Positions 1 through 64,000 of a DNA stretch of 64,000 nt are shown here, in pieces. The stretch comes from Desulfuromonadales bacterium (GTDB taxonomy: Bacteria; Desulfobacterota; Desulfuromonadia; Desulfuromonadales; BM103), in assembly GCA_027065695.1 (NCBI GenBank), contig JAMONP010000046.1, positions 36,295 through 100,294 of the forward strand, read 5' to 3'. Position 1 is the first letter of the stretch. Each line of letters opens with the position of its first letter. The position numbers and the translations under genes are program-made. The notes beneath the pieces are model-generated. The model was not told where the DNA came from and searched no databases. It saw only the letters and a program-made list of their open reading frames with translations.

Positions 1-1042
1 CGAGCTCTGTGAGACGGGCGACAAAAGCATGGCGGCCCGAGTGCTTGCCAAGGATCAGCTTGTTAGCATTGAGTCCAATAGACTCAGGAGTCATGATTTC
101 ATAGGTTTCCTTGTCCATCAGCATACCATGCTGGTGGATACCGGCTTCATGAGCAAAAGCATTGGCACCGACAATCGCCTTATTTGGCTGCACAACGATC
201 CCGGTTATGGTCGAAAGCATTCGACTGGCAGCGTAAATATGTTCCGTATTAATGTTGTTTTCATACGGCATAATGTCGTGTCGTGTCCGCATGGCCATGA
301 CAATCTCTTCGAGGGAACAGTTACCGGCACGCTCGCCAATACCGTTAATGGTGCATTCGACCTGACCTGCACCAGCCTGAATAGCCGCAAGGGAATTAGC
401 GACCGCCAGGCCAAGGTCGTTGTGGCAATGGACAGACAGGACCGCCTTGTCAATATTCGGCACATTATCCTTCAAGTGCTTAATAATATTATGATACTCA
501 AAAGGAATGGTATAACCAACTGTATCCGGGATATTAACAACCGTCGCTCCGGCGTCAATCGCAGCCTCAACCATTTCAGCCAGGAAATCCAGGCGTGTGC
601 GAACGGCATCCTCACAGGAGAACTCCACGTTTGCAGTGTAGTTTGCCGCATGTTTGACCGCCTTAACAGCTGCGGCCAGCACCTCGGCCGGTTTCATCTG
701 CAACTTGCGCTCCATATGAATATCTGAAGTGGCAATAAAGGTATGAATACGGCCTCGTTCTCCAGCATACTTCAGTGCGTCCCAGGCACGATCAATATCC
801 ATGATACTTGCACGGCAGAGACCAGCTATCTCTGGGCCCTTGATCGTCTTGGCAATCCTCTTGACAGCCTCGAAATCTCCATCTGAAGCAATCGGAAACC
901 CCGCTTCGATAACATCTACGTTGAGTTTCTCCAGTTGGCTGGCAATACGCAATTTTTCTTCTATGTTCATACTGGCGCCGGGGGATTGCTCGCCGTCACG
1001 CAAGGTTGTATCAAATATTTTAATCGTATTTTTCTTATTCAT
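1..1042 (-). CDS. leuA: 2-isopropylmalate synthase, N-terminal part (gene runs off the left edge)
   Basis: Reverse-strand translation from ATG at 1042 begins [53 protein letters not shown]...; [10 protein letters not shown] and HCHNDLG motifs; open to the window edge (missing from the ORF track because no stop is inside the window). Confidence 0.95.
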
Positions 1043-1199
1043 GATAATCTCCTCAACAATCTCTTACGGGAGTCGGTTCCTCAATTCCCTGCTTAATTTG
1101 TCTTCTTCCCTGCTCGATTTGTCTCTCGCAGTACAATAACAGGTTTAGATCACTCAGGTCAGATTCCACAGAACCACCCCCTTTCAAGGAATTTGGGGT

Positions 1200-1470
1200 A
1201 AAAAGTAAAAAAGCCCCCGCCCCGGTCAGGGGCGAAAGCTAAGCTTCGCGGTACCACCCTGTTTGGCCCTGCCGCAGCAAAACCCTTCATTGTCCATTTA
1301 CGCAGGCTCACGACGGAGATTACTCAGACCCCACTCAAAACATGAGCCTTTTGACGTCCGCAGCTCCAAGGTCAGTTCAGGTTCTGTCTGTACCGGTTCA
1401 CAGCACCACCGGCTCTCTGCAACAGCATCAAACCCTACTCTTCCTCTTCAACGCTTTTTGAAGTTCTTCG
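1200..1470 (-). ncRNA. T-box leader (aminoacyl-tRNA-sensing riboswitch) upstream of leuA, with attenuator terminator
   Basis: Reverse strand contains AGGGTGGTACCGCG (hallmark T-box antiterminator motif), followed by GCCCCTGACCGGGGCGGGGGCTTTTTT terminator; upstream AGAGAGCCGGTGGTGCTGTGAACCGG resembles Stem I distal region. Confidence 0.9.
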
Positions 1471-1499
1471 ACAATAAAAGCAGAAAACCTGCGCCATTG

Positions 1500-2309
1500 T
1501 CAAGATATCTGACTATTTTCTATCTCTGCCCCAGAAGATTCTTCTTCGCCAGACCTTTTCTCCTCTGGTGACTTACGTTTAAAATACTTCAGAAGAGTCC
1601 CGATCGGTCCAGAGACTACATACACCGATGCCATGACAAAAAGCATGATTTCAGGCTGAGCTACCACTACAATAGTAAAAACAATTGCCAGGACTAGAAA
1701 ACTGAAGGGCTGGCGCTTCACCAACTCCGGGTCTTTGAACGAGTTATAACTGTGATTACTAACCATCAAGTAAGCTAACAGATATATCAGCAGAAGCACT
1801 GAGACCTTCTTTATCTCACCGGAACCACCCAACTGGAAAAAAATCAGCACACAAGAAGCAACCATTCCGGCAGAGGCAGGGATAGGCAGGCCAACAAAAC
1901 GTCTTGATTCAACGGTATCGACCTGTACGTTGAAACGCGCCAGCCTGAGTGCACCACAAACCACGTACAAAAAAGCCGCCAGCCAGCCGAATTTGCCGAA
2001 GGACTGTAGAGCCCAGGAATACATCAGTAACCCTGGCGCGACGCCAAAAGAGACCAGGTCAACAAGGGAATCATATTCCACCCCGAAACGGCTGGTTGTA
2101 CCAGTCATACGGGCGACCTTGCCGTCCAGGGCATCAAAAACTGCAGAAATCAGAATAAACCAGGCGGCCAGATTATAATCGCCATTCATGGTGGCAACAA
2201 TCCCGTAGAAGCCGGCAAAAAGGCCTCCGGTTGTTACCAGATTCGGCAGGAGATAGACTCCTTTCTTCAGATTTTCACGCCGTTTGAGTGAACTGCGTTT
2301 TTTGCTCAT
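1500..2309 (-). CDS. pssA: CDP-diacylglycerol--serine O-phosphatidyltransferase
   Basis: CDP-alcohol phosphotransferase motif DALDGKVARMTGTTSRFGVEYDSLVD; adjacent to psd. Confidence 0.93.
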   Translation of the reverse strand: MSKKRSSLKRRENLKKGVYLLPNLVTTGGLFAGFYGIVATMNGDYNLAAWFILISAVFDALDGKVARMTGTTSRFGVEYDSLVDLVSFGVAPGLLMYSWALQSFGKFGWLAAFLYVVCGALRLARFNVQVDTVESRRFVGLPIPASAGMVASCVLIFFQLGGSGEIKKVSVLLLIYLLAYLMVSNHSYNSFKDPELVKRQPFSFLVLAIVFTIVVVAQPEIMLFVMASVYVVSGPIGTLLKYFKRKSPEEKRSGEEESSGAEIENSQIS

Positions 2310-2953
2310 TGCAGGTAACCCAACACGGTTTCGCCAGCCACGGTCTTATCACCGAGTTTGGCCGAAACTTCTACACCCTCAGGAACATACAGATCAACCC
2401 TGGAGCCAAAGCGGATCAAACCATAACGCCGTCCTCGCTCCAGCAAATCACCCGTTTCCGGGTAAGAAACAATGCGTCGCGCAATTAATCCTGCGATCTG
2501 CACAGAGAGAAGCTTCACGCCAGAGTCTGTTTCGAGCAACAGCCCTGATTGTTCATTTTCAAAGCTGGCCTTGTCCAGAGAGGCATTGAAGAACCGGCCT
2601 CTATTATAAAACTGATCGATGACCTTGCTGTTTACCGGCACTCGGTTGACATGAACATTGAAAACATTCATGAAGATACTGATCTTGGTAACTTCCTGGC
2701 CACCAAAATAGCGATCCTCAGGAACCTTGCCAACGAAAATGATTTTACCATCCGCCGACGCAACAATGGCATTGTCGTCTTCTGGGGGATAACGCTCCGG
2801 GTTACGGAAGAAATAGACGGTAAAAAGGGTCAGGCCGAGACTGATTGTTGTCAGGCAGTACCAGCCGACAACAGCACAGAAGAGAGAGACAAAGGCAAAC
2901 AGGCCGATGAAAGGATAACCTTCAACGGCCACAGGTTGATGCTGATTTTTCAT
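2306..2953 (-). CDS. psd: phosphatidylserine decarboxylase proenzyme (short type)
   Basis: FMNVFNVHVNRVPVNSKV and C-terminal RFGSRVDLYVPEG (GS autocleavage site); overlaps pssA. Confidence 0.93.
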   Translation of the reverse strand: MKNQHQPVAVEGYPFIGLFAFVSLFCAVVGWYCLTTISLGLTLFTVYFFRNPERYPPEDDNAIVASADGKIIFVGKVPEDRYFGGQEVTKISIFMNVFNVHVNRVPVNSKVIDQFYNRGRFFNASLDKASFENEQSGLLLETDSGVKLLSVQIAGLIARRIVSYPETGDLLERGRRYGLIRFGSRVDLYVPEGVEVSAKLGDKTVAGETVLGYLQ

Positions 2954-2980
2954 GGGCAGATGGCGCCTCTTGTTAAATTA

Positions 2981-3001
2981 TGTGGGGGCAAAATGCCCCC
3001 G
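2981..3001 (-). terminator. hairpin between ilvC and psd
   Basis: GGGGGCAAAATGCCCCC palindrome just after ilvC stop. Confidence 0.45.
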
Positions 3002-3018
3002 ATAGAATGTTGAATCGA

Positions 3019-4032
<1,014 letters not shown>

Positions 4033-4163
4033 CTATTTCTTCCTGCGGAATCTTTATACATTAGCATGAAAGATCGATTATATATCATAACAGTGCAGGC
4101 CATGCCAGATTTTTATCCCGACATGGCCTGCCTTAAATGTAGTGACAACTGGCTCTGTTTCCG

Positions 4164-4661
4164 TCAGTTCCCCTTCCAGCCCTTCGGACCACGACCCAGG
4201 ACAACTGGTCCGGAGCGCACCAGTTCCTTGATCCCCATTGGACGCAGCAGATCAATAATGGCACTCACCTTGACCGGCGAACCTGTCACTTCAACGGTAT
4301 AGCATTTAGGGGTCACATCGACCACCTTGCCACGAAAGATATCGCAGATACGCAGAATCTCAGCGCGTGTTGACTCTTCGGCAGTCACCTTGATCAAGGC
4401 CATTTCCCGCTCGACAAACTCCTCACCGGTAAAATCAATGATCTTTATTGTGTCAATCAGCTTGTTGAGCTGTTTGGTGATCTGTTCGAGAATCCGGTCA
4501 TCACCGCTGGTGACAATCGTCATACGCGAAATAGTCGGATCAATGGTCGGCGCAACCGACAGACTTTCAATATTGAATCCCCGGCCGGAGAAGAGGCCGG
4601 CAATCCGTGTCAATACACCGAATTCGTTTTCCACAAGTACGGATATGGTATGTCTCATCAT
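4164..4661 (-). CDS. ilvN: acetolactate synthase small subunit
   Basis: HTISVLVENEFGVLTRIAGLFSGRGFNIESL ACT domain; adjacent to large subunit. Confidence 0.96.
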   Translation of the reverse strand: MMRHTISVLVENEFGVLTRIAGLFSGRGFNIESLSVAPTIDPTISRMTIVTSGDDRILEQITKQLNKLIDTIKIIDFTGEEFVEREMALIKVTAEESTRAEILRICDIFRGKVVDVTPKCYTVEVTGSPVKVSAIIDLLRPMGIKELVRSGPVVLGRGPKGWKGN

Positions 4662-4685
4662 CTAAAATCCTCTTCTAAGCCCGAC

Positions 4686-6416
4686 TCAGGAAGCCAGAAC
4701 CATTTCATTGAGTCCGGCTCCCGCAGGCACCATTGGCATGACGTTCTCTTCACGAGACACCTTGAACTCCATAATCACCGGTCCGGGAGTATCAAAGGCC
4801 TTTTTAATAACCTCTTCAACCTCCTCAGGTTTACTCGTACGCAGTCCGGTCGCACCATAGGCTTCTGCCAGCTTGATAAAATCGATAGGCAGTTCCATAC
4901 AGGTCTGACTATAGCGCTTATCGAAAAAGAGCTGCTGCCACTGCCGTACCATGCCGAGGAAGTTATTGTTGAGAATAGCAATCTTCACCGGCAGTCGATA
5001 CTGAACCAGAGTTGCCAATTCCTGGGAGTTCATCTGAAAGGAACCATCTCCGGAAATATCTATGACCTGACGCTCGGGAAACGCCACCTGAGCACCCAGG
5101 GCAGCAGGCAGACCATATCCCATGGTGCCAAGCCCACCAGATGAGAGGAACGTACGCGGTTGAATAAAATCGAAGAACTGAGCAGCCCACATCTGATGCT
5201 GGCCAACCTCTGTGGTCACAATCGCATCATCGTTAGACAGTTCCCGCAACTTCTCGATAACAAACTGCGGCTTGATCTCATTTTTTGACAATTTGTAGGC
5301 CATCGGATGATCTTTGCGCCAGGCAGCAACCTCTTCATGCCAGGGCTTAAGCGCCAAATTTGCCTGAGCGACTTCGTCTTTATGTTCTGCAAGCTTTTTG
5401 TTCATCTTTTTCAGGACATCTAGCAGGTCACCGACAATAGGCAGATCAACCCGAACATTCTTCTTGATCGAGGTGGGATCAATATCAACATGGATGATCT
5501 TGGCGTGCGGCGCGAAAGTCGATATTTTACCTGTCACCCGATCATCAAAACGAGAACCAAGCGCAATCAACAAGTCAGAGCTGGTCACAGCCATATTGGC
5601 ATAATAGGTGCCATGCATGCCAAGCATCCCCAGTGATAGTGGATGACGCGTTGGAAAGCTGGCCATTCCCATCAGAGTAGTCGTCACCGGAATCTGCAGT
5701 GTTTCCGCCAGTTTGAGCAATTCAGCATGGGCGTCAGTCAAAGTTGCACCACCGCCAACATAGAGAACAGGTTTCTTTGCCGTCAGCATCATCTTGACGG
5801 CCTTTTCCACCATGCGCACATTGCCGCTGTAAGTCGGCTTGTAGCCACGCAATTCAACCTTGTCCGGATACTCGAATTTCGCTTTGTCGATCTGAACATC
5901 CTTGGGCAGGTCGATGACCACCGGTCCGGGACGACCAGTCCGGGCAATATAGAAGGCCTGTTTAATGATCCGGGCCAGATCCTTGACATCCCTGACCAGG
6001 TAATTGTGCTTGGTAACTGGCCTGGTCAGACCTACCGTATCTGCCTCCTGAAACGCATCATTGCCGATCATGCCGGTCGGCACCTGGCCGGTAATGACAA
6101 CCATTGGGATCGAATCCATATAAGCTGTAGCGATCCCGGTAATTGTGTTTGTTGCTCCAGGCCCACTGGTTGCAATGGCAACACCAACCTTGCCAGTAGC
6201 ACGGGCATAGCCATCGGCAGCATGTACCGCCGCCTGTTCATGGCGTGTCAGTATGTGCTTGATGGAAGAGCCCATAAGATCATCATAAATATTGATGACC
6301 GTACCGCCTGGATAACCAAAAATTGTTTCTACGCCTTCCTGAATCAGACTTTCAAGAAGAATTTTAGAACCAGTCAGTTTCACTTTCTTTTCACCTCCAA
6401 CGGGTTGCTGATGCAA
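4686..6416 (-). CDS. ilvB: acetolactate synthase large subunit, biosynthetic
   Basis: ThDP-enzyme; [26 protein letters not shown]...[12 protein letters not shown]. Confidence 0.96.
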
Positions 6417-6448
6417 GCCGAATTATAAACTTTAAGTTCAAAGTTGAT

Positions 6449-8116
6449 TTATGCTTTACATATTGCCCCGGTGTTGGACGAAGTCACAACCTTGGCATAG
6501 CGAGCCAGCCAGCCCGTCTTGATCTTGGCTTCCGGAGCTTGCCAGGTTGCCTTGCGGCGGGCAAGCTCTTCATCATCAACCAGGAGTTCCAGCTTGCGAT
6601 TCGGGATGTCGAGCCGGATCCGGTCACCATTTTTAACCAGGGCAATCACTCCTCCTTCAGCAGCCTCAGGTGAAATATGCCCGATACAGGGCCCCCTGGT
6701 GCCACCGGAGAAACGGCCATCGGTGATCAGGGCAACACTGTCGCCCAGACCGAGACCCATTAAAGTCGCAGTCGGGGCAAGCATCTCCCGCATTCCGGGA
6801 CCGCCTTTGGGCCCCTCATAACGAATAACAACAACGTCGTCTGGCACAACCTGGCCGCCCATGAGAGCCTCCATAGCAGCTTCTTCCGAATCATAACAAC
6901 GGGCGACTCCCTCGAAATTCATCATTTTATCAGAGACACCGGACTGTTTGACCACCGAGCCCAGCGGCGCAAGATTGCCAGAGAGAATGGCCAGGCCACC
7001 CTCGGCACGCACCGGTTTATCTAGCGAATGGATCACCTCTTCATCCACCGTAGCAACACTAGCCACAATTTCCTTGATCGATGGACCGGTCAGAGTCGGA
7101 TTATCGTTGATCAGATTGCGCAATTGGTAAAGAACACCGGGGACGCCACCGGCGGTATCAAGATCTTCCATAAAATGCTCGCCGCCCGGATTCATTGATG
7201 CCAGCTGTGGCGTTTCCCGGCCAAGCCGATCAAACTCTTGCAGAGGCAGGTCAACACCAGCTTCATGAGCAATTGACAAGAGGTGCAAGACGGTATTACT
7301 GGAGCCACCGAGAGCAAGATCAACCCGGATGGCATTCTCAAAAGCAGCACGTGTCATAATCTGCCGTGGAGTAATCTGCTGGCGCACCAGTTCGACGATG
7401 CGTTCGCCACTGGCAAAGGCAATCCGTCGTTTCAGTGATGAAACCGCCAGTGCGGTACCACAACCAACCAGACTCATACCAAGAGTTTCAGTCAAAATCG
7501 CCATAGTGTTGGCAGTAAACAAGCCCTGGCAGGACCCGGCTGTCGGACAGGCATTGTCTTCGCAAGCCATCAACTCCTGTTCGTCGATAACACCAGCTTT
7601 GTATCGGCCCATGGCCTCAAAGGTATCGGTAACAAAGGAGAATTTACGACCCTTACGACCAGCACCAGTCATCATCGGACCGGCAGTAACCACAAGACAG
7701 GGGATATCGAGGCGTGCAGCAGCCATTAACATGCCCGGGGTAATCTTGTCGCAATTGGTTAGCAGCACCAGGCCATCAAGACGATGTGCCTCAGCAATAG
7801 ACTCGACCATGTCGGCAATCAATTCACGGGTCGGTAAAGAATAGTGCATACCACGATGACCCATGGCAATGCCGTCGCAGACACCGGGGATACCGAAAAT
7901 AAAGGAGTAGCCACCACCGGTGTGGACACCTTTCTCTATAAAGCGCTCCAGGTCACGCATGCCGGTATGACCCGGGATCAGATCAGTAAAAGACGAGGCT
8001 ATGCCGATGAATGGCTTATCCATCTCTTTCTGTGGGACACCTGTTCCTTTTAACAAGGCACGGTGGGGGGTGCGCTCAAAACCCTGCGTAATAACACTGC
8101 TGCGTTTCTGGGTCAT
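6449..8116 (-). CDS. ilvD: dihydroxy-acid dehydratase
   Basis: [53 protein letters not shown]. Confidence 0.97.
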
Positions 8117-8249
8117 TTTCTTTCACTCCTCTATCAACAAACTCGGATCGTTTTAGTCATTAGCTTATCGGTCTTTATACCTACGGAAACCCGTAAGGTA
8201 AAGAACAAAAGCAACTATTCAGTACAATCTGAATTGTTTACAAAAATGT

Positions 8250-8326
8250 CTGTCATCCCCGAATGTTTCTATCGGGGATCCATACTTTAAGATCTGGATT
8301 CCCGATTACACCCTCGGGAATGACAG
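8250..8326. repeat. palindromic intergenic repeat (CTGTCATCCCCGA...TCGGGAATGACAG)
   Basis: Outer arms CTGTCATccCCGA / TCGGGaATGACAG plus inner arms CGGGGATCCA / TGGATTCCCG. Confidence 0.7.
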
Positions 8327-8410
8327 CTTTTTTATCGTGCAGGATAGTTACGGACAAAAAAGAGAAAACGGCCCGTCTCATACCCCAATCGGCAAAAATG
8401 GTCCGACAAA

Positions 8411-8449
8411 AAAAACAACAGGGGCCGAAATTATCCGGCCCCTTATTTA
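8411..8449 (-). terminator. Rho-independent terminator downstream of the DUF465-like gene
   Basis: Reverse strand GGGGCCGGATAATTTCGGCCCC followed by TGTTGTTTTTTTTG. Confidence 0.75.
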
Positions 8450-8465
8450 TTCATCTTTTTATCTG

Positions 8466-8693
8466 TTATTGGCGAAAATCTCGAAGCATCGACTCCATTT
8501 CGTCTTTACCTGCCAACTTCAGCTTCTGAACCTTCTTGCGCTCAAGATCCGCCTCTTCCGAGATATAGGTCATTTCTTCATATTCCCGTAGTTTTTTCTC
8601 AAAAAGCATGTGTTCTTCGTACAGCTTACGGAAGCGGGGATTTTCTTCACTCAAGCGCTGGGTCAAATCCTGGTCCTTCTCTGCCATGAGCAC
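8466..8693 (-). CDS. YdcH/DUF465-like small coiled protein
   Basis: DPxxxF/ENPRFRKLYEEHMLFEKKLREYE...EEADLERKKVQKLKLAGKDEMESMLRD, typical DUF465 pattern. Confidence 0.75.
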   Translation of the reverse strand: MLMAEKDQDLTQRLSEENPRFRKLYEEHMLFEKKLREYEEMTYISEEADLERKKVQKLKLAGKDEMESMLRDFRQ

Positions 8694-8759
8694 CTCCTGG
8701 AGTTTAAGGATGGGAGAAATAAGTCGTCTTTAAAAAATAACGAACGCGTGACAGGATTG

Positions 8760-9521
8760 TCAACTGGAAATCCCTGATGGACGCCAATTAATTTCTGCTT
8801 CTGAGGGACGCAAGTAAGCTGGCATCAACTCATCTGCGGAAAAAGTACGTCCGGATCGCCATTCATGTAAAGCAAGAGCCGCTGCAGCTGCGGCTCTTGG
8901 CAAGTTTAAGAAGACTGGAGTAAAGTGTGCACGTTCAGCCAACTGCCTTAAAATTAAGGCTCTGTAGACGAGTGCCCCGTTACCCACAAACAAGGTCTCA
9001 GCAGTGATTTCGGCCAACAGAACTTCAGGCTTGACTACCCGTTCCTTGACAACAGGATGTGGATAGCCACCTTGGCAATCAAATAAAGCGGCATAGACTT
9101 CCTGTTTGCGAGCATCCAACATGACACAGACTGGCAAGCTCGTGAAAGGCAGTTGCATGGCAAGACACTGTAAAGAGGATATGCCCAGTAACGGACAACC
9201 GGTTGCCAGCGACAAGCCTTTGGCTGTCGCCATGCCAACACGCAGGCCGGTGAAAGAGCCAGGTCCAACCACCACGCCAATCGCATCCAGAGCATCTTTT
9301 GTGAGATCCGTTTTGGCAAGCAGATCTTCAATCGATTGCAGCAGCCATTCCGTCGGTGTTTTACGGATATCCAGATTAATTTCAGCCAGAAGACGCTCAC
9401 CATCGGTTATAGCAAGGCTGCCACCTGGTGATGCCGTCTGCATGGTCAAAATAATTGGTGGCACCTTAGCAGCCTGTCGGACAATCAATGAGCTGGCTGC
9501 AAATTCGCCTGTTTGGCCCAT
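8760..9521 (-). CDS. tsaB: tRNA threonylcarbamoyladenosine biosynthesis protein TsaB
   Basis: MQTASPGGSLAITDGERLLAE, GVVVGPGSFTGLRVGMATAKGLS; start at 9521 chosen because AGGAG precedes it (ORF track extends to 9587). Confidence 0.9.
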   Translation of the reverse strand: MGQTGEFAASSLIVRQAAKVPPIILTMQTASPGGSLAITDGERLLAEINLDIRKTPTEWLLQSIEDLLAKTDLTKDALDAIGVVVGPGSFTGLRVGMATAKGLSLATGCPLLGISSLQCLAMQLPFTSLPVCVMLDARKQEVYAALFDCQGGYPHPVVKERVVKPEVLLAEITAETLFVGNGALVYRALILRQLAERAHFTPVFLNLPRAAAAAALALHEWRSGRTFSADELMPAYLRPSEAEINWRPSGISS

Positions 9522-9601
9522 ATTTCGACTCCTTTTCGACCAATAGCTATGGATATTACTCTCAAACGAGCCAAAATCTGGTCTCAAACATCCAAATTTT
9601 C

Positions 9602-9633
9602 GCTTCAGCCCTGATAGTCCGACGGGCTGCTAG
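9602..9633 (-). repeat. short REP-like hairpin repeat, copy 1 (consensus CTAGCAGCCTGTCGGACAATCAGGGCTG)
   Basis: CAGCCCTGATAGTCCGACGGGCTGCTAG; related copies at 29973-30000 and 48876-48903. Confidence 0.75.
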
Positions 9634-9790
9634 TGTCCCGTGCGGTTAATCGTGACGTATAATTCTGAGACATTTTGGTTGCTGTCAAAGCGTACTGATG
9701 AAGGCCTAGCGTGCGTTAAGCCAAAGAGGCGCAACGCAGACAGCGGGCAAAAGGACCATAATTAAAGGATAGGATTAGCCGCACGGGACA
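9634..9790. mobile_element. 157-bp MITE-like element, copy 1, flanked by CTAG on both sides
   Basis: Terminal inverted repeats TGTCCCGTGCGGTTAATC / GATTAGCCGCACGGGACA; near-identical copy of the same length at 48719-48875; no ORF of its own. Confidence 0.85.
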
Positions 9791-11113
9791 CTAGCTTCCT
9801 ATCATACGGACAATATCGTTGTAAAATGCCAGAACCATCAACAACAGCAACAGGATCAAGCCGATCTGCTGAGCCCATTCCCGAGCTCGCAAGGAGAATG
9901 GACGACGAAAAACCAGCTCATACGAATAGAAGAACAAATGTCCTCCATCCAGGATAGGAATCGGTAAAAGGTTGAGAATGCCCAGCTGAATACTCAGAAA
10001 AGCCAGGACACTCAGAATGCTCGAAATGTCTGTCTGTGCTGCCTGTCCAGCAATCTGAACGACTGTGATCGGGCCACCTATGTTGCTGGTCGAAACATGT
10101 CCGGCAAAGAGTTTCTGTATAAATACCAGGGTCAGCTCAATCAACTCAATCGTTCTGTCGGCTCCGGCAGCAATGGCCTCGCCTGGAGGAAAGCGCTTAA
10201 AGATTGTCTCGTGACGAGGAGTAACACCGATCAGGAAATCATCATTACCGTCCACTTTCCTCGGCACGAGATCGAAAGTGAGCTGTTTCAGGTTGCGTTC
10301 GACAACAACAGGTACCGACTGTCCACCGACGTCCTGAATAGCCCCCTTGAGCTCATACCACGAAACTATCGGATGCTCGCCAATGGAGAGTATCTTATCG
10401 CCATCTTCAAGCCCGGCCTCAGCTGCTGGCATGTCAGGTGCCAAGGCACCAATGACAGCAACCTGGTCAGGGAGCAGCCCGATCGACTGCAGCCCCTCAA
10501 GGGCACCGTTTTCCGGATCAACGGTTAGCTCGGCGATACCATCATCACGCTTTAAAGTGAAAATAATCGGCTCGCCGGCACTGTTCACCAACGCCGGGCC
10601 GGTGTCTGTCCAGGTTGCTACATCTATTCCACTGATTTTGATAATACAGTCACCGGCGCGAACCCCAGCTTCATCGGCCTCGGAGCCCGGAATGACATAA
10701 CCGATACAGGGCGGCTCATCCAGATAGGCGGGAAGATTAATTCCGACCAGATAGGCAATCGGCAGAATCATGAAGGGCAAGAGGAGGTTCATGATTGGAC
10801 CAGCAGCGACAATTGCCATGCGCTGGGGGATGGTCTTTTTGGCAAACGAGCGTTTCTCTTCCTCCGGGTCGATCTCGGCCTCTTCCCCCTGATCACCAGC
10901 ACCCTCACCGAGCATCTGAACGTAACCGCCCAGAGGGATGGCGCAAATCATATATTCTGTGTCTCCCCACTGACGGGAAACCAGGCGAGGGCCAAAACCA
11001 AGTGAAAACTTGAGGACTTTGACGCCACAGAACTTGGCAACAGCAAAATGCCCGAGTTCGTGGATAAAAACCAGAATGCCCAGCATGATAATGCCAGCTG
11101 CAATAGTGATCAC
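9791..11113 (-). CDS. rseP: RIP metalloprotease / site-2 protease
   Basis: [28 protein letters not shown] region, [12 protein letters not shown]. Confidence 0.96.
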
Positions 11114-12294
11114 GAGTAAGAAGCTCCTTGAATTTCATAAATAGCATCATGAGCCGCACGGCGGGACCATTGATCTGCGGCAAGAATCTGTTCCAGACTG
11201 GACGCAGAAGTTGTTGTATGCTCCTGCACTACCGAACCAATAATTCGGGGAATATCGAGAAAACTGACCTTCTCCTGCAGAAACGCTTCCACAGCAAGTT
11301 CGTTGGCTGCATTCAGCACAGCAGGTGTCGTACCACCTCGCCGGATAGCATCGTAGGCCAAACCGAGGCAGGGGAAACACTTACTATCGGGTGTCGCAAA
11401 ATGTAATTGACCGAGACGACATAGGTCAAGGGGAGGCAAATCCAGAGTTAACCTTTCCGGATAGGACAAGGCATAGGCAATCGGTGTTTTCATATCCGGA
11501 ATGCCTAGTTGCGCTATGAGCGCGCCATCAACATACTCCACCATGGAATGGACAATACTTTCCGGGTGGATATGCACAGCAATGTTTTCAACCGGGATAT
11601 CGAAAAGCCAATGTGCCTCAATCACCTCCAGGCCTTTATTCATCATGGTTGCCGAATCAATTGTGATCTTTCGTCCCATGGTCCAATTTGGATGAGCCAG
11701 GGCATCTTGCGGTGTCACTTCCTGCAGGTCATCAAGTGACCAGTTACGAAATGGCCCACCAGAGGCCGTCAGGATCAGGCGACGTACATCGCTTCTGCGG
11801 TGACCTTTAAGTGACTGAAAGATAGCCGAATGCTCACTATCGACCGGAAAAAGTTGGCAGCCGGATTTGACGACGGCAGCCATGACCAGTTCACCAGCGA
11901 CAACCAGAGTCTCCTTGTTGGCGAGTGCAACGTCTCTGCCTGTCTCGATAGCCGCCAGAGTCGGCTCAAGACCTGCGGCACCAACAATGGCTGAGACAAC
12001 CATATCGGCGGGTGAATCAGCTGCACAGGCAATCAGGCCAGATGTCCCGTAGAGAATACGGGGTCCACTGGAACCGCTGCGCTCTTGCAGACGCCGTGCG
12101 TTCTCCTGGTCAGGTACGGCTACCATCTCAGGCCGGAAGCGCGCAATCTGTTCTTCGAGCAAAGCCAGGTTACGCCCGGCGGTCAAGGCGACGACCTGGA
12201 AACAGTCTGGATGCTCCGCAACAATCTCCAGGGTGCTTACGCCGATGGAACCGGTAGAACCAAGGACAGCCAGTCGTTTCATGCAGATATCCAT
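11110..12294 (-). CDS. dxr: 1-deoxy-D-xylulose 5-phosphate reductoisomerase (start probably ATG at 12282)
   Basis: [43 protein letters not shown]. Confidence 0.96.
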
Positions 12295-12336
12295 TTCATA
12301 TCAATGATACGTTTCATACAGACACCAAGGTACGTT

Positions 12337-13164
12337 TCATACAAACGCCCACAATGCATAGTAGTAAGTCACCGGAAAGGCAAACAACAGGCTGTCGAGA
12401 CGATCAAGAACACCACCATGTCCGGGTATAAGCGTTCCAGAGTCTTTGACGCCAAAGCTTCGCTTCATCAATGATTCAACCAGATCACCGAGTTGGCTGA
12501 AAGCGCCGACACCGATGCCGAGGAGGAGGATATCCACACTGCTCAACTCTGCAAAGAGCAGGAGCTTGCAGAGCATTGCGCCAAGCACGCCGCCAGCAAG
12601 ACCACCAAGGGAACCTTCTATACTCTTTTTCGGGCTGACCGCCTCATAGAGGCGATGTCTCCCACAGGTTTTACCAACAAAATAAGCCATGCTGTCACTT
12701 GCCATGACAATAAACAGGACGAGAAAAATCCAGTCGCTACCATCAGGTAGAGTGCGAAGCAGGGCAGCATGAGATAATAATAACGGGACATACAGCAAGC
12801 CAAGCAGGCTGACCGCCAGGTCACGGCTCACGCTCTGCATATCCTGAAACCGAAACAGGTAAACCAGAGTAAGAAAGAGGCTCGGCAGAACTATGCATAG
12901 TAGAAGAAAAGAAGAGTCTGGAGCATAGACCAAGCCAACAGAGAAGAGGACTCCAGTAGCGACAGAAAGAGAGCTTTCCAGACGACGCTTAACTGGTAAT
13001 GCCATCCGGTAAAATTCATGCAAGGCCAGAGCCGTGACAACAAACAGCAGACCGGCAAATAAACCCGGACTGGCATAAAACACGAAAAGGATCAGTAATG
13101 GCAGAGCAATCAGTGCTGTGATGATTCGCTGTTTAATGATGCCCCTCCCTGTTGCTGTCGTCAT
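12337..13164 (-). CDS. cdsA: phosphatidate cytidylyltransferase (start reassigned to 13164; track ORF runs to 13407 inside uppS)
   Basis: SDSMAYFVGKTCGRHRLYEAVSPKKSIEGSLGG...GQLGDLVESLMKRSFGVKDSGTLIPGHGGVLDRLDSL. Confidence 0.94.
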   Translation of the reverse strand: MTTATGRGIIKQRIITALIALPLLILFVFYASPGLFAGLLFVVTALALHEFYRMALPVKRRLESSLSVATGVLFSVGLVYAPDSSFLLLCIVLPSLFLTLVYLFRFQDMQSVSRDLAVSLLGLLYVPLLLSHAALLRTLPDGSDWIFLVLFIVMASDSMAYFVGKTCGRHRLYEAVSPKKSIEGSLGGLAGGVLGAMLCKLLLFAELSSVDILLLGIGVGAFSQLGDLVESLMKRSFGVKDSGTLIPGHGGVLDRLDSLLFAFPVTYYYALWAFV

Positions 13165-13957
13165 CTTTTTGCGAGTTGCTGTGCCCTTGCTTTTGCTGGT
13201 CGCGTTGCTCATGATTTTGCAGGTCGCGTTGCTCATGCTTTTGCAGCTGCACAGCGGTGAGACCAAAGCGCCGCTGACGACTACTGTACTCTTGCAGTGC
13301 CTGCAACAAGGTATCGCGAGAAAAGTCCGGCCAGAGAGTTTCTGTGAAAAAAAGTTCTGCGTAAGCCATCTGCCAAAGGAGAAAGTTGCTGATGCGCATC
13401 TCACCACTGGTCCTGATCAAGAGGTCAGGGTCAGGAGTAGCGTGTGTATCGAGGACTGCCTCTATATCCAACTCGGTGAGATCGTCAGCTTGCAGTTTGC
13501 CCTCGGCAATCTTGCTGCCAAGCGTTTGCATCGCTCGTGTCAATTCGTTGCGTGAGCCATAAGAGAGGGCCAGAGTAAGAACCATCCGATCATTGTCGAC
13601 GGTTGTATTAATGATGTCTTTGAGAATTTTACTGACTGGTTCTGGCAAGCGGTCCAACTCACCAATAGCTATGAGACGAATACCGCGCTCCTTGAGTTGA
13701 CTCAGTTCCCTCTTCAGAAAACTCCCCAACAACCCCATTAGCGACTCAACCTCATCACGAGGGCGGCCCCAGTTCTCGGAACTGAAAGCATAAAGAGTCA
13801 AGTAACGTATGCCTAACCCCAGACATTCGTCAACAACGGTCTGCACTGTTTCCACGCCTTTGCGATGGCCAAAGATACGTGGCAGGTGGCGCTGTTCAGC
13901 CCAGCGACCGTTACCGTCCATAATAATTGCGAGGTGCGTTGGAATCTGCATAAACAA
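13133..13957 (-). CDS. uppS: isoprenyl (undecaprenyl diphosphate) synthase with low-complexity C-terminal repeat
   Basis: HLAIIMDGNGRWAEQRHLPRIFGHRKGVETV, RTSGEMRISNFLLWQMAYAELFF. Confidence 0.96.
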   Translation of the reverse strand: MFMQIPTHLAIIMDGNGRWAEQRHLPRIFGHRKGVETVQTVVDECLGLGIRYLTLYAFSSENWGRPRDEVESLMGLLGSFLKRELSQLKERGIRLIAIGELDRLPEPVSKILKDIINTTVDNDRMVLTLALSYGSRNELTRAMQTLGSKIAEGKLQADDLTELDIEAVLDTHATPDPDLLIRTSGEMRISNFLLWQMAYAELFFTETLWPDFSRDTLLQALQEYSSRQRRFGLTAVQLQKHEQRDLQNHEQRDQQKQGHSNSQKDDDSNREGHH

Positions 13958-14037
13958 GAAGCCCCCAAATGAAAAAGCAGCTTAACAAAGTATCATAGAC
14001 ATATCAAACCGAGCAACCATCTGTTGCTGCCATACAA

Positions 14038-14066
14038 CTAAAAAGGGTGCCCAAAAGGCACCCTTG
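14038..14066 (-). terminator. Rho-independent terminator between frr and uppS
   Basis: Reverse strand AAGGGTGCCTTTTGGGCACCCTTTTTA. Confidence 0.75.
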
Positions 14067-14113
14067 GTTTCAGCATCATCCGATCATGGATTGTCGGACA
14101 GGCTCACAGGAGA

Positions 14114-14671
14114 TCAGATCTCCATAAGGTCTTTTTCCTTCTCCGCAATCACCTGATCGACGCGAGCGACATAATCATCCGTTACTTCCTGGATTTCCTT
14201 CTCGCCACGCTTCAGCTCATCTTCGGAAATTTCCTTACCCTTCTCCAGTTTCTTCAGGGCGTCATTAGCTTCACGGCGCGTATTCCGGACAACGACTTTG
14301 GCGTCTTCACCCATACGCTTGACCTGCTTGACCATCTCTTTACGGCGATCCTCGGTCAACGGCGGAAAAACCAACCGAATCAACTGCCCATCGGAGTTCG
14401 GATTCAAACCAAGATCCGCCTTTAAAATAGCTCTCTCAATTTCGCCGATCAGGTTTTTCTCCCACGGTTGAATCGTAATCAGTCGCGGCTCAGGTACCGC
14501 CAGCGAACCAACCTGATTGAGCGGTGTCGGCGTACCATAGTAATCCACTTGAACAGAATCGAGCAAAGCGAGGGAAGCACGCCCGGTACGAACTTTACTC
14601 AAGTCGCGCTTAAACGCCTCCAGAGCTTTGCCCATTCCAGTGCCAGCGTTGGCTTTGACATCAGCAATCAT
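14114..14671 (-). CDS. frr: ribosome recycling factor (start at 14671; track ORF is 5'-extended)
   Basis: [38 protein letters not shown]. Confidence 0.97.
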
Positions 14672-14675
14672 GGCA

Positions 14676-16371
<1,696 letters not shown>

Positions 16372-16423
16372 GGTAAAACCTCCTCTAAATCTATACAGTG
16401 TTGATTTATGTAATTTGCTGATA

Positions 16424-16455
16424 AAAAGGCGGCTGCAAAGCAGGCCGCCTTTATC
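16424..16455 (-). terminator. hairpin/terminator between rpsB and tsf
   Basis: Reverse strand AAAGGCGGCCTGCTTTGCAGCCGCCTTTTTATC. Confidence 0.65.
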
Positions 16456-16475
16456 TTATTATTAATATCGACAGT

Positions 16476-17450
16476 TTATGCTTCTGCGGGCTTCTCTTCT
16501 ACAGCGGGCTTCTCTTCTACAGCGGGCTTCTCTTCTACAGCGGGCTTCTCTTCTACAGCGGGCTTCTCTTCTACAGCGGGCTTCTCTTCTACAGCAGCCT
16601 TCTCTTCTACAGCAGCCTTCTCTTCTACAGCAGGCTTCTCTTCTGTAGCAGGCTTCTTCTTTGCAGGTGTCTTTATAATCGTCTCGACGACAACTGTTTC
16701 CAGACTCTCTTCAACAACCTGCTCATCCTGATCGGCACCTTCAGCATCATTACGTAGCTGTTCTTCACGGGCAGCAGTGCCTTCGAGGCAGGCGTCTGCC
16801 ATTTTCGATGCAAAGAGGCGAAGAGCACGAATTGCATCGTCGTTGCCAGGGATAATGTAATCAATTCCGTCTGGATCACAGTTGGTATCGACCACGGCCA
16901 CGACCGGAATCCCGAGTTTGATGGCTTCCTTGACAGCAATTTCTTCCTTATTGGTATCAACAATGAAGATGGCAGCAGGCAGGCGAGCCATATTTTTGAT
17001 ACCACCAAGGTTTTTCTCCAGCTTGGCTTTTTCACGATCCAGTTGCAGAACTTCCTTCTTGATCAGCAAGTCATAAGTACCATCTTCAGCCATAGCCTCA
17101 ATCTTCTTGAGACGATCGATACTCCGCTTGATGGTGGAGAAGTTGGTAAGCATACCTCCCAGCCAACGATTATTGACATAATACTGGTCAGCCCGGATAG
17201 CTTCCTCCATAATGGAGTCCTGGGCTTGCTTCTTGGTCCCTACAAAAAGAACCTTTTCGCCTTTCTGGGTGATGTCTTGAATAAAACTGTATGCAGTCCT
17301 GAAATAACGAACCGTTTTCTGCAGGTCAACAATATAAATACCGTTACGAGCCCCAAAAATATAAGGCTTCATCTTGGGGTTCCAACGACGGGTCTGGTGA
17401 CCGAAATGAACACCAGCCTCCAACAATTGTTTCATAGTAATCTGTGACAT
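16476..17450 (-). CDS. rpsB: 30S ribosomal protein S2 with repetitive C-terminal extension
   Basis: [41 protein letters not shown]...; C-terminus (EEKPAV)n. Confidence 0.96.
16482..16653 (-). repeat. 18-bp tandem repeat encoding [12 protein letters not shown] units in rpsB
   Basis: About nine consecutive copies of CTTCTCTTCTACAGC[G/A]G[G/C] visible on the + strand. Confidence 0.95.
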
Positions 17451-17776
17451 GTCTGAGCTCCTTTTTCGTTAGGTTTTTCCGCCGCCTCCATCATTCCCTG
17501 CAACCGACCTGACACCATGTCAGGCACCCGGTTCGGGTCAGAAAGCGTGTGAATTGAATAGCTCATCCGTATAGCATGAGAGTGCGTAGAACGCAAGAGC
17601 TTTTTGAGCCTGCAGGCGACACAAAGGGGACATTACTACCTGGAACTAACGAATCAACAGTAACAGTATATATAGTGTTGCTGTATATGTGCTCTTGCGT
17701 TACAATTATCGGCAAATATTGGAGCTTTATAATTTAATTGTGGGCCTGGCCTCATAATATTAAGCGGAGTGCATAC

Positions 17777-20700
17777 ATGCTGACATGGATTGAGCCGTTG
17801 GGAGCGGGGGAAGCTTGCCAGAAGGATCAATATGATCCGGTTTGCCGGCGCGGGGTGCCGCAAGTGGTGCGGTTTGCAGTTATGGCTGTAATGGCTATGG
17901 TGCTTGGGTTGGCCGGATTTGTGGGGAGAGCCCAGGCAGTTACGGTCACAGATACCACTCCGACCTCAGCTGCATTTACAGCTAGTACCTGGACCAATCC
18001 GAACAATGCCTTGAGCCAGGATGACAACTATGCCACATGGAAAAACACCGATCAGTCCTACCTGGTTTTGACGGGCTTCGATTTCTCTTCTATACCGGAT
18101 AGTGCCCAGATAGATGGCGTTACCATCCTGGTGCGGGGGCTACACTCTTCTGGTACAGCAAACTATCGTGATTATGTTGTCGGTTTGACCAAAAACGCAA
18201 CTGCTATAGCTGGTACGGAAAAGAACAGCCTAACCGAAGGAACAACTTTTGCTACATCTGTCGCAGACTATACTCTTGGTGCCAACAATGACTTGTGGGG
18301 CACCACCTGGACTGCGACAGAAATTAAAAGTGCTAATTTCGGTGTTATGCTCACTGACAATAATGGAACACAAACCTCGACTACTCCAGGTTATTCCATC
18401 GATGTCATGTACATAACAGTTGATTACACGATTACCTGCAGTGAAACCACCCCCTCCTCAATCATCTGGAACGGCACCAATACTGCGGCTGGCAATTTTA
18501 ATGCTGCAAATTTTGTAACGCTCACCGATATTGTTAATGAAGAGTATCAGGTGACGGCAGGTTCTCCTGCAAGCGCGATTGACCTGGGGCACGGTGAGAC
18601 CGGTAACTGCAACAGCGAAACCTTTAATGGCAATATGCTTTATGTCGATGGCAATAATCCGGCCAATGCCACTGGTACCATCGACAGCATAAAGGCTGAA
18701 ATCGGTGCTGCCGGTGGCGATATCATGTTTTTCACCTGCGTGATGAGCGGTAACAATTGTACCGTCACAGATGTGACTCCCTGGCAGACAGCAACCGCTG
18801 GTCAGGTGAATAGCTGGTCCGGTTTGTCGTTGAGCGTGAATGCGGGTGACCTGCTGGGCTTTTATTACGACAACCTGAGTGGTCGAAGCAGGCCGACGGT
18901 TTGTCGTGACTCGATTACCGGGGTACGCTACCAGTTTGTTCAGGATAGTCCGATTCCTGCTGCGGGTCAGTTATATACTGTCGCTGATGGTGCTAATACC
19001 GATGCCCTGCAGATTTATGCTACGGGCAGCACTCCTGGGGAAACAATTATGATCCCCTGGAATGTTGATCCCCAGGAGGCATCAGCGGTCTTGACTGATG
19101 GCAATAGCTACAATTTGTATGCCCGTGGCAACGACAGCGAGTGCAACACGACCTACTATGGTGACCCTGCTGCTGCGAATACAACAGCAGACGGTATTTT
19201 ACAAAACTTTACCTGGAGCAGTGAGACCACTCCACCGATTGCGGGAGCGGTCACTGTCGCCCCAGATTCCGGCACGCAGGTTCCAGCCGCGTTTACCATC
19301 ACGACCTCTTTCACCGATAATGAGACTGCTGTCTCCAGTTGTGACTATACCCTTAATGGCGGTAGCAGCTGGTCAGCTGGTACAGTTTCTGGTTCAGGAC
19401 CCTATAGTTGTGCTGCCAATATCACCGGCCAGGTCGATGGTGCGTCACTGACCATCAATATGCGTGCTACCTCAGGTGGTGGTACGTCTACGGCAACTGC
19501 CATCAGCCGAACCGTTGATGCAGCCAGACCGACAGTGAGTATCGTTGTTGCCGGTTCCAGTAGTGGTACGCCGGTATCCTTTACAGTGACCTTCAGTGAA
19601 TCCGTAACCGCTTTCACCGCAGCTGATGTGGTGCTTGGTGGTACGGCCGGTGCGACCACTGCTAATATCAGCGGTTCTGGAAGTAGTTATACTGTGGATG
19701 TTACCGGTATGACAGCTGATGGTACCATCACCATGGATATCCCTGCTGATTCTGCCTTTGATGCCGTCGGTAATGGTAATACCGCTGCAACCCAGGCTAT
19801 GACCAGCTGGGTATCTTGTGCACCAACGGTCACCCAGATCACGGTCAGCAGCGCGACCAACCCGATTAACTACCCGGCGTCGACATCCAGCATCTCGCTT
19901 GCGGTCACCGGCGGCACGGGTACGATCAGCTCCACGCAGTGGTCCGATGACAACGGTACAACCTGGAACTCGACCGCAACTGTCTATACAGCACCGGCTC
20001 AGACGGTCGGTGCCATTACCATTAGCGGTCGAGCGATTGAAGATAACTGCTTAACGACTATGGCTACCGCCAACACGGTGACCCAGAACTTCGACACCCG
20101 CACTCCGTACATTGAACCTGGTACGGCGAGCAGTGCTCAGTATGGCCTCGACAAGGTTCGTATCACCATGCCGTACAGTGGTCTCAACGATGACAGCAGC
20201 GCTTCGGTCTCTGTCGCCTACGATCTGAATGGTGCAGCGCAGACTCAGGTTAGCACCAACCCGGTTATTGGTACTGGTCCGGCGATTATCGACCTCGGTG
20301 TTTTCTCCACCGGTGATGCAATTACCAATATCGTGGTGACTTATACCGATACACGCTGGTCATCTGCTCCAGGTAATGCTGTACAGAATCTGGCGGATAT
20401 TACTATGGTATCCTGGGCTGACAACAACCTGTTGCACAACAGTAACCGCTTCCCCGGTACCAGCAAACATGGTGGCGATTGGGGCACTTTGACCGGTTAT
20501 GCCGGCGGTATCGTATGTGCTACCTGTCACGGCAAGAACACCGGTAATGTTAAACGTGTCAGAGCGACTATCAGCTACCCTGATGGCAGTAGTATGCCAG
20601 GTGGCGGCAGCATCGCCACAGTTAATCTGCAGTCCCTCGTAGATGGTAGCTCAGATTTTGGTGACGACAACACGGCACCACGCAGCTCGTCAAACAAGGT

Positions 20701-23620
20701 CTGCGAAGTCTGTCATACCTATGATGTAAATCAATTGGTCGGCACCAGATTCCATGCGGCCAACCAGCAGGTGACTACCGGCCATTACGATAACGCCGAC
20801 TGCATCAAGTGTCACGAGCACAAGGTTGGCTTTAAGGCCTCCTGTGACAACTGTCACGCTTCGCCACCAATCAATAATGCCACGGACCTGGTCAAGGATG
20901 GTTCCTCTCCTGGTGATGCCACCGGTTCACTTACGGTAGGCAAACATAACAAGCACGCCAATACTCTCGCCTATGGCTGCAATACTTGCCACAGCGGCTG
21001 GGAGTCCAGCGGTGAGATGCCCAATGGCGGCCAGATCAATGTTGGCATCATGACTCCGGGTAACAATGGCGGTACTTACGATGGCCGCGCCGGTGGTGGC
21101 GGTTATAATGCCGATCTTGGTACCGGTACGACTGTTACCACTGGTGGAGCATTGACCTGCGCCATCTACTGCCATGGCAATACCATCGGCGGCACTATTT
21201 CCACGGCAGTCTGGAACGATGCGGCAACCATCTCTTGTGGTGATTGCCATAAAGGCACTGCCACGCAGATGCAGGCTGGTGCCCTCGGCAGCCACACTCG
21301 CCATGCCGGCAACTCTACCGCTGCCACTTATCAGCTCAACCTGACCTGTGATAACTGTCACGGCACTGTGCCGGTTTTGGGTGATACCCATATGGACGGC
21401 CTGGTAGCCTGGGATGTCACTGCGCTGAACGGCAGTACCCCGACCTATGCCGGAGCTGCCAACGGCAGCGCCGGTCCGGCTCCAACTACTTATGACAGCT
21501 GTGCTAATGTCTACTGTCACAGCGATGTGCAGAACGATGGTGCTTCAGCTGTGTCACCGACGTTCGCAGCCCCGACCTGGGGTGGTACAGTTGCCTGTGG
21601 CGATTGTCATGGCGACGCCACTGGTCGTCCGACCACTGGCAGCCATACCAAGCACAACTCTTATGTCTGCTCTGTATGCCACACTGCAGCTGGCGATGAA
21701 ACTGCTAGACATGCTGACAGCGAAATTGATATCGATATCGACAATGCCTACGGAGCCTCAGCAGCTTACAGCCAATCAGGAAACAATCCTGCCGGCAACG
21801 GTTATGGCAGCTGTTCGAATGTTTCCTGTCACGGTGCAAGCACCCCGACCTGGGGCGGTACAGTCGCTTGTGGTTCTTGTCACGGCACAGTTGGTGCTTT
21901 CAATGATAACCGCGACGGAGCGCCACCGGTTGACCTGGCCAACCTGAGTGGCTCCTATGAGGCAGGCAAACACCAGAAGCATCTCAATGTCAGCATGGCC
22001 AATACCTCTGATTACTGTAACCTCTGTCATAATGGTGCCGGTTACGGTACTGCCAAGCATGCTGACGGTACCGTTGACATGGTTTTCAATGCTGCCGCAG
22101 GCGGTAGCGCAACCTGGGCTGATTCCGGTATCAACGTTGCCCCTGGCGGCACCTGCGGCAGTCTTGACGCCAACAGCTGTCACGGTGGTATCAACTGGGA
22201 TCCAGCTCTGACCATCAGTTGTAATACCTGCCACGGCTTTGGCGGCACCGACCCCAATCATGTGAGCGACAGCCGCGGTATCTCCGGCACTAACTGTGAG
22301 CATTGTCATGAGACTGGTCATCCGCAGGGGACCACGTCGGCAAATTCGATCCTGATTGCCAACAACTTGACGGTGGGTATCAATTATAAGTCAGGTGGTA
22401 TTCATCTGCTCAAGACCATCCAAGGGGTTGCCAATACCACTGAGGCTGAGACCTGCTGGAGTTGTCACGATGCACAAGGGACTCAGGTTTCAGAGTGGGG
22501 TGTGAACAACAACGCCAATACAGGTGGTCTGGGTTATGATTATGGCACTCTCAGCACCAGTGACTGGACCGCAGCGACCTGGACCTCAGGCACCGCTGAC
22601 TTCAGCTACAAAACTGGTGCCATCCAGTCTACCCATTCAGTTAATAGTGCTGGTACTGCAGCTGTCACAGGATCTGATTATGCCAAGACTGAAACCAAAG
22701 ATATTGTAGACAATATTCGCTGTTCCTACTGTCACGATGTTCATGATCGCAATCTCACCAGCGGTGACAGTGTAACCGGTCAACCTTATCTGCGCGGCAC
22801 CTGGAAGGGCAATCCTTACAATGAAGATGGTGCGCCCCAGTCAGGGGTAACTACAGGCTGGGCCAATAACGGCACTTACGGCGAAGTTCCCCGGGCCAGC
22901 ACCAGTACTACCAACAATGGTGGCGTGGGCGGCTACTGGATCGACGAAAACAGTGGTGATCCAAATAATGGTGAGAGTCTCGACAGTACGGCCAGTTTGT
23001 GTAAACTCTGCCACAGTCAGGGCTACACCAGTGCTGCAGATATCGTCAACAACATGGATTATACAACCGGGGAGAATCTCTGGCTCGGTACTAATGGCCA
23101 CAGCAATGCGGTTCTTGATGGTGACGGTACCTATCAGACCAACATCTTCACCAGCGCCAGGCGTGGCCTGGCCGATGCTGATGTGAATGGCACATATACC
23201 AAGGTAGATATGGGGCTGTCGAGTTCCACTGGTTGGGCAAGGAGTTACCGTGGCGATGGTGGTTATAATTACAATCCAACTTCTGGATACTGGCAGTATA
23301 GCTATCAGAACTTTGCCTGGTCAGTGACAGTTGACGATGCCACAACTGACACCAACTACCACAACTTTAACTGTGGCAAATGCCATAATCCGCATGCCTC
23401 ACGGCTGCCTAAGTTGATGATCACCAACTGCATGGACACCAGACACAACGATTGGGATGATGATTATCAAGCTTCGAGTGTGAGTGGCGACACCTTTAAC
23501 GGTGCTCATATGTCCCAGTGGCCTTCGGCGCAGAACTGTCATCGTCGTGGCGACCCGGCTGAGGCTGGTGGCGATGGTACTTCTTTGGGAACGGGCTGGA
23601 ACAAGGTCACGCCATGGTAG
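17777..23620 (+). CDS. large secreted multiheme c-type cytochrome-like protein (about 17 CxxCH plus CxxxCH/CxxxxCH/CX7CH motifs) with Ig-like N-terminal half
   Basis: Signal peptide-like VVRFAVMAVMAMVLGLAGFVGRAQA; manual count of heme motifs CATCH, CEVCH, CIKCH, CDNCH, CNTCH, CGDCH, ... CGKCH; 'CxxxxCH...CGDCH' pairing typical of Geobacter multiheme proteins. Confidence 0.93.
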   Translation: MLTWIEPLGAGEACQKDQYDPVCRRGVPQVVRFAVMAVMAMVLGLAGFVGRAQAVTVTDTTPTSAAFTASTWTNPNNALSQDDNYATWKNTDQSYLVLTGFDFSSIPDSAQIDGVTILVRGLHSSGTANYRDYVVGLTKNATAIAGTEKNSLTEGTTFATSVADYTLGANNDLWGTTWTATEIKSANFGVMLTDNNGTQTSTTPGYSIDVMYITVDYTITCSETTPSSIIWNGTNTAAGNFNAANFVTLTDIVNEEYQVTAGSPASAIDLGHGETGNCNSETFNGNMLYVDGNNPANATGTIDSIKAEIGAAGGDIMFFTCVMSGNNCTVTDVTPWQTATAGQVNSWSGLSLSVNAGDLLGFYYDNLSGRSRPTVCRDSITGVRYQFVQDSPIPAAGQLYTVADGANTDALQIYATGSTPGETIMIPWNVDPQEASAVLTDGNSYNLYARGNDSECNTTYYGDPAAANTTADGILQNFTWSSETTPPIAGAVTVAPDSGTQVPAAFTITTSFTDNETAVSSCDYTLNGGSSWSAGTVSGSGPYSCAANITGQVDGASLTINMRATSGGGTSTATAISRTVDAARPTVSIVVAGSSSGTPVSFTVTFSESVTAFTAADVVLGGTAGATTANISGSGSSYTVDVTGMTADGTITMDIPADSAFDAVGNGNTAATQAMTSWVSCAPTVTQITVSSATNPINYPASTSSISLAVTGGTGTISSTQWSDDNGTTWNSTATVYTAPAQTVGAITISGRAIEDNCLTTMATANTVTQNFDTRTPYIEPGTASSAQYGLDKVRITMPYSGLNDDSSASVSVAYDLNGAAQTQVSTNPVIGTGPAIIDLGVFSTGDAITNIVVTYTDTRWSSAPGNAVQNLADITMVSWADNNLLHNSNRFPGTSKHGGDWGTLTGYAGGIVCATCHGKNTGNVKRVRATISYPDGSSMPGGGSIATVNLQSLVDGSSDFGDDNTAPRSSSNKVCEVCHTYDVNQLVGTRFHAANQQVTTGHYDNADCIKCHEHKVGFKASCDNCHASPPINNATDLVKDGSSPGDATGSLTVGKHNKHANTLAYGCNTCHSGWESSGEMPNGGQINVGIMTPGNNGGTYDGRAGGGGYNADLGTGTTVTTGGALTCAIYCHGNTIGGTISTAVWNDAATISCGDCHKGTATQMQAGALGSHTRHAGNSTAATYQLNLTCDNCHGTVPVLGDTHMDGLVAWDVTALNGSTPTYAGAANGSAGPAPTTYDSCANVYCHSDVQNDGASAVSPTFAAPTWGGTVACGDCHGDATGRPTTGSHTKHNSYVCSVCHTAAGDETARHADSEIDIDIDNAYGASAAYSQSGNNPAGNGYGSCSNVSCHGASTPTWGGTVACGSCHGTVGAFNDNRDGAPPVDLANLSGSYEAGKHQKHLNVSMANTSDYCNLCHNGAGYGTAKHADGTVDMVFNAAAGGSATWADSGINVAPGGTCGSLDANSCHGGINWDPALTISCNTCHGFGGTDPNHVSDSRGISGTNCEHCHETGHPQGTTSANSILIANNLTVGINYKSGGIHLLKTIQGVANTTEAETCWSCHDAQGTQVSEWGVNNNANTGGLGYDYGTLSTSDWTAATWTSGTADFSYKTGAIQSTHSVNSAGTAAVTGSDYAKTETKDIVDNIRCSYCHDVHDRNLTSGDSVTGQPYLRGTWKGNPYNEDGAPQSGVTTGWANNGTYGEVPRASTSTTNNGGVGGYWIDENSGDPNNGESLDSTASLCKLCHSQGYTSAADIVNNMDYTTGENLWLGTNGHSNAVLDGDGTYQTNIFTSARRGLADADVNGTYTKVDMGLSSSTGWARSYRGDGGYNYNPTSGYWQYSYQNFAWSVTVDDATTDTNYHNFNCGKCHNPHASRLPKLMITNCMDTRHNDWDDDYQASSVSGDTFNGAHMSQWPSAQNCHRRGDPAEAGGDGTSLGTGWNKVTPW

Positions 23621-23662
23621 TAACTGAGACGAAAGAGGAAATCGTGAAGCAATAACAGACCT

Positions 23663-23694
23663 CGAAGGGCCGGAGCCATCCGGCCCTTTCGCAT
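23663..23694 (+). terminator. terminator-like hairpin after the multiheme gene
   Basis: GAAGGGCCGGAGCCATCCGGCCCTTTCG. Confidence 0.6.
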
Positions 23695-23760
23695 ACCTCT
23701 CATTGGAGAATTACCGACACAAAGGCCGTTTACAATCCCTTTGCGCCTGTACTATCATGC

Positions 23761-24948
23761 GTGATTATGTTCGGTACACAAATTCATCGCTATATTCTCA
23801 GGGAAGTTCTCTCGCCTACCCTGCTTTGCCTCATCATCTTCACCATGGTCATGGTGATGGGACGAGCCGTTAAACTGGTCGACCTGATCATCAACAAAGG
23901 GGTTTCGATAACAGACATTTTGGTCCTGCTTGCCACCCTGCTGCCAACTTTCTTCTCCATATCACTACCACTCGCTTTTCTCATGGGCATCATGATCGGT
24001 CTGGGCCGCATGTCTGCCGACAGCGAAACAGTAGCACTCAAATCTGCAGGGATCGGTCTGGCAAGGATCTCCATGCCTATTTTTGCCTTGGCACTTGTTT
24101 TCGCGTTACTGACCGGAGCAATCAATATCTGGGTCAAGCCATGGAGCTATAGTGCTTTTGCAACCAAGAGTTTTGAAATTGTTCAACAGAAAGCAACCAT
24201 CGGCTTTCAGCCACGAGTCTTCATGAACCAGTTCAATGACCTCGTACTCTACGCAAATGACATCGATGATCGTACTGACCAAATGCAAGGTATCTTTATC
24301 GTTGAAAAGAATTCGGAATCAACCACATGGGTTTTTGCCAACAGTGGCAACATTTCTACTGACAAAGAAGCTGAAACCGTGACGATTCGCCTGCACGACG
24401 GCGTTATTCACCGCCAGCAAACCGAATCTGCCGACAACTACCAACTAATCAACTTCAGCAATTACGATATCCAACCAGAGATCTCAGCATTTAAGGACCA
24501 GACAAAGAAAAAGAATCAGAAGCCCAAGGCAATGCCCACCTGGAAACTATGGAAAAACATTCCGAGCGAAAAGGACCCGATAAAAGTTCAGAAACTACAA
24601 GCAGAACTCCATATGAGACTGGTCTCGCCACTGGCACCACTGCTTTTTGTTCTTTTCGGGCTACCCTTCAGTATGCAATCACACCGTTCCGGTCGTAGCG
24701 GCGGTTTTGTCATGGGCTTGATTATTTTCCTCGGCTATTACTTCATGCTGTCAACAGCCGTTACTCTAACTAAGGATGCAGCAATACCACCATGGCTAAC
24801 CTTCTGGATTCCCCAACTCCTGTTAGCAGGCGTGGGGATTTTCTTCCTCCACCAGGTTTCACGGGGAAAACCAAACCCACTGATCTCATGGATTGACCAT
24901 ACGCTACTCTCCCTGCAGAAACGAGCACGCAAGAATGTCGACTCTTGA
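23761..24948 (+). CDS. lptF: LPS export ABC transporter permease LptF (YjgP/YjgQ family)
   Basis: LSPTLLCLIIFTMVMVMGRAVKLVDLIINKGVS...; paired with a second YjgP/Q protein. Confidence 0.88.
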   Translation: MIMFGTQIHRYILREVLSPTLLCLIIFTMVMVMGRAVKLVDLIINKGVSITDILVLLATLLPTFFSISLPLAFLMGIMIGLGRMSADSETVALKSAGIGLARISMPIFALALVFALLTGAINIWVKPWSYSAFATKSFEIVQQKATIGFQPRVFMNQFNDLVLYANDIDDRTDQMQGIFIVEKNSESTTWVFANSGNISTDKEAETVTIRLHDGVIHRQQTESADNYQLINFSNYDIQPEISAFKDQTKKKNQKPKAMPTWKLWKNIPSEKDPIKVQKLQAELHMRLVSPLAPLLFVLFGLPFSMQSHRSGRSGGFVMGLIIFLGYYFMLSTAVTLTKDAAIPPWLTFWIPQLLLAGVGIFFLHQVSRGKPNPLISWIDHTLLSLQKRARKNVDS

Positions 24949-26020
24949 CCGTTATATTCTGAAGACTTTTATCAGTAACCTGGCCATGGTGCTACTGATC
25001 TTGATCTCGCTCTACGGCCTGATTGAATTTCTTGAGAAAGTCGACGACTTCATAGAGTTTCAAGCCGAGGCAAAATACTACCTTCTCTACCCCCTGCACC
25101 TCCTGCCGGTCATCATCTCCAACTCCATGCCGATGGCTGTGCTACTTGCTACCTTTGCGACAATTGGAGGCTTTTCCAGATCAAACCAGTTGACGGCCAT
25201 GCTCAGTGGTGGCGTCAGTTTCAACCGCATCAACCGCCCTCTCTTTCTGGGTAGCCTGGTTCTTGCATTTCTCATCATTGTTGCAAATCTATGGCTGGTG
25301 CCCTGGTCCTCTCGTGAGTCAAATTACATTCTGCGCACCGAAATCAAGGGTAAGGCCTCACAGACTGTATCCAGCAAAGATCTCTATTTTCGCGACGGTA
25401 AGCGGATCATCAGTGTCAATCAGGCCTTCCCGGCAAAAGGAGTTATCCTGGGTCTTACAATCATTGAATTCAATGACAACTTCATGCCGACAAAACGCAT
25501 CCAGGCGGAGAGGGCAACTTATATAAGGAAGGGTCTGTGGCGACTCGACAATGCTGTCATATGGGGCTTTATCCCCGGGACCAGTGGCATAGCCTCTTTT
25601 GACCATAAAACAGAACTGATTATTGATCTCAAACGTCAACCTTCCGAAATGTTGCAACTCTGGAACCGGCCAGAGGACCTGACTTTTGACGAGTTGCTGC
25701 AATTCACGACGAAACTGCAAGCGGAAGGGTATGACCCAAAAGCGTACCAAGTAGAAACGCACATGCGTTTTGCCAAAGCAGCTATCCCTATAATTATGGT
25801 TCTGATCGGTATTCCCTTCGCCCTGCAGCGGGGTCGCAATGCCAGCTTTTCTCTCGGCATCGTCATCAGCCTGGTCATCTTTGTTGTCTATTTTATCTTT
25901 TATGCTGTCTTCGCCGTCTTTGGTGCCATCGCTATTCTGCCACCACCGGTTGCAGCCTGGGCGGCTAACATTCTCATGGCATTGATTGGTGCCTGGTTTT
26001 ATTTACGGTTGCAGGATTGA
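24935..26020 (+). CDS. lptG: LPS export ABC transporter permease LptG (YjgP/YjgQ family)
   Basis: MSTLDRYILKTFISNLAMVLLILISLYGLIEFLEKVDDF; overlaps lptF. Confidence 0.9.
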   Translation: MSTLDRYILKTFISNLAMVLLILISLYGLIEFLEKVDDFIEFQAEAKYYLLYPLHLLPVIISNSMPMAVLLATFATIGGFSRSNQLTAMLSGGVSFNRINRPLFLGSLVLAFLIIVANLWLVPWSSRESNYILRTEIKGKASQTVSSKDLYFRDGKRIISVNQAFPAKGVILGLTIIEFNDNFMPTKRIQAERATYIRKGLWRLDNAVIWGFIPGTSGIASFDHKTELIIDLKRQPSEMLQLWNRPEDLTFDELLQFTTKLQAEGYDPKAYQVETHMRFAKAAIPIIMVLIGIPFALQRGRNASFSLGIVISLVIFVVYFIFYAVFAVFGAIAILPPPVAAWAANILMALIGAWFYLRLQD

Positions 26021-26033
26021 CTTGCTGGAGCCA

Positions 26034-26078
26034 TAAGAAAAAAAGGGAGCCAATATAAATTGGCTCCCTTTTTCTATA
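26034..26078. terminator. bidirectional terminator between lptG and ahcY
   Basis: AAAAAAAGGGAGCCAATATAAATTGGCTCCCTTTTTCT. Confidence 0.85.
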
Positions 26079-26096
26079 GGCTTCTAAATTGGTTTC

Positions 26097-27554
26097 TCAA
26101 TAACGATAAGAATCGGGTTTATATGGCCCTGCCACCGGCAGACCAAGGTATTTGGCCTGCTCTTCAGTGAGAGTTGTCAATTTTGCGCCAAGTTTACCTA
26201 GATGCAACCTGGCGACCTTTTCGTCGAGGCTCTTCGGTAGAACATAAACCTCATTCTCATAGTTGTCAGGATTCAGGAAGAGTTCAATTTGAGCGATCAC
26301 CTGATTACTGAAACTGTTCGACATGACAAAAGATGGATGACCAGTAGCACAACCAAGGTTGAGCAGTCGTCCTTCGGCCAGCACGATGACCGCGTGACCA
26401 TCCGGGAATATCCACTGATCAACCTGATTACCATGCTCACGAGGATTCTTGATGTTGACCTTTTCGATCCCGGCCACTTTCGCCAAAGGTGCCATCTCGA
26501 TCTCGTTGTCGAAGTGACCAATATTGCCAACAATGGCGTTATGCTTCATCTGCGCCATGTGCTCAACTCGAATCACATCCTTGTTACCGGTTGTGGTAAC
26601 AAAAATGTCAGCGGCAGCGACCACATCCTCAAGAGTCTTCACTTCGTAACCCTCCATCAGAGCCTGCAGGGCACAAATCGGATCAATTTCGGTAACGATC
26701 ACGCGGGCACCCTGGCCACGCAGGGACTGACAGCAACCCTTGCCGACATCACCGTAACCACAGACCACAGCAACCTTGCCGGAGATCATAACATCGGTAG
26801 CGCGCATGATGCCATCGACCAGGCTGTGACGACAACCATAGACATTATCGAACTTGCTCTTGGTCACCGAGTCATTGACATTCATCGCCGGGAACGGCAG
26901 CTTGCCCTCTTTCTGCAACTGATAGAGACGATGGACACCGGTTGTGGTTTCCTCGGTCACGCCCTTGATTGAATCACAGATGGCCGTCCAATCAATGGTC
27001 TTGCCTTGAATAGAATTTTTAAGGCAACCAACAAGTTCAAGCCAGTCTTCCGGATCGTCAGCTTTGCAGTCAGGCACACCCTGCTCCTGCCACTCGCTGC
27101 CATAAAGGACCATCATGGTCGCGTCACCGCCATCATCGAGAATCATATTCGGCAGCTGTCCATCCGGCCAGTTCAATGCCTGCTCGGTACACCACCAGTA
27201 TTCGTTGAGGGTCTCGCCCATCCAGGCGAAGACCGGAACGCCCCTGGGATTCTCAACTGTACCTTCACGGCCAACCGCAATTGCTGCGGCAGCCTGATCC
27301 TGAGTCGAGAAGATATTACACGAGGCCCAACGCACCTCGGCGCCGAGATCAAGCAGGGTTTCAATCAGCACCGCAGTCTGAATCGTCATATGCAGGGAAC
27401 CGGTAATCCGGGCACCTTTGAGTGGTTGCTGCTCAGCATATTCCTTGCGCAGAGCCATCAAGCCGGGCATTTCAACTTCGGCCAGTTCAATTTCCTTGCG
27501 TCCCCAGGATGCCAGGGAAAGGTCCAATACTTTAAATTCATGATTTTCTGTCAT
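26097..27554 (-). CDS. ahcY: adenosylhomocysteinase
   Basis: [39 protein letters not shown]-terminal [10 protein letters not shown]. Confidence 0.97.
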
Positions 27555-27602
27555 TGTGACGAAGTTCTCCTCTTTAAGTGTTCGTTATATTCAGTACAAT
27601 CT

Positions 27603-28700
27603 TTAATCCGGTTTAGTCTTAAGCTGCCAGGCGAACCATACCCTGACTAGCAATGCTGTCAATGTACGACCAATACAATGGTTCGTCAATGGCTCAAACC
27701 AACCATCAAACCAGTTCAACCAATAACCGTCCTGATGATTCGATTCAAGACCCTGACGATACCTTTTGCGACAATCCAGGGCCAGACCGATCTGCCAGGC
27801 CTGACTGCGTACGTACCCCCCGGTTGCCAGGTAGATTCCCCATCTTTTCGATAACGGCATCTCGTCAAAGAGTTTTTTGATCAAGCGAAAGAAAGGTAGC
27901 AGCTGCAGAGGTTGGGTTCGATCCTGCTGGCGGTAAACATCGGGAGCTTCAGCAAAAAACTCCAACCAGCCGATTGCGAGAAAGTTCATCAACAAGGCAT
28001 TGAGTGTTTGACGAGCCCTTATCCCTTCAATCTGAAAACGTCGCGCAGAGGTAACAATCTCACCAGGCAGAAGCAACCATTGGCCCGAGGTGCGGATCTT
28101 TTCTGCCAGAGAAGTATCTTCCATAACCGGCAAGTCTTGCCGAAACGGACCAACTCTGTGAAAAAAATCTTTTGTCAACAACATGCCCTGATCGCCATGA
28201 ATACAACCGGGACGCCCGAGAGAGGCCTTGGTTTCGTAGTAAAACATACCAAAGCTGTCTTCACTTCCGGGTGAATTAAAACTCCCGAGTGAATTAAAAC
28301 TCCCGGACGAATCAAAACGCAGGGTGAAACGTCCGGCCGAAGAATCTGAAGACGCCAACCGCTGGTGGCTTTGAATAAACTCAAGTGCCTGCCGTAACTG
28401 GTGGTCATCAGCAAAGCGACTGTCGGCGTGCAAGAAAAGCAGCCAATCTGAATTTGCCGCCGACACTCCGGCATTCAATTGTTGCCCACGTCCGCTTGGG
28501 CCAACCATGCAGCTCCCTGTCAAACGGTCGGCTGCAAAAAAATCATCAACCAACAATCCGGTGCCATCGACAGAGCCACCATCGGTTACAATCACCTCAA
28601 AACACAGGCCTTCTTGACGCTCGAGATCACCAAGCAACAAGGGCAGGCTTTCAGCTTCGTTGAGAGTCGGAATGATGATGGAGAGATCTGGTTTCGGCAT
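27603..28700 (-). CDS. family 2 glycosyltransferase (TIGR04283-like)
   Basis: LSIIIPTLNEAESLPLLLGDLERQ...GGSVDGT...GRGQQLNAGVSAANSDWLLFLHADSR. Confidence 0.88.
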   Translation of the reverse strand: MPKPDLSIIIPTLNEAESLPLLLGDLERQEGLCFEVIVTDGGSVDGTGLLVDDFFAADRLTGSCMVGPSGRGQQLNAGVSAANSDWLLFLHADSRFADDHQLRQALEFIQSHQRLASSDSSAGRFTLRFDSSGSFNSLGSFNSPGSEDSFGMFYYETKASLGRPGCIHGDQGMLLTKDFFHRVGPFRQDLPVMEDTSLAEKIRTSGQWLLLPGEIVTSARRFQIEGIRARQTLNALLMNFLAIGWLEFFAEAPDVYRQQDRTQPLQLLPFFRLIKKLFDEMPLSKRWGIYLATGGYVRSQAWQIGLALDCRKRYRQGLESNHQDGYWLNWFDGWFEPLTNHCIGRTLTALLVRVWFAWQLKTKPD

Positions 28701-28791
28701 AATCGGAACAAAAACGGGTAGATCGACGAGGAGCCTGTCTGACAGGCTCCTGGTGATCCACCCGCTTAATCAGCTATCAATATCGGCAGGA

Positions 28792-29961
28792 TCAGATACC
28801 AGCACGCTTTTTCAGGGAGTCTATCCGATCGGTACGTTCCCAGGTAAATTCAGGCAATTCACGACCGAAATGTCCATATGCGGCGGTTTGCAAATAGATT
28901 GGACGCAGTAGATCAAGCGTTTCGATGATACTGCGCGGGCGCATGTCGAATTCATCACGAACAACCCGGGCAATCTCGTCTGATGGGATTTTACCGGTAC
29001 CGAAGGCGTTAACCATAACTGAAACCGGCTCAGCAACACCAATGGCATAGGCAAGCTGCACTTCACATTTATCAGCAATACCGGCGGCAACAATATTCTT
29101 GGCAACATAACGGGCCATGTAAGAGGCGCTACGGTCAACCTTGGAGGGGTCCTTTCCCGAAAAAGCGCCACCACCGTGGGAGCCTTGACCACCGTAGGTG
29201 TCGACGATAATTTTACGACCCGTCAGACCACAATCACCCATCGGTCCACCAACCACAAAACGACCTGTCGGATTGATAAAATACTTGGTGTTTTCATCGA
29301 GAAGATTGGCAGGAATCACCTTGCGCACAACTTCCTCTATAATCGATTCCTTGAGGTTTTCATAAGTGACATCCGGTGCATGCTGCGAAGAGACAACCAC
29401 CGTATCGACCCGGATTGGCTTATCATTGATGTACTGAATCGACACCTGCGACTTACCGTCAGGACGCAGGAAATTGAGTAAGCCGCTTTTGCGAACATCG
29501 GCAAGACGCTTGGTCAGCTTATGGGCAAAAGTAATCGGCATCGGCATCAGTTCAGGGGTTTCGTTACAAGCATAGCCGAACATCAAGCCCTGGTCACCGG
29601 CACCCTGGTCGGCAAACATGCCCTCACCTTCAGACACACCCTGGGAGATATCAGGAGACTGGCGATCAATCGAGGTCATAACCGCACAGGTTTCATAGTC
29701 AAACCCCATGGAGGAATCATCGTAACCAATATCTTTGATGGTTTGACGAACGATCTGCGGCATATCAACATACGCGCTGGTGGTAATCTCGCCGGCAATC
29801 ATTGCCATACCGGTCGTCACGAGAGTTTCACAGGCAACCCTGGCCTTGGGATCCTGAGCAATAATTGCATCGAGGATGGCATCTGAGATCTGATCGGAAA
29901 CCTTGTCAGGATGCCCCTCGGATACCGATTCGGAAGTAAAAAGAAAGTCTGTCATTGCCAT
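28792..29961 (-). CDS. metK: S-adenosylmethionine synthase (start reassigned to 29961)
   Basis: [59 protein letters not shown]-like. Confidence 0.97.
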
Positions 29962-29972
29962 ATGTCGTACTC

Positions 29973-30000
29973 CTAGCAGCCTGTCGGACAATCAGGGCTG
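29973..30000 (+). repeat. short REP-like hairpin repeat, copy 2 (empty of the MITE)
   Basis: CTAGCAGCCTGTCGGACAATCAGGGCTG. Confidence 0.75.
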
Positions 30001-30096
30001 AATCTAAAAAACTTTATAAGACGCGGAACGGTAAGCTTTTGCGCTAAGACTGTCAAGATTTTAAAACCTTAAAACCTTGATGATTGATACTTGAGA

Positions 30097-31884
30097 TCAG
30101 ACATGTTCTACCGTGAAAATACTTGGATAACGCCGGTGCATCTCCTTTTGAAGCGCCGCAGCAATTTCTTCTGCTGTTGACAGTGTAATGAGCTGATCAA
30201 GGACTTGTTTGACCTCTGAGAGTTCGACTTGTCTTATGATGCGTTTGACCCTGGAAATACAGGCAGCATTCATGGAGAGTTCGCGAAAACCAAGGGCAAC
30301 CAGAACCAGCGAGTAAAGATCTTCGCCAGCCATCTCTCCGCACATGCCAACTTCAATTCCAGCCGACTCGGCAGCCTGACAAACACGTAATAGCGCTTGC
30401 AGAACTGCCGGGTGCATCGGTTCATAGAGATAAGCCACATGTTCGTTACCACGATCAATCGCCAGGCAGTATTGGATCAAGTCATTGGTTCCGACCGAAA
30501 AGAAATCAACTTCCCTGGCAAGCAGATCAGCAATCAGAACCGCCGCCGGGGTCTCAATCATAATGCCGATTTTGAGATTTTCACCGCAGTCAATTCCTGC
30601 CGCAAGTAGTTCCTGGCGTTCTCTCTCAAGAAACTGTTTACAGTCTCGAACTTCAGTAACTCCTGAGATCATTGGAAACATGACTCGGATCGGGCCAAAT
30701 GCTGCCGCTCTGAGAATTGCTCGTAGCTGAGTCTTGAACAACTTGGCTTCTTTGAGTGAGAACCGCACAGCACGTAACCCCATAGCCGGGTTGACCTCAT
30801 CGGAGAGGTTAAGTTCCGGAACAAACTTGTCACCACCGACATCAAGGGTTCTGATTGTCACGGGGAAAGGCTCCATCTGCTCAACTGCTGAGCGATAGAT
30901 GGCGAACTGTTCCTCTTCGGTAGGAGCTCCTTCATCAGACATGAAAAGAAATTCAGTGCGGAACAGACCAATTCCCTGGGCTCCCTGTTCACGTGCCGCA
31001 AGGATTTCGTCGACAAAGTCAACATTACTACGCAAAAACAGAGAGTGTCCGTCTTTGGTTTCTGCTGGCAGATTACGATAGTGGAGAAGTTCTGACTCCA
31101 GGTAATCGTAGTGCTGTTTCTTCAACAGATAATCGCGAAAAGTCTCTGTTGACGGTTTAAGTATTACGGTTCCGGAGCTACCATCAATAATCATCGGCGT
31201 GCCATCCGGAACCAGAGAGCTTACTGTTTCCAGGCCAAGCACCGCCGGGATACCAAGAGAACGAGCCAGAATTGCGGTATGCGAAGTACGTCCACCAATG
31301 TCAGTCACGAATCCGATGACCTTGGTCTTATCAATTTGAATAGTATCTGCAGGTGAGAGGTCATGAGCGACAACAATGACCTGTTCATCTATATCCGCCA
31401 GCGATTCACGTGTTTCGCCGAGCAGGTTGCGCATCAAACGGTCACCGATTGAATCAATGTCCGAGCGTCGTTCCCGTAGATACTCGTCGCTGATTCTGTC
31501 AAAGACCCGCCGCAGCTTGCGTAATACTCTGTTCAGAGCACCTTCAGCGTTGATCAGGTCCTCACGAATCAGACTGACCGTCTCCCCGATCAGCATATCA
31601 TCGTCCAGAATCAGCAAATGAGTATCGATAATATAGAGATGCTCACCAAGCTCTTTGCCGTCGGCCTGCTCCTTGACCTCAAGTAACTGGAGCTTGGATT
31701 TCACAACAGCGTCTCTGAACGCCGCAAGCTCCGGTTCGACCTCTGATGAAGAGATACGACGTTCGACGACATCCATCCGGTCGCGATTTACCCGGTGGCT
31801 TCTGCAGATAGCAATCCCAGGTGCAGCAGCTATGCCGACGAGAATAGTATCCTCAGATATATCAATCTTCACCGAAGCCGTCAT
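30097..31884 (-). CDS. ptsI: phosphoenolpyruvate--protein phosphotransferase (PTS Enzyme I)
   Basis: GGRTSHTAILARSLGIPAVLGL (active His), RTEFLFM, MIETPAAVLIADLLAREVDFFSVGTNDLIQY. Confidence 0.97.
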   Translation of the reverse strand: MTASVKIDISEDTILVGIAAAPGIAICRSHRVNRDRMDVVERRISSSEVEPELAAFRDAVVKSKLQLLEVKEQADGKELGEHLYIIDTHLLILDDDMLIGETVSLIREDLINAEGALNRVLRKLRRVFDRISDEYLRERRSDIDSIGDRLMRNLLGETRESLADIDEQVIVVAHDLSPADTIQIDKTKVIGFVTDIGGRTSHTAILARSLGIPAVLGLETVSSLVPDGTPMIIDGSSGTVILKPSTETFRDYLLKKQHYDYLESELLHYRNLPAETKDGHSLFLRSNVDFVDEILAAREQGAQGIGLFRTEFLFMSDEGAPTEEEQFAIYRSAVEQMEPFPVTIRTLDVGGDKFVPELNLSDEVNPAMGLRAVRFSLKEAKLFKTQLRAILRAAAFGPIRVMFPMISGVTEVRDCKQFLERERQELLAAGIDCGENLKIGIMIETPAAVLIADLLAREVDFFSVGTNDLIQYCLAIDRGNEHVAYLYEPMHPAVLQALLRVCQAAESAGIEVGMCGEMAGEDLYSLVLVALGFRELSMNAACISRVKRIIRQVELSEVKQVLDQLITLSTAEEIAAALQKEMHRRYPSIFTVEHV

Positions 31885-32134
31885 TAATCAAAGTCCCTAT
31901 CGTCTGCATTGCTTGCGCAGCATCTTTACCAGACACTGTCACAGTTATAGCTGATCCTTGCGGGGCAGCCAGCATAAGCAGCCCCATAATACTCTTGCCG
32001 TTTACTGCGTTACCATCTTTTTCAATCGTCACGTCTGATGAAAACTTGTTGGCTACCTGAACCAATTGAGCTGCAGCCCTGGCATGCAGACCCAGGCGAT
32101 TTACAATTTTGAAGTTTGAACTTTCAGTTGTCAT
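31862..32134 (-). CDS. ptsH: phosphocarrier protein HPr
   Basis: NRLGLHARAAAQLVQVANKF (His15) and VNGKSIMGLLMLAA (Ser46). Confidence 0.96.
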   Translation of the reverse strand: MTTESSNFKIVNRLGLHARAAAQLVQVANKFSSDVTIEKDGNAVNGKSIMGLLMLAAPQGSAITVTVSGKDAAQAMQTIGTLINDGFGED

Positions 32135-32189
32135 ATCAGCCCCCCCATCATAGCTATTCCTCTATCAGAACAGGTCATCATCAAAACAT

Positions 32190-32942
32190 CTAGAACAACA
32201 GGGCCAGCAACAGCAGGCTGGACGTTGTTAAGAGGACAAGAAACAAGCTGGTCACCCCTTTATGAGCCAGCCACGCAAAGAGCAGAACAACAGGCAACAG
32301 CACAAAGCCCCACGCTGCAGAGAGTTCCTGGTGTTCACAACCTTTAAAAGAGAGGTATGCGCAAAGCACACCGATCAGCACCGTTGTGGACTCTTTGAGC
32401 CGAATCGCCAGATCTGGAATGCGACATTTCTGCACCGTCTCAATGGCTCTCAATTCCTGGGTATAGCCAAGAATGAGTCCACTGCCCCGAAACAGTAAGT
32501 GAGGTAAATTAAATAGCACCAGAAAAACCACAGGAGCCCAGAGTGAACCCTGGCTCGCAACCAGCAGACCCAACAAGGCCGCCAGGGGACGGACACCGCC
32601 CCAAAAGAGAGCATCACCCATTGCTGCAAAAGGAGCCATGACCATACTTTTATAGGTTTCCGCATCGACTTCTGACTCTTCACCGGCAAGCTGACGAGCC
32701 TCCAATCGCAAAACAGTTCCGGCAACCAATGGCGCAAAATACGGATGAGTATTGAAATAACCAGAATGCCGCTGCCGCACATCTGCGGGAATTTCGTCTC
32801 CGTAGATGCTGCGCAAGCCAGGCAGGATCAGGTAGAAAAACCCCAGATTCTGCAACTTCTCGAAATTCCAACTGGATTGCAGCAGGAAAGATCGAAGATA
32901 AATGCGTAAAAATGTCAGCCCGGAAAGGCGTGTCTCTTTCAT
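32190..32942 (-). CDS. PTS mannose/fructose/sorbose family IID component
   Basis: RSFLLQSSWNFEKLQNLGFFYLILPGLRSIYG, NTHPYFAPLVAGTVLRLE. Confidence 0.92.
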   Translation of the reverse strand: MKETRLSGLTFLRIYLRSFLLQSSWNFEKLQNLGFFYLILPGLRSIYGDEIPADVRQRHSGYFNTHPYFAPLVAGTVLRLEARQLAGEESEVDAETYKSMVMAPFAAMGDALFWGGVRPLAALLGLLVASQGSLWAPVVFLVLFNLPHLLFRGSGLILGYTQELRAIETVQKCRIPDLAIRLKESTTVLIGVLCAYLSFKGCEHQELSAAWGFVLLPVVLLFAWLAHKGVTSLFLVLLTTSSLLLLALLF

Positions 32943-32964
32943 ACTCTCATCTCAACTCATGCTG

Positions 32965-33657
32965 TCATTTCAACCAAAGCACCAGCATAGTCCCGGTAAA
33001 TGCGGCACAGAACAGGGAAGCGCTGCGATTGACGTTGATCGTCCCGAGGAGTACTGCCGCACCCACCATAATCAGGCTGTAATGCAAACTCAAACCAGCC
33101 TCTTGTACCGCTCCAATCAGCACAGGAGCCACAGAATAAAGAACAAAGCTGCCAACCAGAACTATAACGAGAGCTGTAGCCAGACTGGCGAAAGCGAAGC
33201 TGATCAAACCAAACAGATGATTACGTTCCAAACCAGCTATATCGCCTGCCATGAGAGCAGTGTGCCCGGAGACAGCAAGGCGGTCGTTAACATGACGCGC
33301 CAGACGGTCAAAAACCTGACCAAATTTGCCAAGGGGAATAGCAATCAACACCGAGAGGATCACCACCGGCATACCACTCAAACCTAGCGTGGGTCCCACA
33401 CTTAATGCCAGAACCGTTGCGCCCACGGCAACCTGTGTATCGTCAGGAGGAATCGCTGCCCCCACCGGCAATCGGCCAAGCCACAGCAACTCCAGCAACA
33501 TACCGATCTCCATACCAACCAGGGGACTGCCGAGAACCCAGCCAGTCAAAGTAGCGGCAACCAGAGGGCGAGAGATCATAATCTGAACCAGGGCAACCCG
33601 ATCCAGGCCAGTCAGCATAGCTACTATCCCGGCCAGCAGGTAATCACCGACGACCAT
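32965..33657 (-). CDS. PTS mannose/fructose/sorbose family IIC component
   Basis: SRPLVAATLTGWVLGSPLVGMEIGMLLELLWLGRLPVGAAIPPDDT. Confidence 0.92.
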   Translation of the reverse strand: MVVGDYLLAGIVAMLTGLDRVALVQIMISRPLVAATLTGWVLGSPLVGMEIGMLLELLWLGRLPVGAAIPPDDTQVAVGATVLALSVGPTLGLSGMPVVILSVLIAIPLGKFGQVFDRLARHVNDRLAVSGHTALMAGDIAGLERNHLFGLISFAFASLATALVIVLVGSFVLYSVAPVLIGAVQEAGLSLHYSLIMVGAAVLLGTINVNRSASLFCAAFTGTMLVLWLK

Positions 33658-34146
33658 TTAACGACCTCCGGAGCTAATCAGCTTGCGCCAGCTCCGTTCT
33701 CTGTCTGCAGGAACACATTGAGACACAATAGTTACACCCTGATCCTCAACTTGCTGCAACTTATCAATATCTTGCTGATCAAGGGCAATCGTACAAGTGT
33801 AACGGTTTTTACCTGCGCTTGAATGCATGTTACCGAGATTGAGTTTTTTATATGAAGCACCAAGTTGACAGACCTTAAGGGCGTCCTCGGAATTGGCAAA
33901 AAGCAAGAGCACGCGCTTCTTGAGTAAGTCTGCTGAACTGAGAATACTGACCGTTTCCTCCAGCGTGCCGATAATCAGCTTGACTGAACTCGGTACAGCT
34001 GCCTGCATCACCATACACTGAAAGGATGTACCGGCAACTTCATCACTGGCAACCACAATACAATCGGCACCGACATAAGGGACCCAGGCTTCCAGAATCT
34101 GACCATGCACCAGGCGACTATCAATACGAGCCAGAACTATACTCAT
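33658..34146 (-). CDS. PTS mannose/fructose/sorbose family IIB component
   Basis: VLARIDSRLVHGQILEAWVPYVGAD (active His). Confidence 0.93.
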   Translation of the reverse strand: MSIVLARIDSRLVHGQILEAWVPYVGADCIVVASDEVAGTSFQCMVMQAAVPSSVKLIIGTLEETVSILSSADLLKKRVLLLFANSEDALKVCQLGASYKKLNLGNMHSSAGKNRYTCTIALDQQDIDKLQQVEDQGVTIVSQCVPADRERSWRKLISSGGR

Positions 34147-34192
34147 TACACAAACATCTCCTACGAGATCACCAGACTGTCAACAGATGACG

Positions 34193-34594
34193 CTAACGCT
34201 GCAGATAGTCACCGGCCAGGGCGATGCTCTGCCGACCATAGGACTTGAGGGTCCCTGCTAACTCATCCAGATCGAGGCTCTCCTGGCTATTAAAAAACTT
34301 AAGCAACATGGGCAGGTTGACACCGGTCAGAACTTCAACAATTTGCGGTTCCAGAAAAGTCATGCTGACATTGGCAGGGGTGCCGCCAAACATATCTGTT
34401 ACAATAATAACACCACGATCATCTGAACCGACCTCGGCAACAGCCGCTGCTATTGCATCACGAACATCTTCCATCGAGATTTCCTGGGTAATACTGACAG
34501 CACTGGCATTGCGAACCGGGCCAATGATCATCTGCACTGAAGCCAGGAGTTCTGCACCAAGATTGCCATGAGTTGTAACAACTAGACCGATCAC
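34193..34594 (-). CDS. PTS mannose-family IIA component
   Basis: GLVVTTHGNLGAELLASVQMIIG, VTDMFGGTPANVSM. Confidence 0.93.
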   Translation of the reverse strand: MIGLVVTTHGNLGAELLASVQMIIGPVRNASAVSITQEISMEDVRDAIAAAVAEVGSDDRGVIIVTDMFGGTPANVSMTFLEPQIVEVLTGVNLPMLLKFFNSQESLDLDELAGTLKSYGRQSIALAGDYLQR

Positions 34595-34598
34595 GGTA

Positions 34599-35456
34599 TT
34601 AATCCTTGTCTAAATCTCTGTGGTTCACCTGTACAACACATCCGGTCCCGAGTAAGTATGGCCCGAGATCTTCTGCAACAGCGACACTCCGATGACGACC
34701 GCCGGTGCAACCAACACCAATGGTCAAGCTGGTCTTCCCTTCCTTGGAATAACGCGGGATCAGGAAGAAAAGCAGATCCTTGAGTTTGTCGAGAAAAGCC
34801 TGGTAGTCAGGCTGGCCGAGAACAAAACTGCTGACCTCCGAATCCAGCCCGGTCTTGGGACGCAACTCTTCAACAAAATGCGGGTTGTCAAGAAATCGCA
34901 CATCGAAAACCAGATCTACACCCAGAGGTAAACCATTTTTAAAACCAAAAGACTGCACCTGCAACTGTAGCTGTCTCTTGTGCTCTGCTGATCCCAGCAC
35001 AGAGGCCAGAACTCTCTGCCGAAGTTGATGAACAGTCAATCCTGAAGAATCCAGAATGATCGTTGCCAAGCTACGTAGTCTTGACATGATGTCCCGCTCT
35101 CGATCAATTGCAGCAATAATCCCCTCTTTCTGCACCAGAGGGTGGCGGCGGCGTGTCTCTGAAAAACGCCTGACCAAATCATCGGTCGAGGCCTCAAAGA
35201 ACAGCACATCAACCTTATGCCCTTCGGCCTTAATGCTCTGCAACACTTCCTGGCAATCACCAAGAAAATCAGAACTCCGGGCATCGACAACAGTCGCTAC
35301 CTTTTCATAGCCATGATCAGTTAAAGCAAGAAAATCAGGGAGCATGACCAAAGGAAGATTATCGATAACAAAGAAACCGGCATCTTCCAGAGCACGTGCA
35401 CCGGTACTTTTACCGGAACCTGACAGGCCGGTGATAACAACCAGTTGCCGCTTCAT
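34599..35456 (-). CDS. rapZ: RNase adapter protein RapZ (YvcJ/NTPase)
   Basis: VITGLSGSGKSTGARALEDAGFFVIDNLP, SFGFKNGLPLGVDLVFDVRFLDNP, GCTGGRHRSV. Confidence 0.96.
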   Translation of the reverse strand: MKRQLVVITGLSGSGKSTGARALEDAGFFVIDNLPLVMLPDFLALTDHGYEKVATVVDARSSDFLGDCQEVLQSIKAEGHKVDVLFFEASTDDLVRRFSETRRRHPLVQKEGIIAAIDRERDIMSRLRSLATIILDSSGLTVHQLRQRVLASVLGSAEHKRQLQLQVQSFGFKNGLPLGVDLVFDVRFLDNPHFVEELRPKTGLDSEVSSFVLGQPDYQAFLDKLKDLLFFLIPRYSKEGKTSLTIGVGCTGGRHRSVAVAEDLGPYLLGTGCVVQVNHRDLDKD

Positions 35457-36436
35457 TCCAGGTTATCCCCAATGATAGAATGAGCATGGATACGGGCGGT
35501 TTCAGCCATCCGCTGCTCCAGCCGCTCTTCAAATTCAATCGCACTGTGATAACCCATTTCCTTAAGCAACTGATTACGGGCCGCAACCTCGACAATAGTC
35601 GTGATGTTTCTGCCGTAGCGGACAGGAATTGTCTGCATGGGTAATTTCACCCCGAGCAGTTCATAACTCTTTTCTTCAAGCCCGAGGCGATCATAGACGT
35701 GGTCATCTTGCCATTCCACAAGCTCAATGACCAAATCGATTTTCTTGCGCTCACGAATGGCAGCGACACCAAACAGATGCTTGATATTGATAATACCAAG
35801 GCCACGAATCTCCATATGATAGTGCAGGAGATCATTGCCTTCGCCAAAGAGAACCGCCGGAAGTTTCAAGCGAACTTTAATTATATCATCAGCCACCAAG
35901 CGATGGCCGCGAATAATCAGGTCAAGGGCGCACTCGCTCTTGCCGACACCACTCTTGCCCAGTAAAAGAACACCGACACCAAGCACATCGACAAGAACCC
36001 CATGCACGTTGGTCTGATCAAGCAGGCGCTCTTCCAGATACTGGGTTAGAAGCGAGATAAAGGTCGAGCTTTGATGATGACTGCGCAACAGAGGAATATT
36101 GTGGCTTTCCACTTCGCGCAAAAGATTGTCGGGAGGATCGAGGTTTTTGGTGATGATAAAACAGCAGATATCAAGGGCGCAAAGCCCATTAACACGAGCT
36201 TCAGCTTTGGCGGGGTCTTGTTGATATAATTCGGAAAGATAACTGAGTTCAGTGGCACCAAGGATCTGGATACGATCAGGATGAAGATTCTTGGTATAAC
36301 CAGCCAGGGCCAAGCCAGGCTTCTGAATTCTTGGGACTTGCACAAAACGGCTCAGACCACGCTTGCCTGCCAAAAGCTCCAGGTCAAGTCCGGCCTCTGT
36401 CTCGGACAGCAATTCTGAGATACTCAAACGGGGCAT
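35453..36436 (-). CDS. hprK: HPr(Ser) kinase/phosphorylase
   Basis: VLLLGKSGVGKSECALDLIIRGHRLVADD; EIRGLGIINI. Confidence 0.97.
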   Translation of the reverse strand: MPRLSISELLSETEAGLDLELLAGKRGLSRFVQVPRIQKPGLALAGYTKNLHPDRIQILGATELSYLSELYQQDPAKAEARVNGLCALDICCFIITKNLDPPDNLLREVESHNIPLLRSHHQSSTFISLLTQYLEERLLDQTNVHGVLVDVLGVGVLLLGKSGVGKSECALDLIIRGHRLVADDIIKVRLKLPAVLFGEGNDLLHYHMEIRGLGIINIKHLFGVAAIRERKKIDLVIELVEWQDDHVYDRLGLEEKSYELLGVKLPMQTIPVRYGRNITTIVEVAARNQLLKEMGYHSAIEFEERLEQRMAETARIHAHSIIGDNLE

Positions 36437-36448
36437 CGATCTAATCTT

Positions 36449-36910
36449 TTATAGTTGATCTTCTTCTTCTGAAATAATGCGATGAATTTCTGCACCATCC
36501 ACTGCTGACTGCAGACGTTCACGCACCACGGTACTTTTCAGGAGCTTGGAAATTCGGGCAAGGGTCTTCAAATGGATACCAACAGACTCTTCAGGAGCAA
36601 CCAGAAGAAAGAAAAGATACGCCGGCTTATCGTCCATAGAGTCAAAATCTACGCCATTATGGCTTAAGCCAAAGGAAATCAGCAGCCGGTCAATGTCCTT
36701 TAATTTGCCATGAGGAATCGCAACCCCATCGCCAATACCCGTAGAACCAAGGCGTTCCCGTTCCATGAGGACTTTCAGAACATCGTCCCGAACCAAACTC
36801 GCGTCAGCCTTCAGTAGAGCATCCGTCAGCTCGGCAAGAACTTCTTTTTTCCCCGTACCTTTCAAATCTGCGACGATCGCCGCAGGGTCCAGCAACTCCG
36901 AAATTTTCAT
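36449..36910 (-). CDS. ptsN: PTS IIA-like nitrogen regulatory protein
   Basis: GDGVAIPHGKL (active His), LTDALLKAD. Confidence 0.94.
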   Translation of the reverse strand: MKISELLDPAAIVADLKGTGKKEVLAELTDALLKADASLVRDDVLKVLMERERLGSTGIGDGVAIPHGKLKDIDRLLISFGLSHNGVDFDSMDDKPAYLFFLLVAPEESVGIHLKTLARISKLLKSTVVRERLQSAVDGAEIHRIISEEEDQL

Positions 36911-36950
36911 CTTACAATTAACCTGATTATTGGTAAAAGGTTAGCAAACA

Positions 36951-36984
36951 ACGGCAAGCGGCAACATTGCCGCTTGCCGAAAAA
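36951..36984 (-). terminator. hairpin between hpf and ptsN
   Basis: GGCAAGCGGCAACATTGCCGCTTGCC. Confidence 0.6.
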
Positions 36985-36991
36985 GTTTGTC

Positions 36992-37546
36992 CTAGGGCTG
37001 AGGAACAATCAGACCATAATTGCCATCATTACGCCGATAAACCACATTAATCCCCTCAGATGATGCATCTGTGAAAACCAGGAATTGTTTTTCCAGCAGG
37101 TCCATCTGCATAACGGCTTCATCCACTGACATCGGTTTTACCTGAAAACTTTCAGATTTGATAATACTGGGCTCCTGATGGCCTTCATCAATACTTTCAG
37201 CAGTGTAAATTGTTCTATCCACACGCCGTTCCCGACCGCTCAAAGGCTTGTGCTTTTTGATCTTGTCTTTATAGCGCTTCAACTGGCGGTCGAGTTTATC
37301 CAGCATACCGTCAATCGCTGCGTACATGTCATTCGTCTCTTCTTTTGCTTTGATAACTATCCCTTTAGCAGTCAGAGTCGCTTCTGCTTTGTGACGAATC
37401 TTCTTTGCTACGGAGAGAACTACCTGAGCCTCAACTGGTTCTTCAATATATTTTTTAACCTTGGGAAGTTTATCTTCAACATAGTTACGCACCGGTTCAC
37501 TGGTTTCCATATGTCGGAAGGTCACATTAATCCGCATAATTTTCAC
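36992..37546 (-). CDS. hpf: ribosome hibernation-promoting factor (long form)
   Basis: INVTFRHMETSEPVRNYVEDKLPKVKKYIEEPVEAQVVLSV; C-terminal FLVFTDASSEGINVVYRRNDGNYGLI. Confidence 0.95.
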   Translation of the reverse strand: MKIMRINVTFRHMETSEPVRNYVEDKLPKVKKYIEEPVEAQVVLSVAKKIRHKAEATLTAKGIVIKAKEETNDMYAAIDGMLDKLDRQLKRYKDKIKKHKPLSGRERRVDRTIYTAESIDEGHQEPSIIKSESFQVKPMSVDEAVMQMDLLEKQFLVFTDASSEGINVVYRRNDGNYGLIVPQP

Positions 37547-37667
37547 ACCTCCTGGTAAATGTTTATAAAAATATCTGAGTCGCTACAATTATACCTGCTG
37601 ATTCTCATAAAACCATCCCAAATCCACTAATATGAACGGGCCCAGTAATAAGAACAAACTTAACGAA

Positions 37668-39116
37668 TCAAAACAAGCGTTTCCTCTGGGTAGAAGAACC
37701 AACACCTAACATTTCCCGATATTTGGTCACCGTACGACGAGCAATATCAATCCCTTGACCATGCAGGATCTCAACGATCTTCTGATCTGAATATGGTTTG
37801 CTGGCAAGCTCAGAGGCAACAATTTCCTTGATCTTGCTTTTCACGCTCTCCGAAGCAACTGAATCGCCCCCGGTTGTATTGATACCGCTGTTGAAAAAGT
37901 ATTTCAGTTCAAAAAGCCCCTGAGGCGTCTGCACATACTTATTGGTCGTCACACGACTGACCGTGGATTCGTGCATCTCGATATCTTCAGCGACATCACG
38001 CAAAACCAGAGGCTTGAGATATGCAACGCCCCGGTCAAAGAAGTTACGTTGGAATTTAACGATACTTGTCGTGACCCGAAAGATGGTCCGTTGACGTTGA
38101 TGAATGCTCTTAATCAACCAAAGAGCACCACGTAATTTATCCTGAATATACTCTCCCGCCTTTGCATCAATTTGTGCAGAACCGGAGAGAGCATTGCGGT
38201 AAAAGGAATTGATCCTCAAATTAGGTAAACCCTCATCGTTGAGAACAACGTGATATTCATCGCTGACTTTGTGCACAAAGATATCTGGAATAATGTAATG
38301 GACGTCATCCTGGCCATACTGGCTGCCAGGGCGGGGGTCAAGACCACTGATGAATTTGGCCGCATCAAACACTTCGTCCAGAGAAACCTGAAGAGCTCTG
38401 GCAATTACTTGATAACGACGGTTTTCCAGTTCCTCAAGCTGATCTCTCAGGATGACACCAACGAGATCCTCAGACATTCCCAACAGATCAACCTGCTTCA
38501 GGAGACACTCCTGCAGGCTGCGACTGGCAACACCTGGAGGATCAAAATCCTGAACCTCTGCGAGGACTTTTTCGACATCATCAGGGTCACAACCGGACTG
38601 AGCAGCAATTTCTTCAACAGAGGACTGAAGGTAACCAGCATCATCCACATTACCGATAATTTCACCGGCAATGGCTCTTTCATGGTTTTCCAATCGGGAG
38701 AGATTTAACTGCCACATCAGGTGATCGGCCAGAGAGGGTTTTCTGGTCAAGAGGTTTTCGTAAGATGGTCGATCTGAATCATCTTCGTAGTTGTCGGCGG
38801 TGGTACCACCAAGGCTATAGCTTTCCAGATATGTCTTCCAGTCAATATCCGCCATGCCATCGCGAACAGCATCAACCTCTTTGACAGTCTCCTGATTTTG
38901 CTCGTCAAGCGCCTCAGCCTTACGTTCTTCTTCCGGAGTTTTCTCTTCAGGTGTTTCCTGCCCTTCTTCCAGGACAGGGTTCTCCTCAAGTTCTTCGCGC
39001 ACCACATCCATCAACTCCATGCGCGAGAGTTGCAGCAGCTTGATAGCCTGCTGCAGCTGCGGCGTCATAACCAGTTGCTGGCTGAGCTTAAGTTGTTGTC
39101 TTATCTCTAAAGCCAT
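37668..39116 (-). CDS. rpoN: RNA polymerase sigma-54 factor (start reassigned to 39116)
   Basis: MALEIRQQLKLSQQLVMTPQLQQAIKLLQLSRMEL; C-terminal RRTVTKYREMLGVGSSTQRKRLF (RpoN box ARRTVTKYRE). Confidence 0.97.
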   Translation of the reverse strand: MALEIRQQLKLSQQLVMTPQLQQAIKLLQLSRMELMDVVREELEENPVLEEGQETPEEKTPEEERKAEALDEQNQETVKEVDAVRDGMADIDWKTYLESYSLGGTTADNYEDDSDRPSYENLLTRKPSLADHLMWQLNLSRLENHERAIAGEIIGNVDDAGYLQSSVEEIAAQSGCDPDDVEKVLAEVQDFDPPGVASRSLQECLLKQVDLLGMSEDLVGVILRDQLEELENRRYQVIARALQVSLDEVFDAAKFISGLDPRPGSQYGQDDVHYIIPDIFVHKVSDEYHVVLNDEGLPNLRINSFYRNALSGSAQIDAKAGEYIQDKLRGALWLIKSIHQRQRTIFRVTTSIVKFQRNFFDRGVAYLKPLVLRDVAEDIEMHESTVSRVTTNKYVQTPQGLFELKYFFNSGINTTGGDSVASESVKSKIKEIVASELASKPYSDQKIVEILHGQGIDIARRTVTKYREMLGVGSSTQRKRLF

Positions 39117-39163
39117 ATCACCATCGTAACGGAAAGTGAACTCACGAATTTGAGCATGTGAAT

Positions 39164-39889
39164 CTAAAGCCGGAACTTCTCTCCCAGATAAATCGCCTTT
39201 GCCTTTGGACTGTGCGCAATTTCTTCCGGAGTACCATGCTCCAGAATACAACCCTCATTCAGGATATAGGCACGGTCACAAACACCCAGTGTTTCACGAA
39301 CATTGTGGTCGGAAATCAATACGCCAATCTGGCGTTTTTTCAATTCGAGGATAATCCCCTGGATATCAAGCACCGCTAGTGGGTCAACCCCCGCAAAAGG
39401 CTCGTCAAGCAAGATAAACCTCGGCTCCAGCACTAGGGCTCTGGCGATCTCGACGCGTCGTCTCTCGCCACCGGAGAGAGTATAACCGTAAGATTTTGCC
39501 ACATGCGTCAAACGAAAATCTTCGAGTAATTGGTCTTTGCGCTTTTGCTGACCTTGCTTGGAGCTTCCTGTTGTCTCCAGAATCGCCAGAAGATTCTGTT
39601 CAACTGTCAGTTTGCGAAAAATTGAAGCTTCCTGAGGGAGATACGAAATCCCCATCCTCGCTCTCTGATGCATAGGCAACGGCGTCAAATTCTCTTCATC
39701 AAGAAAGACTTCACCCTGGTCCGGCCTGACCAGACCGACCACCATATAAAAAGAGGTGGTTTTACCCGCACCATTCGGACCAAGCAGGCCGACAACTTCA
39801 CCTGAACTGAGTTCCAGATCAACCGAAGAAACCACCTGCCTGTTCTTGTATGATTTTGATAAACCCCGGGCGGTCAGAAGATGACTCAA
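39164..39889 (-). CDS. lptB: LPS export system ATP-binding protein
   Basis: [33 protein letters not shown]. Confidence 0.96.
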
Positions 39890-40392
39890 GGCTTCTCCTC
39901 CGACTTTGGGGTAAAGACAGCGTTTACTCGCCCATCTGCACCACCAGTAACAACGCTGCGTTTATCGTTCAGATAGATTGTGATCTCTTGCCCCTGGATA
40001 TAATTATCACCATCACTGACCTTAGGTGAACCGGTCAAAACGATTCGTTCTTCAGCATGGTAGAGAACCGCTTTTTCAGCTGTCGCGATTCTTGCCCCTT
40101 GAACTATACGCACGGCACCCTCAGCAACGACTTGCTCAACCTCTCGCTTTTCACCTGCGTACTTGACTGTCAAGCGATCTCCAAAGATCGTGACATCGTC
40201 CTGAATCGCAACTGCATTGCCTTCGAAAACAATGGTTTGAGCCACATCGTCAGCTTCAAGACGATCCGAAGAGACCTCAATGGGACCACGATTTTGCGAT
40301 TCTACTGCAATTGCCGCAAACACCGACAATGGTAAAAGCAAAAGCAGAACACATATACAGAGAAAAGTAGTTTTCGTCATGGAGATTGTCAC
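39886..40392 (-). CDS. lptA: LPS transport periplasmic protein LptA
   Basis: OstA-like: [30 protein letters not shown]; gene order. Confidence 0.9.
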
Positions 40393-40961
40393 TTCTGCCG
40401 CTCCGAATCAAAAAAACCCTTAACCTTCGACTTCAGGGACAGACGCTCCTGCTTCAGGTTAAAGATCAGGCCGGTACCTTCCAGGCGCATGCCATCGCCG
40501 ACCAATCGAACATGCGCGTCTGTCATCGCTGTCTGCGTGGCATGATCATAATCAAGATGATCGGTATACAGTGTATAGCCATCTGAATTATTCAAAACAA
40601 CATCTTCATTCAAGCTGACCTGCTGATAATCGTTACTCAATTCACCAGTGCCAGCCTGGAGAGACCCCTCAGGTTCGCCATCTTCATTATAAAAACTCAA
40701 ACGAGGGCTAATGACCTCCATCACACCGGAAGAAGACTTGCGCTCCACCTGTTTAGCCACCAAACGCCAACGTGGCTTGCCATTCTCAATATGGGTATAA
40801 TCAAGGTCTTGAAGCGACACATCAATACCCTCTGGCAAAGCCTTCACTATCGTCTCCAATTGATTGCCAGGGCTATATCGCAGAGCAATAACAACCAGCA
40901 GAGTCAGTGCCAAGCCTAAGGCCAGAGCCAGAAGCAGATTACGGGGTTTGAAATAACTCAT
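40389..40961 (-). CDS. lptC: LPS export system protein LptC
   Basis: N-terminal TM and DUF1239-like pattern; position between kdsC and lptA. Confidence 0.85.
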   Translation of the reverse strand: MSYFKPRNLLLALALGLALTLLVVIALRYSPGNQLETIVKALPEGIDVSLQDLDYTHIENGKPRWRLVAKQVERKSSSGVMEVISPRLSFYNEDGEPEGSLQAGTGELSNDYQQVSLNEDVVLNNSDGYTLYTDHLDYDHATQTAMTDAHVRLVGDGMRLEGTGLIFNLKQERLSLKSKVKGFFDSERQK

Positions 40962-41053
40962 TGATGAGGCTCAGTATAGCACCGGGGGATATTTACTGTA
41001 AAGTGCAATATGGCAAGTTGGCATGGGAATTGTAAGGGAGACACTAAAACCGT

Positions 41054-41572
41054 TTAAGCTTCGAAATAATGACGCGTTACAGTCGACCAACGACCGGACT
41101 CCTTGAGCAGAAAATCACAGACTTCTCTAACCGCCCCCCGGCCACCGCAACGTTTGGTAACCATATGGGCGTAGGGCTTCACATCATCCACTGCGTCTGC
41201 GACAGTCGCGGCAAAGCCGACTTGGCGCATAACTGGCAGATCAACGACATCATCACCAACATAAGCAACTTCTTCTGGCAACAATGCCAGCTTTTCCAGG
41301 ATTTCCCAGAAAGGCAGGCTCTTGTCCTTGGCGCCCTGATAAACCAGCTCAATACCCAGTTCTGCAGCCCTGCGGGCAACGATTGACGACTGGCGGCCGG
41401 TAATGATACCAACCTGGATGCCAGCCCGCTGCAGCAGCTTGAGGCCATGACCGTCCTTCACATCGAAGGACTTGCTTTCGCCACCATTGCTATCATAGGT
41501 AATCCGACCGTCAGTCATGACACCATCGACATCGAGCAATAACAACTTGATCTTGGCAAGATCGACAGACAT
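41054..41572 (-). CDS. kdsC: 3-deoxy-D-manno-octulosonate 8-phosphate phosphatase
   Basis: KLLLLDVDGVMTDGRITYDSNGGESKSFDVKDGHGLKLL. Confidence 0.95.
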   Translation of the reverse strand: MSVDLAKIKLLLLDVDGVMTDGRITYDSNGGESKSFDVKDGHGLKLLQRAGIQVGIITGRQSSIVARRAAELGIELVYQGAKDKSLPFWEILEKLALLPEEVAYVGDDVVDLPVMRQVGFAATVADAVDDVKPYAHMVTKRCGGRGAVREVCDFLLKESGRWSTVTRHYFEA

Positions 41573-42552
41573 CAGATAATCCCCGATTTGAGCAAGTCGT
41601 GCAGGTGAATGATTCCAATCGGTTTCTGGCTCTCTTCCGAGTCAAACACAAACAAGGAGGTAATGGTATGTTCCTCCATGCGTTGCAGAGCTTTTGCTGC
41701 AAGGTTGGTATGCAGAATGCGCTTTGACTTGCCGCTCATAAGCTCGCTGATAGGTCGATTGAGAACTTCAATTCCCTGCTCGATTTTACGACGTAAATCA
41801 CCATCGGTAAAAACCCCAATCAAGGCACCCTGTTCATCAACAACCCCGGTAATCCCCAGTTTTTTACTGGAGATCATATACAGTGCATCCTTTAATGGAG
41901 TGTCGCCATCGACTATCGGAACAGCTTCTCCCACATGCATCAGATCTTCAACTCGCAACAGCAGACGTTTACCCAAGGCACCTCCAGGATGATAGAGGGC
42001 AAAATCCTCTTCGCGGAAACCTCTCTGCAGAAGCAGGGCAATAGCCAGGGCATCGCCCATGACTAAAGTAACGGTTGTACTTGCCGTCGGAGCCAATTGC
42101 AACGGACAGGCCTCTTCCTTGATGGAGATATCCAGAAACACATCGCCAGCCCGAGCCAGGGTGCTGCCAGGTTTGCCGGCCATGGCTATCAGCGGCAGAC
42201 CCATGCGCTTGATAATCGGCAATATACGGGTAATCTCTTCCGTTTCACCGGAGTTTGAAACCGCAATGACGACATCGCCTTTCATCAACATCCCCAGATC
42301 ACCGTGGACACCTTCCGCTGGATGAAGGAAGATAGTTGGTGTTCCTGTCGAAGCCATAGTCGCAGCCATCTTCTGGCAGATCAGGCCAGACTTACCCATC
42401 CCGGTCACAACCACTCGCCCGGAACAAGCCAGAATCATCTCCACCGCTTTGGCAAAATCTTTATCCAAGCGTGCGGAGAGAGCTTCAACAGCATCCGTCT
42501 CTATCTGGATGACTTTACGGGCGGCCTCTAAAATTTCAGTGTGGTTAGCCAT
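41572..42552 (-). CDS. kdsD: arabinose-5-phosphate isomerase (SIS + CBS)
   Basis: VVVTGMGKSGLICQKMAATMASTGTPTIFLHPAEGVHGDLGM. Confidence 0.95.
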   Translation of the reverse strand: MANHTEILEAARKVIQIETDAVEALSARLDKDFAKAVEMILACSGRVVVTGMGKSGLICQKMAATMASTGTPTIFLHPAEGVHGDLGMLMKGDVVIAVSNSGETEEITRILPIIKRMGLPLIAMAGKPGSTLARAGDVFLDISIKEEACPLQLAPTASTTVTLVMGDALAIALLLQRGFREEDFALYHPGGALGKRLLLRVEDLMHVGEAVPIVDGDTPLKDALYMISSKKLGITGVVDEQGALIGVFTDGDLRRKIEQGIEVLNRPISELMSGKSKRILHTNLAAKALQRMEEHTITSLFVFDSEESQKPIGIIHLHDLLKSGII

Positions 42553-42583
42553 TTTTACCTGACCCTTTTTTACCAGACTCTAT

Positions 42584-45056
<2,473 letters not shown>

Positions 45057-45131
45057 CTAAAACAATAGGCTAAAACAATTCAAACGTGCAATTTTACACT
45101 CCCAAAGCTTAAATGGAAACCCCTTATTCAC

Positions 45132-45881
45132 TTATTTATTGACCAGAAGCTCCTTAACACGCTCCAGATCTTCCGGAGTGTCAACACCCTGGCCCAGCAG
45201 GTCTGTCTCCGCCACTCGAATCCGGTAACCATGTTCAAGCGCGCGCAGCTGCTCAAGACACTCCTGGGCTTCCAGAGGTGTCGCCTGAAGGGATGGATAT
45301 TTAAGCAGAAAATCACGTCGATAGACATAAAGACCGATATGCTTGGCCGTCGCCAGCTCATGCCAGTGCTGATTGATTTCATCATTAAAATCACGTGAAC
45401 AGGGTATCGGTGCGCGAGAGAAATAGAGTGCGAAGCCCTGCCGATTGGTCACCACTTTGACAACATTCGGGTTCAGATACTCGTCCATTGACGTCAAGGG
45501 TGTTTTGAGTGTCCCCATAGGGATCGAGTTATCGGCCAGCATCGGCTCTAAGGCCGCCTGAATCATCATTGGATCAATTAAAGGTTCATCACCCTGCACA
45601 TTCACAATCAAATCATCAGTCAGATCAGCAGCAACCTCAGCGAGTCGATCAGTACCGGTGGCATGATCGGAGCGTGTCATCGCAACAACACCACCGAAAT
45701 CTTCCACAGCATCAGCAATACGTGAATCGTCCGTAGCTACGATAACCCGGTCAACCGATTCACAAAGAGACGAACGCTCATAAACCCACTGGATCATCGG
45801 TTTGCCACACAAGTCGGCAAGGGGTTTTCCAGGGAACCGGGTTGAGGCATAACGTGCCGGGATAACAACTGTAACACCCAT
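45132..45881 (-). CDS. kdsB: 3-deoxy-manno-octulosonate cytidylyltransferase
   Basis: VVIPARYASTRFPGKPLADLCGKPMIQWVYERS. Confidence 0.96.
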   Translation of the reverse strand: MGVTVVIPARYASTRFPGKPLADLCGKPMIQWVYERSSLCESVDRVIVATDDSRIADAVEDFGGVVAMTRSDHATGTDRLAEVAADLTDDLIVNVQGDEPLIDPMMIQAALEPMLADNSIPMGTLKTPLTSMDEYLNPNVVKVVTNRQGFALYFSRAPIPCSRDFNDEINQHWHELATAKHIGLYVYRRDFLLKYPSLQATPLEAQECLEQLRALEHGYRIRVAETDLLGQGVDTPEDLERVKELLVNK

Positions 45882-45883
45882 TA

Positions 45884-47443
45884 TTAAACTCCTGAATTTA
45901 ATCCGCCCTGACCACGTAAGGGCTCAGGCAAGAGTTCCTGCGGAAAGTTCTGGTAACAAACCGGGCGCAGAAATCTTTTTATGGCGGCCGTACCAACCGA
46001 AGTGCTTCTGCTATCTGTCGTTGCCGGGTAAGGCCCGCCATGATGCATCGCGGCACAAACCTCAACACCGGTCGGGAAACCGTTCACGACCAGACGTCCG
46101 GCTTTGCGCTCAAGAATATCAAATAGGTCGCAAAACCGATCAAGTTCTCTGTCAGTGCCATGTACGGTCGCTGTCAACTGCCCCTGAAGGCTCTCGGCCA
46201 CAGACAGCAGTTCAGCTCTGGAGTCACAGACCACAACCATTGCCGACGGCCCAAAAACCTCTTCTGTAAGGGTGGGGTTAGCAAGCAAGGTTTTCGCATC
46301 GGTCTGCAGAAGATCCGCATTAACCAGGCAACCGTCCAGCAAAGGACGCGGCCTGCCAAATTGCCAGACACCATCAATCGACGAAAGCCTATCCAATTTA
46401 TAGAGAAAATTCTGCTTGATGCCATCATGCAGCATGATTCCCGGCGGCTTTTCCGCAAGACAAGTTCTGATCTGAAGTAAAAAAGCATCTGTTGCAGCAC
46501 CCTTAATCACTACAATAAGTCCTGGCGCAGTGCAAAACTGACCTACACTGAGGGTTAATGATTCGGCCAGAGCCACTGCCAGTAAGTCACCCTCGTCGCC
46601 AATAATTTGCGGCAAGAGAAAAACCGGATTAACGCTGCCCATCTCGGCATAAACCGGAATCGGTTCCGATCGTGAGCAGGCCAGGTCGAAAAGTGCCCGC
46701 CCACCGGTAAGCGAACCGGTAAAGGCAACCGCTTTTATCTCTGGCTGTTGCACCAGAGCCGCCCCCACCTCTGTACTCTCGGCTTGCAGCAAAGAGAATA
46801 CTCCTGGTGGCATCTGGTTTTTCCGAACCGCCCGGATCACCGCCTGTCCAGCTAATTCACAGGTCCCAGGGTGTGCCGGATGGCCCTTGACCACAACCGG
46901 GCAGCCCGCAGCCAGTGCCGACGCGGTATCACCACCAGCGACAGAAAATGCCAGCGGAAAGTTGCTTGCACCGAACACCGCGACCGGACCGAGCGGGATC
47001 TGCATCACCCGTAGATCGGGTTTCGGCCCAAGTGCTCTCTCTGGCAGCGCACGCTCAATACGCACTCCCAGATAGGCCCCCTGACGAATTTCCTGTGCAA
47101 AAAGCTGCAACTGATTGACCGTACGGGAAAGTTCCCCTTTGAGTCTTGGGGTCGGAAGAGCGGTCTCCTCATGGGCACGGGCCAGCAAGTCTTCACCGAG
47201 AGCCATCAACTCCTCACCAATACTCTCCAGAAAGGCAGCGCGTTGCAGAGATGGCAGCTTACGGTAAAGATCAAAAGCGGCAGCGGCGGCAGTGGCAGCA
47301 CTGTTGACATCATCGCGTGTCGCCTCGCAGAATTGCGGTTCAAGAGCAATCCCGGTGGCAGGGTTCACCGCAGCAAAACTCTGCACACACACCGAACTAA
47401 ATTCCGAAGCAATGATCTGCGTTCCCAAAAGACTCACAACCAC
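45884..47443 (-). CDS. aldehyde dehydrogenase (NADP-dependent; alpha-ketoglutaric semialdehyde dehydrogenase-like)
   Basis: PLGPVAVFGASNFPLAFSVAGGDTASALAAGCPVVVKGHPAHPGT. Confidence 0.9.
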   Translation of the reverse strand: MVVSLLGTQIIASEFSSVCVQSFAAVNPATGIALEPQFCEATRDDVNSAATAAAAAFDLYRKLPSLQRAAFLESIGEELMALGEDLLARAHEETALPTPRLKGELSRTVNQLQLFAQEIRQGAYLGVRIERALPERALGPKPDLRVMQIPLGPVAVFGASNFPLAFSVAGGDTASALAAGCPVVVKGHPAHPGTCELAGQAVIRAVRKNQMPPGVFSLLQAESTEVGAALVQQPEIKAVAFTGSLTGGRALFDLACSRSEPIPVYAEMGSVNPVFLLPQIIGDEGDLLAVALAESLTLSVGQFCTAPGLIVVIKGAATDAFLLQIRTCLAEKPPGIMLHDGIKQNFLYKLDRLSSIDGVWQFGRPRPLLDGCLVNADLLQTDAKTLLANPTLTEEVFGPSAMVVVCDSRAELLSVAESLQGQLTATVHGTDRELDRFCDLFDILERKAGRLVVNGFPTGVEVCAAMHHGGPYPATTDSRSTSVGTAAIKRFLRPVCYQNFPQELLPEPLRGQGGLNSGV

Positions 47444-47644
47444 ACTCCATTAAACTGACTCTTATGTAATGACACCTTATGATGACAACCGACTATTAGT
47501 TCAATCACCTGCAACCATTGGCAGTATTGACAATTTTTAGTTTCAGCCAGAGGACAACTCAGAGCCCTGCATAATCCTCGCACAATTCAACCTGATTTGA
47601 AAGTTCTCTATCCACAGCAATCACGTGTTACTGGAAGCCACAAA

Positions 47645-47690
47645 GAAAAAACGAGGACTCAAGCATACACGCTAAGTCCTCGTTTTTATA
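47645..47690. terminator. bidirectional terminator hairpin
   Basis: AAAAAACGAGGACTcaagcatacacgctAAGTCCTCGTTTTTAT. Confidence 0.8.
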
Positions 47691-47756
47691 AATTTCCGTC
47701 CCAAACTGTTAAACAAGTAAAGAAGAGCCTTCTTTTTGATATTCTTTACCCTGAAT

Positions 47757-48718
47757 TTATCCTTTCGGTGATGGCACCTTGTAGAACATGCAGTAAAGCG
47801 CCGGCACCACCAGCATAGTCAGCACCGTACCGAAAGCCAGGCCGGCCATGATTGTGATCGCCATACCAACCCAGAACACATCCTGCAACAGCGGCACGAC
47901 ACCAAGCACTGTAGTGGCAGCAGCCAACACCACCGGATGCAGACGTGCCAGAGCGGCGATGACTACAGCATCATACTGTTCCATGCCATCAGCAAGGTTG
48001 ATGTTGACCTCGTCCAGCAACACGATGGCATTCTTGATCATCATCCCCATCAGGCTCATGGCACCGAGCAGGGCCATGAAGCCAAAAGGCGCGCCAAAAG
48101 CCAGCAACCCGGTGGTGATGCCGATCATGGCAAAGGGCACGGTCAGCATGATCACAATCGGTGGCCGGAAGGCATTGAACAGGGCCACCAGAATAAAGAG
48201 GATGACGGCAAAGGTTGGCACAAAGCCCGGCAGCAAAGCCTTCTGTGACTTGGCCGAATCTTCAGTGGTTCCACCCCACTCTGCCTTGTAACCAGGCGGC
48301 ATTTTGAGAGCCTCGACCTTGGCCCGGACATTCTTCATTACGGTCGGCAGGGTAACACCAAGCACCGGGTTGGCCTGCACTGTTACAGTCCTACGGCGAT
48401 CACGACGCCAGATCCTGGTCTCCTCCCACTCCACCTTGGTCCCATCAGTTACCTGGGCAATCGGCAAGGAACTAGTGGAGAACCCGGGCTGGACCTGCAG
48501 AATGTCCATCGAAGCGAGGCTGGCACGGTCTTCCTCAGTATGCCGTAGAATGATCGGTAGTAGTTCATCGTTTTCACGGTAGAGCCCAATAGGCAAGCCA
48601 TCATAGGCACGCTTGGTAGCGGCAGCCAAGAGCAAAAGGGTGTCTCTAATCGAAAGCAACAGGAACATTGCTAAACAACGAGTGGCAGACATGATAAACT
48701 TCAATAGTTGATAACTGG
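47757..48718 (-). pseudogene. 5'-truncated RND/AcrB-type efflux transporter (C-terminal ~300 aa only)
   Basis: GTTEDSAKSQKALLPGFVPTFAVILFILVALFNAFRPPIVIMLTVPFAMIGITTGLL...GMMIKNAIVLLDEVN; upstream edge lies against the 157-bp repeat, which supplies the first residues of the track ORF. Confidence 0.85.
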
Positions 48719-48875
48719 TGTCCCGTGCGGTTAATCGTGACGAATAATTCTGAGACATTTTGGTTGCTATCAAGGCGTGCTGATGAAGGCCTAGCGTGCG
48801 TTAAGCCAAAGAGGCGCAACGCAGACAGCGGGCAAAAGGGCCATAATTAAAGGATAGGATTAGCCGCACGGGACA
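48719..48875. mobile_element. 157-bp MITE-like element, copy 2
   Basis: TGTCCCGTGCGGTTAATC...GATTAGCCGCACGGGACA; ~5 differences from copy 1 by eye. Confidence 0.85.
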
Positions 48876-48903
48876 CTAGCAGCCTCTCGGACATTCAGGG
48901 CTG
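48876..48903 (+). repeat. short REP-like hairpin repeat, copy 3
   Basis: CTAGCAGCCTCTCGGACATTCAGGGCTG. Confidence 0.7.
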
Positions 48904-48989
48904 CAAGTGCGAAGCGATTCAATATCCCAGAGGTTTCAGCTACCTAAACAGTTAAACAGGGCGGACCAAACACAATACACGGAGGCCAT

Positions 48990-49805
48990 ATGCCTTGGAG
49001 AGTTACTCAAAATTCACGCCTGCGCCGCCTTTTTCTCGAAGGTTTCTCGGCCATGGATGTTGCTGAGCCCCTGGTTTCTTTTGATGATTATGCCAAAGCA
49101 GCAGGCGTGCAACAGTTTATGCAAGACAAGGGCTTCAATCTTGTTGGCGTGCGTCAAAACGGTCTGGTCGAAGGCTATGTACGCTGTGAGGATTTGACCT
49201 CCGGCACCTGCGGTGATCACTTCCAGCCCTTCACCCCGGACGATGACCTGGTCCCTGACACCGCAAACCTGATCGACGTGGTCAAATCACTGGCCATCAA
49301 CCAGCAATGCTTTGTCACTATCCTTGACCGGGTTGGTGCCATCATCACCTTGACTGACCTGGAAAAACCACCGATGCGCATGTTCCTGTTCGGTATGATT
49401 ACCATGATCGAAATGACTATGACGGAGATTTTGCGGCAACGTTACGCCGACAATTCCTGGCAAGAATTTCTCTCTGAGAAACGGCTTGCCCTGGCGAGAA
49501 ACCTCTAGGAAGAGCGCAACCGGCGCGGTCAACAGGTTGAGCTGCTCGACTGTCTGCAATTTGGCGACAAGGGCTGGATTATCACTTACGACGAAGAAAT
49601 TCGGGATGCCATGGGGCACAAATCCCGTAATGAGACCCGTAAAGCAGTTAAAGAGTTTGAGACTCTACGCAACAACCTGGCACACACACAGGAGATTATC
49701 CCCAGCGGCTGGCAACGCATCATCATCGCATGCAGTCGTTGGGAGAATACCCTGGAGAGAACTGCAGAACATTACGTTCATGACCAGGAGAAGAACCAGG
49801 AATGA
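48990..49805 (+). pseudogene. CBS-like N-terminal domain + HEPN-like C-terminal domain, single gene interrupted by in-frame TAG at 49506-49508
   Basis: Same frame continues past TAG as EERNRRGQQVELLDCLQFGDKGWIITYDEEIRDAMGHKSRNETRKAVKEFETLRNNLAHTQEIIPSGWQRI...; LRNNLAH matches HEPN Rx4-6H pattern. Confidence 0.72.
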
Positions 49806-50371
49806 TGCCGCTGAACCGTCTTGAAGATGAGCTAAGGGACCGGCAAACCGACTGGTGGGATCGCCTCACTGAAACGATCCCGGAGCTGCTGCCGTTGGCG
49901 GAGACCGCACAACCACCTGAATTCCATGCCGAAGGCGACGTCGCCACCCACACCCGTCTGGCGATCGAGGCCTGCCCTACTGATTGCGACCCCGACCTGC
50001 TGTGGGTCGCCCTGCTGCACGATATCGGCAAGCCAGCCACTACCAGACAGAGTGAGGATGGGCGCATTACCGCTTATGGCCACGCCAAGCTGGGGACAGA
50101 GATGGCCGACGACATCCTCGAGCGTCTCGGCATGCCGACAAGACGCCACGAACGGATTCTCTGGGCAATCCGCCACCACCTCTTTCATCACTCCTGGCAA
50201 TTGCGCAAAGCGGAGGATCTCAGTAAAAGGCAGAGAAAATATATGACAGACCCGAACTTCCCCCTGCTACTTGAGTTCTTAAGAATTGACACTCTCGCAT
50301 CACAAGGCAATTCGCACGGCATGGCGGCCTACACCTTCTACAAAAAACTCTGGAAGTCAATGCCACGATAA
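49802..50371 (+). CDS. HD-domain phosphohydrolase, resembling the HD part of CCA-adding enzymes
   Basis: DVATHTRLAIEACPTDCDPDLLWVALLHDIGKPATT...HAKLGTEMADDILERLGMPTRRHERILWAIRHH; start overlaps preceding stop. Confidence 0.85.
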   Translation: MMPLNRLEDELRDRQTDWWDRLTETIPELLPLAETAQPPEFHAEGDVATHTRLAIEACPTDCDPDLLWVALLHDIGKPATTRQSEDGRITAYGHAKLGTEMADDILERLGMPTRRHERILWAIRHHLFHHSWQLRKAEDLSKRQRKYMTDPNFPLLLEFLRIDTLASQGNSHGMAAYTFYKKLWKSMPR

Positions 50372-50453
50372 GAACAACAAAAAGGGCCCTTCATGGATTA
50401 GAGCCCCTATTGTTATATTGACAATTTGTAATATGCACGTTTTTTACCGCAAG

Positions 50454-51071
50454 CTATCGGTTCAGCGCAGCAATCTCCAAGGCAATTTCCTGACTCAGTT
50501 TAGCGACAAGCTGGCTCTCAGCCTTGATCAGAGCAGCATAACTGGCATCCCCGAGCGGTTGCCTGTAAACACTCTTTTTACCAGCCAGGTAATCTTTCCC
50601 ATCCGTATCAGCAACCACCCAACGGGCGCTAAGAACCGCTTCGCCATCGATGGCTCCATCTAATCGCAGCACCTCAACGATGACCCGATAAGTAGGTTTG
50701 AAATGATGCATCCACGGGAAAAAACCTACTTTCTCCACACCAAGCAGTTGCCCGAGATTATCTCCCATAACAGAAGTTATATCCTTTTCCAGAATTCCGG
50801 CCCAACGATTGAATTCGTCAAAAGCATACTGGTTACCATGCTGGCGAGTTGCAACCTGCGAACGTTTCAGGCTATCTGGAATTGTGACGGGACCGATACC
50901 CAACTTGATCTCCGGGAGAGAGGCAACGGACTGCACGTCGCCCAACTGTTCCATATTCAGCAGGCTGTAATAAGTGACCGTCGGTGAACTGCGCCCGAGA
51001 CAACCGGAAAGAATAAGGATAACGACGAACAGCACAACCCCGGCACTACTTTTGCGAACAAGATATTTCAT
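50454..51071 (-). CDS. pqiC: PqiC/ABC-type transport auxiliary lipoprotein (DUF330)
   Basis: Lipobox LSGCLGRSSPTVTYYSLL; LGIGPVTIPDSLKRSQVATR. Confidence 0.85.
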   Translation of the reverse strand: MKYLVRKSSAGVVLFVVILILSGCLGRSSPTVTYYSLLNMEQLGDVQSVASLPEIKLGIGPVTIPDSLKRSQVATRQHGNQYAFDEFNRWAGILEKDITSVMGDNLGQLLGVEKVGFFPWMHHFKPTYRVIVEVLRLDGAIDGEAVLSARWVVADTDGKDYLAGKKSVYRQPLGDASYAALIKAESQLVAKLSQEIALEIAALNR

Positions 51072-52753
51072 TATTTTTTATCTCCCTCCTTACCAAGAAG
51101 CAACGCCTGAGGATCACGTTCCAGGTACTCCAATAACGACCGCATAGATCGAATCGACAAGGCCATCTCGCTCGTCACCTGGCGAGCGTTGTAGTTAAGG
51201 GCAGAATCAGGACCCAAAGTCGCCTTTACTCCGTCCATCGCTTCCTCAAGTCTACTCAGTGCATTATTGATTTTAGGCACCATTTCCTGGTTTATATTGC
51301 CAGACAGTGCCTTGAACTCATCAAGTGTCGCTGTCAGTGACTTGATGGCAAGCTGCAAGTCTTTGCCGATTTTATCGAACGGTATTGCCTCGACTTTTTT
51401 GACTATTCTCGAAACACTATCGGCAATTTGTTCGAGTGGCGTCGGCATGGTCGGGATGATCGGATAAGCGCCGTCGAGTTCAGCCTTGACCGGAGGAGCA
51501 TCAGGATAAATATCGACATCAATATAAAGCTGCCCGGTCAAGAGATTACCGGTCTTCAGCTGTGCCCGGAGACCGTTCTTGATGGCCCTGGCCATATCGT
51601 ATTGATCATCTCCGGTTTCCTCAAGCTCTTCCTTCTTGCCTCGCGCATTCGTGACGACGCCCTTTGCGGTCACCAGTATATCAATCCGTTCCGGTTCCAT
51701 CATAATCAGAACCGGAATCAGGATCTTCTGAGTTTCTTTATTGATTTCCAGCTTAACATCAACGACTTCACCGATACGAATGCCTTTCATCTCTACCGGA
51801 GCGCCAGGCGACAGCCCGCGCACATTCTGATCAAAAATCAACTTGTAATAACGTTTAATGGTGTAGGTCTTTTCCTCGATACTCGCGCGATCAGTATAAA
51901 GGCTGAAGGTTGACTCTTTCTCAGCCTGTGCCAATGACGGTTGATTCTTCGGCAGATCAAAGGCCACCCCGCCGAGCATGATTGATATCAGTGACTGTGT
52001 ATCCATTTTTATGCCGGTGGCATCCATTGTCAGGTCAATGCCACTGGCGTTCCAGAAGCGAGTATTCTGTAAAACCTTTTCGTTGAAAGGGGCGTGGACA
52101 AAGACTTTGATATTGACGCCATCTCGATTCTCATCAAAACCATAGCCAACCACCTGGCCAACCTTGATTCCACGGTAATAGACCGGAGAGCCACGATCAA
52201 GTGAACCCAGTTCAGCCGATTTAAGCATATAGTGACTTCCTGGCATGCCAACTGTAATCATTGGCGGTTTCTCCAAGCCCTTGTAATGTTTCGACTTGGC
52301 TCCTTCTGTTGACGGGTTGCAACCGATATAAGCTCCGGAAAGCAAGGTTCCCAACCCGGATACTTCTCCAGCTGCGACGCGGGCTCTAACCACCCAGAAC
52401 TGGGTTTTGTCTGTCATATAAGCTTCAGCATTACGACTCATTTCGACAGTGACAACAACACCGGAGCGATCTTCACTCAAATCAATCGCCGTCACTTTAC
52501 CAACAACAACATCCTTGAACTTGATTTTCGTCTTGCCTGCTTCAAGTCCATCAGCTGTCTCGAAGGTAATAGTGATAACCGGTCCCTTCTCCGACATTGC
52601 CTTAAAGGTCAACCAACCGCCGATCAGCAGGGCGATGATAGGTACCACCCAGATGATTGAAAAACTGCGTTTGGTCTGTACCTGAGCTTTCGGAGCCTGC
52701 TCAACATGATTCATTTCAGAATTCCCTTCATTCATGCTTCTCATCCACAACAT
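51071..52753 (-). CDS. pqiB: PqiB-like MCE-domain intermembrane transport protein
   Basis: Three MCE domains (GKTKIKFKDVVVGKVTAI, RGSPVYYRGIKVGQVVGY, PGAPVEMKGIRIGEVVDV); one N-terminal TM. Confidence 0.93.
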   Translation of the reverse strand: MLWMRSMNEGNSEMNHVEQAPKAQVQTKRSFSIIWVVPIIALLIGGWLTFKAMSEKGPVITITFETADGLEAGKTKIKFKDVVVGKVTAIDLSEDRSGVVVTVEMSRNAEAYMTDKTQFWVVRARVAAGEVSGLGTLLSGAYIGCNPSTEGAKSKHYKGLEKPPMITVGMPGSHYMLKSAELGSLDRGSPVYYRGIKVGQVVGYGFDENRDGVNIKVFVHAPFNEKVLQNTRFWNASGIDLTMDATGIKMDTQSLISIMLGGVAFDLPKNQPSLAQAEKESTFSLYTDRASIEEKTYTIKRYYKLIFDQNVRGLSPGAPVEMKGIRIGEVVDVKLEINKETQKILIPVLIMMEPERIDILVTAKGVVTNARGKKEELEETGDDQYDMARAIKNGLRAQLKTGNLLTGQLYIDVDIYPDAPPVKAELDGAYPIIPTMPTPLEQIADSVSRIVKKVEAIPFDKIGKDLQLAIKSLTATLDEFKALSGNINQEMVPKINNALSRLEEAMDGVKATLGPDSALNYNARQVTSEMALSIRSMRSLLEYLERDPQALLLGKEGDKK

Positions 52754-53366
52754 CCCAGATCAACCGCGGATCAAAGCTCTCTGCGGCAACCATAGTGATA
52801 ACAACCATGGTAGCAAAATAGATAGCCGCAGGGCCAGCAGCGATATTTGCCAGAAAACCAAGCTGGACCAGGGCAATCAGGATCGTAACTACAAAAATAT
52901 CAACCATCGACCAGCGTCCCACGGCCCCCGTGATGCGATAGAGAATGGTGCGATCCCTGGGCCGTTTGATTGACTTGAACTGTACGGAAAGTAACAGATA
53001 GATGATGATGATAAATTTCAAGAACGGGATAAAAATACTGGCGACAAAAACCACCAGAGCGATCTCCCAGGAGCCACTATGAATAAAATAAATCACACCA
53101 CTCATAATGGTATCCGCCTGGGTCGTACCAAGCGCCGAGGTAACCGTCATCGGTAGAACATTCGCCGGGACATAGAAAATCATCGCCGTAATAACCAAAG
53201 CCCAGGTCCGCATGATGCTGTTCGGCTTACGCTGATGGAGTACTACTCCACAGCGCGGGCAATGAGCAACTTGCTGCCCAGAAATTTTCGGCATACGACT
53301 GAGCAGATGACAATCATGACAACTGACCATACCGGCCTTACGGGCTGAGATAAGAGCCACTTTCAC
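52728..53366 (-). CDS. pqiA: PqiA-like integral membrane protein (half 2)
   Basis: Zn-ribbon CHDCHLL...HCPRCGVVL; FYVPANVLPMTV. Confidence 0.88.
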   Translation of the reverse strand: MKVALISARKAGMVSCHDCHLLSRMPKISGQQVAHCPRCGVVLHQRKPNSIMRTWALVITAMIFYVPANVLPMTVTSALGTTQADTIMSGVIYFIHSGSWEIALVVFVASIFIPFLKFIIIIYLLLSVQFKSIKRPRDRTILYRITGAVGRWSMVDIFVVTILIALVQLGFLANIAAGPAAIYFATMVVITMVAAESFDPRLIWDVVDEKHE

Positions 53367-53998
53367 GATTCACCCCCAAGCCGTTCCCAGACCATATGCG
53401 AATCAACCGCAGTAATTGCAAAGTTCAGCACGAAGATCAGCAGACCAAAAGCAATCACCGCCAGGCCCGGTACAATAGTTGCCATCTTGCCAAGCTTGAC
53501 CATTGCGATCAGAATCCCGAGCATATAGATTTCCATCATACTCCAGGGTTTAAAATGCTGAAACAAGCGGAAGACGGGGATTGCAAATTTGACCCGGACA
53601 TTCAACTTTAGAGGTATAAAAATGTAGAGGAGACCAAGCATTTGGCCAAGTGGAATCAAAATGCAAGTCAATAGAACCAGAAACGCCAGCATATAAATAC
53701 CCTGGCTGTAGAGCTGCTGTATTCCGGTCAAAAGAGCTGTTTCCTGGATGATCGAACCGCTTCTCATCGCCAGAAACGGGAAAGTGACCGCGACGACATA
53801 GAGGACAAGCCCGGCAGTGGTCCAGGCGATGGTGCGGTCAATACTGTTAGCCTGAGCCCGGAGCAGCACGGCTCCACAACGCACACAACACGCTGCTCCC
53901 CGTGTCGGCATCGGCGGGATATCATGGATCAGGTCACACTCGTGGCAAGCTATCTGGTGCATATATCCTAACAACCCGTCTACTTGATGGTTATGCAC
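53363..53998 (-). CDS. pqiA: PqiA-like integral membrane protein (half 1)
   Basis: Zn-ribbon CHECDLI...CCVRCGAVL; VTFPFLAMRSGS. Confidence 0.88.
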   Translation of the reverse strand: MHNHQVDGLLGYMHQIACHECDLIHDIPPMPTRGAACCVRCGAVLLRAQANSIDRTIAWTTAGLVLYVVAVTFPFLAMRSGSIIQETALLTGIQQLYSQGIYMLAFLVLLTCILIPLGQMLGLLYIFIPLKLNVRVKFAIPVFRLFQHFKPWSMMEIYMLGILIAMVKLGKMATIVPGLAVIAFGLLIFVLNFAITAVDSHMVWERLGGES

Positions 53999-54043
53999 TT
54001 CACAGTCACGATACTATACCATATGTTGCCGTAATCTTTACAA

Positions 54044-54349
54044 TCAATGCCCTGCAGGCGCCTTAACAACAACATATGTGACCTGACTGCCAGCGTAGCC
54101 ACGCTGATACCATTCGGATGAACAATTGTAGTAGGTTACACCATTAACGATAACCGCTTTTGTCGTACAGGGCAGAGTTGTTATGTGAGTTGTTGTTACG
54201 GCACTACCGACAACAACCCCGGCGTAGAAACCACCGCCACCACGACCACCGCCACGACCGCGGGCTTCGGCATAAGCAGCTGCAAAAAGCACAAAAACAC
54301 ATAAAAGGGCAGCATAAGCGAGAGTTTTAGATTTCAGATTCAGCATCAT
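54044..54349 (-). CDS. small secreted Gly-rich protein of unknown function
   Basis: Signal peptide then RGRGGGRGGGGFYAGVVVG..., conserved-looking TYYNCSSEWYQRGYAGSQVTYVVVKAPAGH; overlaps upstream gene. Confidence 0.75.
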   Translation of the reverse strand: MMLNLKSKTLAYAALLCVFVLFAAAYAEARGRGGGRGGGGFYAGVVVGSAVTTTHITTLPCTTKAVIVNGVTYYNCSSEWYQRGYAGSQVTYVVVKAPAGH

Positions 54350-54942
54350 GAGCCTCCTTCTGTTTCGCTTGCTGCTTCCGACTTGGCAATTGGAATCAAG
54401 GTCAGGATCTTTTCAGCACCTTTGGGCGGCGTAAAGACGAAAGTTTTAGCAGAAATCTCAGGTTTCAAATTCCAGTCTGAAAACTCGGCCCAGAACTGTG
54501 GCTGGCCCGGAGCGTTTATATAAGTCATTACGATACGTCTTGGTAGTAAATCTTCAGCAATCCAGATCTGGTAGTCGACACCTGCCAATTGACCGGCAAT
54601 GTGATCGGTTGGCGTCTCGCTAAAGAGTGTGATCGTTTTACCATCGAAAACAAACTGGCTCTTATCACCGTCACTCTGCTCCGCATCGGTCCGCATATGG
54701 TTCGGTCGATCAATCGTTACTTTACGTATTTCACTGAACTCGATTTTTTGCCCTGATTCCTGCACAACGTCATAGCCCATATGCATGGTGACACTGAATT
54801 GTTTTGTTGAAGCCATTTTTTCTGCCATGCTAAAGAGCAGTTGTTCAACATCAGCGTCAGCGGCAAAGGCGCTCCCAGTGACAAGGCACATCAGGCAAAG
54901 TGCCGTCACACAGATAGATAAGCAACGATTTCTCTTATTCAT
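54346..54942 (-). CDS. DUF2092-like outer-membrane lipoprotein-sorting-type protein
   Basis: QFVFDGKTITLFSETPTDHIAGQLAGVDYQIWIAEDLLPRRIVMTYINAPGQPQFWAEFSDWNL. Confidence 0.75.
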   Translation of the reverse strand: MNKRNRCLSICVTALCLMCLVTGSAFAADADVEQLLFSMAEKMASTKQFSVTMHMGYDVVQESGQKIEFSEIRKVTIDRPNHMRTDAEQSDGDKSQFVFDGKTITLFSETPTDHIAGQLAGVDYQIWIAEDLLPRRIVMTYINAPGQPQFWAEFSDWNLKPEISAKTFVFTPPKGAEKILTLIPIAKSEAASETEGGS

Positions 54943-54993
54943 TTTACCTCCCAGATTGTTCAGAAGAGTGTATCAAGGACACCGATACTACAT

Positions 54994-55390
54994 TTAATTA
55001 TCGGGATCTATCCTGGTGATTTTGGAGCCCTGAAGGCCCAGTCCGGCCATCAAACCCTCCTGAGAGAAAATAAAGGCATAGATGCTTTCTTTAGCAGTCG
55101 ATGTCGTCAATATCGTTGCCGTTCACCAGCAAGGCACCCTCGCCATATTGGCCACCAATCACCAGGCCGGCTTTGATTACATCAGTGAAAATTAAAATAC
55201 CTTTCGCAACAGTAGAAAGTTCCCGCGCTGCCGGTGTGCTTGCGTAAAGATTTTCCAGTGCCAATTCAACTTCATGGTCAATTTCGGCAGAGGTATCGGC
55301 AAAAGCCGGTTGCAGGATGAGGCAAACCATGATCGTAGCGAACAGGAGACAAAGCAAGGTCTTAAAAAAAGGGTTACAGATTTTTTTCAT
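54994..55390 (-). pseudogene. SYLF-domain (lipid-binding, Ysc84-like) gene with internal deletion and frameshift
   Basis: ORF start STPAARELSTVAKGILIFTDVIKAGLVIGGQYGEGALLV then stop; another frame immediately downstream reads SIYAFIFSQEGLMAGLGLQGSKITRIDPDN*, the expected C-terminus. Confidence 0.8.
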
Positions 55391-55511
55391 AATACTTTCC
55401 CTTGATACTACTCATTATTAGGTTAGAATAGTCACACTTAGACTCAATCCAATTGATAACCATTAAGGTATAGTTTGTTTTTTAATTAACACTATCCAAA
55501 AACTGCAAAAA

Positions 55512-56473
55512 ATGAAAAATAACTCAGAACTTGCAACAGACGCCATTTTCCCATCAGGTTTGTATCTCGACTTTACCAGCTATGATGCAGAGGAAATGCG
55601 AGAACAAGCTCTTTTCTGACCGTTTGAACATAAACAGTTCGGCAAGGGTAAGTTTCAAGGCAGAATCATCGCGATTCACATCCAGCGAATGCAAATAAGT
55701 ATTGCCCACCGCTCGCAGGGTATCTATATGCGAGGTGGAATTCCCTATGGAACGACCGTTATTTCTTTCCCTCTTAGTGCTAGCTTTTCGTTGAATTACC
55801 GTGGGCAACCCTGGGGAATAACCAGATAATGGCACTGATTCCTGGGGATGAACTTGAACTTCAAACCTCTTCCCCATAGGTGCTGTTAGCTGTTGCCGTT
55901 AACAGCGAACTGTTGGAGAGCCAGGCCTTTGCCTTTACTGGAAATTCTTTTGCCAAATCAAGAAGTCAGGAACGACTGCTTATAGATCAGAACAGCTACA
56001 AAGAGAAAGCAAACCACATCTTTTCTTTGCTGCAATCATTCAATTGCCATAGCTGTACATTGAGTAAAGCAGAAGAAAAAATAATTGAGGATACCGTTTT
56101 GGAAACGATTCTTTTAGGAGTGAACCCTTGTGATAAAGCTTTCAAAGTCTCAGGTCGGTCGCTTCAGGCAAAGAAGGCGGAAGCATACATAAGGAGCAAC
56201 CTTAAGCAGCCACTCTCCATTAGCGAACTCTGCCAGGCCACAGGTGCCACAGAACGTACACTGCATCTCAGCTTTAAGGAACGTCTCGGTGTCACCCCTG
56301 GGGCATTTATTCGCATAATGCGACTTAATGAGGTCCGCAGTAGATTACGTCTAAATTCTAATAGATCCGTTACCGAGATAGCTATGGATTGGGGCTTTTA
56401 TCATTTAGGCCACTTTGCCGAACAATACCGCCTGATGTTTGGAGAGTTGCCGAGTAAAACCAAAAACAATTAG
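55512..56473 (+). pseudogene. AraC-family transcriptional regulator, disrupted by TGA (55617), frameshift (~55825) and TAG (55877)
   Basis: Piecewise translation MKNNSELATDAIFPSGLYLDFTSYDAEEMREQALF*PFEHKQFGKG.../...IMALIPGDELELQTSSP*VLLAVAVNSELLESQAF...; intact C-terminal HTH SISELCQATGATERTLHLSFKERLGVTPGAFIRIMRLNEVRSRL. Confidence 0.82.
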
Positions 56474-56520
56474 AGGCACCGTCTTGGTCTGTTTGGTGTC
56501 TTACCAGGAGAATAACGGTT

Positions 56521-57681
56521 CTATCCTGAAGTAACTGTTCGCAAACGCTCAATCATTTGTTCCAGATAGGTGCGTGGGCAAGCAAAGTTAATGCGGGTGA
56601 ATTGCGGATCACCAAAGTCGCTACCAGCAGAGGGGCCAACACCACGGTCCAGCATATATTCCTGGACGTTGTCAACACCAAGGCCGCTGGCATCGACCCA
56701 GGCCAGAAAGGTTGCCTGCGCAGGCCGATAGCAGAAACCATCCAGCTTATTCAACTCTTTTGCAAGATAATCTCGATTACCCCGCAGGTACTCAAGCTGG
56801 GCCTTGAGCCAGTCATCGCAGGCAGTGAAAGCAGCGACTGTAGCGACCTGTCCCAGGACATTGACCCATGGCAGGATGCCGAGCGTCGCGCGGTGATACC
56901 GCTTGCGAATAGCGGGATTGCGAATAACCACGAAAGAAGCACCCAGACCGGCCATGTTAAAGGTTTTGCTGGGAGCCATAATGGTAATCGCAGGCTCACC
57001 TATATCACTCAAAGTACCGGCAGGAATATGCTTTGCCGTTTCGTCGAGTATCAGGTCACAGTGGATTTCATCAGAGCAGAGCAGTACATTGTGTTTTAAA
57101 CAAATAGCTTCAATTTGTTTCAGTTCAGCTGCAGTCAGAACCGAGCCACAGGGGTTCATGGGGTTGCAGAACAAAAAGAGCTTACAAAGGGGATCAGCTG
57201 CCTTGCTCTCCAGCTCGTCAAAATCGAGGATCCAGCGTTCATTCGCCTGGCCTTCATTTTCCAAGACTGTACCTACAGTCAGATTCTCCAACCCGTTGTG
57301 CGTGGCCGCTTGCAACAGAGGGCCGTAGTTCGGGGTCTGTACCAATACCTTGTCACCAGTTTCACAAAAGGCTTTGCAGGCAACGTTAAACGCGGAGACA
57401 ACACCGGGAATCCAGACTATCCAGTCAGCATCAATATTCCAATTATACTGTTTTTTCAGCCAGTGGATAACAGCGTCATGTAAGGGTTGCACCACGTCGG
57501 GCAGATGATAGCCAAGGATGCCGTGTTCAAGCCGCTCGTGGATGGCGTCAAGAATTGGCTGAGGGCATCTGAAATCAGCATCAGCAACCCACATCGGCAA
57601 GATACTTTCGTCATGACGAAGCCACTTGTACGCGTAGGTACTGCGACGCTCGACAATTTCATCAAAGGGGGAAATGGTCAT
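56521..57681 (-). CDS. patB: MalY/PatB-family PLP-dependent C-S (cystathionine beta-) lyase
   Basis: MWVADADFRCPQPILDAIHERLEHGILGYH, SDEIHCDLI, APSKTFNMAGLGASF. Confidence 0.92.
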   Translation of the reverse strand: MTISPFDEIVERRSTYAYKWLRHDESILPMWVADADFRCPQPILDAIHERLEHGILGYHLPDVVQPLHDAVIHWLKKQYNWNIDADWIVWIPGVVSAFNVACKAFCETGDKVLVQTPNYGPLLQAATHNGLENLTVGTVLENEGQANERWILDFDELESKAADPLCKLFLFCNPMNPCGSVLTAAELKQIEAICLKHNVLLCSDEIHCDLILDETAKHIPAGTLSDIGEPAITIMAPSKTFNMAGLGASFVVIRNPAIRKRYHRATLGILPWVNVLGQVATVAAFTACDDWLKAQLEYLRGNRDYLAKELNKLDGFCYRPAQATFLAWVDASGLGVDNVQEYMLDRGVGPSAGSDFGDPQFTRINFACPRTYLEQMIERLRTVTSG

Positions 57682-57859
57682 GTTTAAATCCTATCATACT
57701 GGCGGGACGAGACTCGCCGGTCTTGATCTTCAAGTCAACAGGTTAAGCTATCAAGGCAGGATGCTTACCTATAATTCTGCGGAATCTCAGTGTTTGTCAA
57801 CATCAAAGAGTTGACCGTCACATTTGACCCCCACATATTTATCACCACCCGTAACAGGC

Positions 57860-59848
57860 CTAAGATTTCCGCGCCCCGGATTCAAAGATTTTAATCGGCA
57901 CAACCTTACAGTCATCAATTTTCTTGAGAGAAGGGGCTTGTTGGCATGGCGCATTTTCGGCAGGAGAATATTCAGGGACGATCTCTTGAAGCTGGCGACG
58001 CACACCTTCAAGGTCAATAACGCGCGAACGTTGGTAAAGCTCTTCCAGCTGCAGGTTCAGTTTTTCCCAATCAACCTGCGTCGAGCGGGCCACACAGATT
58101 TCCTTGTGAGTGGTTTTCTGCACACCTTCCCCGGCAATCAGGAGTTCTTCGTAAAGTTTTTCGCCGGGGCGCAAGCCGGTAAAGACGATTTCAATATCCT
58201 TATTCACTTCCAGGCCGGAGAGTTTGATCAGCTCTTCGGCAAGCTGGACAATCTTGACCGGTTCACCCATATCGAGCAGGAAGATCTCGCCGCCCTGCCC
58301 CATACTGCCAGCCTGCAGTACCAGTTGTGTCGCTTCGGGGATGGTCATGAAGAAGCGGGTCACTTCCGGATCGGTCACGGTGACCGGCCCGCCCGCCGCG
58401 ATCTGCTCCTGAAAGATCGGGATCACGCTGCCAGCGCTGCCGAGTACATTGCCGAAGCGCACCGTGATGAACTGGGTCTTACTGCGTTCAGACAGTGCCT
58501 GTACATAGAGCTCCGCCGCGCGCTTGGTAGCTCCCATCACATTGGTCGGGTTGACTGCCTTGTCGGTGGAAATCATCACGAAGCGCTTAACCCTGAAGGC
58601 ATCAGCCGCCCTGGCGACATTGCGGGTACCGCGCACGTTGTTGCTGACAGCCTCGGCCGGGTTGAGCTCCATCATCGGCACATGCTTGTAGGCCGCGGCA
58701 TGGAATACCACTTCAGGCTGGAATTCGTCGAACACCCCATCAATCCGCGCGCGGTCACGAACATCGCCCATGATAGCGTAAAGAGGCAGGTCAGGAAACT
58801 TTCCAACCAGTTCCCGTTCAATATGAAACAGCGGCGTTTCGGCGTGATCGAGCAGCACCATGTTGGCCGGATTGAAGCGGGCCACCTGTCGGCAGATTTC
58901 ACTACCGATACTGCCACCCGCACCGGTCACCAGCACCCGTTTGCCCTGTAGATAGCTGTTGATCATATTAACGTCGAGACGCACCGGTTTGCGTCCCAGC
59001 AGATCAAAGAGTGAGACTTCACGGACCAGGTTGATCGAGACCACGCCATCAATCATTTCACCAAGGCCGGGCAGGGTTTTCACTTTCAGGCTGAGACTAG
59101 TGCAGAGCTCGTAAAGGGTGCGGATCTCATCCGCCGGTGCCGACGGGATGGCAATCACCACTTCATCGACAGGCCTCTTGCCAACCAGCTCTTCGATCTC
59201 GGCCCGCCCGCCGAACACCTCGTAACCGAGGAATTTCATACCGGTCTTGCTCGGGTCATCATCAATGTAGCCAACCACGGTTTTACCCAAATCAGGGTTC
59301 TGACGAACTTCGCGGGCTATCATCTGGCCAGCAGCACCAGCACCGATGATCAGAGTTTGCACCTTGCCAGACCGATTGTTATTGACCGGCAGATAGTTCT
59401 CCCGATAGGCACGGGTCACGAAACGAATGCCGCAGACCAGCATAAAGCAGGTCACTCCATCGAGCAACAGCACCGAACGCGGTACTCCCTGTAACCCATG
59501 AATAAAAATCACGTAGAGAATAAAAACCAGGGAGCCAAGGACGTTGGCCTTGAAGATGTCGATAACATCGGCCAGCGAGACGTAGCGCCACCAGCCGTGT
59601 TTAAGGCCCATCTTGCGGAAACAGATGAGTTTGATCAGGATCAGGGGAAGGATCAGGGTGCCAATATGTGGCCAATAGATTTTCGGGATAGTCAGGTCGA
59701 AACGCAACAGATAGGCGATCAAAAAAGCAACGGTAATAACCGTACTTTTGAGCAGCAGGATAAACCAGGCACGCTTGTCTGAAAGATCAAGGTTTTCCAT
59801 CTTGGTCCGTCCCCCCAGGTCTTTTAAGGTTTGTAAAATTTCACCCAC
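57860..59848 (-). CDS. CapD/FlaA1/PglF-like membrane nucleoside-diphosphate-sugar dehydratase/epimerase
   Basis: N-terminal TM segments; GKRVLVTGAGGSIGSEICRQV, VFHAAAYKHVPMMELNPAEAVSNNV, STDKAVNPTNVMGATKRAAE. Confidence 0.94.
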   Translation of the reverse strand: MGEILQTLKDLGGRTKMENLDLSDKRAWFILLLKSTVITVAFLIAYLLRFDLTIPKIYWPHIGTLILPLILIKLICFRKMGLKHGWWRYVSLADVIDIFKANVLGSLVFILYVIFIHGLQGVPRSVLLLDGVTCFMLVCGIRFVTRAYRENYLPVNNNRSGKVQTLIIGAGAAGQMIAREVRQNPDLGKTVVGYIDDDPSKTGMKFLGYEVFGGRAEIEELVGKRPVDEVVIAIPSAPADEIRTLYELCTSLSLKVKTLPGLGEMIDGVVSINLVREVSLFDLLGRKPVRLDVNMINSYLQGKRVLVTGAGGSIGSEICRQVARFNPANMVLLDHAETPLFHIERELVGKFPDLPLYAIMGDVRDRARIDGVFDEFQPEVVFHAAAYKHVPMMELNPAEAVSNNVRGTRNVARAADAFRVKRFVMISTDKAVNPTNVMGATKRAAELYVQALSERSKTQFITVRFGNVLGSAGSVIPIFQEQIAAGGPVTVTDPEVTRFFMTIPEATQLVLQAGSMGQGGEIFLLDMGEPVKIVQLAEELIKLSGLEVNKDIEIVFTGLRPGEKLYEELLIAGEGVQKTTHKEICVARSTQVDWEKLNLQLEELYQRSRVIDLEGVRRQLQEIVPEYSPAENAPCQQAPSLKKIDDCKVVPIKIFESGARKS

Positions 59849-60070
59849 TCGTTAACCTCGCAGACCATAGCAGACACATCTCATAATTATCTCACAAACG
59901 CCTTGGGATATAAAGAGCCAGCCTCTTCCAATATGAAATGAGTCTGAAGAGACCCTCGTGTTTCTAACATGAGATGAGTCTGAACAACAGACCAGAAAAC
60001 GTTCATGATGAAAGGATGAAAATCATCATGAATGTCGTAGAGTAGAGAGCAGGTCTCGGCAGTTTTAGGT

Positions 60071-60595
60071 TTGGCTTATCTGTTCCGTCACTTTCGTCTG
60101 ACGCTTAATTTACAAAACCGGCAACTTTGGGTGGGTTCGTTGAAATCTGCAAAAGGGGTTCAAGTCGTAGATGCAACGCAGGGTCGCTTCGATTTCCTCG
60201 GTTTTGAAATCCGTATAGTCAGGAGCCGGCGAACCGGTGGCAGATACGCCAACGTGCAGCCCTCCAGGAAGTCCCTGAAGAAGATCAAAAACCGTCTGAC
60301 AGACATGACCCGCAGAGAGCTGACTTGTATACCACTGAAAGATGTTGTGGATAACGTCAACAAAACGCTGCGGGGTTGGAGTGCGTATTTTCATTATCGC
60401 AACTGCAGCAAGGTGTTGTCGAGAGTCAGAACCCATGCAGAGCAGCGATTGCACACCCATCTTAGAAGGCGGCACAAGATCAGACGAAGGGTTTCAGGTT
60501 ACGGACGCTTTACGGATCAGAGTCTGTATGAAAGATATGGGCTCTCCAAGGTGCCAACAACAGCTGGTTGGACGAAGGCGCATGTCCTGCGGTGA
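60071..60595 (+). pseudogene. group II intron reverse transcriptase/maturase, C-terminal (X/DNA-binding region) fragment
   Basis: FDFLGFEIRIVRSRRTGGRYANVQPSRKSLKKIKNRL...LKDVVDNVNKTLRGWSAYFHYRNCSKVLSRV...RYGLSKVPTTAGWTKAHVLR; no YADD catalytic region. Confidence 0.88.
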
Positions 60596-60605
60596 AGAAC
60601 ATCGG

Positions 60606-60640
60606 AAAGCCGTGTGCGGGAAAACCGCACGCACGGTTTG
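60606..60640 (+). ncRNA. group II intron domain V
   Basis: AAGCCGTGTGCGGGAAAACCGCACGCACGGTTTG, matches the conserved domain V hairpin. Confidence 0.85.
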
Positions 60641-61173
60641 ATGAGGGAGGGCTGGTCAAAGAAGTCACGGTAAGGCTATTTAGGCACCGTCAAATGAAAG
60701 TGACGGAAACAAATAAGCCAAACCTAAAACTGCCGAGACCTGCTCTCTACTCTACAATTGCTTTAAAGACTTAACGATCACTTTTATCCCCTTCATCCAG
60801 GTTCTTATAAGGTTTTCGCGTTACTCGTACAGCGTACCGGATTCACCTTGACGAACCAGAACTGAAATAGTATTTTCAACAGGTTATATTCAATTAAGCA
60901 GACATGTTTCTGCTGTTTTTAGTGAACCAAAAAGGAGGGGTGCCGTGCTGTTGTGCGTGGTGCTCTTTTTTGTTTCATCCTGTCGGGGGCGTTATGGGGA
61001 GAGCAAGGGGAGAATAGTATTAGGATTTGAAGCCGTCTGGGCTGCGTTATGCGGTCGGGCGGTTTTTTTATTGCGGGGCTGGCTGTGCAGGTGCCTGTTC
61101 CAGGTTTCTGCTGGTGACTGTCCCTGGTTTCTTGTGAAGATTAAAACCGCCGGACCCGCCCGGCAGTCGGGTG

Positions 61174-61199
61174 ACTTTCTTTCCAAAGCCAAAGAAAGT
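61174..61199. repeat. ACTTTCTTT...AAAGAAAGT hairpin of a type often dispersed in proteobacterial intergenic regions
   Basis: GTGACTTTCTTTCCAAAGCCAAAGAAAGTAACC. Confidence 0.6.
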
Positions 61200-61455
61200 A
61201 ACCAAAGAACGCTTTGCGCTGCGCTGGGCACTTCTTGTTCGGGGTGGTCGGCGCGTTGACCAGTAACGGTTCTTGATGAGCAATTTACGTTCTGATTTCG
61301 TATTTGCTGCCTATCTGTCGTGGTTCGCCTGGTTCCCAGCAGGGCTGTTGCAGCAACGGGCAACTGGGTTGCGAATCTAACCCTGAAGAAATAGTTGTAG
61401 GGTGGGTATTGCCCACCAGCCTTGTATTGCTCAACCGTGATCATGGAAGAAGTCG

Positions 61456-61884
61456 ATGATGCAGGTCAGATCTGAAGAACCTGAGCCATACGGGACGCTG
61501 CGCAAAGTAGAGGGCTGTCCTTTCTGTGACTCTTTGCAGCAGCAAAGGGTGGTTGCAGAATACGGAACGGTTTTCGCTTTCCTCGACAAGTACCCGGTGA
61601 CCAAAGGGCATCATCTGGTCGTTACCAAGAATCATGTTAGTGACTTTTTCGCCATGTCGGATGTCGAACGGCGTGATGCAGAAACATTGCTTGTGGCGTT
61701 GAAGAAGCAGATTCTTGCGGATGATCCCACGGTGAAGGGTTTCAATGTCGGGATGAATTGTGGTGAAGTGGCCGGGCAGACGATCATGCATGCGCATATT
61801 CATTTGATTCCGCGGCGGGCAGGGGATGTTGATGATCCGCGAGGTGGGGTGCGGGGGTGTGTGCCTGGGAAGATGGGGTATTGA
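61456..61884 (+). CDS. HIT-family (histidine triad) nucleotide-binding protein
   Basis: CPFCDSLQQQRVV, NCGEVAGQTIMHAHIHLIPRR (HxHxH). Confidence 0.92.
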   Translation: MMQVRSEEPEPYGTLRKVEGCPFCDSLQQQRVVAEYGTVFAFLDKYPVTKGHHLVVTKNHVSDFFAMSDVERRDAETLLVALKKQILADDPTVKGFNVGMNCGEVAGQTIMHAHIHLIPRRAGDVDDPRGGVRGCVPGKMGY

Positions 61885-61909
61885 TGGTTTGAGCGATTTC
61901 AACAGATAA

Positions 61910-62826
61910 ACAAACGAACAACTCCTGGAACGGATCAGGTCGATCAATGTCAACAGGAATGGCGATCGCAGGGCTCCCCATAAGCCGCTACTGCTTCTCG
62001 TTGCGATTGCGAATCTGTTGCAAGGCAAGCGTGAACTGAGCTTTACAGAGATCGAGGGGCTTCTTCGTCCTCTTCTGAACGCATATGCTCCACCGGTAAG
62101 TGGTCAGCATGAACCGAAGTTGCCCTATTGGCATCTTCGTTCGGATCAATTGTGGGAGATCTCAGGTGACAGCGAACTCCCTCTTCAGCAGGGGGGCTTC
62201 CCGCAGATGGAGGGACTTCGAACCAGCTCTGGTCACCTACCCGAGATGTTTGCGAAGGCTTTGCAGCGGAGTGAAACTCTGGTCGATACTGTCGTTCAAA
62301 TGGTTCTGGATGCCCACTTCCCGGAATCGCTTCATGATGACATTCTTGCGGCTGTCGGCCTGACGTCTTTTACTGAGAACATGGTTGCTGAAGAACAAGC
62401 ACCTTATGGACTTGCCCGGAAACGTGATCCGAAATTCAGGGAGAGGGTTTTACGTGCTTACGAGCATCGATGTGCTGTCACTGGCTTTCGTGCGGCTCTT
62501 GGAGGTTCGTATTTCTGCTGGAGGCAGCGCATGTCAAATGGCATGCTTATGAAGGGCCAGATACAGTCGAGAATGGTCTGGCTATGGAGCCGACTCTGCA
62601 CAAACTTTTCGATGCCGGTGCCTGGAGCCTCACTGATGACAGAAGGATTCTGGTTTCGGCGGATTTCACTGGAAGTGATGAGGCTGTGGAGAAGATTCGC
62701 AGCCTTCATGGACGTCCACTTAGGCCGCCGCAGCAGGGTATGCCTTTGGTGTCGACTGAATACATTCGGTGGCATCGGGAGAAGGAGTTTGGGGGTGTTT
62801 TTCGCCATCCGGCGTTGTCTCTTTAG
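61910..62826 (+). pseudogene. SBD-HNH type IV restriction endonuclease (phosphorothioated-DNA-binding / ScoMcrA-like), frameshifted near 62513
   Basis: N-terminal ERIRSINVNRNGDRRAPHKPLLLLVAIANLLQGKRELSFTEIEGLLRPLL...KLPYWHLRSDQLWEI; frame shift then LLEAAHVKWHAYEGPDTVENGLAMEPTLHKLFDAGAWSLTDDRRILVS...RPLRPPQQGMPLVSTEYIRWHREKEF. Confidence 0.8.
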
Positions 62827-62846
62827 GAGTAGGGGGAATATCTATA

Positions 62847-63608
62847 ATGCTTAGCGTTGGATGGACACGACAGCAACTGCTTGTTGCCTTCAAACTCTAT
62901 TGCCAACTGCCTTTTGGGAAGTTGCATTCCCGCAACCCTTTAATCATCAAATACGCCGAATTGATAGGGCGTACACCCTCTGCTTTGGCGATGAAGCTGA
63001 CCAATATCGCCAGCCTTGATCCGGCTATTACCTCAACGGGTCGCAAGGGGTTGAAGGGTGCATCGGCTGTAGATAGGGCGATGTGGAACGAGATGGAGTC
63101 TGACTGGGATCGATTTGCGCTTGAATTGCAGAATGCTACATTCGATTTAAACGCCCCAGATGAGGAATTTCAAGAGATCGAACTTGACTATACCGGTATT
63201 GATAAGATTGCTCAGGTCAAAACCCGTGTAGGTCAGAATTTTTTCCGCAGGTCGGTTTTGAGTGCTTACCATGACCAATGCTGCATTTCCGGGCTAGCTG
63301 TGCCAAAATTGTTGATTGCCAGCCATATCGTTCCGTGGCGAGTTGATGAAGCCAACCGTCTCAATCCTAGAAACGGACTCTGTTTGTCGACACTACATGA
63401 CAAGGCTTTTGATGCCGGGATGCTTACCATTGCAGAAGATATGACGGTTTGTGTCTCTCGAAGATATGCGAAAAAGGGTGATGCTTTTTATGGCACGGCA
63501 TTGCTGGCTTACGATGGCCAACCCATGAAAATGCCGGAGAAGTTTGTTCCAGATTCTGAGTTTCTGGCGTATCATCGAGAATCTGTTTTTGAGAGTGGGT
63601 GGAAATGA
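62847..63608 (+). CDS. HNH endonuclease
   Basis: RRSVLSAYHDQCCISGLAVPKLLIASHIVPWRVDEANRLNPRNGLCLSTLHDKAFDAGMLTI. Confidence 0.88.
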   Translation: MLSVGWTRQQLLVAFKLYCQLPFGKLHSRNPLIIKYAELIGRTPSALAMKLTNIASLDPAITSTGRKGLKGASAVDRAMWNEMESDWDRFALELQNATFDLNAPDEEFQEIELDYTGIDKIAQVKTRVGQNFFRRSVLSAYHDQCCISGLAVPKLLIASHIVPWRVDEANRLNPRNGLCLSTLHDKAFDAGMLTIAEDMTVCVSRRYAKKGDAFYGTALLAYDGQPMKMPEKFVPDSEFLAYHRESVFESGWK

Positions 63609-63966
63609 GTAGGTTATGGTGGTTGAGCTTTGGGAAAACAATCATGTCGGTTCGCTGTGATACTTTGCAAAAGATGGTTTGGAATTATTGAATTTGAACA
63701 CGATCCTTTGGCTCAATTATAGCGTTGGAAATGGGCTTTTAAACCTGGCTTTAGGCCATTTTGTGGTTGTTTGGAAGTGAACATGGATGGTTGGCTTGGT
63801 CCGACCCCGAAGGCAGGAAGTCCCTGCTCATTTGTACCCGTTTCGTTTAATTGTCATGCATTAGGAGGAAGTTTATGGATACAGTGGTCGTAGATTTAAC
63901 TGAAGTGGTTACACTATCCCGGACACACAAACTAGGGCATTATGCCCGGTAATGGAGGTGTGTCCA

Positions 63967-64000
63967 ATGAGTTCAAGTTATTCGACCGAGTTTAAACAAG
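63967..64000 (+). CDS. start of a probable IS3-type transposase orfA (runs off the right edge)
   Basis: GGAGGTGTGTCCAATG + MSSSYSTEFKQ..., preceded by GTTACACTATCCCGGACACAC which could be the IS end. Confidence 0.45.
   Translation, partial: MSSSYSTEFKQ

Follow-up and report, generated by a model that had tools for sequence, protein, structure and literature searches.

A CBS-HEPN gene interrupted by an in-frame TAG and its overlapping HD phosphohydrolase gene in a Desulfuromonadales bacterium, and their relatives in other genomes

Fusions of CBS and HEPN domains, some of them with an HD domain, were described by Anantharaman et al. in 2013, with Pelobacter propionicus gi 118580987 and Nostoc alr3009 as examples, and regulation of RNA degradation by a nucleotide ligand was proposed there, as it is in the present work (PMC3710099). 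A one-protein CBS-HEPN anti-phage system, DS-11, was validated in 2026 in Science (DefensePredictor, PMC13092281); its defence was lost when a CBS tyrosine (Y157) with a predicted adenine contact was mutated, and likewise when the catalytic residues of the HEPN were, and its ligand was stated to be undiscovered. Beyond the 2013 remark, no paper on an HD partner of CBS-HEPN proteins was found in the searches made of the open-licence literature. Two further systems offer likenesses. In type III CRISPR, CARF-HEPN effectors (Csm6/Csx1) place an HEPN RNase under the control of a nucleotide sensor, and their activator is removed by separate enzymes, the ring nucleases. In HEPN-MNT pairs, a HEPN RNase with an R-x4-6-H motif adjoins the gene of a small nucleotide-handling enzyme.

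The locus studied here lies in a stretch of 64,000 nucleotides (the window) from a Desulfuromonadales bacterium. It consists of two genes, A and B, in the following arrangement:

48990-49805, + strand: gene A, 271 codons including an in-frame TAG, encoding a CBS pair followed by a Swt1-like HEPN
48990-49505, + strand: open part of gene A 5' of the TAG, with a short N-terminal helix, the CBS pair (about residues 22-125) and the beginning of the helical part
49416-49742, + strand: HEPN_Swt1 domain of gene A (Pfam PF18731), residues 143-251 of the read-through, across the TAG
49506-49508, + strand: in-frame TAG, codon 173 of gene A, a premature stop between the CBS part and the HEPN motif
49509-49805, + strand: gene A 3' of the TAG, up to the natural stop (TGA, 49803-49805); the alignment with relatives reaches nearly its end
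49668-49685, + strand: R-x4-H catalytic motif RNNLAH (R227-H232) of gene A, with R and H invariant in 25 relatives
49802-50371, + strand: gene B, an intact HD-domain phosphohydrolase of 189 aa, overlapping gene A by 4 nt (ATGA)

Gene A shares with the proteins of 2013 a Swt1-like HEPN with an R-x4-H motif, active in those proteins, the CBS part and the association with HD, and it resembles DS-11 in joining CBS and HEPN in one protein, a likeness of domain make-up. In contrast with the locus, DS-11 is a single gene without an HD partner. As compared with CARF-HEPN systems, CBS stands in the place of CARF and HD in that of the ring nuclease, with no CRISPR genes noted nearby; as compared with HEPN-MNT pairs, the partner is an HD protein and not a nucleotidyltransferase, and the HEPN is joined to a CBS sensor and in many cases has no partner gene. 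The domains and the two-gene unit are genuine. The combination, presented as possibly new in the preliminary description, is already known from the 2013 paper, and a CBS-HEPN anti-phage protein from that of 2026.

Read through the TAG, gene A scored 29.5 bits against HEPN_Swt1, over the Pfam cut-off of 27.5 bits, and this cut-off was also exceeded in two relatives (L042 and L046), the profile being matched at E up to 0.1 by the C-terminal parts of 24 of the 25 relatives. The R, L, A, H, Q, and W residues in and after RNNLAH were invariant in all 25, down to 30% identity. This upheld the HEPN assignment that had been made from the LRNNLAH stretch in the C-terminal helical part, located where the preliminary description had placed it. 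The isolated HEPN part, all-helical in its model, gave no significant PDB match with Foldseek (a HEPN toxin appeared at rank 7, with E 3), a profile search of the PDB returned chance-like helical and designed proteins only, and the match to the CARF_HEPN profile was weak; the HEPN assignment thus rests on the profile, the motif and the earlier assignment in the literature.

The CBS part was recognized by its fold. An AlphaFold2 model of full-length gene A (20-row alignment) had a pLDDT of 83.9, mostly above 88 over the part 5' of the TAG, and a Foldseek search with it returned 190 PDB structures with E no higher than 0.001, with CBS pairs at the top ranks (probability 1.00, TM-score up to 0.73), so that the CBS-like reading of the N-terminal part also stood. 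The best matches were the CBS pairs of CorC/CNNM, CBSX2, and IMPDH, with ATP- or AMP-bound pairs among the top-ranking ones, and Pfam CBS scores were below the cut-off in most members of the family. T-x-x-D is a nucleotide-binding signature of CBS modules. In the 20-sequence alignment of the family D123 was invariant and T120 nearly so, which fits this signature; binding of an adenine nucleotide is predicted. Between the nearest intact congeners dN/dS was around 0.05-0.06 for gene A and around 0.15 for gene B, and gene A is under strong purifying selection in the relatives.

Gene B scored 45.7 bits against the Pfam HD profile PF01966 (cut-off 22 bits), and H50, H73-D74, H94, H126, and D163 were conserved in its family. 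On this profile and the conserved H...HD...D metal residues it is assigned as a putative HD phosphohydrolase, in agreement with the HD gene and 4-nt overlap of the preliminary description. Among solved structures, the closest in sequence was that of a tRNA-end enzyme (deposited under the name poly A polymerase; 3wfo family), which matched in its HD part with E 5e-8. It also scored against TIGR02692 (CCA nucleotidyltransferase) and PRK10885 (multifunctional CCA protein), weakly in both cases, and many HD proteins probably give such scores.

The TAG at codon 173 is the sole premature stop in gene A, without any frameshift, and seven relatives at 70-88% identity lack it. The preliminary description had the domains of gene A right and mentioned a "restored" protein, leaving the stop unstated; gene A is not one open frame. 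Translation that ended at the TAG would leave a CBS pair and a stub without catalytic function. Gene A of this genome is taken to be inactivated by a nonsense codon 5' of the catalytic motif, and gene B remains intact. Since no frameshift is present and the window copy still shows dN/dS of 0.08-0.09 against the intact relatives, the stop is either recent or an artefact of sequencing or of the population sampled. The alternative that the TAG is no real inactivation, whether the assembly is in error here, the metagenome population holds the stop as a rare variant or the codon is read through, draws on this intact remainder of the frame, which makes the stop very recent at most. Against it, V5 and C66 are altered in the window where the aligned relatives have the same or similar residues, a hint of relaxation, and read-through by pyrrolysine was rejected, the best PylS match in a genome 99.95% complete reaching 20.4 bits as compared with a cut-off of 178 bits, with matches of some kind to this profile in 13 of 14 control genomes too. 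We consider this alternative rather unlikely; it bears on nothing but the break and can hold together with the reading preferred below, a nucleotide-gated RNase with an HD enzyme.

Gene A was found in ten genomes of the window's family, and in each of them gene B follows it (the contig of one, G011, ends inside gene B), as had been anticipated for a genuine pair. Pairs were also found outside the family, in another family of the same order (G483 and G535) and in other lineages of the phylum (G191 and G232), which gives 14 genomes in all, plus one natural fusion. In this fusion (L046, from a Desulfuromonadaceae MAG), the two genes are merged into a single chain of 461 aa with the HD part C-terminal. 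The ATGA overlap was present in most pairs and recurred at seven other loci (L043, L044, L045, L047, L048, L065, and L070). The linkage of CBS, active HEPN and HD described in 2013 was thus found in the pairs and in the fusion, gene A of the window itself being interrupted. The partner HDs of the window type formed a group of their own in the tree, and the solo HDs on chromosomes of the order fell outside it (support 91/88). The pair is accessory, and the near-complete congeners G002 and G006 have no gene A. In the congener G007 (L052), gene A was damaged between residues 142 and 171 by an internal deletion and a change of frame, with the HD gene intact; this assembly is fragmented and the break may be an artefact. 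A solo gene B in G044 was nested inside the paired HD clade, and no remnant of gene A was found beside it. When pairs decay, gene A tends to go, as judged from these two genomes and the window, which are few cases. Relatives of gene A were not found on viral contigs, and a search of plasmids and phages with its nearest relative as query gave no match. Haloarchaeal plasmids carried divergent CBS-HEPN relatives at 21-33% identity, mostly named CBS domain-containing protein (NZ_CP054709.1:21587-22351 is an example).

A second type of HD was linked to the same core. In Geobacter-like genomes of the class (G482, G600, G606, and G506, with G613 partial), HD, CBS, and HEPN were encoded as one chain in which the N-terminal HD belongs to PF13328, the RelA/SpoT type, with an HDxxED motif, and in the gene A tree the first four genomes clustered together with full support, separately from the clade of the window. 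Unlike the chain of G482, the HD of the window is encoded by a separate downstream gene and is of the CCA/HDIG type (PF01966). Two HD subfamilies are therefore linked to one CBS-HEPN core, which favours a role of the HD enzymes in handling the controlling nucleotide. Many other CBS-HEPN genes had no HD in the flanks fetched (L049-L051, L053, L054, L060-L063, and the cyanobacterial L086-L098); their hosts included Leptolyngbya, Desulfobacterales, Verrucomicrobiales, and others, most of the cyanobacterial members were of this kind, and three such genes fell within the clade of the paired genes. This indicated that the HD protein is an optional regulator and not a required one. The Nostoc alr3009 example was not confirmed in the cyanobacterial class sample, where full-length members lacked HD in the fetched flanks. 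Five cyanobacterial CBS-HEPN-like proteins of about 400 aa (L101-L105) had an extra C-terminal domain in place of HD, which was DUF3293 (PF11697) in both of the two checked; DUF3293 is thus another partner domain for a core similar to CBS-HEPN.

The surroundings of the pair were ordinary. Among 73 neighbours at 8 loci, the enrichment in defence genes that had been suggested as a check was not seen, and each PADLOC family listed matched one protein only. By Pfam the neighbours were efflux pumps, a chaperonin, phosphoglucose isomerase, enolase, and similar housekeeping genes, and such neighbours are compatible with a role in defence. Flanks varied between genomes, with GroEL in G001 and G004 and an MCE-like/lipoprotein gene pair in both G009 and the window, where its sizes agree between the two. 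Beside the interrupted gene A, a frame of 338 aa (47757-48773, - strand) resembles only part of an RND efflux pump and looks truncated or decayed. Elsewhere in the window, all on the + strand, a frame of 1960 aa with many CxxCH motifs (17738-23620) suggests a multihaem cytochrome of very large size, 60071-60595 resembles the C-terminus of a reverse transcriptase/maturase from a group II intron and is probably a remnant, and two overlapping HNH-type, restriction-like frames in different reading frames (62018-63608) are possibly a frameshifted gene.

The reading that we prefer, with a probability of roughly 0.45, is that gene A encodes an RNase gated by an adenine nucleotide, that the HD enzyme of gene B removes this ligand, and that the system serves in stress or against phages. 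The CBS pair would bind an adenine-type nucleotide and control the C-terminal Swt1-like HEPN RNase through its R-x4-H motif, the protein probably acting as a dimer. The product of gene B, whose start overlaps gene A, would most likely hydrolyse the controlling nucleotide and act as an off switch or timer, resetting gene A much as ring nucleases reset CARF-HEPN effectors; RNA degradation under stress or phage attack would be the likely use. The analogy with DS-11 lends support to the gating of gene A and suggests the anti-phage role, and the ligand, the RNase activity and the direction in which the HD step would work are likewise inferred.

Gene B could instead act on the RNA products, removing the 2',3'-cyclic phosphate ends left by the HEPN RNase and so enabling repair or degradation of RNA (tRNA, for example). 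HD domains of CCA enzymes have 2',3'-cyclic phosphodiesterase activity, and both the nearest solved relatives of gene B and its CCA-like scores point in this direction; however, the low level of these scores and the RelA/SpoT-like HDxxED family, typical of nucleotide pyrophosphohydrolases and ill-suited to the processing of RNA ends, make this proposal improbable. A classical toxin-antitoxin pair, with the HEPN protein as toxin and the HD protein as a protein or enzymatic antitoxin as in HEPN-MNT, would agree with the overlapping two-gene layout and with the loss of A while B stays (the nonsense codon of the window, the deletion and frameshift of G007, the solo HD of G044), but we hold it to be just as improbable, since the many uninterrupted CBS-HEPN genes without an HD neighbour, three of them inside the pair clade, argue against a strict form of it, strong conservation and the presence of a CBS sensor would be unusual in a toxin gene, and one of the breaks is the doubtful one of G007.

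Returning to the nucleotide-gated RNase, we propose more tentatively that it represents a CRISPR-independent, nucleotide-signalled form of RNase control, in which CBS-HEPN proteins are reset by a dedicated HD enzyme and HD subfamilies, the CCA/HDIG type downstream or C-terminal and the RelA/SpoT type N-terminal, were recruited independently. To the published record the present analysis adds the two-gene form with a different type of HD, the C-terminal fusion, and the presence of two HD subfamilies on one core. An HD enzyme beside or fused to this core offers a handle on the ligand, as whatever such enzymes hydrolyse becomes a candidate for it, and the two subfamilies point to small phosphorylated nucleotides. 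If the HD protein does reset the CBS-HEPN protein, its substrate would reveal which ligand controls DS-11 and other CBS-HEPN proteins of defence.
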